Notes under the pieces: model-generated
Told to the model about the DNA's origin: nothing
Database searches by the model: none
The model's input: only the letters and a program-made list of their open reading frames with translations
Position numbers and translations under genes: made by a program
Source of the DNA: Pilaira anomala
Taxonomy: Eukaryota; Mucoromycota; Mucoromycetes; Mucorales; Mucoraceae
NCBI GenBank assembly: GCA_025716855.1
Contig: JAIXMQ010000020.1
Span: 248,001-312,000, forward strand
Direction: 5' to 3'
Length of the DNA stretch: 64,000 bases
Part shown: positions 1 through 64,000 of the stretch, piece after piece
Numbering within the stretch: the first letter of the stretch is position 1
Layout: each line of letters begins with the position of its first letter

Positions 1-2144
1 ATTATCATTTTAATTTATTCTGGTTAGTCAATTGTATATATTATAGCATGAGTTAAAATAACTTTCTTCTAATAATTTGCTAAATTTTATTTTAGTAGGT
101 AATAAAAAAAAAAATTTAGTTATGTAAAACGATTGTAATGTTTGTTTGAGATCAATTTAAGAGGATACACCATTTCATTCGGTATCTAAGGAAACGTTAT
201 TGATCTTCAAGAAATACATGCCCCCACTCTTGATCTCAGAGATATGTTCCATACATAAATTTAAGCTCATCCCAGTCTATGGTCTGATCATTGTAGATTG
301 ATTTCTTACTCTCAAATACAACTACCAGTCCTTGCAGTTGGTTTTCTCAACTATATTATCCCATAATTCGGATTTGTTTCCTCAAATTATAATTACAGTG
401 GTATACTTTTCGGCTTCTCGCAGAAGGACCAAAAAAAAAAAAAAAAGAAAAAAAAATGCCCAAAAACAGTTTCAGGAGAAAAGTCGGGCCTCTTAAGACC
501 TTTACAAAAAAAAGAGGTCAAAGAAGATTGGTTGTCCTGCATTGTTACTTATATTCCTTCTCCTTCACAAGCGACAGTATACCCACTAAATCACTAATCA
601 GCGTGGCCAAACAAGATTTGCTCTGTTTTAATATCACTCGATATAATTTGTAAGTCTACTGCTTACTGTAATAATACTGTTACCAAAGCGCTTCAGTTTA
701 TAATAAATGTCATTCGATTTGGTACCAGATCATCTTCTTGATTGTTAAAAATTTGTGGACATTGTTCACGAGCTTACGTAATCTGCAGCAAGAAACAGAG
801 CGATTAACAGCTCTATTAGGATCATTGATAAAGGAAATACCTCTTCCATTGCTACTACCATCCTTACCGCCACATATACCACCAAGCAACCAAATTATCA
901 GATCTTGAAAAACTCGAGATTGAAAATAGTTTTGAAAGCTTAGATGAAAGCAAGATGTGAAAACTTAGTACTGGAACTGTTGCTAAAAAAAAATGGAGAG
1001 ATTTGTACTTGTATGCAATTATAGAAAGTGTGTTAAAAAAAAATACTACTCCAAAGAATGGCATAATGCTAACCCGATCCTACCCTTGTACACTCCATGG
1101 TGTTCTGATACCAATGATCATTCTTGGAAGAATGAAATTTAAAAAACCAAGACTCATCACATGGAAAATCTTGATGATTTATTTAGTTTATTAATGAATT
1201 TTGTTAAATAATCTACTTCAAGAAGTAACCGACAACACTTAAATAAAGGAACAAATATCGTTATCAGGCATGTACTGATTGCAAATGGTTTTATCCCACT
1301 TTACTACACCATATCTACTTATTTGACTGCAGATACTCGTCACCTACTAACCAAAGCAAAGGTGATATGTCACAACGATTTTGGCTCTTTATTGACTATT
1401 CCGCTATTATAATCTGCAAGGGATAACTATTTTCTTATTGTTTTAGTAGTGCTCAGTTATTAATAATATTTATATTTTGGAGGCGAAAAGGCGAGTAAAT
1501 CATCATCATATAGTCGTAATATAGCTAGAAGAAAAGATATTTACATCTTATTTCAGTTACTGGCAATAAGAACGATAGTATTGCAAAAGGTAATTCGCTA
1601 GTCAACTTTTAGCGAGTTAACTGGACGTTTGAGAAGAGTACTTATTTACTTATTGTAGGCCGATGGTTTGAACTTCGGCAGCTCAAGAAGCCATGTATAG
1701 AAAACCTATGGGTGGAAATATTGATATGGCGTATTTCTGGTAGTATGATCGGTTCGGTGACCAAACAAAAGAGTTTTAGGATGGAGGGTTTAAAATGGCC
1801 AAGGTATTGAAAGATAGTTATTCCTGACGAAACGTAATGAAGTCCCAAAAAAATTACCGTAGTATAGTAGTCGTTTATTGAAACAGGCTGAAAATATATA
1901 CATCAAATAAAGTTTTTCATACGTGTATCAAAGATGTTAGATTAGTTGAGAGTGATATAACTAGCTTAAACTTTTTTTCTTTTTTGTAAATATGTTATGT
2001 TGTAATATTCGAGATGAGTTACAAATATGTAAAAAAAAAACGCATACATAAACTTATTCCCTTTGAGATAATTGGCTAGCTTTTCTTTTATTTTTATTTT
2101 TCAATTTTTTTATTTTTTGTTTTTTAACTTGTATTCAACAAAAC
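1..2144. other. gene-free AT-rich stretch
   Basis: No reading frame here has convincing coding character or a plausible exon chain. The sequence is AT-rich with many short homopolymers. Around 1640-1850 the forward strand carries stop-interrupted peptides that weakly recall the middle of Tc1-like transposases (a Gly-Gly-Asn-Ile segment followed by a Gly-rich stretch), but too little remains to call an element. The last 150 bases are T-rich and probably hold the promoter of the downstream gene. Confidence 0.6.
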
Positions 2145-5100
2145 ATGTCTAAAGATTCACGTCCTTCAGAAAACTTTGTTGTTTTCGGTACAGCCTTTCC
2201 AGAACCCACAGAAAAGGATCGACGTGCAGGCCGTTCAGACGCAGGTCAATTTGTTCCTGTCTGGAAACAAGAAGCAAGAGACGAGAAAGGAAGACGTCGG
2301 TTCCATGGTGCTTTTACTGGTGGGTTTTCTGCTGGTTACTTTAACACGGTTGGATCCAAAGAAGGTAAAACAAAAACAAAAACAAAAACAAAACACTCAA
2401 CGTGAACCATACATTAATTTACATTAGGTTGGGAACCAAGTAATTATGTTTCGTCACGATCAGCACGTAATGAAAGAAAAGAAGCTAAACCTGAAGATTT
2501 CATGGATGAAGAAGATTTAGAAGTAAGTGACAACAACAGAAACAGAAAAAAAAAAAAAACTGGCTTAAATACTCATAAGATAAACAAAAAAAAAAGGCTA
2601 TGGCAGGTTCAAAAAAATTAGTAGCGACTGAAGAATTCGATATCTTGGGAGGCACAGAACGTGAATTAGCTGCACGTCGTACACTTGAATCAGAAAGTGA
2701 AGACGGCGGATTACTTGCATCTAGTTTGATCGGTATGTTTGGTCCACCCAAGGACTCAATCGGTATTCGATTATTAAGAAAGATGGGCTGGAGACCTGGA
2801 CAAGGCATTGGTCCACGTCTCAAACGCTCTCTTGACTCTGACGACGATGACGAAAGTGAAGATGAGAATAGTGATATAACTTTTGCACCTCATGATACAC
2901 CCATTGAAAACTTTTCCGCAAAGAGAGATACCTATGGTTTAGGTTACGACTTAGCGACATTAGTACCTCAAGTAGCTGAAATGAAACGATTACGTGAGAT
3001 TGCAAGACAAGAAGGGATGGATGGTACAATTGTGGATCGTAAGAATCGATCTTCATTTGGTGTTGGAGGCGGTGGTGCATTTGGATTAGGTGCATTTGAT
3101 GAAAATGATGGAGAAGAGGATGATGATATTTATGGAGAAAACCAACCTGCTTTAAAGAACTACCATCATGCATTATACGACGATAATGAATCTGGTTTCA
3201 CTCAAGATGAATTAAAGGCACAAAGATTGAAATCACAAAGACAAACAAATTACACACAACAAGAGGATAAAGTGAAATGCTCAGATGGAAGACCACCTAT
3301 TAAAGGATTCATCGTCTCCAAAAAGAACGAACAAATCGGTCAATGGCATGCACCACCCAAAGTACCTTCCAATTTTACAGGTCAGCACATTATAAAAGAC
3401 AGTGATACACCTAAGCCAGCTACCATTACAAGAGACAGTATTTTTTCATTTGAAGAGAGAGGAAACGTATTGGGTGAAAAACCGATTGAAGCCAGATCTG
3501 TGTTTGATTATATGCCTAAACACTCAAAAGATCAACTCGATCGTGCAGTCTCCTTCTTTATTGATATCGGCAAAGATAAATCTCAACTCTCAGAGTTTCC
3601 AATTGTAACTAAAGATATAGCCAAATTAGCTTTACAAGGATTTATACCGTTTGGTGATAACCCAAAGAAGCAAGCAAGATATAAAGAGTATCTTGAAAAT
3701 TGTGCAGGTCATTTAACTGAGGATGGTGTGCCAAAGAAGGTCTTACCGATTCCAGAAGGATTAACATATGAAGCGGGTATGAAGGAATTAGATGACTTTG
3801 CAAGAGCCGCTCGAATCTTTAGACCGATAAGTGCAATGATGAGCGGGAGATTCACTTCCTCTACTGAAGCCAAGAATGTAGAGGTAGTGAGTTTTGAAGG
3901 CGGATTAAAGACTGAAGAACAATATCGAAAAGAGAAAGAAGCAATTACGAAATCACAACCTGAACCTGAAAAGAAGCAGGTAAAAAAAAAAAAAATTAAA
4001 TATATACAAATATATAAAAAGATTCTAAATATCTTTTTCTTTAGTTGACACAAGAACAAGAAGCAGCAGCAATGAAAATGTTTGGTAATCTGACACGTAC
4101 AGTAAAGCCATTCTATCCAACTCGACTTGTATGTAAACGATTCAATGTACGTAACCCACACCCAAATCATGATCCAACAGCTCCAGCAGATGCTGGCCGT
4201 TCTCAAGCTGGTTCAAAAGACGTTCTCAGTAAAGAGTCCATGGAGTCCATGTTGAATAAACGACTCCCCTTAAAATTTACTTCTAGTACCATAGAAGAAG
4301 AAAAACAGCAGCAATCAAATGATCCGGCTTTAAATTCAGTTATACCTAAACCTTCAGATAGAGTGCCTAATGAATCACCTGCGCCTACAACTGGCGTTGA
4401 AACGAAACAAGTAACTGATGATGCTGAAGAGGAAGAAGGTGGACCTGCACTTGATTATGAACGACCCTCCATGGATATCTTCAAAGCCATTTTTGATGAC
4501 TCGGACTCAGATGACGAAGAAGAAGCAGAAGCAGAAGAGGAAAAAGAAAGTGTTGATAAGAATACAGTTACAACAGTAGTAAGAGATGAGGATGATTTTA
4601 TAGGGCCTCCTGCACCACCTAAATCAAATACGATTGATATATCCATAGAAAGACCAACACAGTCTACTGAAAACTCTTCTGAACCATTCCGTCCCATGTT
4701 TAAAAGAGCTTCCGAGAGAAAAGAAAATGTTTTACCACTTACAAATGTTGTATCTGAAGAAATCGTAGTTCAACCATTTAAACCGAGATCAAGTGGACAT
4801 AAAAGAAGACATGTCTCTGTTTCTGATGATGATGAAGAAAGTGATAGTGGAAGCGAAAGAGAAAGAGAAGAGAAAAAGAAGAGATCTAAACATCATAAAA
4901 GTAGTAGTAGTAGTATTCGACATCATAAGTCTAGCAAGAGTAGTAAAAGTAGAGAAAGAAGACACCATAAAAGTAGTCGAGAGGATAAAGAATATAAGAG
5001 CAGTCGAGATGATAGATCGAGAGAACGTAAAATTAGTCGAGATGATAGATCAAGAGAACATAAAAAAAATAGAGACGGAGAAAAAAGATATCGCAGTCGA

Positions 5101-5319
5101 GACGAGGAAAAGAGACATCATAAGAGTAGTCGAAAGAGAAGTAAAAGTCCAGAAAAAAGTCGTAAACGAAACAACTCAGATCATCGATCTAGTAGTCATA
5201 GAACAGAAGAAATAGACGAGTATGAAGGCATGTGGGTAGAAAAAGAACCAGTGATACCACTTGAAAGTAGTAATAGTAAGAAAGATAAAGGAAGAAAAAC
5301 AGCTGTAGATTTATGGTAG
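2145..5319 (+). CDS. GPATCH1: G-patch domain protein 1 (GPATCH1), spliceosome-associated
   Basis: Four exons: 2145-2364, 2428-2522, 2597-3979, 4045-5319, all with GT..AG introns and consistent phase, giving about 990 residues. The N-terminus carries the DUF1604 signature of this family ([20 protein letters not shown], then a DFMDEEDL motif). A G-patch follows at roughly residues 160-182 ([18 protein letters not shown]). The last exon opens with the conserved [21 protein letters not shown] block, then acidic patches and an Arg/Ser/Lys-rich RS-like tail (about residues 810-960). The family joins spliceosomal complexes and G-patches commonly activate DEAH helicases; nuclear location is inferred. 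The start is the first ATG of the conserved frame. A WD40 gene follows 133 bp downstream on the same strand. Confidence 0.93.
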
Positions 5320-5452
5320 CGCAATATTTGCGTATTGTTTGTTTTTTTTTTCAGAAATAAACTTAAAAAATTGTATAAAAAAAAGTGAGATAAAGCAGCA
5401 GATTGTTTTCTCTTTCTCTTTTTTTTTCTTGCGTATTTTACAAAAAAATAAA

Positions 5453-6981
5453 ATGATTTTTTCTCAAAGACCTTATTTTGAAAAAGTAATCGAAAGTAAC
5501 CAACCCAAGAATGCTAATAAACCAATGTAAAAAATAAATAAGGATATATTCATATTATTATTAATTTGACCTTGTATTTATGTTATAGTCAAAACGATGG
5601 CTTATTTGTTTCAATCACTCAAACACATTTAGTTTCAACATTTATTCATCACTGGTATGTATCAAAGGAATGGATAAAAAAAACGAGCAATTTTTAATAA
5701 GGCATATATATTTATATAGGCAATTAAGAGATTTGATTTGTATTCTGGATGATAATAGTACAATTATTCATCCAAGACAACATGCGATTTATAAAGTAAA
5801 GTTGTTTTCTAAAAATGATGAAAAAAAAAAAGAAAAAGGGGGAAATGTTAAAAAAAGATGTGATATATAATTTAGTATGACACAAAGACCAAAGAAGATT
5901 TAAAATGTCAAGGTGATCTACCATTTACACCCACTACAATCGATACAAGGTAAATCTATTTATTCAAGATAAAATAACAATAATTAAATAAATACACATA
6001 ACATAGAGACGGATACTTGGTGGCCGGGGGACAGACGGGTATGTTGATGGTAAAGAATCTCGTGACAGGACACTATAGAATTTATCGACTTGGGGGAGGA
6101 ATGAATAATTCGGTACGTTTATGGCCGAAGAATAATAAGAAGCTGTGCATGACAGTATGTAACAATGATCAATCTGTTTATATTTCTACTATACCTGGAG
6201 TAGAAAAAATTCAAACTTTGGACATGCCATCCGTTATTAACCACTGTAAGTATTATGATATAGTGTAAAGTAATTATAGAGCGTACTATGTATCTAAATG
6301 TATATATGTATATGTGCAGGTTCTATAAGTCCAGATGGTAAAAAGTTGTTAATGGTGAGCGATCAAGGTACAGTATACCTTTACTACATGAATAAAGCTG
6401 GATTATATAAAGAATTTACGAGATACAAAGGTAAAACAATTATAAATTTTACATCATTGATAAATAATGGTAAACTTAAACTGTGTGTCACGGTAGTTTC
6501 TGAAGAACGCTGTCTATCATGTGCATGGAATCAGTCATCCGATACATTTGCAGTAGCTAGTCAAGACGGATTTGTCAGTGTATATAATATCTATTCAAGT
6601 TTAAGGCTTGCTCAATTTGGATCATCTGAAGTAAGTTTTTTTTTTTTTTACTATTAATACAGAAGAGTAATTGCAACTAATAATAATGTCAATAAGACTC
6701 GAAAAACTAAAAAGGCAGCAAGATGTATCCAGTTTAGTTCGGGACCCATGGATTTACTAGCGTACTCAGAACATGTATCAAACATTTATATAGTTGATAC
6801 ACGCACATTTGAGACGAGACAAATTATTCGATTATCACCTGAAAATGAAGATCATCCTATCACTGGTTTAACTTTCTCGCCTGATTCTAGATCGCTTTAT
6901 GTTGGTCTTCAGGATCGCTTAATTGAACTAAATGTTGATACTTGTCAAAGAAGACAATTTGGTGGAGGTCGATTAATTTAA
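5453..6981 (+). CDS. WD40-type protein with DUF2415
   Basis: Exons: 5453-5526, 5589-5654, 5720-5795, 5876-5949, 6007-6245, 6320-6630, 6697-6981 (374 residues if all are used). Phases agree across every junction. The protein reads HHWQLRDLI early on, then repeated beta-propeller blades such as GYLVAGGQTG, SISPDGKKLLMVSDQG, FAVASQDGFVSVYN and GLTFSPDSRSLYVGLQDR. This is the arrangement of the fungal DUF2415 WD40 proteins, whose function is unknown. The sixth exon contains a 66-nt, in-frame, stop-free segment (6431-6496) bounded by GT and AG. Removing it joins YK to VSEERC and fits the family better, so it is probably a further intron (352 residues). The gene converges on BOLA3. Confidence 0.82.
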
Positions 6982-7020
6982 AGAAAATAATAATGATTTT
7001 TTTTTTTATAATAAAAATAC

Positions 7021-7103
7021 ATGTGTGTGTGTGTGTGTGTGTGTTTGTGTGTGTATGTGTCTGTACTATATAGTGTATAAATATATATATATATATATAT
7101 ATC
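7021..7103. repeat. (TG)n and (AT)n microsatellites
   Basis: A (TG)n run at about 7022-7044, followed by an interrupted GT stretch, and an (AT)n run at about 7080-7102. They lie between the convergent 3' ends of the DUF2415 gene and BOLA3, so they sit in the shared 3' flank rather than in coding sequence. Confidence 0.9.
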
Positions 7104-7108
7104 GTTTT

Positions 7109-7561
7109 TTATTTGGCAGATGTCTTGAGCTATACATTTTTTTTATTATTTTATTTTTCAATTTACATAAAAATTTAAAACATTTTAGAGTTTCGTAAGA
7201 ATAAAAACTTACCTGTAATCCGTGCATGCCCTTAATTTCTTCCTTCAAAACTTCGTTGACCATTCTATGTTGCTTGACAATACTTGTTCCTTCAAACTTT
7301 TTAGCAGCAATATCGATAGCATACATAGATCCACAACCACCTATAAAAAAGAAAAGAAATAAAGGGTTAAATAACTTAAATATTAGCAAGGAATGAGGAA
7401 TCTTTACCAGAAACATCAGCAACTTGAAGTTTGTGAGGAGAAAGTGCTTCAGTCAACTTTTGATAGATATGTTTTTCACCGGCACTTAAACTGGCAGGTG
7501 CTTCAGTTGAATAGAATGCACGGCTGATAACAGTACTGCGAGCGAAACGAGAGAGGAGCAT
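7109..7561 (-). CDS. BOLA3: BolA-like protein 3, mitochondrial
   Basis: Three exons on the minus strand: 7561-7408, 7340-7213 and 7129-7109, 100 residues. The first ~25 residues are basic and hydroxylated (MLLSRFARSTVISRAFYS), as expected for a mitochondrial targeting peptide. The BolA core follows: EKHIYQKLTEAL, then VADVSGGCGSMYAIDI with the conserved Cys of BOLA3, then the K..V.QHRMVNEVLKEEIKGMHGL helix. The short tail LKTSAK comes from a 21-nt last exon. Family members help hand Fe-S clusters to mitochondrial acceptor proteins, together with NFU1 and glutaredoxin 5. The length is normal for the family. Confidence 0.9.
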
Positions 7562-7806
7562 ATTATAATGTAAGAGAGAAAGAAGGAAATAAGAAAACAA
7601 AATTCCCAGGGGACCACTGTTACTATATTTTTTAAGCGGTCACCACTCCGTCTTAGTCATAGCTGTATTTAGGATATTTTGCTTTAATGCAAAAAAAATA
7701 TATATTACATCTAAAAAATAGTACATAATACGCATAACAATTATAATTACAGTTACAATCAGAAAAAAGTGTGTGTGTGATTTTATTATTAGAAAGAAAA
7801 AAAGAT

Positions 7807-8689
7807 TTAAGCATCCTTGATCTTCTTGGTACCACGAAGGAGACCAGTACGACGAGCTGCGATCAAACCGACCTTTTGACCAGCAGGAGAATCACGAGCC
7901 ATGGTAGAAGCCTTACCAATATGTTGATGGTTACCACCACCGTGAGGATGGTCAACGGGGTTCATAGCAACACCACGAGTCTTGGGCCAAGAGTTACGCT
8001 TAACTCTGAACTTGTGGAAAGCACGACCAGCCTTCAAGAGAGGCTTATCGATACGACCACCACCGGCAATGATACCAATGACAGCACGAGAGGTAGAGGG
8101 AATAACCTTCTTGGAACCAGAGGGAAGACGAATACGAGTCTTACCATCATCACCGTGACCGATAACGGTGGCATAGTTACCAGAGGTACGGGCAATGGAT
8201 CCACGATCACCGACCTTTTCTTCGACATTACAGATAACGGTACCTTCGGGCATGGAAGCCAAAGGCAAGACGTTACCAATGTTCAAAGTAGCCTTCTTAC
8301 CGGCATAGATGAATTGACCAGTGTACATACCTTCAGTGGCAATGAAGGTTTCGGTACGGAGCTTGTACCTAAATTAAACAAATTGATTAATAAATTGACA
8401 TGTCCTTTCTCTTCTTTCTATTGTTCTCGTATTCTTTCTCTATTGTTCCTCTTTTTCTGTATCTTTCTTTAATTCTGAGTACTTACTTATAAGGGTCACG
8501 GAAGACAACCTTGGCAAGAGGAGCACCTCTTCCAGGATCGTGGATGATGTCCTTGACGATACCACGAACGTAACCATGACGTTCAGCGAAATCGAAGACA
8601 CGGAGCTTGGCAGCACCCTTACGGCCTACAGTGTGAGATCTGAAGATACTTCCAGCACCTTTTCTTTGAGCACGAATGACGCGACCCAT
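7807..8689 (-). CDS. RPL8: 60S ribosomal protein uL2 (RPL8)
   Basis: Two exons, 8689-8487 and 8368-7807, encode 254 residues, the standard eukaryotic length. It begins [19 protein letters not shown] and contains [12 protein letters not shown] near residue 50. The C-terminal third carries the near-invariant [18 protein letters not shown] motif, with the histidine-rich loop near the peptidyl-transferase centre. The single intron falls inside the codon after FRDPY. Codon use is the most biased in the window (many C-ending codons), as expected for a highly expressed gene. A TTATAG followed by pyrimidine-poor leader just upstream (near 8703) could be the 3' end of a 5'-UTR intron. Confidence 0.97.
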
Positions 8690-9176
8690 ATTAAATCAAA
8701 TCTATAATGATAAAATAAATGCATGTTAGCTTTTTCCAATTACAATGTCAAATTTCAATGTACAACAACAACAAAAAATAAGAAAAAATAAAAATGTCGA
8801 TAATTTCATCCATAATCTTATCATCCATCTCTCTATTTTTCTACTCTCTTCTATCGTTTACTGTATATTTCTCGGTTTATGTATACTAACCCTTAATTTG
8901 GTGTTGGGAGGAGAAGAGGAAGTTTGTATGTTTTACAGTCAGATTCGTTATAGGCATCTAATTGCCCATATATCGGTCATTCAATAAGTGGCCCCCCATC
9001 CCCCTTCTCTTTTCTGAAGGGAATAACCAGTGTGTGGTGAGCAAGTGCATAGCGAAAAGGAAAAAGTAGCTGTCCGGTTTCTAATATATCTTCCGACCCG
9101 GGAGAGCGTCTTAAATACACTTTTTTTTTTTTCTTCTTCACAACAATAACACTCTTTTTTTTTTTTTTACTTCATA
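8690..9176. promoter_or_regulatory. divergent promoter region of RPL8 and the AIRIM-like gene
   Basis: A 487-bp interval between two outward-facing start codons. It holds a local GC-richer patch (about 8985-9110, with runs of C and a CGACCCGGGAGAG segment) flanked by T-rich leaders on the AIRIM side. No individual factor site can be assigned from sequence alone. Confidence 0.5.
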
Positions 9177-9908
9177 ATGCATCAATTAATACAAGAACGT
9201 AATGTCTCTTTTGCTTTACTATCAAAGGCAGAAGTATTATGTAAAACTTGGTACAGATTACAATCGAAATCGCTCAATCTATTACAGTCTATTCATAACG
9301 TTATTTCACAACGTGCAGCTACTTTTGACTTACCGTCTACTCTAGAAGCACACGGTGTAGAAACTTCTCAACTTGTATTTAAACAAACTGAATCCATGGA
9401 AAGCTCACTAGGCAATATACGCATTGTACTTGAATTATTTGAGAAAGTTATAAACGATTGGCAAAAATTAGAGATAGAAGCAGCACGACACGTAACTAAA
9501 TCTTTGACAGCTGTTGTTAAGCCACAACCATTATCTACTGAATCCATGATACAAGTAACTGCTGTAAACCCAACACAAGTTTATGAGATGATTTCGAAAC
9601 TTGCCTATATGCATAAAGAAGAATTCAATTATAAATCAATACTATTTGTTTCTTTACCATCATATACGTCAACTCATACGCAGTTTCAGAATTTACTTGA
9701 TCATTGGATGATCGAATCTCGCATTGACGAACAAATAGAAAGAGATATTTCAGAACGTATTAAACTTTATAAAACTGTAAAGAAAGTACTTTTATCAGGT
9801 AAAAATGTTTATTACTTATTTATTTATACAAAAGCTATATCCAAAAGAGAATGGGGAAATCTAATATTCTACGTTCAAAATTCTAACAGAGTGATCTTCG
9901 CCGCCTGA
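9177..9908 (+). CDS. AIRIM: AIRIM (C1orf109)-like coiled-coil protein, 3' end uncertain
   Basis: One long exon, at most 243 residues. It is mostly helical: an N-terminal coiled region, a hydrophobic LGNIRIVLELFEKVI helix, and a TAVNPTQVYEMISKLAYMHK segment. The order and spacing of these resemble human C1orf109/AIRIM (there, an AVSPSVADMLEWLQDIERHY stretch). AIRIM is a subunit of the 55LCC AAA-ATPase complex in 60S ribosome maturation. The match is from memory and partial. After residue ~208 (KKVLLSG) a GTAAAAATG donor appears and the remaining frame runs antisense into the last exon of ELP2, so the true C-terminus is probably a few residues beyond, via a short intron (possible acceptors at about 9847 or 9890). 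The gene is divergent from RPL8. Confidence 0.5.
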   Translation: MHQLIQERNVSFALLSKAEVLCKTWYRLQSKSLNLLQSIHNVISQRAATFDLPSTLEAHGVETSQLVFKQTESMESSLGNIRIVLELFEKVINDWQKLEIEAARHVTKSLTAVVKPQPLSTESMIQVTAVNPTQVYEMISKLAYMHKEEFNYKSILFVSLPSYTSTHTQFQNLLDHWMIESRIDEQIERDISERIKLYKTVKKVLLSGKNVYYLFIYTKAISKREWGNLIFYVQNSNRVIFAA

Positions 9909-12867
9909 TGCTAATTGTAATAAATTGTTGCTGGTGGGTTGACGCCAAGCAAGGGAACGAACAACACCGTAATGACAAAGTCTAAAAAAAATATAACAAA
10001 TAAATACCACCGCTTGATTCACTATTTACTACATTTCCTTACCTTTCATCCAAACTATGCCATAATTCCCATTGACCAAGTTGTTGCATGTCTACACTAG
10101 ACAACAACTGAATACGGCCATTCTCTAATCCAACAGCAATAATATACCTATCGTTCATCATGTTAATAATGACATTACCACAACAACAACAATAAAATTC
10201 ACTTACTTTCCGTTCACAGCAATAGGAGCAAAATCAACAGCAGTTACAGCTTCACTACATTTGATAGTAGCAACACAAGTCCAGTTAGGAGTCTTTTCAT
10301 CTGGCTGAGCCCAGATCTTGATTGTCTTATCACGAGAAGCAGTAACAAATAACTTATCATCGTGACTCCAAGCACAATCCCAAATAATACGAGCATGTGC
10401 CTTCATTTTTGCTACTAATTTATAAGGCGTATCTACACTATTCACATCGCGTTCAGAGATAGACCATACTCTGTCTCTTGAGACGGTCAAAAGCCAACGG
10501 TCGTTATGGGAGAATCTTACTCTTGTGGCAGTTAATGTATGAGCGTCAATCTTTGTCTTCACTTCCTTCCAATTCTCTGTATTAAAGAGACGAATGACTG
10601 CGTGTTCTGGGTTACTTGCTTTACAACCTGAAGCAATGAATTTACCGTCGTGTGTTGTGTCCACGCACATTAATTCATAAAGATGACCGTATAATTTCTC
10701 TACCTCTGGCCATAATGTATGTTGTAATAAATTTTCTTCATGAGGTGGGTGATCCAAAATCTCAGCTAAAGTTTCTGCAGTAGCTGAAGTTTTTGCATGA
10801 CTAGTGAAATGATTTTCTTCTACATCTCCATCGCGTGTTACATCGCCTTCAAATACAGCTTTGTTAGAAAGGCCCAAAGCAGGTAAATTAGCACCAACAG
10901 GTCTACTTTCAATATCTTGCATCATATCCTTCTCTCCAGTTAAAACAGATAAACTTTGTACACATGATTTAGGTGCGTCAAAGATACGAAGTACTTTTTC
11001 ATCTGCACCAGAGACAAATTCCCAATCATGAATGAACGAAATACATTTGATATCATAGCCATGCACTTGAGGACGACCCATTTCATGCCATGTAGTCACC
11101 TTTTTATCATTCACTTTTCTATTCCAAGGAGCAAATAATCGTGTAGTTTGATCTAAACTAGCAGATAACAAGAATCGAGATTTAGGGTCCCAGGCTAAAC
11201 TTTCTACTGACTTGAAATGTCCACTAATAGCTACTTCAGGTGTCCAGTTGTTTTCGTCTTTAGTTTGAGAGATATCCCGCCATAAATGGAATGAACCATT
11301 GGCACCGTGAGATACAATGTGTTTACCGTCTGGACTGAATAACGCACCGCAGAAACCTAAATAAGTACTGCCACCAATATCTCCCATACGTACTTCATTT
11401 ACCCAAACACCCGTTTCGGCATCAGGGCTCCAGATCATCATGGATTTATCGCTAGAGGCAGAAATGAGTCGCATAGGTTGACTAAATTTATTCCCTACCA
11501 TTAAGGGACGTTGCCATTCTACACTGAATACCCAGTCATCATGACCCATTAATAATGCTTCGAACATAATAGAGTATTGACGTCCATCTACTGTAATTAA
11601 ATGTGCCTTTGTACTCAACTGTTCACTTGATCTATAATAACATGTTAACTAAGGAGGATTTCTTTATGCACTTATCTTCACACTTACAATTCAGTTTCCT
11701 TTAATGCTTTTGATAATTCACTATCAACATCAGACTCCTCTACCTCCTTGGACTCAGCAACAGGTACATGAGCAGAAATCTTCCATAAACGAATATACTT
11801 ATCTTGACTTCCACTTGCTAAAACTAAATCACCTACTTGGAATAAATTGTTGGTAGTGATATCGTCTGAGCCAGTATAAGTTGCGAATGAAAGGTCACGA
11901 ACCCAATTATCATGACCTTGTAATACGTGGATCTTTTCAAACTGCTTGCTGTTATTTTGATAAATGTAAATCGAAATTAATTTGTCGGTATGTCCACTTG
12001 CGAAAATGGGAGCTAAATACAAATCATCATGAGTCAGTTAATACATAAATTGATGCTGATTCAAATACTTACTCTTAGTTTCGGGAAGATATGAAAGCGC
12101 TAAAGACATGGGATACTTGTTACCATTATTGATAATTTGTTTACAAATTACTTCATCTAAAAAAAAATTGTTAAAAATCCACAATTATGCAAAACGCTTT
12201 TTTCTTTTTCTTAAATATTACCAGTATCAGCGTCAATTTCACGGCGTTCCCAAATACGAATTGTACCATCTGCAGAACCAGTAATAATCATATCAGTTTC
12301 ACCCTCAATTGAGTGAGCACGCATACAAGCAATAGTCTCTACAGCTCCTGTATGTCCTTCTAAAGTTGCTGAATTGATCCACTTAGAAATGAAATACGTG
12401 TTAGTTTCTCCTCTTCTTCTACACAGACATGCATTATCTCTATTACCTTTCCAGCAGCGTTGATCTTCCATACTTTAGCTGTGTTATCTGCAGAACCAGA
12501 TACTAAACCAACATCTTTGATACCTGCTTCGTGACCTTTTTTTTTGTGCGTATTTGACTTAGTAACATACACCTTTTTTTACGGAAAATATTTCTCTATT
12601 ACCTCTCTCGATAAACTTTAAACAAATAACACGACCTTTATGTCCAGGAAGTGTCTCTTGAACTCCCTTACTATTTTCATTCTATACAACAGCTTTAGTT
12701 TTTTTGTTGAAAGTGGAATGGTCTTTTTAAAAAGCCCTTACCAAAGGTGAATAAAGTGCAATCAAGGTATCTGCACCAAAGGCAACTAAACCACTGTTTC
12801 CCCAACTTGCTGCATGGGCAGTTCTGTTACAACCAATAGATATATATTCTGATGACACTTGAACCAT
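9861..12867 (-). CDS. ELP2: Elongator complex subunit 2
   Basis: Nine exons on the minus strand: 12867-12742, 12681-12603, 12535-12447, 12381-12222, 12156-12073, 12012-11688, 11631-10207, 10147-10043, 9981-9861, totalling 837 residues. All junction phases close. WD40 blades fill the whole protein (for example GLVSGSADNTAKVWK, MIITGSADGTIRIWE, LGHDDWVFSVEW-type blades, FVTASRDKTIKIWAQ, ASGGEDHSVRIL), as expected for the two fused seven-bladed propellers of Elp2. Specific matches are ASGHTDKLISIY, VLQGHDNWVRDL, and the central block around KLYGHLYELMC. Elongator modifies wobble uridines of tRNAs; Elp2 is a scaffold subunit. The start ATG lies in MVQVSSEYISIGCNR, where the first blade begins. 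Confidence 0.95.
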
Positions 12868-13233
12868 GTTTTTTTAAAAGAAAGAGCAAAGTTTCTGTCT
12901 TTTTTTTTCAAACCCGAATAAATCCTTTTTATATTGTGGCTTGTAGACTGTGGTTGTATTTTGGAAAAGGAAATTCATGCTTTGATCTTTCAAACTATAA
13001 CGAACTCGTAGATTTTCCATACGACCTTTAATATGAGGATAATAATTCTAAGTTCTCATGTTTAATATATAAATTAATCTAAAGCAGTAAAAAATAAAAA
13101 AATCTTTCTGTGTAAAAGAAGAAAAGTTGCATATTGCATTTATAATAACCTTTGTGAATAATGATAAATAAATATTATTTTTATTAAATTATTTGAATGA
13201 AGATTAAAAATCAGTTGAATGGATACTACAAAG
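12868..13233. other. intergenic, ELP2 upstream and phosphatase 3' flank
   Basis: 366 bp between the stop of the alkaline phosphatase and the start of ELP2, both on the minus strand. It is AT-rich, with a T-run near 12900 and AATAAA-like hexamers. No gene is seen. Confidence 0.6.
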
Positions 13234-15451
13234 CTACTCATGCTTGCTAGGATGTTGAATATCCATGGCTTCAGCAATCTTGAAAAAGACTTCCCAGTTC
13301 TCATAAGTTTTCTTGAAAAGATCCGAGCTAGGGCCATTAGCATACATAAATACATCGCTCATGCTATGTGTTCCTTGCTTTTCGGGGATAGGCAAATTCG
13401 ATTCGTAATGAAGACCATGACCATACTTACCAGCAGAGTCCTTAGGATTTGATATAAAAATACCATCTTTACCAGCTACAGCAGGAAGACGAGGGCCATT
13501 GGTAGTTGTTTGAAATGATTCATGTCTATCAGGAGAATTGGCAGTTCCAGCAGCCAAGACGACCTTTGGGAACCAATTGTCAGGGAATCCGTCGCCATTA
13601 TTATCAAAGTATCCAGGCCAACCAGCTTGTTCATAGACACCAATTGAGTTACGCATATCATTTTTATCATCATGAGACATCATATAATTAGAATCCACAG
13701 AGCCATAAATATCAAAAGAATGAGAATGATCTGCAGTTAAAAGAATTAAGGTATCTTCATATTGATCATTCTTCTTGAGCCAGGTAATTGTGTTCTTAAT
13801 AGTCACGTCCAATTCAATTAATTCAGCATAAGCACGAGCGAAATCGAACGTATGTAATTTCTTATCAACAGAAGCAGCTTCTGACATCAAAAAGAATCCG
13901 TCCTTTCCACCACGTTTCTTCAGGACCTCTAAAGCAGAAAGAGTCATATCGGATAATCCAGGTTGGTCCGAACCTAATGCATCTTTACCGTTTAAGCTGG
14001 GATGTGCTTTATTACCCACTGTGTTGTTGACAAACAAGTTTCGCTCAAACCAGACATCCAAGTTACCAGTACGGAAGACACCTAAAAGCTTGTCATCTTT
14101 CTTCTTGTTAGCAAGTAAGGACTTCTTGTCCATGACAACATTATAACCTGATTTTTGAAATATATCATAATAGTTCTTTTGATTAAGTGCCTGAGGACCC
14201 GTAAAGTATTCAGCACCACCTGCCAACCAAACATCAGGCATAACTAATTTAAGAGTAAAAGATTAAATATTTTATACATCTAAACCTTTATATATAACTT
14301 ACCAGCATCTGTCCAATTTCCAACACCATGTAAAATTTGATCAGTAATTTCAGCTGAAGTAGATCGAAGACGAGTATGACTTGTAAAAGCTGAGGGTGTA
14401 GCGTCTTGGCCATATGCAGTAGATACAATACCAATTGCCTTCTTGGGTTGACGACGACGAATGAGTTCGGTTAAGAGCTCAACTTTTGGATCATCAAAGG
14501 GGTCTTTAGATGAATCAGCATAGACACCCAAACAATTGACAGAGGCCTTATGACCTGTAGCATAAGAAGATGCGGAGTTGGCAGAATCAGTGATTAATGA
14601 ATCAATAGAGTTGGTGATTACATGACCGAGTTGATCAAAGTCTTCAAAAGTGAGTAATTTATCGTATTTACCAGAGGTATGCTTACGAGCAATAGCACGA
14701 GCAGCTGTAACCATCTAAACATAAAAAACAAAATCAATATATAATTTTTTGTAACTGAAGATTGTTTTTCTTTCTCAATACTTACACCAACATTAGTACC
14801 GTCAGAAATAAATAGAATCACATTCTTTGCTTTCTTCTTGGGTTTCTTGGGCTCAACAATAGTATACTTTGCAGAATAAGAGCTCTTATTAGGACCATAC
14901 TGTACTTGCACTTCATAATCACCAGGTGCTATAATCTTTAATTTTCTCCAAGCGCGAGAAGCAACAGCTACTTCAACAGGTTTGTTGGTATTGTTAAGGT
15001 ACTCTGAGAATTGAGTCTCAATGGAATCAACCCAATTGAACGTCCAGTTTTCAATCTCGGGTTGACTAGTTTTGAAGAACTTGTTGATATCAACCCAATT
15101 ACCACGATCCTTTCTGATGACTGTCTTGAATTCGGTGTAAGGGGCAGGTGTAGGCTTAGACGTGTCTTTGTCATATGCATGAAGTTCAACTCTCAAATCA
15201 AAGTAAGCGCCAGGAAGGAAAGTAGAGCTATATATAAAATAAGAGTAAATATTTTGAAGATGAAATTAAATGTATAAGGTGAACACATACACATCTGGAG
15301 GGAAAATACAAGCATGAGGATCAGGACAAGCACCAAGTCTTGGATATTGGCCTTCTGGATCTGCAGGTCTTGAAGAAGAAATTTTAGAGCCGGCTAAAAC
15401 TGTAGTGGCTGCAGTTGCCAAAGAAAAGAAAGTAATTGCGATTCCCTTCAT
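13234..15451 (-). CDS. secreted alkaline phosphatase with N-terminal extension
   Basis: Four exons: 15451-15291, 15227-14786, 14714-14303, 14243-13234; 674 residues. An N-terminal signal peptide (MKGIAITFFSLATAATTVLAG) suggests secretion or a wall location. After about 170 residues of unassigned, probably beta-rich sequence comes the PhoA-type core: NVILFISDG (first metal Asp, about residue 196), LITDSANSASSYATG with the nucleophilic Ser at about residue 245, LTADHSHSFD (metal-binding Asp and His), and YGHGLHY followed by GTHSMSDVFMYANGP with the late active-site His. These are the family's zinc/magnesium ligands in the right order. The enzyme hydrolyses phosphomonoesters. The core matches the roughly 450-residue family length, so the N-terminal block is an addition. 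There is no clear GPI or membrane anchor at the C-terminus. Confidence 0.92.
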
Positions 15452-16411
15452 TTTTATTTATTTGATAAGAATAAAGAAGAGAAAATATAACATAATATTG
15501 AGCCTTTTATATCTCTTTTTTTTTTTTTGTACATTATACACTAGTTATTGAAGGTGATTTTAATCCATTGTATTTTTGACCATACATTTGTTCACGTTGG
15601 ATTATTCGTTGTTTCACTTATCGTGCTACAAATTGTAAAAAGACTAAATCATTACTATCATAATTTGGTATTACCTTTCCTCTTGTTAAGTGTATTATAG
15701 CAATCATATATACAATAGCTATTAAAAAAAATGCCATAAAATTAAACTTTACTTATAAAAGATTACGTATTATGTTCTTCTTTCTCAAATGCATGTATTA
15801 TCACTTTAAAGAAAATATGAAAGAGATTTGTTTCTGTGTAGCACTTTGAATCTTTGGATTTCGCACGTGTGTGTTAGAAAACGTATCAGTTTAATTATTT
15901 AATGTTGCATTAAATTTTTTTGAAACTCTGATATCTTTTTTTTTATTATATATTGTGTTCATATCATTTACATACTCAAGAAAAACCCCTTTCCAAAAAG
16001 AAACGTATTGAAAATATTCAAGGGCATAAATCGTTTTGTTGATCATTAGTTCGAATAAATGCATACAAATGCAAATAAACAAAGTCGATCATTATTCTTT
16101 TTTAAATATTTAATATATATTATTTACGTCAATACTTTAAAATATACAATCTTGAATAAAAGATGGTGTTCTTTTCCGCTATCGGATTTCTAATGGCTTC
16201 TCTTCAACTGAAGACTTTGCTTCATCGCACGTGGGCCAATGATAAACATTTTTTATATATTTCTTGTCGTACACAGAGTTAGAATTTTTCCATTAACCCG
16301 AAAAAATTAGCAGTTATACCTATGTACGGTAATAAAATGCTCGATCATATAATTTATTTATTTTTATTTTGTTAGTTATGTATATAGTATAAGTTTTATA
16401 ATAGGCTGTTG
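15452..16411. other. gene-free interval
   Basis: 960 bp, AT-rich. It includes the upstream region of the phosphatase (T-run near 15520, TATA-like AT stretches) and the 3' flank of the membrane-protein gene. No coding or RNA feature is seen. Confidence 0.6.
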
Positions 16412-17801
<1,390 letters not shown>

Positions 17802-17966
17802 TTTGATATAAAATAAAATAAAATAAGGTACAGGAAAAAGCGTGAAAAAAAAAATACAAATAAAAAAAAAAAAAGATATGCATTTTTATTGTAAACAATC
17901 AATGTCTAAAAATGGTGATCAAAAATACAACAAATACCTAAAATAGCCAAAGCTTTTTTTTTTTTC

Positions 17967-18678
17967 TTATTGAAAAGTGTTTTGTACATGTTGACGAATA
18001 GTTGCTAAAGGGTTTTCTTTGAAAGCACTATGTTGCATAACTTTTTGCATACGAAGAATTTCTTGCATTCTAGTAACAATAATAAGTATCTATCATCATT
18101 TAACTACTCTCTTTAAAACTTACTCTGCGTGTTTCTTGGCTTTCTTTGATCTGATCTTGTTTGTAGGTATGGCAGGTTCTTTCACTTGCTCAAGTTTCTT
18201 GGCGTGTGTTGCCTGACTAGCAAATTCTGACTTGGGTTTAATTTCAATCGTTTCTAAAATATCGTGGAAACTACTCAAATCGGCCTTGAGTCCATTCTTT
18301 TTTCTGTTCTCCTTCTTCTTTTGCTTCTTCTTCAATGCATAAGCACTGTCAAGTTCTATATATAAATATGGTTAAAATACAAGCTTTTTTTTTCACTTGA
18401 ATAACTTTTCAAACATACTTTCAAGCCAAGCTTCATGGCGAGCTTTCTTTTTATAATCTTTTTTAGCAGCTTCAAAGTTATGAGCAGGTTCAGTCTACCC
18501 ATAATAATAAAAGGTTAATAACAGGATCGATCGGGAAAAAAAAAGTGTTGATTCATACAGTAATTTCATCGCCTTTGGTGACAATTTTTTCGAGCACTTC
18601 CTTTTCTGGTACGGCAAACTTTCGTTGACGTAAAGGAGTGTCAACCTTCTTTGATCTACTTTTGGAGGCTTTAGGCAT
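17967..18678 (-). CDS. SLX9: ribosome biogenesis protein SLX9
   Basis: Four exons: 18678-18559, 18494-18419, 18355-18124, 18069-17967; 176 residues with closed phases. The protein is small and very basic: MPKASKSRSKKVDTPLRQR at the N-terminus, a KKKARHEAWLEKLDSAYALKKK segment, DLSSFHDILETIE in the middle, KKAKKHAE near the end, and a terminal NPLATIRQHVQNT. That order (basic head, K-rich middle, conserved NP-x-x-x-I-R-x-H tail) is the SLX9/FAM207A pattern. The yeast protein binds pre-40S particles and helps their processing and export. The promoter is shared with the TMBIM gene 135 bp away. Confidence 0.82.
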
Positions 18679-18813
18679 TGTTTTAAAATAAAAGTGAAAT
18701 AACTTTTTTCTCTCTTTTTTTTTAAAAAAAAAAGACAACTTGTGACTTCTGGCTGTCCGTGTATTTCCAATAATGCTGAGCCTTTCAGTTCCCTTTTTAT
18801 TTTATTGAACATC
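18679..18813. promoter_or_regulatory. short bidirectional promoter, SLX9 / TMBIM
   Basis: Only 135 bp separate the outward-facing start codons. The interval contains a T/A run around 18717-18733 and a moderately GC-rich centre. In-frame codons upstream of the TMBIM start (from 18742) are open, so a longer N-terminus for that protein cannot be excluded. Confidence 0.5.
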
Positions 18814-19836
18814 ATGTTTAAGAATACACCTCAAAGTCAAGGTTACGAACAGGCTCCTCCTCCATATGAATCAGAGTCTAGTAGACCGTTTTTGTCTAAT
18901 GAGGAAGATGAGGAAGTAGGTCACGACATGTTTAAAGTAACTGTTGCAAACAGTAGTGTGGAAATTAGAATGCGTATGTAAAACAACAATATATTAAAGA
19001 GGAAGCTGAAAACTAATATGTATCACACAGAATTCGTCAGAAAAGTCTATTCTATCTTGACCGCACAAATTCTAGGAACAGTTATTATGTCTTCTGTGTA
19101 TATGACTCAAGAAGGCGTAAAGAATTGGGTTCAAACCAAGTATGCGTAATAAGTTACAAAAGCATGAAGAAAATACTAAGCCGAATTCTTTTTTTTTTTT
19201 TTTATATATAGTCCTTGGATGCTTATGGTATCTATGTTTGGTTCCTTAGGTGTGCTTTTTGCACTGATGTGGAAAGCGCGTTCTGCACCATTAAATTATT
19301 ATCTTTTGGCTTTATTCACTTTACTCGAAAGTCATATGGTGGGAACAATTGGTAAAAGAAATATACATTTAATGAATGCGCTTTATTTTATCTTTAACGT
19401 TATATATGTTAGTTACATTCTATGATAAAGGAGTTGTTATTCAAGCTCTGCTTATTACATGTGGTGTATTTTTTATCTTGACCTTATTTACCTTACAGTC
19501 CAAGTGGGATTTTAGTGGAATGGGTCCAATGTAAGCAAAAAAAAAAATCATTAAATTCCTGCATGAAAATTAAACTTTTTTTTTTTTAGATTATTTGCTG
19601 GTCTGTTTGTTCTCTTCATTGCTGGAATGATTCTGCCTTTCTCTGAAGGAGTTGAGTTACCATTAGCCTTTGCTGGTGTTATTATTTTTTCAGGCTACAT
19701 TATTTTTGATACTTATTTAATCTTTAATCGTTATTCTCCTGAGGATTATATCATGGCATCCACCAGTTTATACCTTGACATGATCAATCTGTTCCTTCGT
19801 GTTCTTCAAATTATGAACGCTTCTTCGAGAAATTAA
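18814..19836 (+). CDS. Bax inhibitor-1 / TMBIM (LFG) family membrane protein
   Basis: Five exons: 18814-18973, 19031-19139, 19212-19351, 19413-19530, 19590-19836; 257 residues, all phases closed. A Pro/Tyr-rich cytosolic head (QAPPPYESES) precedes the family signature R-x-F-V-R-K-V-Y-x-I-L-x-x-Q (here MQFVRKVYSILTAQI). About seven hydrophobic segments follow, including LMVSMFGSLGVLFALMW and LFAGLFVLFIAGMI. The C-terminal GYIIFDTYLIFNRYSPEDYI contains the Asp pair of the pH-sensitive cation site known in this family. Members act in ER/Golgi membranes on calcium leak and cell death. The length is typical. The start chosen is the ATG directly before the hydrophilic head. Confidence 0.93.
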
Positions 19837-19990
19837 AAGTTTATACCATTATTCTTTCAAATAAAAAATAAAATCTAGTTTTTATATTTGACATTTTAAA
19901 GTTCTCAAGATATTTCTTTTGTGTTTTAATATTAGCATATATATAACCTATTCCATATTATGACCCATATATGCATTAGTTTTAATGGAC

Positions 19991-20342
19991 TACAGTGCAT
20001 CTATTCTTAGTGTGAACTGATATAATGTGAATATATATATATTTTTTTTTTGAATCAAAAGAAGTTAATCATGTGACCTTAAGGTTTGGAGAACTTCTTC
20101 AATCCCAATTCTGTAGATGTCCATATCTAAAGCATCTTCCGATGTAACATTTTTTGCAATATAATTGGCTGTTACTGCTTTGATATGAGTCGACCCTGCT
20201 ATTAAGTCGATATTTTATCAACTTATTTTGATTTTTTTTTTATCAAAATCAGGTTTAATTTAATAGATCAATATTCATTCTAAATGATTAAATTACTTTT
20301 TTTGATAGGACTAAAAATTTTTGATAGAATAGATGCACTGTA
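19991..20342. mobile_element. 352-bp TA-flanked inverted-repeat element (Tc1/mariner-type MITE)
   Basis: The element begins at 19991 with TACAGTGCATCTATTCT and ends at 20342 with its exact reverse complement, a perfect 17-bp terminal inverted repeat including the TA. Flanking TA and a CAGT start are typical of Tc1/mariner ends. The interior has no transposase gene, only AT-rich sequence and a minus-strand open segment (20065-20198). The size, ends and lack of a transposase fit a non-autonomous element. Confidence 0.8.
20065..20198 (-). pseudogene. exon-like coding remnant inside the inverted-repeat element
   Basis: On the minus strand an AG acceptor (end of TTAATAG) is followed by about 44 clean codons ending in a TAA at 20065, with ordinary amino-acid composition (for example AVTANYIAKN and DMDIYRIGIEEVLQTLRSHD). 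No upstream exon or start codon is visible before the element ends. It may be the last exon of the parent transposase or a captured host exon; I do not recognise the protein. Confidence 0.45.
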
Positions 20343-20491
20343 TCAGTAAAAAAATTTTTTTTTTGTATGATAAGTGTAACATTTATGAAAGGCGTCAAAG
20401 ATATGCTCTATGATTTTTATTATATAAACCTTTACTTTTTTTTTTTCTTTTTTCTTCATTTTCTTTTTCCTTTATTTTCTCTCTCCATAAA

Positions 20492-21201
20492 ATGCTTCGC
20501 CTGCTCTGTTACTTAGTTTCAGCTATTAGCCTTGTTCTTCGTAAGTATATCCGTAGTAGTAACCATATATTTCATGTATAAGTTTATACTGATTGCATTT
20601 TTTTTTTTTATATTTCTATAGCCCCCGTTTCCTTCTTCTTTGAGGATTTTAAAGTTACTCATTGTAACTTTGTTTTAAAATTGACACGGTCCCTGCTTGG
20701 GTACAAGAAGCCTCTTCTGCCGAGGTTTGTAAGGCTCCCTCATTGATAGCTTTGTTCAAAGAAGCATCCGCCCCGGACGTTTGTTGGAAGAAGGAGCAGC
20801 CAAAAGCTCTCTTTGTTTTAAAAGATCCCTCTACTGAAATCTTTGTATTAAATAAGCCAACCTTTCCTGTCCTTCCTGTTTGTCCTATCTCTGTTGGCAC
20901 TTGTAAGTCTATTCTGGTGATAGACTTGTTATTAAAAGAACCTGTTTGTTGTCCTCCTGCCTTTCCTTTCTGTCTTCTTCCCGCTTTCTCCCTCCCTCCT
21001 CACACCTTGAAGCCGGACTTGATCCCAACAGGTAAGCCTTTTACTATGGTGGTAAAAGGCTTGTTCCATGACCTGTTGGTTGTCTCAAAAAAATTGTTTT
21101 TGTATCACGGTTATCTTTATAACCGTTGTTCCCTAACAATTTTTGTAATAATCTTGTATATCACTTTGGTGAGACCAAGAGCAAGCAGGTATAAAACGTG
21201 A
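20492..21201 (+). pseudogene. secreted-protein locus with an apparent single-base frameshift
   Basis: Exon 1 (20492-20540) encodes a hydrophobic signal-like start, MLRLLCYLVSAISLVL, then a GT..AG intron to 20622. Exon 2 reads PPVSFFFEDFKVTHCNF and stops at 20746. A second frame, open from about 20665 to 21201, carries on with a Cys/Pro-rich sequence (SSAEVCKAPS, APDVCWKKEQ, PVCPISVGTC, EPVCCPPAFPFC). The switch falls around 20675-20690, beside a TTTTAAAA run. This is either a real frameshift, programmed shifting, or a base-calling error. Upstream are a TATA-like TATATAA (near 20423) and a CT-rich leader, so it is probably transcribed. The last ~55 codons run through strong hairpins and may be non-coding (a GTAAGC donor lies at 21032). 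No family is recognised. Confidence 0.5.
20647..21175 (+). repeat. cluster of perfect hairpins
   Basis: Several short inverted repeats lie close together: 20651-20658 / 20664-20671 (8-bp stem, 5-nt loop), 20706-20710 / 20714-20718, 20905-20912 / 20920-20927 (8 bp, loop TCTGGTG), 21034-21044 / 21052-21062 (11 bp, loop TATGGTG) extended by 21025-21033 / 21071-21079 (9 bp), 21107-21114 / 21119-21126 (8 bp) nested in 21089-21097 / 21136-21144 (9 bp) and 21082-21087 / 21170-21175 (6 bp). The same kind of density is not apparent in neighbouring genes. Confidence 0.75.
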
Positions 21202-21899
21202 TGTAGATATTCGGTTTGTTAAATAATAATAATAATAATAAATTAATTGTCTAAAAAAAACTATTTTGTGCCATAAAAGATTCTTTTACATCTTTTGTCT
21301 TCTGGTGAATAAACATGTTTCAAATAAGTCTTTAATAGATGCCTTGAATTTCGAGTAAATATAATATTACACTGAATTTTACCTATTATCTTATTTAATT
21401 ATCTATTGTCCTCAACGACCATCCTTCTCAACGACGATGCTTCTTGACGAGGATGCTCCTTTAAAAACTCGGTTTTGGTAAAAATATTAAAAATTAGAAA
21501 ACATATAAATACCTTTAAAAAATATCAAACTAAATAAAAATCAATTCACTATTTTGTAACAATTAAAACCTTTATTCTTCTTTATACTTAAAGACCTTAT
21601 CTTTTGATTTAATAATATCTTATTTTATTTCTTACATTTGGATTCCCTTGGATATTAAACTCTCCATTGTATTTTACTTTTAAAAACTCTATTTTCTTAT
21701 TTTTACTTTACTTTATCAAGTCGTTCTACTTGTCAACAAGAACTGGTGCTCACGAAACTCTTTTTATATTTATCGAACTTCTTTTTCTTTAACCACGAAC
21801 AAACTACTTTTATCAAAGTAGCAGCTTTCCAACACTTTCGAAGTAAAAAAGGAAAATCATCATGTCTACACGCACTATTTTTCCGAGTGAAAACAAAAG
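21202..21899. other. gene-free AT-rich interval
   Basis: About 700 bp with (AAT)n near 21224-21240 and a small GC-richer patch at about 21410-21460 holding near-repeats of CTCAACGAC-CATC / GATGC. Nothing else is supported. Confidence 0.6.
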
Positions 21900-21982
21900 T
21901 GAAAAGAGTGGGATTTGAACCCACGCCTCCGAAGAGATCACGACCTTAACGTGACGCCTTAGACCAACTCGGCCATCTTTCC
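21900..21982 (-). tRNA. tRNA-Leu (anticodon AAG)
   Basis: Read on the minus strand, the sequence starts GGAAAGATGGCCGAG, has a D-arm A-box TGGCCGAGTTGG, and an anticodon stem TCACG/CGTGA closing the loop TTAAGGT, hence anticodon AAG (Leu). A variable arm with an internal CTTC loop (type II tRNA, as leucine tRNAs have) follows, then the B-box GGTTCAAATCC and acceptor strand TCTTTTC pairing with GGAAAGA through one G-U. The discriminator is A. No intron is present. Confidence 0.95.
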
Positions 21983-22838
21983 TTATGATGAAAGAGTCCA
22001 AAATATTGTATATATTCACAAAAATAATATTTTTGTCACGTGATATAAACGTGATATACACGTGATAATATCTGGTTTATACTACTTTGATTGGCTCAAC
22101 TGTCCTGAGAGTTGGTCGTTTTCTTTGCACTTTTACTATTGAAACTTATCATCATAAAAGAATATCATAAAAATAGTTTTTATCTTTTCTTGGTCATTTT
22201 CTTTACAACAAACGTCTTTAAATTTTTGCTGCATTGGAGAAAAGATAAAATCAAATAACTTTTTTCATTTATTCATCAAATTTTATTCCTCACTCAGTAA
22301 TCACTTTGAATATTTGTTAACACTTCAACTCCTGATAAATGGATTTATTATTATGTTTTTTGTAGTTTAAAAGAATGTAAAAAACTGGATATCAGAATAT
22401 TTAGCATTAATGTGACACGAAATGTAGCTTCAAAATATGAGATGAAAAAAAACGATTGAAGTAAAGTGGCTAAAATCAAAACTGTACACTTCTTGTGTTT
22501 CAAACGAAGTTATTAGATGTTTCACCGGCACCATGAAATAAAATTTAAAGACTGAATGTAGAAAAAAGAAGAATAAAACTATCCGTGCTCGATTTTATCG
22601 TTTTACACAACACAATTCTGCTAATGCAGGAAGTTGAATATAAATTTTATCGGGATTTCTTTACCTCAATCCGTGTAACATGTTTTACTAGAAATATTCT
22701 AAAATAAAGGGAATATGTCAAAATAAAGAAGATCCTAAAAATCGGGAGCAAAAAAAAACAAAACGTCATGGGCTGTTTTTTAACTTGTTTCGGGTCAAAA
22801 GTAAACTTTTTTTCTCTTTCTTTCTTTCATTTACAGCA
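21983..22838. other. upstream region of the EHD gene, no gene seen
   Basis: About 850 bp. Near 22037-22065 there are three closely spaced CGTGATAT-type repeats (direct and inverted CACGTG-like). Just before the EHD start a T-rich stretch ending TTTACAG (22836) looks like the acceptor of a 5'-UTR intron. Confidence 0.5.
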
Positions 22839-24589
22839 ATGTTCAAACACGGCAAAAAAGAGAAACGAGAGATGTCAGGAAAACAGTCTTCTTCAGCTAA
22901 TTGGGGTGACGATGAGTATGCTCAAGTAGTTGAAGGTGTCAAAAAAATTTATAGAACGAAAATAAGACCTCTGGAAGTCACTTATAATTTTGAAGGTAGA
23001 AAAAAAAAAAAAAAGAATATATTTTTTATTTTTTAAAGTAAGTATTTATTTGTTAACTTGATAGCAAACAGGATTTCATTCTGCTCCTTTGACAGATTCT
23101 GACATCGAAGCTAAACCTATTGTCTTATTATTGGGCCAGTATTCTACAGTAAATAATATATGATATGAATACAATTCTATAATTCTTAACATCTATACTT
23201 AATTTCATCTAGGGTAAAACAACGTTTATCCGTTATTTACTCGATAAAAAGTACCCTGGTGAACATATTGGTGTTGAACCAACTACCGATCGTTTTGTGG
23301 CTATTATGAACGGGCAAGAAGACCGAGTAATTCCTGGTAATGCAGCGGCTGTGAACCAAGAGTTGCCATTTCGTGGATTAAATCATTTTGGACAGGCGTT
23401 TCTTAACAGATTCCAAGTATCGCAGACACCTTCACCTGTTCTAGAAAATATGACAATTATCGATACACCTGGTATTTTGGCTGGTGATAAGCAACGTATA
23501 GAACGTGGGTATGATTTTACTCAAATTACGGAATGGTTTGCCCAACGCTCCGATTTAATTTTATTAATGTTTGATTCATACAAATTGGATATTTCAAATG
23601 AATTTAAAATGGCTATCCATAGTTTGAAAGGTCAGGAAGAAAAGATCCGAGTTGTACTGAATAAGTCGGATATGGTAAGCCAACAGCAATTGATGCGTGT
23701 TTATGGTGCTATGATGTGGTCACTCGGTAAAGTAGTTCAAACACCTGAAGTGATGCGCGTTTATTTAGCTTCGTTCTGGACCGAAAAACCTCCTAATTGT
23801 TTTGAAGATTGTCGTGACTTAATTGAAGCAGAATCGAGGGATCTGCTGATTGATTTGAAAGAATTAAGAAGAAATGCAGCTATTCGTAAAGTTAATGAGA
23901 TTGTCAAGCGAGCTCGTCTAGCTAGAGTTCATGCTATTATTATTGGTCACTTAAAAAAGGAGATGCCTTCCATGTTTGGCAAAAAGAAAAAGCAGCAAGC
24001 ATTATTAGCTAATTTGGAACAAGAGTTTATCAAAATTCAAAACAAGTATCACCTGCCAGCTGGTGACTTTCCTAACCCTGAAAAATTTAGACAAAGTTTA
24101 GCTCTTTATGATATGGACAAGTTTAAGTCATTGAAAGAAGATTTAATCGAAAGAGTGGACGAAGCACTTGCAGTTGATTTACCACAACTGATGTCGAAGT
24201 TTCCTATGGGTAACCCTGAATTAGAGAAGAGTCAATTGAACCCATTCGATGAAGGTCAAGCTAATAAGGAAGTGGTAATTAATGGTCAGTTACCGCCTGC
24301 TTTTTGGGATTTTAAAAGTCTGGATAAAGAGTCTTATATGCCTCTATTCCATTCTTTACATCCCAGAGATGGTGTAGTTCCTGGTGCTAGTGTCAAACCA
24401 ATTTTACTTGAAACGGGTATTCCCAACGAAATTCTTGCTGATATTTGGCGATTAGCAGATTGGGATAGTGATGGATATATGGATGCTGATCAATTTGGTG
24501 TTGCCATGCATCTCATAAAAGCTGTAGAATTAGGTGCAACTTTACCAGATAAGCTTCCCCCTTCTATGGTACCCAGCCGTAAAATTTAA
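22839..24589 (+). CDS. EHD: EH-domain-containing dynamin-like ATPase (EHD/RME-1)
   Basis: Three exons: 22839-22995, 23072-23148, 23213-24589; 536 residues, the usual length. The G-domain shows the P-loop GQYSTGKT (about residues 74-81, split by the second intron), the switch region EPTTDRF, DTPG (about 163) and NKSD (about 230). A helical stalk contains the basic KKEMPSMFGKKKK stretch used for membrane contact. The C-terminal ~95 residues form an EH domain with an EF-hand loop DWDSDGYMDADQF and the peptide-binding Trp in IWRLADW. EHD proteins oligomerise on tubular membranes and act in endocytic recycling. A second ATG (MSGKQ, 22873) could also serve as start. The 3' end meets YIPF6 58 bp away. 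Confidence 0.95.
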
Positions 24590-24647
24590 TTTTATTTATA
24601 TCATTATCATTTAACAATAATAGAATCGAGCTTGTTTTATTTCTACT

Positions 24648-25653
24648 CTATGAAATTAAAACCAACCATGAAATAATAAAATAAAACAAGAATAATGGGT
24701 AAACCTATTTAAGCGTAAAAAATTAATAATTTGTAAAACGTAAGTTACACATATACTTTAACTTACAGCTAATGCACGACGGTTCTCTAAATGTACCTGG
24801 GATTCTGACATAAACCCGACCGAAGCTAATAATATCGTTAGTAAATACAGGCATAGGCGAATTTGCTAGTTTTACCATATGTAGACCAAATAAATGAGAC
24901 AATAGTGATAGGTAATCTAATCCAAATAATCTTTACAAATGTTGTTACAATAGCAGAAACAATAATAGGGAACAGACAATAACCAATAACACAAACGGAT
25001 TGAAAAAAACTGACAGCACCGCCTAACAGTTTTGAATTCAATGTAACAATGGCCGCTCCCATCCATACAATAACAAATACACCTGTAAAAATAGGTACAG
25101 CTTGTTTATCAGGCGCCTGAACACTCAATAAACTGAAGTGATGTTTTAGAAAGAATAAATTATATCAATACTGGTAATACTTACATCGCCAAGGTTAAGC
25201 ATAATAAAAGTGGTCCCCAAAGATCCCCTAAAAAACATATTAACTTTGCATTTCGGAGCAGTTTTTTTTTCTTATTTTTTCACTTACAATCTCTTAATAC
25301 GTTACGATCACCATTAGGATGTAAGACTTGCAGTAGCTTATTTGCTACTTTAGTTAAATCGCGCATCTATATTTTGAAAGGTATATAAGTGTCATGTTGA
25401 GTATCAAATCCAGGCTTTATTTTACAATGGTAACTGTCACTGGCTCGTCTAAAGTATCCTCTCCAGTATATGTTGAAGTAGTCTGTACAGGTGGTAAGGT
25501 ATTGTGGTCAGCGACAGGTACAACTGGTGTAGGTCTTGTAGTTGATTGACCCGTTAAATCAAGATCGGGTTCAATCACGGCAGTATGGTCTAAAACTGGT
25601 GTAGAGATAAACGGGTTGTCATGCTGTTCGTTTAGCTTTGTTGGTGACAACAT
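24648..25653 (-). CDS. YIPF6: Yip1-domain Golgi protein YIPF6 (Yip4-like)
   Basis: Six exons: 25653-25426, 25366-25288, 25227-25185, 25132-24876, 24825-24767, 24704-24648; 240 residues with closed phases. The cytosolic head ends in TLDEPVTVTIMRDLTKVANKL, then RDWDLWGPLLLC, the family's hallmark before the first membrane span. Next are FVIVWMGAAIVTLNSKLLGG, FFQSVCVIGYCLFP, an ENRRALAVYP motif and a last span LFLFYFIISWLVLIS. These are the conserved blocks of YIPF6. Yip family proteins work with Rab GTPases in ER-Golgi membranes. Minus-strand sequence near 25757 has a GTAAGT donor followed by an AG just before the start codon, so a 5'-UTR intron is likely. Confidence 0.94.
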
Positions 25654-26213
25654 ATTCTGTAGATGAAGTGAAAAAGAAAGAAACTATTTAACCTTGTCTG
25701 AATTTCGTGACGAAATAATAAAGTAGGGTATCACGCAAAAAAAAAAAACTTACCGTCTTTATGGTTGAAAACGTAGTTTCATGATCTTTAAGTAGCGCTT
25801 GAATTTCAAGTAAAGGCGCTTTTGACGCAAAATGACATTAATGCAGGTATGGTGAAAATCTAGTACACTTCAATTACTTAGAAATAACTGCTTCTAGAAT
25901 AGGGCTTTACAAATAGGATATATATGTCTAGTAGGAAATGATCCCAGCCGCGTAAAAGAGACAATGATACTTTGTCTAGCTTAGCATAATACGTGTAATT
26001 ACCCATTGAAACATTTCAAGAGACATATATTCTTCATTGACAATACTCTTTCCAACCAAAACTGGCTCCACAAAGAACAAGTCTAGATTATCATCAATGT
26101 AAGATATCTAGACTTCAAGGCTGTTTTATATCTGGGATTAAACATTTCTACTACTTTTGAAAGTTCAGTGCATTTTTGCTAAACCTTTTCTTTTTAACTT
26201 TTTTGTATTTAAT
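25654..26213. promoter_or_regulatory. divergent promoter region, YIPF6 / TRAPPC6
   Basis: 560 bp between the two start codons. It contains the probable 5'-UTR intron of YIPF6 (about 25657-25756, minus strand) and a T-rich pyrimidine leader on the TRAPPC6 side. Both genes act in early secretory traffic, so co-regulation is plausible, but no shared site is identified. Confidence 0.45.
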
Positions 26214-26927
26214 ATGGCATCTCCGTACACTGAGGAAAGCATCAATGCCGTTTCGCCACGCCTTGTGAGTGAGACCTGTATGGATCTATTTTTAATAGAG
26301 ATGGTAGACACCATCTGTCGAACTACAACAGCAGAAGCCGATGGTGACAGTGACGCTATTTTTTACAAGTTAGAAACACTCGGTTACGCTGTAGGTCAAC
26401 GTTTAGTTGAACGATTCACTAAAGACAGACCTCGTTTTGTAGATACCCTCGATGTCGTTAAATTTATTTGTAAAGATCTTTGGACCATCATGTTTAAAAA
26501 ACAAATTGATAATCTCAAGACAAACCACCGAGTAAGAGAATACTTTTAGAATTAAATAACGAAAAAGAATAACTAACGCGGCATTCAGGGTGTGTACGTC
26601 TTGCAAGATAATGGATTCAGGTGGTTTATGAGAATGTCAACTGATGTAGGAGGAGCCGATTCAGCAAAGAAAGCTATGCCTGTAACGTATTTTTTTTAAT
26701 TTTTTTCAAAAAAGAAGTCTGGCTAATTTTGTATATGTATTTAGTATGTGTGGTTCCCTTGTGGAATTATTCGTGGCGCTCTTGCCAGTTTAGGTGTTCC
26801 TACAGTTGTTGTTGCTGAAACATCAAATCTTCCTCAATGTAATTATATTTTTTGAATCCTTTTGATAAGAAACTAATTCAATTTTATCTTAGGTACTTTT
26901 CAAATTAAAATTGTAAAACAACAATAA
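26214..26927 (+). CDS. TRAPPC6: TRAPP subunit 6 (Trs33)
   Basis: Four exons: 26214-26531, 26589-26681, 26745-26838, 26893-26927; 179 residues, the normal size. Family blocks: an N-terminal helix ending [51 protein letters not shown], then YVLQDNGFRWF and the C-terminal FPCGIIRGALASLGV. This is the Bet3-fold small subunit of the TRAPP tethering complexes, which activate Ypt1/Rab1 (and Rab11) at the Golgi. The gene is divergent from YIPF6 and convergent with the Kelch-BTB gene 110 bp away. Confidence 0.95.
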
Positions 26928-27037
26928 TACCTTATAAAAAATAAAAAATAAAAAATTATAATAACAATAATAAAAAAAAAAGTGTACAAATATTATATTT
27001 ATAAAGAAAAGAAAACCAGTTTCTGTCTTTATTACTA

Positions 27038-29206
27038 TTAATTATTATAACTATGTAAAAAGTTAAATGTACCAAGCCTAGCAGTTCCTTCAGATTTGGA
27101 AGGCTTGCTTTCCAATTGTGAATGTTTAGGTTGCGTGTTATTTCTCCAAAAGGATGAATGTGATTTAACAGGTATCGTGTTTTGTTTGGTAGTAGAGGTA
27201 CTAGGTGTCAACTTGGGTGAAGAAGTGTTAGATGACATGGGTGATTCATTATCACTATTACTAGCTTGTCGCATACGGAAGTTCGGGAGCTTCATGGACT
27301 TGCCAGGTGTAGCAGGTGGTGATTCAGGGATACCTGATTTTATTGATGGAGTTCTATTATGATGAGATGATGAGTTTAATGAATGGGTATTGGCTCGAGG
27401 AAGACTTCGAGCAGAAGGTAAAAATCCTTGTTGATTTTGTTCATATTTCTGTAGGAATCGAGATGGGTTTGGATCAGCTCTAGTATTAATCGTAGGTGAT
27501 GAGTTTGTGGGTCGGTTATCGTTTTCCATTTTTTTTTGACGTTGTATAATTTTTTTTGCGTTTAACAATACACGTAGTGCTCGAATTTGCAGCGAAATGG
27601 CATTGGAAAGAATAGCTGATTCATAAATCATTGAGGCTGTTTGAATATTAAGCATTTGATGTAAAGCATGTATAGCTAATTCTTTGAGTCTTGGAATATC
27701 AAATAGATCTGCAAGAAACAGTAATCTTGCCAAGATATGGGGCTGATGTTGTTGAGCTGTAACTAAGTGATCCGTATAAATAAATTGTAAAAATGCAAGC
27801 AATACAACATAGGTATCAGGAAAAGATAGTTCTCGTTTATCTGTATCCAAGAGATTTGATTCGGATGATATAATAGTAGGTTCAGGAGACAGAATAGGTT
27901 CCAGTAATTGACGAATTGCAGGCCAACGTTGAGCGAGTATAGCTGAGTTGACTAATATGTGTTGACCATCTGTTGTGATCAATTTAAGATCGGATAGTGC
28001 CGGGTCCTTTAATAAAGAAAGCCCAAGGCCTTGTCCAAATGCGCTATAAGATGGTCTAGGCGGCTTATAGATTCCAAAAATTTCAATATTAACACAAGCT
28101 AAATGTTCATAACATTGTACTCTATCCTTGTAATCATTGGCCATGGATCGATCTGGGTGTCCAAATACCATAAATCTATTACTGTTTTCACAAAGTAACC
28201 CTTTCAACCAAGATCCTTGTGATAATGCATGGCCTGCTTCAATTTTTGTCCAGATATAACTGGTCATGTCAAATGCCCAGATTTGATATTGTTGACCGGC
28301 TGAAGATAAATGAGGTCCGGCTAAAATAAATTGCTGTCCACATATGAAAGCAGTAGGAAACCGTAAGGGTGGTGGTAAGGTGTTACCTAATATAAGATTA
28401 TCGGATTGATCGTGCATTTCAACTAATTCGTTCTTCATATTTAATTTCCAAGAATGAAGCTGTCTAAATACATCATTTGTACTAAAATTGGAATATGTAT
28501 GAAGTATGATTTCTGTTTCTTGAAAAGAATGTATATCTTGGTATGGTTCAGACAGCAGATCCATTGTAGGCGAAAAAGGCGGAGTCAACTGTACTGGTGT
28601 AACTGCAATGGCTGCTGAACGGTATGCACCATACTGGAATTGTTGAGTTGAAAGCGATTTACACCAATTCCTTTTCTTGAAATCATAAATATGGATATCA
28701 GACAAATATTCATTATTTATATCTTGTCCTCCCATAACAATCAAACGATCTTTGACAAAAGAGGACAGGTGCGCATATCTATGTGTAGGGGCGTCATCTG
28801 TCTGTGTTGGGTATTCCCACGACATTGTTGAAACATTCAAAAAGAATAAATCATTTAATGGAACTAGCTCCTCTCCATTGTTCGTACTTTGAACTCCCAT
28901 TCCACCATAGAATAATATATGATTTTTGCCATCACTATTTGCTGAATGAAAATATCGCGGTGTAGGTGCTTTATTTGTTCCAATTACTGTTCTCCAAATT
29001 TTGGTTTTTGCGTCTAATATATAAATACGATTCGATATCTGTCTTGTCGATTGTAATCTGCCTCCAAATAAGTATATTGTTTCATCAATTAAAGTCGTGG
29101 TTGCTCCAATTAATAATGGGGGTACTGTTCCTTTAGTCTTGTGAAATTCCGTGATAAGGTCTGCTATAGATGTGGCTGGTGGTGCATTATTCGTTGGTAC
29201 TGCCAT
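27038..29206 (-). CDS. Kelch-repeat and BTB-domain protein
   Basis: A single uninterrupted exon of 722 residues. Six or so Kelch blades occupy about residues 28-380 (IYLFGGRLQSTRQISNRIYI, HILFYGGMGV, RLIVMGGQDINNEYLSDIHI, FILAGPHLSS). A BTB-like fold follows at about 385-560 (LSDLKLITTDGQHILVNSAIL, then a long insert, and VVLLAFLQFIYTDHL with a BACK-like helix run). The last ~130 residues are Ser/Thr/Pro/Asn-rich and disordered. The Kelch-then-BTB order is that of LZTR1 and of fission yeast Ral2, both tied to Ras control; that link is an inference from architecture. BTB proteins commonly dimerise or bind Cullin-3. It lacks introns, unlike most neighbours. Confidence 0.85.
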   Translation of the reverse strand: MAVPTNNAPPATSIADLITEFHKTKGTVPPLLIGATTTLIDETIYLFGGRLQSTRQISNRIYILDAKTKIWRTVIGTNKAPTPRYFHSANSDGKNHILFYGGMGVQSTNNGEELVPLNDLFFLNVSTMSWEYPTQTDDAPTHRYAHLSSFVKDRLIVMGGQDINNEYLSDIHIYDFKKRNWCKSLSTQQFQYGAYRSAAIAVTPVQLTPPFSPTMDLLSEPYQDIHSFQETEIILHTYSNFSTNDVFRQLHSWKLNMKNELVEMHDQSDNLILGNTLPPPLRFPTAFICGQQFILAGPHLSSAGQQYQIWAFDMTSYIWTKIEAGHALSQGSWLKGLLCENSNRFMVFGHPDRSMANDYKDRVQCYEHLACVNIEIFGIYKPPRPSYSAFGQGLGLSLLKDPALSDLKLITTDGQHILVNSAILAQRWPAIRQLLEPILSPEPTIISSESNLLDTDKRELSFPDTYVVLLAFLQFIYTDHLVTAQQHQPHILARLLFLADLFDIPRLKELAIHALHQMLNIQTASMIYESAILSNAISLQIRALRVLLNAKKIIQRQKKMENDNRPTNSSPTINTRADPNPSRFLQKYEQNQQGFLPSARSLPRANTHSLNSSSHHNRTPSIKSGIPESPPATPGKSMKLPNFRMRQASNSDNESPMSSNTSSPKLTPSTSTTKQNTIPVKSHSSFWRNNTQPKHSQLESKPSKSEGTARLGTFNFLHSYNN

Positions 29207-32200
29207 ATTTTAAAAAGATGAATATATATATAAAGAAAAAGAAAAAAAAGAAAAAAGAAAGAATAGGATTTTTCTTTCTTTTTCCCTGCAGTCAGTAATA
29301 CAAAATAGGTTGAGGCCATGCGTACGAATTAGGGTTGTGCAACTGTATTATTCCCTAATATGACCAACGTGTCTTTATAATTTCAGATGCCGTTCTTATC
29401 AATTATATTGTAATTATTTGCTAAAAAGTATCACAATAATCTACGCACTTAAAAGTCGATCGAGACTAAGTTTTATAATATACATTTTACTTTTCCAAGC
29501 TTTTTTTTATTCACTGTTTTGCTTGTTTTTTTTTAAAGAGAAGCGTGTATTATGCAATTTTGAAAAAACCTTCTTTTTTAACTCATTTATTTTCAAGTTA
29601 CGACTGTCAGAATTAAAAAGAAAGGTTTTAAGCGATCTACTGTAAAAACAAAACAACAATACTAGACTTAAATGTTATATCTTTTTGGCTAGAGCCCAAC
29701 TTTGTCTCTTTTTTTAAAAAAGAGCAATAGTGTCGTACAAATTCAGGTTCAACGAAAAACGTTTTTCTTTTTTCGAAACTTTTTTTGAAAGGTGTAACAA
29801 AATCGACATTCCACGTTTATTTTTTATTTTATTTTTACTATATAAAATCTTGCTGCTAGATATATAATTATGAGAGAAATGTTGCACTGCATAGTATATA
29901 ATGTTAAACTTAAAAAAATTAGCGGAAAAGATCGATCTTTACTTGGCAAATTGAATATAAAATACATCTTTTCTAATCCCGTATTATATAGAAAAAGATC
30001 TATATGTATTTCGGACTCTTTTATTTTTTATGGTGATGTTTTTATTAAACAAAACTGATCATTCTAAAAAAAAAAAAATAGAACCAATGATTATAATTTG
30101 TCAGCTGTTATTTTATCCTGTTTTATTCCATAAGCCCGAAGTTAAAATAAACAGGGAAATCATGATAGATCTTTTTCTCAGCTTGATATATATTATTTTT
30201 AATAATTTCTAGAATCTGACCATATAGTTTTTTTTTTCTCAGGTAATAATGACGATGTGTGACATTAAATTTATACTTTTTTTTGTAGGTCTAGATAAAA
30301 AATTATACTAAAAAAGCTATTGGAAAGTGCTTTTCATTTTTTCTTAAAAAAAATAAAAGAAATTTTAATTGAACATGACATAATCGAGATATATTACGTG
30401 TTATTAACAAATAGAATTAATTCAAATTAAAATATTTTTTAATGTAAAAGGCTTTATTGTGGATTTTTGCACATAATTTAAAAGCAAAGTTTAAATATCA
30501 CGTAAAATTTCCTGCAGTTGCAAATATTTCTTCACGCTATATAATAAAAAGGATCTGTTTTGATCTTTTTTTCTTTTTGGTATATGTTTTTTTTTTCTCT
30601 TTAACATGTAAATATTCCCATCATAGATCAAAATTCCCACTGGGATTTTTTTTATTATTTACTATGTTACTTTGAGATTAGTACTAAAACCTAGTATATC
30701 TATTTTTCAATCACTAAAACTTCTGTTTCAATGGTTCTTCTCCTTGCCTTTAAATCACCTGTTTATTTACTTTTGGGAAAAAAAAAGAAAAGACGTTTTC
30801 TTCTGTATAACCAAAGTACCCTTTTAATTAATATATATAAAGCTATAGTTATGAAAAAACTTCTCAGTTTAGTGAAGGAAAGAATGAAATTGTACTGTCT
30901 AATGATGTAGCAAATATCAAAATGTATGACTATCGTGATGGTCTTATTAAGTATACTCTTTGAAAAGACGACCACCAAATGTTATCTTGGAAGAAAAGGA
31001 GTATATATAATAGGCGATTCGTTTTGATTAGGACCTAAAGAATGCGGCTTATTATTTTGTTAGGCGGTTTAATTATATATAAACAATATACCCTATAAAT
31101 TAACTCTTATTCTTATCCAAATATCAGTAGCAGAACAAAACGTAAAACAGGAATAATTTTATTTGGAAATATAATAAGAAGTTTGACTTGATTGGACCAT
31201 TAAAATGTCATTATAAATAATTATACAGCTCACTCTCTTCTGACAATAACCACGAATAAAATATAATAAGCTTATGAAAAAAAAAAACAAACGGTATGAC
31301 AGTTCACTAACATGTATGACCGTTTAAATTAAATGAATATACCCCAATTAAATATCAATTGCTAAATTTATATCTAAAAGACTATCTCATTATATGTGAG
31401 CTCTTATATTTACTTCACATTATGCACTTCTCTCTATCAGAAGTGGTTTTGGGAATATCATTTAGCCACTCTTAAATTTTGCTCAAGTTTCTTCCTTCTG
31501 ATTTAAGAGTTTTCATATTCCTTTTCAATTCTTTTTATGTACATAATTACTTGATAAAAATGCAATTAATTAGAAAATGTACTATCTGTTTTTAGCCCGG
31601 AGTAAAAAGGCGTATATATGTCTGTGCTAAATAAGTGTAACGTATGTGTACATACATTATTTAATTACAACGTGCGAACAATGAATCATAAGTTTTTTTT
31701 TGTTTTTGTTTTTACAGAATTATACAAATGGTATTTTAAATGGCAGAAACGCTAAGTTCAGCACTTACTTTTTTTTTCTCAATAAAAGCGTATGTATTAC
31801 TCTCTCTCACTCTAGTTATAAATAAATAAATTTAATCAACAAAAGATATATAACTATATTATATAATATATACAAAATTGAAATTCAATTTTGAGTAAAA
31901 TCAGTAGCTGTTTCTAGTATAATTATATTTTATTGCTAACATTAAGAAATACGAATCTTTTGTGTTTAATTTTCTAAAGGGCAAAGTAATTGCTTACAAA
32001 ATAATAATAGAGTGAAGAAGCAGAAGCCCTCCCCCTTTTTTTTTTTAGTGTTAAATGTCATCCTATATTATATAAAGTATCGTTTATTTTATTGTCAAGA
32101 ATCACTCAATATATAAATTTAATTATCATGCTCAGAAGAACAATTTGCATTGAAATTAGTCTTTCAACTATCAATTGACGACGGTATTAAAAATGGCGCT

Positions 32201-33166
32201 TGATAAACTCCTTACTACATACACGTCGTCGTAAATAATTTTTATATAAAAGATAATACGTGGATTCTTTGCTTAACCCAAAATTTAGCTTTACGGCTGC
32301 TCAATCAAGGCTTCTCAATCAAATACACTGTAACTTCGGCATCACATCATACTCATTTTAGAAAAATGATAAACGAACGTATATAATAATAAAAAATGAA
32401 AACCATTCTTTATTTGTAATCAGTCACTTTTTAAAAAAAGAGTTAAATTGTAAGTTCCCATTGTGACAATAATTTTCTTTTAACCTTTTTGAGATGTCGA
32501 TCCATAAAATTTGCATGAAAAAGTTTAATAAAAAAATAAATAATACTATTTACCAATGACGAGACAAGTAATATAAAGTTTATTCTTTCTGACAGGTACA
32601 GTAAATGGAATTCCTTTATTCAAAAGCTTTACATTTTCTGGCTTTTGTAAGCTGAACTTATAAATTAAAACTTTCTAAAAAAACTTTTCTCATCTTGAAA
32701 AAAAAAAACTAAGAAAATAAATCATTGCTTTTTATGGTCAATGCCTTTTTATGCTAAGAAAAAGAATGTTCACAGAACACAATCGTATTGTGTTACCACC
32801 GCGGATTGGTTTGGACTGGCTTTAGCGCCGGAACTTCTGTAGTAGCGGTTTTTGGAACGTCATGTTATCAAATAAAAAATTACAAGTAAGGTACCAGAAA
32901 AGTATAAATAAAAAGAAAAAAAATCTCTCTGAGATCTGACCAACAGAATTTCTTCTTTGGTCAATGGATACGAGTAAAAAAAAAAAAATCGAAGCCAAAA
33001 AAAGAAAAAAAAGCGACTATTCTTTGTTTAGCCCCCCGCTAATTGGCGTTAAAACTCAATAGGTTCCTTTTTTTTTTTTCTTTAAAGGAACACTTATTAA
33101 TATTTCTTTCTCTCTTTTTTTTTTTCCTTTTTATTTTTAATTTTATATTTTTTATATTTAATCATC
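29207..33166. other. 4-kb gene-free interval
   Basis: Very AT-rich with only short, low-complexity open frames. I see no exon chain, transposase or RNA gene. A near direct repeat (GGTATGACAGTTCACTAACATGTATGACCG) lies at about 31292-31322. A less AT-rich patch at about 32795-32865 and the T/C-rich leader at 33060-33150 probably belong to the promoter of the LRR gene. A diverged non-coding RNA cannot be excluded. Confidence 0.5.
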
Positions 33167-34984
33167 ATGGGTCAGCAAGCAAGTCATGACCATGCACCTT
33201 TAACCTTTGGTTATGTAGGTCAAAATACACAAGAAGACGATAAAAGTATCCAAGCATTCGAAAATAGAAACGATTTTGTGCTGGCGAACCCCCATTTGTA
33301 TCAACTCCAAGCTATCTGCAAACAGTGTCAGTCATTACCTAAAAAAAATGAAGTCATCGTATCCTCTGAAATAGGAGAATCTTGTTCAAAGTGTCAAAGA
33401 CAAAAGAGATTATCTCTGGTGCGAAAAGATTTAGAAGATGATTTAGAATACATCGACCAAACTTATTATCCTGATTTAATTCATTATAATTCAAAGGAAA
33501 CCGATACAATGGAGAAAGAATTATTAGAGTTTGAAAAAGATTCAACTGAACAATGGTCGAAAGTTACAATTGGTGAAGCGACTACTCCAGGTGGTACAAG
33601 CCGTAGACCTAGACGTTTAACTGGACCTTCAGTGGCGATAGATTTATCGAATAGGTCACTTATAAAATTAAGCCCAAGTATTGGTTATTTAGACGATTTA
33701 ACTAAACTAAACTTGTAAGTATACAAAAAAAAAAAAAAAAAAATTATCATGTGGGAAACATAAACAACTTATACAAAAAATATATATATATATATATATA
33801 TTATATAATAATAACATAGATCAAACAACCAAATGAAAAGTTTGCCTAGAGAATTGGGATATTTGAAAAACCTCAGTGTATTGAATGTATCAAATAATCT
33901 TATTGAAGAAATACCAGACACTGTTGCTTTCTTATCCAAACTAAAAGCATTGAACGTTAGTCAGAACAAGTTAGTTCAATTACCACCTTCCATTGGAAAC
34001 TTACCCAAATTGGTCATTATTATTGCAAACAATAATAACTTGAAGTCGTTACCGAGACAATTCAAAAATCTAATTAATTTAGTTTCACTCGACGTATCAA
34101 ATAATCCACTCAAGTCTTTACCTGCCGAAGTCGCTACACTCAAATCGCTTCGAAAGTTATTAACCGAAGATTGTCCTTTTGAAGACTATTATGAATATGA
34201 TTTGAAAAATGATCCACCTTCTTTATTTGAAACGTGTGCTCGTATTGCAATTAGATCACAAACAAACATTCCAAATCAACTTGCTGATCATATCAAAAAA
34301 TATCTCGCTCGTGCTGACAAATGTTCCTATTGTAATGGCCCCTTTTTTGATTCTTATGTTACACGTGTAAGATTTATTGAGAGGAGAGCAAGACAATCGA
34401 TGGCGTTAGAATATACTTTATGTTCAGCCCATTGGTCTAATGAAAAAGATAGATTATTGGCCATGTTTTCAGAACAACCTGCAACAGCGACAAAAACAAG
34501 GCACTATATTGATACTACTGGATTAAATGACGATATACCAACTAGAAGAAACCGTGCTTATAGTGATATAAATAATACTACTAGTAGTAGTAGTCGTAGT
34601 AGTAGACGATCTACAGAAACTTTGTCCGATTATTATCCAATTTCATTACTTAGAAGTCAACCTGATTTACCAGCTCTTTCACCACCGTCTCATCATTATC
34701 ATCATCAACAACCAGAGAACTCCTTATTATCGTCACACAAAGGAAATAGACCTCGTGCATCATCTACAGCTTCTGTAACAAAACGATTTACAAACTTTAT
34801 CAGGTCGAATAGTAATGGATCTGTTTCTAGAGATCGCACTTTTAGTGGTTCATCCACTGCAACAACAACAACAACTTCCTTATCATCCAGTGTTACACCG
34901 CCACCTAAACGGTCTCTCAGGGATTGGACACAGACTTCCAGTTCAGGGCACGAACAGCAACAACCCATGTCTGTCGAATCATAA
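33167..34984 (+). CDS. leucine-rich repeat protein with N-myristoylation signal and a Cys/His cluster
   Basis: Two exons, 33167-33714 and 33820-34984; 570 residues. It starts MGQQASHD, a good N-myristoylation context. Residues ~50-85 hold a CKQCQ...CSKCQ pair of CxxC motifs. Leucine-rich repeats of the Ras-suppressor (23-residue) type run from about residue 155 to 310 (KLNLSNNQMKSLPRELGYL, LNVSNNLIEEIPDTV, LDVSNNPLKSLPAEV). A second metal-site candidate follows: CSYCNGPFF ... CSAHW, about 40 residues apart. The C-terminal third is Ser/Thr-rich. The role is unknown; LRRs of this class often bind small GTPases, and the two Cys clusters suggest zinc. It converges on the ANKRD40-like gene. Confidence 0.85.
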
Positions 34985-35558
34985 AAAATATTTTTTTTCA
35001 CCCTTTGAAAGATAATTGGTTTTGTTTCATTATTATATCCCCATCTTTTTTTTAACAAATCATCTTTTTTTTTTTTTTTGTATATGTATAATATTTATAA
35101 TTTTAGAAAAAATAAAGTCATTCCCATTTGCTCTTAAAATAGTTCTTTTATGTGTATTATTATTATTACTACAATCAGTAAATCATTGAAGGTTGCCTGC
35201 AGATTATAATCTTATGTTTGTAAGGAATTCAAAAAAGTTTATTTTTTCAAAAATATGTAGCTGCTATTGTTCAATCCCTACAACTAAATATCTTTCAGTG
35301 CTTGGGTATTAGTAATGAGCCTCTTTTATCTTGGTTCAAATGTTTCAAATAGAGAGAGACAAAAGTAACTATGAACTTTCATCTCAACTATTATAAACCG
35401 AATATACCAATACTACAACGTATAACGACTGAGGAGGATTTAACTTGTTAATTTTGTACATTTTATTCATTATTATTATTACACTATATCTACTGGAGAG
35501 ATTGAGTATATATTATTAAGGTAACACAGTGTAAACGTAGTAGCATACTTACATTAGT
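34985..35558. other. convergent intergenic region, no gene seen
   Basis: About 570 bp between the 3' ends of the LRR and ANKRD40-like genes, with (ATT)n runs near 35155 and 35470 and AATAAA hexamers on the forward strand near 35110. Confidence 0.6.
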
Positions 35559-36531
35559 TTAAAGGGGAATGACGATCAAAACATCATTTTCAGATCTAAA
35601 GATATCCAACAATCTTTTGTTCATTTGTTTAGAATTAATAGGGATGTTCACTTTACCGTTATGGCGAGAAATGTTAAAGTTCTCTGGTAATCCATCAATC
35701 TCCTACTCAATTTTTTTAGACTTTCTCTATTCTTCAATCATATTACCCATAATTCAAATAACTTACTTCTTTGATCTGTTTAATAGCTTCCTCAATTGTC
35801 TCGTTTTTCAAAAATACAGATCCAAGTAAATTAGCATCTTCGCGTGCAGATAAATAGACCAAAACTTCCAATTCCTCATTTGACGATCCAGCACCTGTCA
35901 TATAGGTTAAAACTACTTATACATTCTATACACACAAGATACCTTTACCTTTAGTATCAGATGTAGCAGCAGCAGTAGCAGGCTCAGGAGTTTGTAATGA
36001 TTCAGCTGCATTTTGCTTTCTTACAACATTTTCAAGTTTATTCTCAGAGAATTCTTCTGGCATCAACCAAGTCTTTTCTAAATCGGGATTTTTGATGTAG
36101 GTTGGGACAATAGGAAGTGGAGGCTCAGGACCGACAGATACAGGTACATCACCAACTGCTAAACGTAAAATAGAAACTGCTTCTTCGTTATTGGCGGCCA
36201 AATCTAAAGCTGTTTGTCCTTTCTTTGTTTTGATCAATGGGTCAGCACCATTTTTCAATAACGCTGTGATGACATTAACATGACCTCTATGAGCTGCCCA
36301 GTGTAAAGCGGTCCTGTCAAGTAAGAGAGAAAGAGGGAAAGAAAAGAAAAAAAAAAAAAGTCAAGTTATTTAGCTGTGCTTTTCAGCCGTATGAACAAGA
36401 ACTTACCATCCGTTCATGACATTTTGAGAGTTGAGATTGACACCTGAATGAGCTAACTGAACAGTAGCTTTGACATTCCCTAAAGCTGCTACTTCTCTTA
36501 AAGTATGTTCACGCTCATCACTAAACTGCAT
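35559..36531 (-). CDS. ANKRD40: ankyrin-repeat protein, ANKRD40-like
   Basis: Four exons: 36531-36407, 36313-35943, 35894-35767, 35702-35559; 255 residues. Two ankyrin repeats occupy the first ~100 residues (LREVAALGNVKATVQL, WTALHWAAHRGHVNVITALL, GQTALDLAANNEEAV). A Pro-rich linker contains a TYIKNPDLEKTW motif. The C-terminal domain, SSNEELEVLVYLSAREDANLLGSVF and FNISRHNGKVNIPINSKQMNK, resembles the conserved C-terminus of animal ANKRD40 (a ubiquitin-like-looking fold by composition). The function is not established. All phases close and the protein is shorter than the animal one. Confidence 0.8.
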
Positions 36532-37383
36532 GTTGTCTATTCTTTTTAGAAACTAAATAGAAAATTGAAAGAAAAAAAAAAGTTTTTGAGTCCGGGCAAT
36601 GATAGATATTAAAGGATTCTTTAGGTTTGAAATTCCGAATGAACTTTTGACTTTCTTGCTACTATCGTTTAACAAAATGCCCGTTCTGTTATGTAATTGT
36701 AAATGACTTTAAGCCATTGTCATAAAATAATAATAAAGTGAACTGTTTGTCAAGGTAACAAAAATTTCTTCTGCTTTTTACTTGTTAATTCCAGATTGCT
36801 TTATTTTTATTTTCCTTATTCTATTTTTCTTCAATGATGGTGTTTTCCCCTTTATTTATAACTTTTATCTGTGTTTTCTAGAATATTATCTACCTTGGAT
36901 TTTTTTTTTTTTTTTGGCTGTACGGTACTACACTGTTGTACATTGAATTCATTTTTTAATTTTTATAAAAAGGTAATGAAGCAAATAGCTTTGTTTTTTG
37001 TGTATTCTCGTTTCCATTAGTTTTTGCTGAATAAGGATATATCTTTAGATATTTTTTTTTTAAAATCACTTGATTAACCCCCTATTTTTGCATGAAAAAA
37101 AAAAAATAATATCGTGTAATAAAATCGCCTTTTTCTAACCAGATTGAAAAGCTTTTACATATTATTACAGATACATAAATATCTTATACTCGAATTGATT
37201 ATATATATATATATATAAAAAAGATTGTTGAGGTGAGCAAAAGTGCAACTTATCATGTTTGAAGAGAAAGGAGTCTGTTTACGAGAGGTAACACAAGACT
37301 ACGCAGTGTAAGCGGTCTTTGTTTTTAATAAAAATATATTTTAAGGATACGATTGTAAGAAATATATTTCAAATTCTTGTTAA

Positions 37384-37384
<1 letters not shown>
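36532..37384. other. gene-free interval
   Basis: 850 bp, AT-rich, including the ANKRD40-like promoter, an (AT)n run at about 37200-37216 and T-runs near 36900. No gene is seen. Confidence 0.6.
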
Positions 37385-37424
<40 letters not shown>

Positions 37425-37491
37425 TTTGCTGTAAATTTGAGAGCCTTCAAGGATATCAAATGGAGTTTTTTTTTTTTTTTTTTTTTTTTTT
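37385..37491. repeat. A38 and T26 homopolymer pair
   Basis: A run of 38 A (37385-37422), 43 bp of unique sequence, then 26 T (37466-37491). Facing poly(A)/poly(T) ends suggest two retroposed sequences meeting tail to tail, or a potential foldback. Confidence 0.85.
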
Positions 37492-37737
37492 GTGTATTTT
37501 TTTTCTTCAGGTGAAAGTAAATAAAAAGAAAACGTCATTACAATGTAAACACATCCGAAGCTAATAGGCACATGATACAAAAAATTTTTTTCATCGTAAA
37601 AACATATAAATAGGTCAACTTTTTTTTGTTATCATTTTTTATTCTTTCTTTACTTTTTATTTTTTCTTTACTTTTTATTCTTTCTTTTTTTTTTTATTCT
37701 TTCTTTACTTTTTATTCTTTCTTTACTTTCATGTTCC

Positions 37738-38040
37738 TCTCTGGTGATATGGCTTTCTCTGGTGATATGGTTTTCTCGTGATATGGTTTTCTCTGGTGAT
37801 ATGGTTTCTCTACTGGCATGGTGTCCCCGAATGTAGTAGGTTCCTTCTCTTTGGATGGCTGGCCTGATTATATGTAGGAACTCTCAGTGTGGAATGCCAG
37901 CTGCACGTGCGCCAATCTGTTCCCTTGAGTTCTGGTCAATGCGAGGGTCTGGATCGCTCCCTTGAGTTCTGGTCTACGGATCGATTCCTGGTGTTCTGGT
38001 CGACGCGTGTTGGGTCGATCCTCGGAGTTCAGGTTGACCG
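37738..38040. repeat. two short tandem-repeat blocks
   Basis: 37741-37815: four to five diverged copies of an ~18-bp unit CTGGTGATATGGTTTTCT. About 37910-38040: roughly four degenerate copies of a 30-40 bp unit built on GTTCTGGTC preceded by TCC and followed by GATC. The second block is markedly GC-richer than its surroundings. A 75-codon forward frame (37889-38116) follows the repeats (RSLEFWST / DRFLVFWST) but looks like a consequence of them. Confidence 0.7.
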
Positions 38041-38149
38041 AGAGTGTTGCACGTTTGGCTTAACGCGCAAACCTCTGCTCTTACGCATACATCAGCCGCC
38101 AGCTTTTATGCTCTGATTGGTATCATCAATGGTAAGTATATATATATAT

Positions 38150-38529
38150 ATATAATTACACATTCATTTCTGCATACTCACTAAATTTTAGTTGGTAACT
38201 GCTACGACTTTTTTGGTTTGCTTCCCTAGGGTTGAAATTCCCCATAGCCGGTGTTGAGCTATGAAAATGGGAGGCTCTTAGTTCTACCTTCACGTGGTGC
38301 CTCCTGTTGCTCTAACTAAAGGAACTATCATATCAATTAAATAATAAATAAATATCCATCTTTAAAATAATAAATTATGTTCATAAATGTGTGTAATAAG
38401 ACCCTAATAACTAATGTCTCTTTTGTTTTGTTTTATAATACATCTAAGTCCTTTTCTTCATATGCATTGAATCTGTATATTGCTAAATAAGTTTTTTTTA
38501 AGAAAACCTATAAAACTTTAGTTTATATT

Positions 38530-38532
<3 letters not shown>
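38150..38532. other. region with a weak tRNA-like segment
   Basis: 38190-38260 contains TTAGTTGGTAACTGCTACGAC followed 30 bp later by GGGTTGAAATTCCCC, which resemble a D-arm and a T-arm/B-box. A further stem CATAGC/GCTATG follows. Acceptor pairing is not convincing, so it could be a relic of a tRNA-derived element at best. Confidence 0.25.
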
Positions 38533-38570
<38 letters not shown>

Positions 38571-41500
38571 CTTTTATTAAAATAATGAGTTAAAAAGGAA
38601 GTTATTAGCTAATGTCTATAGGTTCATGAGAATTAGCAGCCGTAGTGAGATAATGAGAAAGAGAATAATTATATAAAGAGTCAGCTAGAACGTTGGACCA
38701 AGACGTGTTGTCAAAGATGCACATCCAGTGGTGGCGCCAGACGATTTCTAATACGGTTCCTAGAGAAAGGAGGATAGCCTCATCGATTAACTCACCAGAC
38801 TCATCGTGTAATGTATAAATGGAAAGCCAAACTGACTCTGGAGTTGGGAACTTGGCAGTTAGTTGTAAGCCGGCCAGTTGAGATTCCTAAAAGGACCACT
38901 TGTGAAAGCACGAGACAGTGAAGAAGACCATAATTGAAAATTCCATCGGAACAAAGTTGCTTGACAGCCAATTTTATTTTGAAGTAAGCGTCACCAAATG
39001 GTGACCACCTTGTGAGGCAGAGAGAGAGAGAGAGAGAGAGAGACCAAAAGGATTTCCAGAGGTTAGAAGAAAGATAGTTACTAAGGATAGCGTACGGGAT
39101 AGGGATTTTACCAGACCTGGTGACCTTCAAGTAATCCAGTTTCTTTTTACGACGTTGGAGTTGTATGTATGTACATATAACTGGAATAAATTAAAACATT
39201 AGAAATACGACGAATGGGGAGCACTTTGAAGGAATTAACACGAAGCACCCATTCAGATCCTGTGGCTGCAAAAGTTAACCTGTTATTAGGGGAATTGAAG
39301 TCGGAGGCACAAGGTAGGCTGAGGTATTCCAGGGCATGAACCGTTTTAATGACGAAGAACAAGATATACCACTATCAGGAGATTGAAGCTGACGGTATAT
39401 ACGTGCAGGTAAACCTGGTTTAGGTACTTCAAAAGATAAACAATTGTGGAACTGGTTGGCCGTGGATAGCTAATCCATAACATCATCAGAGACTAAATAC
39501 CGTGTAGCTATTTTATTAGGATCGATACCAGCGTTACTAGTAGTACTACTGTGGGAGTCATCACTAGTCGGTTCTGAAGAGGATAGCGCAAATCGTAAAG
39601 GAGAATCAGATATAGCCAGAGACCAGACCAGGTAGAGTTAAATTTCAAAGGAGGTAGCAGTGTTATTAACCTGGTTAAATGCGTCATCGTAGGAAGATGT
39701 TTTAACATAGGAACATAAAGAGAAGGATGTCGAAGCCAAGGCAGAAAGTTACGGTGACCAGTGCAAATATATATACGTGATGCACATATAAGAGGTGTTT
39801 CAAAATCAGTTGAAAATTTTGTATGTAACAAACGCTGAAGGTATATAAGTTGTAAAGATAGCTGTTGGATATGTGGATCGACAACACTTAAACCACCATG
39901 TGTGTTTTGGGTAAGCATATTAGATCCCAAGCAGGAGCTGGCCAAAATGGAAGAACAAAAGCTCGTATAGTACGTTAAATTTCAAGTAGCCAAGTAGCCG
40001 GTATAGGCACCACCCTTAGAATATGCCAGAGTCGACTAAGTAATAGAGAGTTCGCTACCAATGAAGAGCCACGAATCGTCAGATGTCGTTCACGTAAAAT
40101 AATTGAGTGGGTCTTGATTTTTTGTCTTGATATCCTCTAGGAAGTGAAGTAACCGGGACTGATTTGAGTATAAAGGATACCCTAGGTAATGTACGGCTGA
40201 AGTTGAGGCACCAGTATGATAGGAGATACCTGCTTCAGATGCGATGGCCTTCCACTCGGGATGCGACAAACCTGATAAAGATACTAGTTCTGTTTTCCGT
40301 ATATTCACCTTGGTGTTTCTTGCTCGACTGTAATATGCCAAAATACGTTGGAGATGGGTCTATTCAACAGATGATGATAAAAAGACTTCAAGGTCATCGG
40401 CGTAGCTCAACAATTTAAAATTCGGTAAGGACTGAGGGTCAATAGGATACCGGTTTATATCGCGATGTGAAGCAGCAGGTTTACCCAACCGTTATCAGAA
40501 ATCAGCCGGTTACGTATAAAACAGTTTGATATGAGTTTATTAAGGACGACAAGACACGATTGAATCGATTAGCGAGAAGCTTAATGAAGATTTTGGCATC
40601 CGTGTTAATAAGTAAAAGAGGCTGTCAATTACTGAGTAAAGTGGGATCCCCTTTTTTAAATAACAGTACCATTCGGGGTTGTTCCCAAGAGGTAGGATAA
40701 GATCTGGTAGTAAAAGTATCCTTCAATACCCTGGAAAATAAAGTACGTGCAGAATAAAACGTCGTAAAAATATAATGATATACTTCAAAAGGGATGCTAT
40801 CCAAACCGGGACTTTTACCACTGGGTGTATCGTCCACAACACTCATAATCTCACTTTCTGTAGGGTCTGCATCTAACATCTCTTGTTGGGATGAATTGAG
40901 TACAGCATTTGATGGGACATTAGTTAATAGAGCCTCTATGTCATCTTCTAATATATCGTCTACTGAATATAAGGTCTGATAATATTTCCTGGCTTCCCAT
41001 ATGATATCAGCAGTAGCAGTGACTAATTCGTCTGTATCCAAACACTTGACTAGTTGAGCCAGCAGGGAAGCAGTTAGAAAATTGGTAGATATCCAATCCT
41101 TCCAATCTTCAGTACCGGTAGTAGAGGGCAACGTCATATTGAAATCCCCTAAGATAAAACCTGGAACATCAGTAGCGATGTAATTTAAAAAAGGAAGATC
41201 TGCGAAACTGGTAAAGAAGAATGATCTTTCGGTGGGTAATGCTGAGGTGTATATATTAATAATTGATGCCACTATATTGCCTGAAGAGTTGATGACATGT
41301 GTTGCAATACTGCGTTGATCTCTGGATACCACTTCCTCCTTGAATTGTAGGTTGTTATTGAGACAAATAATAGCAGTGTATTTAGTGGTCACTGAAGGCC
41401 CATTTAGAAAAAGAAAGAGTTGAAAATAGAATTATTGTTCCTCAGTAAGAGAATGTTGTGAATGAAATGCAGATACCTCTTGAAGACAGAGAATATAAAT

Positions 41501-41915
41501 ATGAAAGGATGAAGAGCGAAGAAATGAAAGAAACAAACGTTGGTTTGTTTTGTTGGCATCTTTGGAAATGCTTATTATTCATGACCCTGACGGGTATTAT
41601 ATTTAGACTTTTTTGGTGATTTGAATTTAGAAGTTACGTTGGGTTATTGAGTAAGAATAGTGTCATCATTCACGACATCCACAACCATACTATTGCCTTT
41701 AGCTATTTTAGAAGCATTAGAAGGGTGTGGGTCTACATCCATAGTCGATCTTATGTCACTTGGTGCATGCTTAGAAGCGCTGGATCCCGAGATAAACGTA
41801 CATGTATCTTTGTCCCGAACATCCTCTTCAAACATAATAATATCTTCTGTCATCGTATCCTCTTTGTTATCATAAACACTAAAGAGTTTTTCAACTCTCT
41901 TACGCTTAACTAGTT
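38533..41915 (-). mobile_element. decayed non-LTR (LINE-type) retrotransposon, 5'-truncated
   Basis: On the minus strand the order is: an acidic ORF1-like tail (to a stop at 41644), an AP-endonuclease start with a LCLQE-like motif (about 41500), the endonuclease signature GDFN near 41140, then an abrupt jump to the beginning of a reverse transcriptase (GKSPGLDSIPFEVYH, about 40810; SWEQPRMVLLFKKGDP, about 40650). Stop-riddled RT and C-terminal parts follow (GLSVVDPHIQQLSLQLIYLQ at about 39870), and the element ends in poly(A), read as 38 T at 38533-38570. An (AG)n expansion interrupts it at 39019-39044. The middle of the endonuclease and the link to RT are deleted, and frames are broken, so it is inactive. 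The 5' limit is approximate. Confidence 0.85.
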
Positions 41916-42274
41916 GAGTAACATCCAGATAAACAACCATTATAATAGGCATTTTGCTCAAAAAAATCAGAAGGCTCATCTATCTTTAGGTTTAAACCAT
42001 CAACAAATCCAAACACACCACTTAGTACTTCTCTTTCGTAGCCACTTGATGTGTTGTTTAATATCATTTGGTTGAATGTTTTCATTTCATTGACATTTGG
42101 CCATCTGATTTCCCATCTACTATCATTTGAAGTATTTTCAAAAACTTGGTCCAAAGTAATCAAAGCCATTCTTTTTGATCTACTGACAGTTGCTGCAGGA
42201 ACGCCAAAGATTAAGCACACTGTCTCTTGTCTCATTGTTCCATGGATCCACATAAGTCCCAGAGCCAAAACCAT
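41906..42274 (-). pseudogene. truncated Harbinger/PIF-type DDE transposase
   Basis: 122 codons on the minus strand. The HTH-like part ETVCLIFGVPAATVSRS is followed by RWPNVNEM and then FGFVDGLNLKIDEPSDFFEQNAYYNG. This is the first catalytic Asp block of DDE_Tnp_4/Harbinger transposases (consensus F.DG....I..P.......YNG). The frame ends a few codons later, where LINE-like sequence begins on the same strand, and the rest of the catalytic domain is missing. The N-terminus may also be short. Confidence 0.75.
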
Positions 42275-42667
42275 TTTTTATACTCACTTTTTAAAAATCT
42301 AACGAGGGGGTTGTTAGATTTGGCTGGGAAGTGAGTCGATTCTGGGTAGTTTACTCGCTCCCCCATTGTGCTTAAATTTGAAATTTATTTTAAAACCCGA
42401 TTAAACACTTTTTTTTTTTTTTAACACGAATTTTGGAAGTCGTCCATTATTCTCGTATGATTCTGGTGTAGTTAATAAAAATCCATTTGACTTTTAGGAA
42501 GAACCCGTAAATTTTTTTCGCGTGTAACCAAATGCATATATTATCCTGGGAAAAAAAAAAGGTAGTAATTTTGAAGTAAGGCGTCATATTCGTCATAACC
42601 CCATTGTTCTGCTTCTGCATTCTGCTATTTTTAATGCATTTGCATTACAAACATTCAATGATATCGA

Positions 42668-42703
<36 letters not shown>

Positions 42704-43001
42704 GATAAACTGTACACATTTACTTTTTTTTTTACACTTTTCTCGTGACGTATATTGTTTATAAGGCAGTGAGTGACCAGGTCTGGTTCTCATGAAATTT
42801 TTGACTTATGAAGTGTTATTTATTTAGGAATAATTCCTTTATCTGGGGTTATAAGAGGGTGATTATGGTGGAAAGAGTAGCGGGGTAAATCCTAACTCTC
42901 AGCAGAGTAGTCACAAAAATATAGTTTTAAAATAAAGTGTGAAAACAGAGAGACTTTTTTTCTATTTTTTTTTTTATAGAAAACCTATTTATTTAATTTA
43001 T
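42275..43001. other. intergenic with an A30 tract
   Basis: No gene. It holds A30 at 42671-42700, a T-run near 42410, and the promoter side of the UPF0324 gene. Confidence 0.6.
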
Positions 43002-44645
43002 ATGAGTAAAGCAACTGCAATAGAATCAAGGGATAACATTGAATTGAAATCTATTTCTCGTTCAATAAATAACAGCGTTAGCGTAGGAGGAGATACAGAA
43101 TCGATTGTCTCTTCAGTAGATCAACAAGCTCCTCCTGCGGATAAGAAAAAGTTAATGTTTAAAAAATCATGGTTATTTTGGTGGAATTCAGAAGAATGGT
43201 GGTCTTGTTGGATTGGATTAATTTTTTTTGGATGTATTGCACCTGCTGTCAAACAAGGTATACCTTCTCCCGAGTTTTTACGTTGGAGCAAAAACCCATT
43301 TTCTACTTTTGCAACGCATGGTAATTATGCTTTACCTGTAATTTGTGTCGCTATGGGCTTATTATTATGGTTATCCATGGCAGCTACTAAAACAGTCAAT
43401 TGGAAAAAGTTTCCTTATGGCTACAGTATTGTATTTCTTATTGCTTTAATCAGTAAAATGCTTGCTAGTAATGGTAAGATAAAAAAATGGATGAGTCATC
43501 TATTCCGGTTTTATATTTATTTTTTCTTGTTATAGAAATCCTTAAAAAAGGTAGTATTGGAGATTCTATTTGGGCAATCATTTTAGGTTGTCTTCTTCGA
43601 AACGTAATTTCATTCTTCACCAAACAATCTGCTTTACCACCATGGCTTAAAGTAGCACAACAAACTGAATTATACATTGCAATCAGTTTAGTCTTACTCT
43701 GTATTGATTTTGAAGTCTTGAAACCACTTGCACCTCGAGCATTGTTTGTGTCCTGGTTAGATACACCTACTTTATTTCTTGTAGTAGCCTACTTTGGAAC
43801 AAAAGTTTTAAAGATCGAAACCCAGACTTCCATCATTATGTCTGGTGCGACCTTCATTTGTGGTTCATCTGCCGCTATTGCATTGGCATCCAGCATGGGT
43901 GTACCTCATAAGACAGATATGCCAATCGCCATCATTTCCATCTTTACAATTCCCAGTATTATTGCATTACCTTACGTTGCAAAAAGCTTAGATTTTTCTC
44001 CTACTGTGAGTGGTGCCTGGTTTGGTGGATGTGTTGATTCAACTGGTGCTGTGATTGCTGCTGCTAGTATCTATGGAGATCAAGATGCAATCAATACATC
44101 CGCTGTTGTTAAAATGATTCAAAATGTACTTATCGGCCCTCTCTCGGTATTAATGGCATGGGGATGGTCTCGATATGAACTTCAAGAAGCTTATAAAAAT
44201 GAAGAAAACCTAATTTATCAACAAGAACAAGAAGATCTAGATGAAGGAATCATGCAGAATAGAAATACTGAATTAGAAGATTCAAATACCCCCTCTGTAA
44301 AGCATCCACGTAATCTTCATGCATCTTCTAAACCAAAAGAGAAGGCTTACGTGCTTTTATGGAAACGATTTCCTAAATTTGTGATTGGATTTATTATTAC
44401 GGCTGTGTTGTTTAATACAACTATTGATAGCGATATTGAAATTAGAGCACAAGTCAATGAGTACTGTTTTTATGTTGCTGAATGGTTTTCAACTTTATCC
44501 TTTGTCAGTATCGGTATGGGATTACAGTTTAATGATTTGAGAAATAATATTAGTAGTTTGGGTAAATTAGTTACATTATACGTTGTCGCACAGTTAGTAG
44601 ATATTGTTGCAACTGGTGTATTAGCATGGACTGCATTCACTTATC

Positions 44646-44650
<5 letters not shown>
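43002..44650 (+). CDS. UPF0324 / YeiH-type (putative sulfate exporter family) membrane protein
   Basis: Two exons, 43002-43473 and 43536-44650; 528 residues. About 10-12 hydrophobic segments. Family landmarks: WAIILGCLLRN, an IMSGATFICGSSAAIALAS segment, GAWFGGCVDSTGAVIAAA, MIQNVLIGP, and near the end FVSIGMGLQFNDL. These match the bacterial UPF0324/YeiH fold (Cons_hypoth698), whose substrate is not firmly known. The N-terminal ~60 residues are hydrophilic and there is a ~60-residue charged insert (about 385-440) not expected in bacterial members. An upstream in-frame ATG at 42939 would add a hydrophobic stretch; the chosen start begins the hydrophilic head. A genomic A-run of 29 directly includes the last bases of the stop codon. 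Confidence 0.85.
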
Positions 44651-44681
<31 letters not shown>

Positions 44682-45647
44682 TATATGTATATATATCCCC
44701 CTCATTTAAACCTCTCACATAAAGCATAATAAACTATTTCATTATTATTATTATTATTATTATTTCGTTAAAGTTATAGCTATTATAACTTCATATATCT
44801 AGCTACATTGGAATATATATCACACAAAAGTAATGGCTTTTTATTATAAAAAAAATAATAATTAAAGTATACAGTTGCCGGTCTTCAAAGTACAAAGAAA
44901 ATGTGTTGCCTGAGTATAACCAACGAGGAGGCCTCCACCCATATATACTCTTTTTATCTTGACGAGAGAAAAACAAAAATAAAAACAAAAAAACGGTTTG
45001 GAAGTGGTATACACCAACAATTCCGACACAAGTGACCTTTCCGACGTAGACCAAGTGGATAACACCAACTCAAAGTAAAACCCAAAGCAATCCCACCCAG
45101 CCCGCCCACTATATTAAATAGTGATTGCTTTTTAGAAAATACGATGTACTTTTGTAAGCTGTTTGTGATTTAAAAATAAAGTATGTAAAAATAAAGAAAA
45201 TGAAAAAAAAAAAATATGAAGAACTTTTTTTTTTTTGGTTTATAACCCACGATTACGCTGATAAATGTTTATATTTCTTTTCGATTATGTAAAATGACAT
45301 AAACTATTACAAAAAAAAAAAAAAATGAAACACATTGGTGCATGTATTATAAATATGATGGCGTTTGTCATTGCATGGAAGATTATTGAGGTTTCAAGAA
45401 CTCTTTTTCGAACAAGCCAAAAATCACTCGTCCTTATTTGTTCTTGAACTCTGACCAAATTAATAGAATTTTGGCCGAGTTCGGTTCTCCTACGACGTAA
45501 AGCTTCTTTTTTTTATGCTGCTTTTTAGTTAAAATGTTATATAAAAACATTTGAGCAGATGAGAAAAGAAATATTACGATAATCTGGCAGGTTTATTTAC
45601 AATAAGCTCATCAACACGGAGTCACATCACCAGTTATTGAGAAATAA
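44649..45647. other. gene-free interval beginning with an A29 tract
   Basis: A29 at 44649-44677 abuts the UPF0324 stop codon, followed by (ATT)n at about 44739-44764. A slightly GC-richer patch lies at 45025-45110. No gene is supported. Confidence 0.6.
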
Positions 45648-45897
45648 TACGACTTTTCAAAAATAAAAAAAACGGACCGAGCGGTGTATTTTAAGCTGGG
45701 AAAGAATGCACCGAAGCGGTTACTTTTTCTAGTACTTGAAAATATTTGAAAATATTTGAAAACAGGATAATCTACGACTTTTCAAAAATCAAAAAAACGG
45801 ACCGAGCGGTGTATTTTAAGCTGGGAAAGAATGCACCGAAGCGGTTACTTTTTCTAGTACTTGAAAATATTTGAAAATATTTGAAAACAGAATAATC
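45648..45897. repeat. 125-bp tandem duplication
   Basis: Two head-to-tail copies, 45648-45772 and 45773-45897, differ at about two positions (A/C near the start, G/A near the end). Each copy contains ACCGAGCGGT and, 40 bp later, ACCGAAGCGGT, plus a doubled AAAATATTTG. The duplication ends about 96 bp before the start of the HMG-box-like gene, so it lies in its promoter. Confidence 0.95.
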
Positions 45898-45993
45898 AAA
45901 CATCCGTGTTTTATGTGTGCATTCAAAAAAAAAAAAAAATAACTCAATTTTTTTTTACTCTTTCTCTCATTTCTCAATAAAAATTAATAAATA

Positions 45994-46924
45994 ATGAACG
46001 ATACTCAATTCAATCGCTATATTGAACAAGAAAAAATAAGAAGAGAAAATTACTACCAAGAACTCTCTTTGACTACTGGCCGAAGTGTAGCCTACATTCG
46101 TAAAAGAATGAGTGATGAAACAGAAGACGTTCCCCACTATAAAAAAAATACGTCGATCAATGCTTGGTGCATCTTCCGTAGTGAAGAGGCAGCCAGAAGG
46201 AAAGCAGAGGCTGGTAAGTATATAAAAATTATAGAGCTGAAACGAATGTTTTCTAAATAAACTGTTGTAGAGGAGAACAAAACCGAATATGAAGGTTTAG
46301 AGTCTTCTGCAGCCAGTATAATTTACAAAGCTTTGCCAGTTGAGAAGAAATTGGAATTGCAGGAGACTGCTGCCAGAGCAGCTGCTGCTGCCTCCTGTTT
46401 TATCAGTGAAACCGAAGGCTACCTGAAGAATGTCGCTCTGACAATGAAGAGCCTTAAGGCTTTGAATTGTGATGGTATCTTCTTGGCAACTTACCCCTCA
46501 AAAGAAGATCCATCAAAAGGTATAACTGCTTCTGTTTGTACTGGAGATGCGAAGCTTGTTTTCAAGCACAAGATTAAAAGCATGGAGGAGGACTTAATGA
46601 AGTATCGCTTTCCAGCAACAGTGGAAACTTCAAGAAAACGTAAATAAATTACAACTATGTCTAATGAAGGAAACTAAACTCTGATATAAATATAGGACCT
46701 GCGCTTGGAACTTCTGAGGGGTCCAAAAGATCCAACAAGCGCAGGACAGGTTTGAAACGAGAATTGACCTGTCTGGCTCGTATGTGTTTTTTAATTCATA
46801 ATATTCAAAAGGTTCTAACTTTCTCGTTTATGTGTAACTAGGATCCGCGTGTGGCACACTTGCCAAAAACATGCCTTGGAAAAAGCTGGACATTGAAGGC
46901 ATTAACTATCTGGGATATGTATAA
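45994..46924 (+). CDS. HMG-box-like protein of unknown function
   Basis: Four exons: 45994-46213, 46271-46639, 46696-46779, 46842-46924; 251 residues in closed phase. The N-terminal third has TSINAWCIFRSEEAARRKAE, then IIYKALPVEKKLELQETAARAA, the spacing of an HMG-box (helix 1 N-A-[WF]-x-x-F, later K-x-L-x-x-x-E-K). The middle is a helical and mixed region (SLKALNCDGIFLATYPS). The C-terminal part is basic, with a bipartite-like KRSNKRRT signal suggesting nuclear location. Fungal proteins of this layout are often linked to repeat-rich loci, but I cannot assign a family. Further exons beyond the TAA at 46922-46924 are possible (AG sites near 47012 and 47074). Confidence 0.55.
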
Positions 46925-47629
46925 ATTATTCCGAGCTTATCTCTATTATTTGTATCTTATAAGTCTTACCAGGTTACTCCTTAGCCATCGACTTCCTTCG
47001 TATTTTATCTTTAGCAGTGGTAAATTGGGTGTCATGTCAAAAAAAAAACATCTTTGATTCTTAACTAAATTATAGCCTCGTATGACAACCAGATTTAAAG
47101 GACAAAAAGGTAATACAACCTCCTCGAATAAATATTCTGAAAAATATTATAACAATCACAGAATTAAATGCCTATGTGGAAAAAACTGATGTGCCGATCT
47201 TTGTCAACACGGAATAAATTTTTGAAAGATTTTTAAATTCACAATTAAACAGAAACCCCATTTAATAAATTTTAATGTACTTGATTCGTTTATTTTTTCA
47301 ATTGCTTGAATTTTTTTCTCAAAATGTGCTTTTCGAAACACCCTGTACAGTGTCGAGTATTTATACTTTTCAATTCGGGGATAAGGGGATATTTCCTATG
47401 GTTAATATATACTGTTTTTGGTTTAAAGTATTGTAAGTAATTAATAGTTTCTTCTTATAGTTTGATGTCTTAAATGTATATTTTTGTTTATATGGAGAAC
47501 GGAGTCTCCGGTTTATTAGTGAAAATGAAATAGTCGCAACTGTGTTTTTGGGTTTTTGACTGATATTTTTGAGAAAAGTTCAAAACTAATTTTGGTAAAA
47601 ACATTTTATTAATTGAGAAAGTTAAAAGG
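46925..47629. other. intergenic with a Tc1-like end sequence
   Basis: No gene. CACCCTGTACAGTGTCGAG near 47340-47357 resembles a Tc1/mariner terminus in one or both directions (TACAGTG and TACAGGGTG both occur), close to the broken transposase that follows. No matching partner end was found. Confidence 0.4.
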
Positions 47630-48056
47630 CTAAAGCTTTTCTTCCAGGGCCAAGCAACGCTCAAAAAACGAGACAGAATGTCTAATCCTACCTTGACAAT
47701 CTTTGAGGGTTACTTCCGAACATGACTTTACGATTCTTGGAGTTAGTGTGTCTCCATTGTCAAAAGCTTCCCTCTTTACACCAAACCTTTACCTTCCTCG
47801 GATTGGATTCAGGCAAAGTGAATATGGTGGAAGAAGATATATGCATTTATAGCCTCTTTTTTCAATGCAAGATCTTACTGTTGCGGGCTTGTGAATGGGA
47901 GCATTATCCATAACGATATAATGTCCTTTTAAATTATTTTATCTAAAACGTCCATAACATTTTCTAAATACCCAAGGTAATGCTCTGTTCTACTTCCGAT
48001 TCTAGCTGTAGTTGTTACAACCGTGCCATCAGCCTTTCTTTTTTCTTTTTTTTTCC

Positions 48057-48087
<31 letters not shown>

Positions 48088-48270
48088 ATCTGCCACTATC
48101 ATTGGTTTTCTTAAAGAAATATCGATTACTCCCTGGGCAAAAATGGCTCCAAGGATAGTAATGGAAGTGCCTCGAGAGGTTGGAACTATTGACTCTGCAG
48201 GCATACCATTTTTAGACCAGCCTCTAGAACGGCTGATATGAAGGTTAAAACCTGTTTCATCAAGAAAAAC

Positions 48271-48272
<2 letters not shown>
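47630..48272 (-). pseudogene. broken Tc1/mariner (IS630-type) transposase
   Basis: On the minus strand: VFLDETGFNLHISRSRGWS (first catalytic Asp, about 48250) and SITILGAIFAQGVIDI, then a lysine-coding homopolymer stretch (T-runs at 48042-48084 on the forward strand). Next come HYLGYLENVMDVLDK, then past a stop HYIVMDNAPIHKP (second Asp, about 47910) and CIYLLPPYS. The third acidic residue region is lost by small indels, and the C-terminus ends at TAG 47630. The N-terminal DNA-binding part is missing; it is cut by a T46 tract at 48273-48318. This is a dead copy. Confidence 0.85.
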
Positions 48273-48321
<49 letters not shown>

Positions 48322-48850
48322 GGAATTATACACATGATTGTCGATCCTTTACCTCCATTTAAATCAACTAAAAAAAATCATTTTCTAATCCTTTTGAAAA
48401 AAAAGACTGATATAATTATGCTAAGAAGTAGCTTCACGTTAACCATAAATTCATGTCAAAGCTAAGATGTAATGTATGTAGGCTCCTTCTGTATTTCTCT
48501 TAATTTTTATCCCATGTTTTTTTTTTTGAAAAATCAACAAAAATATTTAACGTCATTATGTTTTAAAAAAATCGCCCTTTGGCGCTGCGTTGACTGTAAA
48601 CACTTATATAACTATTTGAGTCATGATAAGCGAATCTAAAAAAAATAAATAAAAAAAAATCAACTTTGCAAAACAATGATTATGACTATAGGTTTACACT
48701 TAATATATATACATTATAAAAGCCATATATTGATACTTATGCTTAAATTTCAATGATTTCGTGTAGATACAATGATTCTAGAGCTTTCCTTTTTTTTTAT
48801 TGAGCGCTGCTGTATATTTTGCATACTTTTTTTTCATGTCGTGTAACAAG

Positions 48851-48924
<74 letters not shown>
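48273..48924. repeat. long T tracts (T46 and T72)
   Basis: 46 consecutive T at 48273-48318 and 72 consecutive T at 48853-48924, the longest homopolymer in the window. They fit retroposed poly(A) tails inserted in minus orientation or replication slippage; lengths in an assembly may be inexact. Confidence 0.9.
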
Positions 48925-50712
48925 CATCAATCGTGTCAACACAGGTTTAATGAATGTAATATTGGTTTACTGCCCAGAAAGAATATAAAATAAGGATTTC
49001 ATTTACTACTAAGAAGTCATTTTATTATTTGATGTTATAACCAAAGGATTTTTTTTATTATTAAAGTAAATAATTAGAAGCATGTTTAAAAGAAAAGAGT
49101 GACAGGTAATCTATAAAGAGAGAAGTGCAAGAGTATTCCTTCGCATCCTTGAAAAAGACCAACCAGAAGAGAAAGAGAGACATAAGAAAAAAAGAACATG
49201 AAGCGAACCAAACACCTTTGATAGAGAAACACCGACTCAAATGATTATACCACTTGATTGAAACCTCTCTGGGCCAAGCAACAGCTTGGAGATACCTGAG
49301 AGCTCTTACCAGCCTCATCTTAAAAGAAAAAGAGAAAAATATTACCTATATTTTAATATGAGTGAGTAAATGTGATATGTATTAAATTGAATATAAGTAT
49401 TACCTTTAATCCATATCCACAACATCCATATCCACAACATTCGCATATCCACAACACTCGTATATCCACAATATCCGCATATCCACAACATCCGCATATC
49501 CACAACATCCGCATATCCACAACATCCACACATAATCCTAAAAAGAGCCATATTAATTAGGAGCCAATATAAACATATTATATAATCAGTATGTTACCTA
49601 AAACCCAGTCCACCACAAAAGAGAAAAAACCATCACCAGAGAAAAAAACTGGTGTAATAAATACAGAGTTAGATAAAAGTACTTTTTATATTTGTGTTCT
49701 AAACTTTTATACGTACCATAACATATAAAAAAGACAAATAACCACGCACTATAATACAAAAAAAAAGTGTTAAATCATTTTTTTAATATGTATTAAGTAG
49801 ATGAAGGCCGGCAAGAGAGAATCAACAAGAGATAAGATCAAATAGTAAAGAAAGAAAAGAAAAAGGAAGAAAAGCTTCTCTTGTCAAAAGCAGCTTTTAT
49901 GTTTTTTTTTGTCAAGATGACCTAATTTTTTTTTGACCATATGATTTTTGCTGATAAATAAATAAATATTTTTATGCACTTTTTGGGGGAAAAAAAAGGA
50001 GGGAATTAACCAATGTCAAATACATGTATAAGCAGTTGTAAGGCGTATTGTGCTAAATGTGCTTTTCTTCAATTGATACTAGTTACACTACCTGGCAATC
50101 TTTTTTATAAGGTAGGCTCACTAATACTTGTTTTGATTAAAAGCTGAGAGAGTGTATCGTAATTTGATATTGGTTCAAGTAAAAAAAATTAAAAGTGTTA
50201 TCTTTACCAGATTTATTATTTGAGCGTAGAGATACTACCACCACTAACAAAATAGAAGACGGTCATTTCAAACCGATCCTGGAAGCCAAAAAAAAAAAAA
50301 AAAAAACTCAAAAACTCAAAAACATCATCATCAATCCAGTAAAAAAAAAAAAATACAAAAATGTTAATGCTGAGATTTAATGTCAATACCAAATGTTAAA
50401 TGTTAATATTTTTTAACTATGCACTTTTATCATCCCTGTTACATAACGGTAGTTTTGTTCTTGCTTGTATGTTCATATAAGTAGTTTTGAGAACCATTCC
50501 AAAAAAATAAAAAAAAAGTTAGATGCCAATTTACGTACATATCCAGACAAATATAAAAAATATCTCTTCATATCTTTTGTATCAACTTCTTGGATTAAAA
50601 ACATATACTAGTTATTTAATCTGATGCATATATTATACTGTTTAATAAAATATCAGAGGTTACTATAAGGTTATGTTTTAAGTATATATAATTTTTTTAT
50701 TTTATTTTATTT
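48925..50712. other. gene-poor interval
   Basis: Apart from the minisatellite below, no gene is supported. A minus-strand open segment at 49061-49318 (starts MRLVRALRYLQAVAWP) has a hydrophobic C-terminal half and no recognisable relatives; I leave it uncalled. Confidence 0.5.
49411..49528. repeat. 17-bp minisatellite
   Basis: About seven copies of CATATCCACAACATCCG with point changes and one or two 15-bp variants. Every sequence unit includes ATATCCACAA. Short open frames across it on both strands (HPYPQH / DMRMLWICGY) come from the repeat itself. Confidence 0.9.
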
Positions 50713-51064
50713 TTATTCATTAAGATAGTGCTCATGATTCAAAAGCAGTTGACCAATTCTATCTACTTCTTCGCCTATATAATCGATATTGTGTACTATA
50801 GACGCTCTCACTCTGCGTTGATACATATCATCTATGTCAATCTCCTCATCCATCATCTCTTCAACTCTATCAGTTTCCATCTGAGCTATGACAGCTAACT
50901 CCTCAATTCGATCTATAAGTCTGAAATTATAGTAAATGAGTAATTTGTTTTTTTGAGAAATGTATCTATATCATATACCTAAAGAATTCATCTCTGCTTA
51001 TATGAATCATTATAGGCTCTGTTTCCTCTGGTGGTGTAGGTGGTCTGCTGGGTGGTGTAAACAT
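50713..51064 (-). CDS. small acidic two-exon protein, unknown
   Basis: Exons 51064-50979 and 50920-50713 give 97 residues. It starts MFTPPSRPPTPPEETEP, a Pro-rich head, followed by a single long helix-forming region (SRDEFFRLIDRIEELAVI, VEEMMDEEIDIDDMYQ, VDRIGQLLLNHEHYLNE) with heptad-like Leu/Ile spacing. The intron has consensus ends (GTATAT..TTTCAG) and the phase closes. No family is recognised; the helix suggests a coiled-coil partner protein. Confidence 0.6.
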
Positions 51065-51593
51065 TATTTTTATTATAGAGAAAGAATAACAATTTTAAAC
51101 TAATAATAAAAGAAATGTTGTATATATAAGGGTGTCAAACAATGGTGTTGCAACTGTGCAGATAGATGATCATCACAATAAGCACTTTAATTTGACAGAA
51201 TTTAGCTTGTTGTCTCTTTTATCTTGATAATTATTATTATAATCAAATGACTAATTTAGTAGAATTAATAATCAGTATCTGTAACTTTAAGTATGTATGT
51301 ACATAATGGTTTCATTTTGGAAACGGTAACATCATAATAAAACTTTAGTTAACAATTAACCGGGACTGCTCAATAGAACATCTTCATGTGTGAATAGTTA
51401 GATAAATCTGAGACATTATCAGAGGTTCTTTAGAATACAATGATATCTTGCATTGTTAATAATATTATATGACCGATAATACATTTGAAAAGTATACACT
51501 GATAGATCCTTAAAAAAAAATATGTGGATTCATTGTAATAAAAGTCGTTTGATTTATTTGAATATGTATAATATTATATTACTTTTTCATTTC
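51065..51593. other. intergenic, no gene seen
   Basis: About 530 bp between the small acidic gene and the ATG2 3' end, AT-rich, without further features. Confidence 0.6.
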
Positions 51594-54500
51594 CTACTTT
51601 CTCTTCTTGTATTTCTAAAAACAACATATTAATAAACAAGGAACTAACAAAAAAAAAAAAAATCGCAGCTACTTACATCTTCGCTTTGAAGTCTCATGAC
51701 GGGATCAATTGAGTTTCTTAAACCAGTCAAGATACTTTGAAAAGCACCCGTTAATCCAATCATTGGTTTAATTACAGCTACAGGTACTGCACGAATCACA
51801 GATTTGGTTGTACTTTTACCATGATCGTAATCTTCCTCTGTTGGCACAGCAAAGATAGTTTGTGCGGCTGAACTTAAGTTTTGATAAGCGTATTGAATAC
51901 CCTCTGAAATATCGCTCGGTGTATGACTAATAGAAGGTCGTCTTGGCCTTTGGGATTCTTCTTCTTCCGCAGTAATCACGTCGTCGCTTGGAACATCTAC
52001 ACCGTATATGTCTGTATAGACGAAATGTTGGTCTTGTGATGACTGGGTAGTGTCAGTAGGTGAAGAAGGTGAGAAGAATCCATCTGCATGCTCTAGTATA
52101 ACCTGTGTTCCTGTTGCTACTCTGGAACTCAGTTTAATAGCTTCAATAGCGGTGGCTCTAGCAAATGAAGAAGTTCCTTTCTGAATTCCTTTGATGAGGC
52201 GACCGTCTTTTCGATACTGCTGGATAGGTAAAATTACAAGATCGGCTACACCAGTACTTAAGTTGACAATAGATCGAATGGGTGATACACCAGATACCAT
52301 GCTGGTGACTTGCGTGTTTTTAATATGTGGTAACCATTCTTGACCTAATCGTTCTAATAGTCCATCTAATCCTTTAATACCTGTAAGCTTGACATGTGTC
52401 AACATCATTTCAGCTCCATCAAGATGGAAAAGATTGACGAGTTCTGCTAATTGACCCTCTTTGATATTGCCATAATTAATATATTTAGGCTTATAATCTA
52501 CTTTTAAGGTAATTGGATAAATATCTACATATTCTGGAAAATAAAAAATGGAATGAGTACAATGTTTGATAGACACAATTTCAATTTACTTACGGAAAAA
52601 CATTCCCATTTCTTTTCCGTCAGTGTCCTCTTCATCTTCATCATCGTCTTCTTCGTCCGCGTCATTTTGTTTATTGTTTTTGTTGATGGATTGATTTGCA
52701 GCCTCTGTCGATCTTAAATAAGATTTTTCAAAAGTGAAATATTTTACTAAGAAGTTCAATGCATCATGGTCCACGTATAAACGTACAGGTAATATCTTTG
52801 CCTTCAATCTAAATTCTTGTTGAGGGTCCTCTAATACAGGCCTTAAACTAATGAGTTCTACATCCACCATACAAGCATCTAGCTCACGTGGTTTCTCTTT
52901 GACAGGCGGTCTCATATAACCCAAGAACTTCTTCCAATTTGACGTCTTAATATTATCAATGATCTCCACGTCCTTCATCTTTAAATGGAAATAAAGTGCA
53001 GTACTGTCCTTGGGTGGCATTAAATCAAAGTCTACAGAAATACAGTCTAATTTGATTTCAACATGAGCACCTTCATCTTTCTCTTGTCCAAATCCGTCTT
53101 GGTCTTTAGGAGCCATCTCGGACTGAATATAATCCCATGCGTATCCATCGTATAATTTCCAAATCAGGTTGACATGACTTACACGTAATGATAATGAAGC
53201 CTTATTGATGTCAACAACAGACTTGGGTTCATTTACCTTTTTCTCAATACCAAAATAATCTTCTACCATACAGAATTGTTCAGCGTCTTCTTCTTCGGGA
53301 GAGACCAAAACGCGTATGATATCCTCTGCAGTACGTACACGATGTTTACGACGTGGCTTTGTAGGTGGCTTTGTATGATTGATAAAAATGGAAGAAGAAG
53401 CAGGTTCATTTCCGACTTTATAAAACTCTTCTACATAACTAAACTCTTCCATATCAGGCGCTTCAATCAGTGTTGGAGGAGAGATCTTGGAGCTTGTGGG
53501 AGAAGTACGAAATGCGTTCTCATCAAGACTTGATAATAAATCGTTACCTGTCTTTGTATTGATTTGATGAGGACGATAAGGCTCCTTCTTCTTTTTCCTT
53601 TTATCGGGTTTTGGAGCAGGCTCGTCACCTTGATTTGCACAAAATGTGATAAAGTTCAAAAGCGTATGAAATGAATCTGTGTTAGAATCTATACCGATAT
53701 CTGTACTGACAAGAGCAACATCTACTTGAGGACCAATGGCATGTTCGTTGAGTTTTATTTTTACCATGAGTTCTACGTTTAATAAAGACAGTATGTTGGA
53801 AAATCCAAGTGTGGTCCAGTATTTACGTGCATCGCTGGTCTTTCCTACAAGTCGATCGTGGTTGCCTAAACTTCTTACATCGTCCACAAGACACATTTCA
53901 ATGGATTGGATACATGTCTTAATTTCAATAAAGGGTTGGCCAGCCAGAACATTGGTAATGACTTGAAATCCATCAAATACAAGAACAGCACGAGAAGGGC
54001 TTTTGACGGGTTTGTAATCAATTGAAGACTCTAATACATGTGCAAATACTTTTATGTACTGTGTAGGTGGATCAATAAAGACCATTTCGGGCGGCACTTT
54101 TTGAAACTCGATAATGTGGTCAATGAAATCCAGATTAGGTGTAATTCTCCAGCATAAGTTACAGCCTACGATGCTTGTGATTTTTTCAATGCGGTTTGTT
54201 TCAAGATATGAAGTTAATCGAGAGAATAAAGAAATCATGGATGTATCTTTTTTCGGCTAATATTGTGTTAGTTTTTTTTTTTTTTTTTTTTTTTTTGCAT
54301 AGGCATTATATATATAACAACTTACGTTGATTGCCTTGGGTAACGTTTTGTAAATCAAAGGGATAGGCCTTGAAGGATTGGACATATCTGTTAAATCAAG
54401 ATCTTCTATATCGAGAGTAGTCATGTTTTGATTTGTTCCCAAATGCTTCATGGCAGCATAATATTGGAATTCAGAGAACTTGAAGCGGTAATTATTGGTG

Positions 54501-57500
54501 TCTGAGGTATGAATATCCCATACACCTGTACTCATAACAGCTACAATTGAAACTAATGTTTTTGGTATAATATGTTGTTGGTCGAATACGTGTCGAGGAT
54601 AATGAACTAATCGTTCATGACTTTGACTCATCATAGAAGAAGAGTGTAAAGACGAGGACAAATCTTCCATTTGTTGTTGTTGAATAAGAAATTTCGGTTG
54701 CCATAATAACAAGTCATTTTGAATGATTTGAACTTTATCCCAAATTGATTTTGTAAGATGCATATGGGTTTGTGGCAAATGACAATTCACTACAAATGTC
54801 TTTGTAACTAGTATTTAGTAATTATATCAGAGATTAAAGGGGGGGGGATAAGCTTACCGAGTTTTCAATTGTACTTTGTTTAAATATCATGGTGGATTCA
54901 GATTGATCTTCCATAGGTACATGTAATTTCTGTTCTCCATCAAAGCTCTCATTTCTGTTCAAGAAATCAAATAAATTAGATGGGATATCTGGTCCAGAGC
55001 CAAAATGAGTTGATCTTCGAGCAGAAGCATTGTTATTTAATTTATTTGAGTCTTGAATTGAGATTTCAATGGTAGGACATAATGCGCCTTCAGAAAATAC
55101 TTTTTTTCCTTGACTTGTCTTTGCAGTAAACCAAGTTTCAGCGAAATTATCTAAAGCGATTATTTTAATTCGCATACAGACAAAAAAAAAAAAAAAAAAA
55201 AAAATGAAAACTCGTTTAAAACTTACCTTGTTGAAGAAATACATTGACATAATTCAATTCAACATTTATCTTTGTTGGCTTTTTATCATTATGTACAAAC
55301 TCTTCAGTGACTGCAGATTGATCTGTATTGGACCAAGTAGCAGCTAATTTCTTTATATCGATACTTAATTGACTCTTGTGAAATTGATCGTTAAATTCAG
55401 TTCTTGTACTGGTTTGACTCATATCGGGCACAAATAGTAGAATTCGAATAAAGGCGCATCTTACACGTACTTTTTGATTTACTGCATTTTCTTGCGATTT
55501 TAAATCGTCAAAAACTGAAGGTCTTCTTTCGGAATGAAAAGTAGTATATGAAAATTGTCTCTCTTCTTCCTTTCGCTTTTTTAAGTTGTTAATAGCATGA
55601 ACATAACTATCAAATCGATCAATGATACGAGGATCAATTTGTAACTTGAAAGGTTGGATTTCAACTGCAGTATCTTGATCAAATGGAACCTCGATAAATC
55701 GACTCTTTTCATGTGATTGTTTCCTTTCAAATCGAATCCGTATTACTTCCGTGGAATTCTCTTCTCTGATAGGCTGTCTTGGATCGTATTTAGGAAATAG
55801 CTCTTCATCAAGATAATTGGATTTAATCCTATTATCAAATAATAAAATCGGATTATATGATTCATATCGAGTTCTAGTTCTATCCACGGATTGAATTACT
55901 TCTTTAGGTTTCTTAATCCATTCAGCTAATATGATATTTAATATCTTGGTATCTAAAGTAGAATTTCCTTGTGGGTATTGCTGTATACGGATATTTGCTT
56001 GTTCTATTGCAAATTTGATATGATTTTTGTTATCAAAGGGCGTGTTCCAGTCATTAACATGATGATCATCCGCTAATATAAATAATTCAACCAATGATAA
56101 GATGATCTTGATCTTCCGATCGGGATGTTCTTGTTGTAATTGTTGATGGTTGATTGTATAAGCAGAATGAAATGAATTTAAATCATCTAATAAAGTATCG
56201 GTATTATTAATAATTGGTTTATCCATTGAATCATCATGCGTCTTTTCAAATGACATTGAATCCATTAGATCCATAAAAAATGCAACTTGAAGTGGAGTCA
56301 TGGTTGCACGCATATGAGTTAATAAGAAATCAATTTGTTTAATAGGTAATGAAGAATTATCGTCAAGTGAAGGCCTTAATTTCAAACGTAAATGATTCCT
56401 TTTATTCATGGTTGTGAATAAAAGAGCTTTATAAGGTTGAGATGCTTTGGGTGTAATAGATCCACTTGAATCAAGGTTACTGAATATAGAAGAATTTGTA
56501 TCAAAGAACTTGGTTTGTGATAATGATTCTTCTATTTCTTGATTGATTGTGGTTTCACTTTGAGTGTGTAACGAATAAATGGAAGTTGCCGAATTAAGCC
56601 AAATTTCGGGAGAAGTAAATGTAATAAACTTGATTGTTTCATTTGTAGCAGGTGGTAATAAGATTGAACTTTCAGATAAATCATGTACTTGTGGATCTGT
56701 TGTATTAGTGAATTCAGGTGTTTCGTCGTAATAGGATACTCTAGGTATACATATATCGACATGGTATTCTCTTTCACTGTTGTCACCAGGTGCTACTAAA
56801 GGGACAGCTGATTTGTGACTTATACGTATAAGGGTATCAATAATGTCTATCTTGATCTTTGCCAACATCTTATCAATAACTTTTGTTAATACTTGAAGTC
56901 CTTCCATATCTACATCTTCCATATTTGTATGAAATGATTTTTGAATCGATTCATGTAATTCTTGTGTCTGTTCTTCTTCTATTTCTGATTTCAAAAAGTC
57001 ATCTGCGAAATGTAAAGAAGATGACATTATGGGTTCTTCGGGAGTAGGTGTGGGTGGACTTGTATCTAGAGAGAAGCTTCTGTTACATTTTTTTATTCCT
57101 TAACATTTTTTTTTTTTTTATTTTAATTTTTTTTTTTTTTTTTACCATTTGTTTTAGGCTTGTTCTTTACTGGTCTTAAAGCTAAATGTAAACCTTGAAT
57201 CTTTAAAGAAATATCTCCACTCCATAAATTTTTCCAAGGAATCGAAGCATGAATACAACCTACTCTTCCTTCCTCCAATATAAAAGGTGTATCGTTTAAT
57301 AACTTGTTCAAAGTCTGTTGTAAAAAAATAAGTCCTATTTTCTCTTCGCTAATATAACAAAAAAAAAAAAAAAAAGTTTACTTGTAAATTCAAGTCTAAA
57401 TCTCTTAATTCGACCGAACCCTCCATTAAACCAATGTCAAAGTTCTCGAGATCGAGCTCCTTTTCAAGGAATTGGCCGATAGCTCTTCTTAGTAAAAACT

Positions 57501-57573
57501 TGTATAATCGTTTTTGTATATTTTTTGGTAACGAAAAGTTGGTCCAATCCGATAAATAATTCCATGCTTTCAT
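51594..57573 (-). CDS. ATG2: autophagy-related protein 2 (lipid transfer)
   Basis: Eight exons: 57573-57382, 57314-57146, 57065-55227, 55150-54858, 54799-54326, 54256-52594, 52533-51677, 51614-51594; about 1835 residues with all phases closed. The N-terminal chorein domain reads KRLYKFLLRRAIGQFLEKEL..LENFDIGLMEGSVELRDLDL, as in ATG2 and VPS13. Long beta-rich groove segments follow, including an acidic low-complexity DEEDDDEDEE loop. The C-terminal ATG_C region has YPITLKVDYKPKYINYGNIK, LFHLDGAEMMLTHVKLTGI, GVADLVILPIQQY, TSSFARATAIEAIKL and ends KYKKRK. ATG2 bridges the ER and the growing phagophore and moves phospholipids with Atg9 and Atg18. Exon 8 is only 21 nt. The gene is divergent from the coiled-coil array. 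Confidence 0.95.
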
Positions 57574-58505
57574 TGCGTATAAAAACAGTGAAGAGAAAAA
57601 ACAAAAAAAAGGGTGAAAAATAAATAAAATAGTCAGAAGACAATTTTTTAGAATGGTAATAATAAGCACCCGCATGATAAGTGAAAAAAAAAAAAAAAAA
57701 TACATATAAGGTAATTTTTATTCAATAAATTTTGAGTCAGACGCATGAAAGTTAACTTTTTTTTTTTTGTTGTTGTCAGTTTTGAAAAAGTTTTTAATAG
57801 TACTTATATTTACAGCTTCTAGAAACTAATTACCGATAAATATAAATGAATTGACGAGATTCCCATTGTCTCCATGCTTACCTATACTATTTAGCAAAAC
57901 TATATAGCAAAAAACCATTTTTGACTGTATGAAAAGTAACCCAATGGATTGGATCTAAAGTCATATATGCACCTCTTGACTTTCTCACTATACGAAACAA
58001 CTTTAGTTAGTATCTGGAGATTGTTATTATCTCATGACTAAAGGAGTGATGGCACTAGTTTGAATACCGTATAAACGTTTGTATTCGTATTGTTGATCCA
58101 GGTATCAACCAAAAATCCTCTCTTTTCAGCATGAAATCTCCTGGTTCGATTCAATCTCCGTAAACGGACTTTTTCCTTCATCTGCTTTTGAATCAGATTG
58201 TTTGCAGATATACTGCCATTATATAAATATTATATGTAATCCAAACTTTGTTTAATTACTGTCAGCTTTTATATATGTAGAGTATATGTCTGTCGCCGAA
58301 AAAGGTCTTTAAAGAAAACAATCTTATTAAAATAAACACCAGAGTAGTAAGGACAAAAAACCTGATTAAATTTTAATTACACTTACATAAGAAATACCCA
58401 GATTATTATTTTCTTTTTTCTTTTTCTTTTTCTTTTTCTTTGTCTTTGTCTTTTTTTTTTTTTTTTTTTTTTTTACTTATACTATTAAATTTCAGCGTAG
58501 TTAAA
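57574..58505. other. divergent interval between ATG2 and the coiled-coil array
   Basis: 930 bp. It ends in a pyrimidine-rich (TTTTC)n/T-run leader (about 58412-58475) directly before the first array gene. No gene is seen. Confidence 0.55.
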
Positions 58506-59347
58506 ATGGTTGAAAAAATGATTCTAGGTCACGAAGAAGGTAATAATGTGAATAGATTTAAATAGTGTTATTGTTTCATTGATAAAATTTTAGAAAATAA
58601 AAATACGGGTATAACTATGATATAAACCAAAGAAAAAGAAGCCATTAGGATTGACTTTTTCTTTCTATCGGAAAACAAAGTAAAGGATACTTCACAAGTG
58701 TCAAGTACTGCCAAAGGTCCAGAACTAGACGTCGATACAGTGTTTAGTAGTTTACATAAAATACAGAAACAAATCAGTAATATAACGTTATCTGACAACA
58801 ATTTCAAGTCAGCCGTAGAACGCGTAAGACGTAAACAAGCAAATAAAAGTAAAAGAAAATTAATTTCTATTTTGGTGAATTCAAACATCATTAATCATTA
58901 AGCATATTTTTTTTTTATAAAGTACTTGCTTTGAATAGAATTCTATTTAAAGAAGAAGGTGAATCTTTTGACGCTCAACTTGAAGCTTCTATAAGTCAAG
59001 AAACTATTGATATGTTTTTGGAAGAAGCTGGGGTTAAGGCAGACATTGAAGCTAAAAAGATTGAAGCTAATAATACTATCGTAACTCTTCAAAAATTACT
59101 TGAGAAGGCTGAGCATGATATTGCTGTTTTAACTAATGAAATAGAAAGCTTGAAAACAGAGGTAAAAACTATAAAAGCTGAGAATTCTACCCTACAAAAA
59201 CATTTATCTGTTCAAGAAGAAACAACATGGAAGTTTTACGACGAACTTCAAGCATTGAATACAATATTTTATGGCACGCGTGAAATTACTAATGCTTTTA
59301 AAAGATGCACTAAACATTTGGGTCTTACCAGAAATAATAAAAATTAA
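58506..59347 (+). CDS. array gene A: small coiled-coil protein, unknown family
   Basis: Proposed exons 58506-58539, 58681-58848, 58923-59347; 208 residues. Exon 1 is 11 codons plus one base (MVEKMILGHEE), ending in a phase-1 intron. Exon 2 has the shared amphipathic motif SLHKIQKQISNITLSDNNFKS. Exon 3 has SQETIDMFLEEAGVKADIEA, then a ~70-residue coiled coil with EIESLKTEVKTIKAENSTLQ, and a C-terminal block EETTWKFYDELQALNTIFY. The exon 2 acceptor (58680) is the least certain; a site near 58640 would add about 14 residues. Closest relative: gene B, which has the same exon plan and blocks. No transmembrane or catalytic motif is seen. Confidence 0.65.
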
Positions 59348-59827
59348 TCGTTATAAAAAAAAGTTAAAAATACGACTTTAATACATATGCAAATTGAGTG
59401 TTAATCAATATTTTCCTGTTTAACTAAACTACTAGGATACCTATTACGGTATTTATCAGTGGATCGAGAAGTTTCCAATTACAAAATGATAAACTGTGGT
59501 CAATACATACAATTGACCTAAATTAATAAATGCCAAGAAAAAATTGAAAATACAAGCTTATTTAAAAGCTAAAAAAAGACATACAAGTATCTTACAAGAA
59601 TTTTGAGCGAATGACTAATATATCAATCCTAAAAAACCATCTTGAACGTAACATAATTTTTTTATACATCAATTTTTTGGTAGATACAGTAATTACGCAA
59701 TAATGTGACTTAATGAATCCTGTTTACATAAAATATATTATGTCATTATCCAATTTATCGTATCTATAAATACCGTTAGAAATATAATTTCTCTCCTTAT
59801 TTTTTATTAATTATAAAACAAATCAAA
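59348..59827. other. intergenic between array genes A and B
   Basis: 480 bp of AT-rich sequence with a TATAAATA box near 59764 about 60 bp before the gene B start. No other gene is seen. Confidence 0.5.
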
Positions 59828-60535
59828 ATGGAACTTGTTAACAATATTGAGGACTTGGAAGAAGGTAATAAATACATAGAATGCTGCTATTCTAAACCAT
59901 AACCCTTTTATGTACAGATCTCGTAAATATATCAATAGATGAAGGACGTAATAGCAGCTTTGAATCTTTAAGAAAATTGCAAAAAAGAATATCTATTGCT
60001 TTAGGATCAGATAACAACTTTGAGTCTGCTATGAAGAGGGTAAAAAATGCTCAAAAAAATAGACGTAAGCCAATTGATTTTATTTCAAATGAATCGAATT
60101 GTTTATTTAACATATATCTATAAACTAGTTTCGAATTATCAGGGTTCCGACAAACAAACTCAAAATCAAGAAACTATCGATACACTTTTGGAAGAGATAG
60201 GTATCATGACGGATATTGAGGCTTTGGAGGCTGAAGCTAAAAGGAATGATGCCAATAAGCAAAGATTACTCGAAGAAGCCTTGTCAAGTAATGCATTATT
60301 GATCAAAGAAAAAGAAGATATGCAAGAAATAATAAATGATTTAAAGATCAAAAACGTTGCTTTAGAGAAAAAGTCTCAAGACTATCAGACAATTGAATCC
60401 GAGTTAAATTTCCAAAAAGAGGCAACACAAAAATGCTATGGAGAAGTTAAAAGACTAAGTCAAATATATTACGCCAGAGTGCATGTCAAACGTAGCTTTG
60501 AAATTTGTGAAAATTTTCTTCGTAATAAACAATAA
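59828..60535 (+). CDS. array gene B: small coiled-coil protein, paralogue of A
   Basis: Exons 59828-59864, 59918-60064, 60129-60535; 196 residues with clean splice sites. Exon 1 is MELVNNIEDLEE plus one base (phase 1). Exon 2 contains SLRKLQKRISIALGSDNNFE, matching gene A's SLHKIQKQIS..SDNNFK. Exon 3 repeats A's order: NQETIDTLLEEIGIMTDIEA, a Lys/Glu-rich coiled coil, then NFQKEATQKCYGEVKRLSQIYY where A has EETTWKFYDELQALNTIFY. The introns sit at the same positions and phases as in A, so the two are tandem duplicates that have diverged strongly. Confidence 0.75.
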
Positions 60536-60845
60536 AAGCTGATTTATCTGATGTGTTTAATAACTTAAAATTCCTTCTTGGCAGCTTCTTCAAGTTTAGT
60601 ACATTTCAATGATTACATTTTAGTATTGAATACACTTTATAAACTATTTTAAAAGCTTTTAATTGCTCTTTACTTTATTTTCATAAGTGCTATTAAAGCT
60701 AAATTATGTAAAAGTCGATTGGTTTATTTTTATAACGCGTTTTGACCGTTTTTTTTTTTAAAAAAAAATAAGACTTAAAACTAACGCGTAAACTGATTTG
60801 TTCTTTTTTTTTTTCTTTTCTTTTTTACATAAACGAATTTACATC
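60536..60845. other. intergenic between array genes B and C
   Basis: 310 bp, AT-rich, with a foldback TTTTTTTTTAAAAAAAAA near 60751-60769 and a T/C-rich leader before gene C. Confidence 0.5.
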
Positions 60846-61187
60846 ATGGCTGACAATAACAATAATAAAGCTTTGGAGCAAGGTACATAAAAAACATAAA
60901 ATTATATTGTCTTGATTTGCTAATATGTAATATAAACAGATTATACTGCATTGAGAGTGGAAAACAAAAGGCTTCAAAAGAAAGTAAAAAAATTGGAAGA
61001 TCATATCAAGTCTCTAATAATAAAGTGTCAAAAGCTCGAATCTGACATAAATTTTCAGACAGAGGCGACACTAAGGTGCTATGATGCACTTACAGATTTG
61101 AGCAAGATGCCCTCTCCTACAAAATTTGATATACATGAAAAGTTGGCGGATTGTGAGGATTTAATTCAGATCGAATATGAAGAATAA
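60846..61187 (+). CDS. array gene C: shortened coiled-coil paralogue
   Basis: Exons 60846-60882 and 60940-61187; 94 residues. Exon 1 is MADNNNNKALEQ plus one base, with the same phase-1 intron as the other members. The second exon encodes only the end of the coiled coil (LRVENKRLQKKVKKLEDHIK) and the C-terminal block NFQTEATLRCYDALTDLSKM, very close to gene B's NFQKEATQKCYGEVKRLSQI. The LxKxQxxI and QETID blocks of A and B are absent. It is therefore a minimal version, by deletion of the middle or because the others gained it. The frame is intact, arguing against a pseudogene. Confidence 0.65.
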
Positions 61188-62010
61188 TTAATAAGCACAT
61201 ATACAGCTTATTTATCACTTTTTTTAAATAAAAAAGTTGAAGACATTTTAAATATAGTTTTTTTTATGGTAATGCTGTTTTTATTGCAAATATAAAAAGA
61301 GAGGGAACAGGAAGAATAATTTTGAATAAAGCTGTAAGGCTGTGTAAAAAAGTGTACTAAAAAAATATTTACTAGAAAACTGTCAACCGGGCTCTTTACA
61401 TTACATATTTAGTTATCCAATGTTAAGGTTTCTCACTTTTAACTACATACGTGCATGACAGTTTTTATTTCAAAATTGACAGGTTTCTTGTAGTAGGTCG
61501 TTTATCAAATGATCACTAATTTAGGTTTTTAAAATACACTTTAACTGTTGTCAATGAAATATCAGAATGTTCTAAATCTAGGCTATTATGTGGGATAATG
61601 ATAATTTTACCCGGATGTTGGGTAGATTAAAATTTGCGTTTAAGATGTAGGGATTGGACCGTAACTTCCAAAAGAAAATTATACTTGCGAATCAAATGAG
61701 GCTAATTTCTGAGCTTAACAAACATAATATCTTTTATTTACTATATCATCAAAATATGAGTAATTCTTTTCGACTAGAACCTTTGGCCTGAGTATTTTCA
61801 TTGATAATCAAAATTTCTACACACATACTAAGATATAAATAAATTATATGCTGTTATACCATCACCTTGTTCAATCCAATTTAGTTTATTTATTTGTTAT
61901 ACTACATATTGACTGTTTTTAAGTACCGCCAGGCTTAATAAGTATTACATAAATCAGTTTGCTTAGTTCATCTTTTTACTTTCTTTTTACCCACGTTAAC
62001 TGTTTTTGAA
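61188..62010. other. intergenic between array genes C and D
   Basis: 820 bp with no coding frame; AT-rich, with TATAAATAAATTATA near 61832-61846. Confidence 0.5.
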
Positions 62011-62956
62011 ATGATTTACACTGAAGGTATTATAGATATATATCATCTTGTACATTTTTAATGACTGTATTTTTGTTTAATAGAGTTTGAGCCTTTTTAT
62101 CCAGGTATATATTTAGAATATGTACACGTATGTATATAATAATTAATATAAGATCGTAGACGAGATCGTAGACGAAATCACAGACACCAATTCAGAATCT
62201 TGTCTCTCTATTGAGGCTGAGAGAGCAGATGATATAACTACTCGTGCTTTAAAAAAATTGCAAACGCAAATTAATATGGCCACAATTGAAGAATTTATGT
62301 TTGAAAATGCTATAGAAGAGAACAAAAAAAAGCAAGCGCTTCACTACAGCGAAATTAAAGATATAGTTATTAAAGCAGAAGATCAATTTGATAAGATGAA
62401 AGGAATAATTCAGAGATTTTCTAACTGTTCCAATGAGAATACTCAAAATTATGTTGATATCGGTCTTCATAGCCGCAAAATGAACGAACTTCTTGCCTAC
62501 AGGAGCTACGAATTGTCCAGATACTTTAGAGAAATAATGAATTCAAGTAAAGAGAACACTACTCCCTTTCGTGCCCAAAATCAAGATAGCCTTGGTGATT
62601 TCTTAAATAGTATTGACACATCTGGTGGTGCTTTTGAACACGAGAAGTATAACTTGATCAATGCTGGCCTTATTGAAGAAATTGAAAATCTAAAAGCAGA
62701 GATGAATTCTTTAACGAAGATGATAGAAGATAAAAAATCTGAAATATCTGTCGTAAAAAATGAACTCCACAATACACGACAAGCAATTGATACGAACTTT
62801 GAAAATAAATGTAATGAAATAAAATTCAAATTTCGTTCAAATATTGAAACAGCTCAAGCATTTTTAAATTCTTTATCACAAGCATATCATGCTCAAAACA
62901 AAATGAATTTTATAAACACCGTCAAACGTATAGCCGAAGCTCATAAAATTGATTAA
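62011..62956 (+). CDS. array gene D: longer coiled-coil member
   Basis: Proposed exons 62011-62026, 62084-62104 (21-nt microexon), 62160-62956; 277 residues. Exon 1 is MIYTE plus one base, again phase 1. The third exon reads SCLSIEAERADDITTRALKKLQTQINMATIEE at its start (the LxKxQxxI block), then a helical region, RKMNELLAYRSYELSRYFRE (62474-62530), a second coiled coil (LIEEIENLKAEMNSLTKMI) and a C-terminal SNIETAQAFLNSLSQAYHAQ. The RKxNELxAYRxYELS block is shared with gene E only. The first two small exons are inferred from phase and splice consensus and are less certain than the large exon. Confidence 0.65.
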
Positions 62957-63136
62957 AAACTTTATTGATATTCGTTCTATTATAAAAATAAAATAAAGCA
63001 ATTAAAGTGATAGGCGTATTCTTTACGTCTGCCGATTATTTTTATACTTACTCAAAATTTAAAAAGTTACATAATAAGTCAATATGTTAATTGGCTTCTT
63101 TTCTCTCCTGCTTTTTTTTTTCTCAAAATTTCTAAT
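62957..63136. promoter_or_regulatory. compact promoter between array genes D and E
   Basis: Only 180 bp separate the genes. A T/C-rich leader (CTCCTGCTTTTTTTTTTCTC) lies just before the gene E ATG, similar in kind to the leaders of genes A and C. Confidence 0.4.
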
Positions 63137-63912
63137 ATGAGTAACAAAGACGACCCTCAAAAAGTAGAAGAAGGTAAAAATAATACACAGGCTTATGTGC
63201 GTTCATTTTAATCCTCGGTATATTTCCTACAGGAAGTTTGCTATCTGAAAGTCCAAGTGAAGAAGGAGATTGCTCCACTTCTGAGCCAAAAATTGCTATT
63301 TTTAACAAACTTTTAAATACATTGAATAACTTACAACGAAAAATTGATATGGCTACAGATGAAGACGCGTCCTTTAAAGATTCAATAAAAAGTTTGGAAC
63401 AAGAGCTGGCATTTCAACATACGGATATTGGAAGTCATATCAATAAGACAAAGAATATAATTGATCACAATATAAAAAGGCCCGAAGGAAATACTGAATT
63501 TGATTTTCAAGGCCGTAAACTAAATGAACTTATTGCTTACAGAAATTATGAATTATCAAAATACTTGAGAAAAGAAATGGAGCTTAGGAGAAACTCAACA
63601 CTGGATGACCAGCTTAAAGAAGCTCAATATCAAAATGGAATTGAGGTTTTATTAAGTAAAATTGAAAACACTGGTTCAATTGGGACTATTTCTGAAACTA
63701 AGGTATCAATTGAAAACTGTAAATTAGTAACAAATTATTTGGTCAAGGAGAAGCAGAATTTACAAACAAAGATAAAAGTTTTAAAAGAAAACTTTACGGC
63801 TTTGGAGAATGAGAGCAGCGGTATGAAGTTAGAACTTGAAACAATTCAAAAAACTCTTAAAGAGATGAATAGAAAATCTCATGCAAATAAATCAAGAAGT
63901 TGGAGAAGATGA
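63137..63912 (+). CDS. array gene E: coiled-coil member, paralogue of D
   Basis: Exons 63137-63173 and 63233-63912; 238 residues. Exon 1 is MSNKDDPQKVEE plus one base, phase 1, like A-C. Exon 2 has an acidic Ser-rich start (SESPSEEGDCSTSEPK), TLNNLQRKIDMATDEDASF aligned with D's ALKKLQTQINMATIEEFMF, then RKLNELIAYRNYELSKYLRK (63514-63573) aligned with D's RKMNELLAYRSYELSRYFRE, and a terminal coiled coil (LQTKIKVLKENFTALENES). The protein stops about 40 residues earlier than D and lacks D's last helix; a further spliced exon past the window edge cannot be excluded. The gene lies 88 bp from the end of the window. Confidence 0.7.
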
Positions 63913-64000
63913 GTATATTATACCGATATTTGTACGATGTATACATCAATGAGCAGGAGAGAACTGGAATGTTATCTTAATTTCTATATTAAAGCTCTTT

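Follow-up and report, generated by a model that had tools for sequence, protein, structure and literature searches.

We have identified an array of six tandem genes in the mucoralean dung mold Pilaira anomala that encode small, predicted coiled-coil proteins. The reading that we favor, with a probability of roughly 60%, is that they belong to a taxonomically restricted family of Pilaira and its close kin, which arose through tandem duplication, turns over by birth and death, and produces soluble coiled-coil scaffold or adaptor proteins. The array would then illustrate on a small scale how orphan genes are born and die and, if a function is found, how a family confined to one lineage can acquire a role in an early-diverging fungus.

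Five forward-strand gene models (G1-G5), read from the sequence alone, could be fitted at 58506-63912 of the window, i.e., the whole 64,000-nucleotide stretch of DNA analyzed, where the first-pass annotation had placed five forward genes. Beyond the window edge lies one more gene, G6 (64226-65136 in window numbering; C113:312226-313136), which had been missed because the window ended just before it. The count of five is thus correct inside the window, and the whole array comprises six genes, one being a truncated stub. All six are paralogous copies arranged head-to-tail on the same strand, with intergenic gaps of 480, 310, 823, 180 and 313 bp. The short first exon (34, 37, 37, 16 and 37 nt in G1-G5, and 37 nt in G6) ends in phase 1 in every gene, so the short first exon and phase-1 intron originally described hold for five of five genes in the window and for six of six with G6. 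Upstream of the array lies ATG2, and the genes identified downstream are DUF3020, F-box/DUSP and patatin genes.

Strong homology splits the family into group A, consisting of G1, G2, G6 and the stub G3, and group B, consisting of G4 and G5. The G1 model (58506-59347, forward strand, 213 aa) has exons at 58506-58539, 58594-58608, 58681-58848 and 58923-59347, of which the small second exon is probable, since it and the acceptor that follows were picked by splice consensus only and are less certain; its product is homologous to those of G2 and G6 (blastp E 3e-25 and 4e-13, respectively). G2 (59828-60535, forward strand, 196 aa; exons 59828-59864, 59918-60064 and 60129-60535) is identical when spliced to the database protein P0001 (BD770DRAFT_427408). 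The stub G3 (60846-61187, forward strand, 94 aa; exons 60846-60882 and 60940-61187) aligns to G2 over 47 columns (blastp E 3e-6) and consists of the short first exon of the family, part of the coiled coil and a C-terminal segment. In group B, residues 1-114 of G4 (62011-62956, forward strand, 277 aa; exons 62011-62026, 62084-62104 and 62160-62956) are identical to the partial, 114-aa database protein P0008 (BD770DRAFT_427409), including the 21-nt second exon. G5 (63137-63912, forward strand, 238 aa; exons 63137-63173 and 63233-63912) is identical to P0002 (BD770DRAFT_410447). Homology to a relative, P0010, continues in the same frame beyond the G5 stop, and G5 may be shortened relative to P0010.

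Within the groups, paralogues are 31-40% identical, and the pairs G1/G2, G1/G6, G2/G6 and G4/G5 score at z 10-24 against two types of shuffle, one of which preserves heptad positions. Whole-protein scores between group A and group B are weak (z -0.8 to 4.9), and a profile comparison of the two gave E 0.0019, yet a probability of only 14%. Common to both groups is a 36-residue LxKLQ-like (LQ) block that occurs in five of the six genes. The LxKxQxxI block previously reported in four of the five window genes is indeed present in all but G3. On the forward strand, with coordinates derived from those of the exons, it occupies 58740-58847 in G1 (from residue 37), 59956-60063 in G2 (from residue 26), 62237-62344 in G4 (from residue 39) and 63310-63417 in G5 (from residue 39). 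When the group A block was slid over G4, G5 and P0010, scores peaked at residues 39, 39 and 37 with means of 36.7, 35.0 and 40.3, respectively; a control coiled coil of 1055 aa scored no higher than 20.7. None of 2000 shuffles reached the score for any of these three blocks, and the similarity of the LQ block exceeds chance. The proposed link between groups A and B rests mainly on this one block and on gene structure.

In searches for known families, none of the six genes reached a curated Pfam cut-off (scanned as the last exon only for G6, and as earlier N-terminal splice variants for G1 and G4), the best hit being TPR to G3 (E 0.001; 19.8 bits, where the family requires 27). No NCBIfam cut-off was reached by seven sequences (best E 0.00018). 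Sequence searches of solved structures gave no match at E <= 0.001, with a best E of 0.043 for group A and of 0.0099, to a keratin, for group B; fold searches of solved structures likewise gave no match at E <= 0.001. There was no Rfam family at the gathering score over 57000-64000 of the window, and no relative of group B was detected when viral contigs were scanned with its alignment. Among the open-licence papers listed for Pilaira and the Mucorales, none described the family in its title or the start of its abstract. As the hits were below cut-off and differed between genes, we discarded the idea of a core coiled-coil family of eukaryotes. That the first-pass annotation recognized no known family agrees with the Pfam result.

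Relatives were sought with an alignment of all six proteins (A1) and with one of group B (A5). A1 gave nine hits at E <= 0.01, the only search covering group A, such that distant group A relatives could escape it; A5 gave three hits at E <= 10. All were from P. anomala or from contigs without a species name, which we infer to belong to Pilaira kin, and no homologue was detected outside this lineage. A control search with one exon of the neighboring F-box/DUSP gene returned 15 proteins, four of which carried a species name, from Pilaira itself and from three other Mucorales genera (Helicostylum, Mucor and Cokeromyces). As the neighbor has a DUSP domain, it serves as a control for database coverage and not for rate. 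The family thus appears to be lineage-specific, as first suggested. Open frames occur in the relatives P0003, P0004, P0005-P0007 and P0010. Putative orthologues of G2, G4 and G5 are 66-85% identical, including P0004, which is 69.5% identical to G4 over 226 aligned residues, and P0005-P0007 are three variants that are 96-98% alike.

The proteins were described at the outset as mostly helical and without a membrane motif, and both descriptions are borne out. The group A structure model contains one long helix at residues 72-172, with a ten-residue mean pLDDT of 83-98 over most of its length and a low pTM of 0.39; for group B, the model is of poor quality (mean pLDDT 59.1, pTM 0.26). Given these values, what the models predict is helicity and not oligomerization. 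A hydrophobic periodicity of 3.4-3.75 residues beat 500 of 500 shuffles in four of seven sequences (G1, G2, G4 and G5) and was reached by 19, 9 and 66 of 500 shuffles in G6, the copy on C1 (see below) and G3, respectively. None of ten sequences has a transmembrane-like 19-residue window (highest mean hydropathy 0.80), and the proteins are predicted to be soluble and intracellular. In the group A prediction, a variable N-terminus precedes two short helices located at the LQ block, which have low confidence; these are followed by an uninterrupted helix of ~100 residues, with high local confidence, and by a short helix at the C-terminus. In the reading that we favor, the long helix would form homo- or hetero-oligomeric coiled coils and the LQ block would dock onto a partner common to the family, with the proteins serving as scaffolds or adaptors, not as enzymes.

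Two further copies elsewhere in the genome, on C1 and C215, look broken, with frames disrupted and introns kept. In the searches of the P. anomala genome, G5 was represented by P0010 rather than by its own sequence. A database gene model (P0009, 151 aa) exists for the C1 copy, which may for that reason not be dead. Since both copies have kept their introns, a retrotransposed origin is unlikely. Shared intron phases tie together the two groups, the stub and the dispersed copies, and a single ancestral gene probably gave rise to all of them: two groups that have diverged, one stub, one gene that may be shortened and a pair of broken-looking dispersed copies. The stub and the dispersed, intron-bearing copies argue for birth-and-death evolution. 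With three of eight loci (G3, C1 and C215) either truncated or broken in appearance, and G5 perhaps shortened, loss of the family would also fit.

The foremost alternative, which we consider unlikely, is that most of the array consists of decaying duplicates that the fungus can largely do without and that retain little function. The stub, the earlier stop of G5, the broken-looking copies and the strong divergence of the paralogues are all compatible with decay, but G1, G2, G4 and G6 retain open frames with common splice phases, and open G2-, G4- and G5-like frames persist in relatives. Overall dN/dS point estimates also lie below 1. They are 0.25-0.54 in the five pairs whose dS could be computed (G1/G2, G1/G6, G4/G5, G2/C1 copy and G1/C215 copy), where dS is high for several pairs and the G1 join differs by one base from the modeled splice site, altering one codon; a sixth pair, G2/G6, was saturated. 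Together, the open frames in relatives and these estimates suggest constraint. The dN/dS estimates do not support the diversifying pressure invoked in the first-pass annotation. Nor do the putative orthologues clearly evolve faster than a single exon from the F-box/DUSP neighbor, which is 81.4% identical in Helicostylum and 76.9% in the best-matching assembly without a species name, in a comparison whose species are not known to match.

Less probable is a conserved coiled-coil structural protein, e.g., of the kinetochore, nuclear pore or spindle pole, that has diverged until its homology escapes detection. Many weak, sub-threshold Pfam hits, such as TPR, SYCE1 and MIS13, are in keeping with this, as is a match of G2 (E 5e-5) to the nucleoporin-like 1055-aa coiled coil of its own genome. 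The Pfam hits vary by gene, as those of generic coiled coils do, and the LQ score of the 1055-aa protein is at most 20.7 versus 35-40 in group B members. Furthermore, a core structural subunit would not usually occur as six divergent copies in tandem.

A selfish or self/non-self recognition cluster of the spore-killer or incompatibility type, in which paralogues form matching coiled coils and their divergence sets specificity, is improbable. Tandem layout, lineage restriction, low paralogue identity, decayed copies and a stub would all be expected of one, and the P0005-P0007 variants could be alleles or strains. The absence of both transmembrane-like regions and Pfam domains, and dN/dS estimates without a sign of positive selection, weigh against it. 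The Mucorales sex locus is flanked by a tptA/rnhA pair, which is missing from the flanking genes identified here. Slightly more doubtful still is a lineage-private recognition or selfish system built from heterotypic partners of groups A and B, with the LQ block for docking and paralogue matching setting specificity.

The restricted family that we favor can be compared with three known systems. The wtf meiotic drivers of Schizosaccharomyces are lineage-specific and duplicated with decayed members, like the array; they are transmembrane poison-antidote proteins defined by their transmembrane segments, whereas no transmembrane-like segment is present in the ten family sequences tested here. The protein encoded at C151:45319-48483, which we take to be a TPR/Mlp1-like nucleoporin, is also a long coiled coil and weakly matches G2 and, at E 0.005, G6, but it is a single 1055-aa frame in which the LQ block does not rise above background, and the similarity is of a generic coiled-coil type. 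Another parallel is found in the duplicated orphan families of the Mucorales in the Choanephora cucurbitarum genome paper (PMC5238444). In one comparison there, whose table does not include Pilaira, about 2-14% of the genes in the columns for Mucorales are orphans, which the authors describe as frequently present in many duplicates and as lacking Pfam domains for the most part. The Pilaira family likewise lacks homologues in other named genera, is duplicated within one genome and has no Pfam domain; particular to it are the arrangement in tandem, the phase-1 first exon common to its members, and the combination of an LQ block with a long helix. Families of this kind are common in the Mucorales, and the present one is new in sequence and ordinary in kind.

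At its safest, the array at window positions 58506-63912 can be described as a tandem gene family that is restricted to one lineage, encodes soluble helical proteins and evolves by birth and death. The genome holding the window spans 34.25 Mb in 225 contigs, with the window at C113:248001-312000. Gene models fit the five forward-strand genes (G1-G5) that the first-pass annotation had placed there, including their short first exons, which measure 34, 37, 37, 16 and 37 nt and are all phase 1. A sixth gene, G6, lies past the window edge at 64226-65136 in window numbering (C113:312226-313136) and encodes 231 aa, again with a 37-nt phase-1 first exon. Both G4 and G6 have a 21-nt second exon, with which database protein P0008 concurs for G4. 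An extra phase-1 intron 3' of a 36-residue LxKLQ-like amphipathic block (LQ block) is present in G1, G2 and G6 and absent from G4 and G5. Pilaira anomala protein records are identical to the spliced products of G2 and G5 and to the first 114 residues of that of G4, which identifies the source of the window as this species (Mucorales, Mucoraceae). G1, G3 and G6 may be unannotated, since a six-sequence, non-exhaustive protein search returned no identical protein for them. G5 ends in TGA at window positions 63910-63912; homology to its relative P0010 runs on beyond this stop with the frame unchanged and open for 41 further codons, to 64038 in window numbering. The early stop may mean that the gene was shortened recently, that a base was mis-called or that a 3' intron went unrecognised.

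Each pairwise score was tested against two sets of 200 shuffles, one window-based and one preserving heptad position. High values were obtained for G1/G2, G1/G6, G2/G6 and G4/G5 (z 10-24), followed by G2/G3 (z 6-7), with G1/G3 and G6/G3 reaching just 2.2-3.3. This separates group A (G1, G2 and G6, with G3 as a stub) from group B (G4 and G5). The group A block from G1, G2 and G6, where it starts at residues 37, 26 and 40, was slid along the entire group B proteins. It scored highest at residue 39 of G4 (36.7), residue 39 of G5 (35.0) and residue 37 of P0010 (40.3), scores matched by 0 of 2000 shuffles for each, and its maximum anywhere in a 1055-aa control coiled coil was 20.7. P0004, the fourth group B sequence scanned, starts within the block and gave no peak (best 9.3). 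Because of the LQ block and the common first exon, the two groups are likely a single family. As judged from these sequences, the link depends on the 36-residue block; across the full length, A-B pairs scored weakly (z -0.8 to 4.9), as did the profile comparison (E 0.0019, probability 14%).

Six-frame searches of the same genome, whose copy counts are lower bounds, found two dispersed copies; the queries were G1, G2, G3, G4, G6 and two relatives, P0007 and P0010, at thresholds between E 0.001 and E 10. A G2-like copy (L014) lies at approximately C1:528374-528988 (-), with DNA 73.5% identical over 434 columns; its frame is disrupted and little of the LQ block is left. Since the database has a 151-aa gene model for it (P0009, BD770DRAFT_405684), some form of the copy may still be expressed. 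Its nearest relatives, P0005-P0007, are three variants 96-98% alike with an open frame. A G1-like copy (L035) at C215:477326-478075 (+) is 71.8% identical over 786 columns and retains the 37-nt first exon and introns, with its coiled-coil exon disrupted. A CT/T-repeat stretch follows it. Introns are retained in both copies, which indicates duplication at the DNA level. G2 additionally gave a weak match (E 5e-5) to a nucleoporin-like coiled coil on C151; this similarity was taken as generic coiled-coil type.

Among 5.77 billion database proteins, the six sequences together retrieved nine at E <= 0.01, and group B retrieved three at E <= 10, of which one was absent from the six-sequence result. 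Neither search returned a family match outside P. anomala and assemblies without a species name (source tag lgn). Putative orthologues are G2/P0003 (85.2% identity over 135 residues), G4/P0004 (69.5% over 226), G5/P0010 (66.2% over 213) and C1 copy/P0005 (81.8% over 77). The start of P0003 and, less clearly, that of P0010 read as P. anomala intron sequence, so their source contigs probably represent genomic DNA. A single exon of the neighboring F-box/DUSP gene served as a control in the same search at E <= 1e-5 and matched 15 proteins (21 candidates), 11 without a species name and four from Pilaira anomala itself, Helicostylum pulchrum, Mucor mucedo and Cokeromyces recurvatus. The database thus includes Mucorales, and missing genomes do not by themselves account for the narrow range of the family. 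Strongly diverged homologues may exist in other genera, since the search detects solely relatives sharing short exact words and the control gene has a conserved domain.

The diversifying pressure first proposed for the array receives no support from overall dN/dS; selection at single sites is possible. Nei-Gojobori point estimates were 0.26 (G1/G2), 0.53 (G1/G6), 0.54 (G4/G5), 0.25 (G2/C1 copy) and 0.45 (G1/C215 copy), two pairs including a disrupted copy, and G2/G6 was saturated. Bootstrap limits span 0.11 to 0.84 once saturated replicates are dropped (of 300, 189 were kept for G1/G2, 291 for G1/G6 and 19 for G2/G6; no other pair lost any). The array orthologues (66-85%) are not clearly faster than the control exon, because the latter shares 81.4% identity with its Helicostylum counterpart and 76.9% with that in the best-matching assembly without a species name, although the species compared may not match.

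The group A model (G2 plus eight other sequences; mean pLDDT 75.0, pTM 0.39) predicts a single helix spanning residues 72-172, where local confidence is high, along with low-confidence short helices at the LQ block and one more short helix at the C-terminus. The group B model (G4 plus four others) is mostly helical at low confidence (mean pLDDT 59.1, pTM 0.26). These predicted helices, together with a transmembrane-like window in none of the ten proteins tested, agree with the initial description of mostly helical proteins lacking a membrane motif. No solved structure matched the family at E <= 0.001, by fold or by sequence. The proteins are probably coiled-coil, and their shape alone would suggest a scaffold or adaptor role.

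The neighbors of the array are ordinary: ATG2 lies upstream on the opposite strand, and a DUF3020 gene, the F-box/DUSP gene and a patatin-like gene lie downstream. The Mucorales sex locus is flanked by tptA and rnhA, neither of which was among the flanking genes identified here. Elsewhere in the window, a 268-aa ORF at 40625-41431 (-) resembles, by eye, a LINE-type endonuclease/reverse transcriptase fragment; it had no Pfam match at E 0.001.

Orphan genes make up ~2-14% of genes in the Mucorales columns of a published comparison (PMC5238444), where many are described as highly duplicated and most as lacking Pfam domains. Since duplicated, Pfam-less orphans appear from that comparison to be common in Mucorales, the novelty of the array family lies in its sequence and not in its kind.
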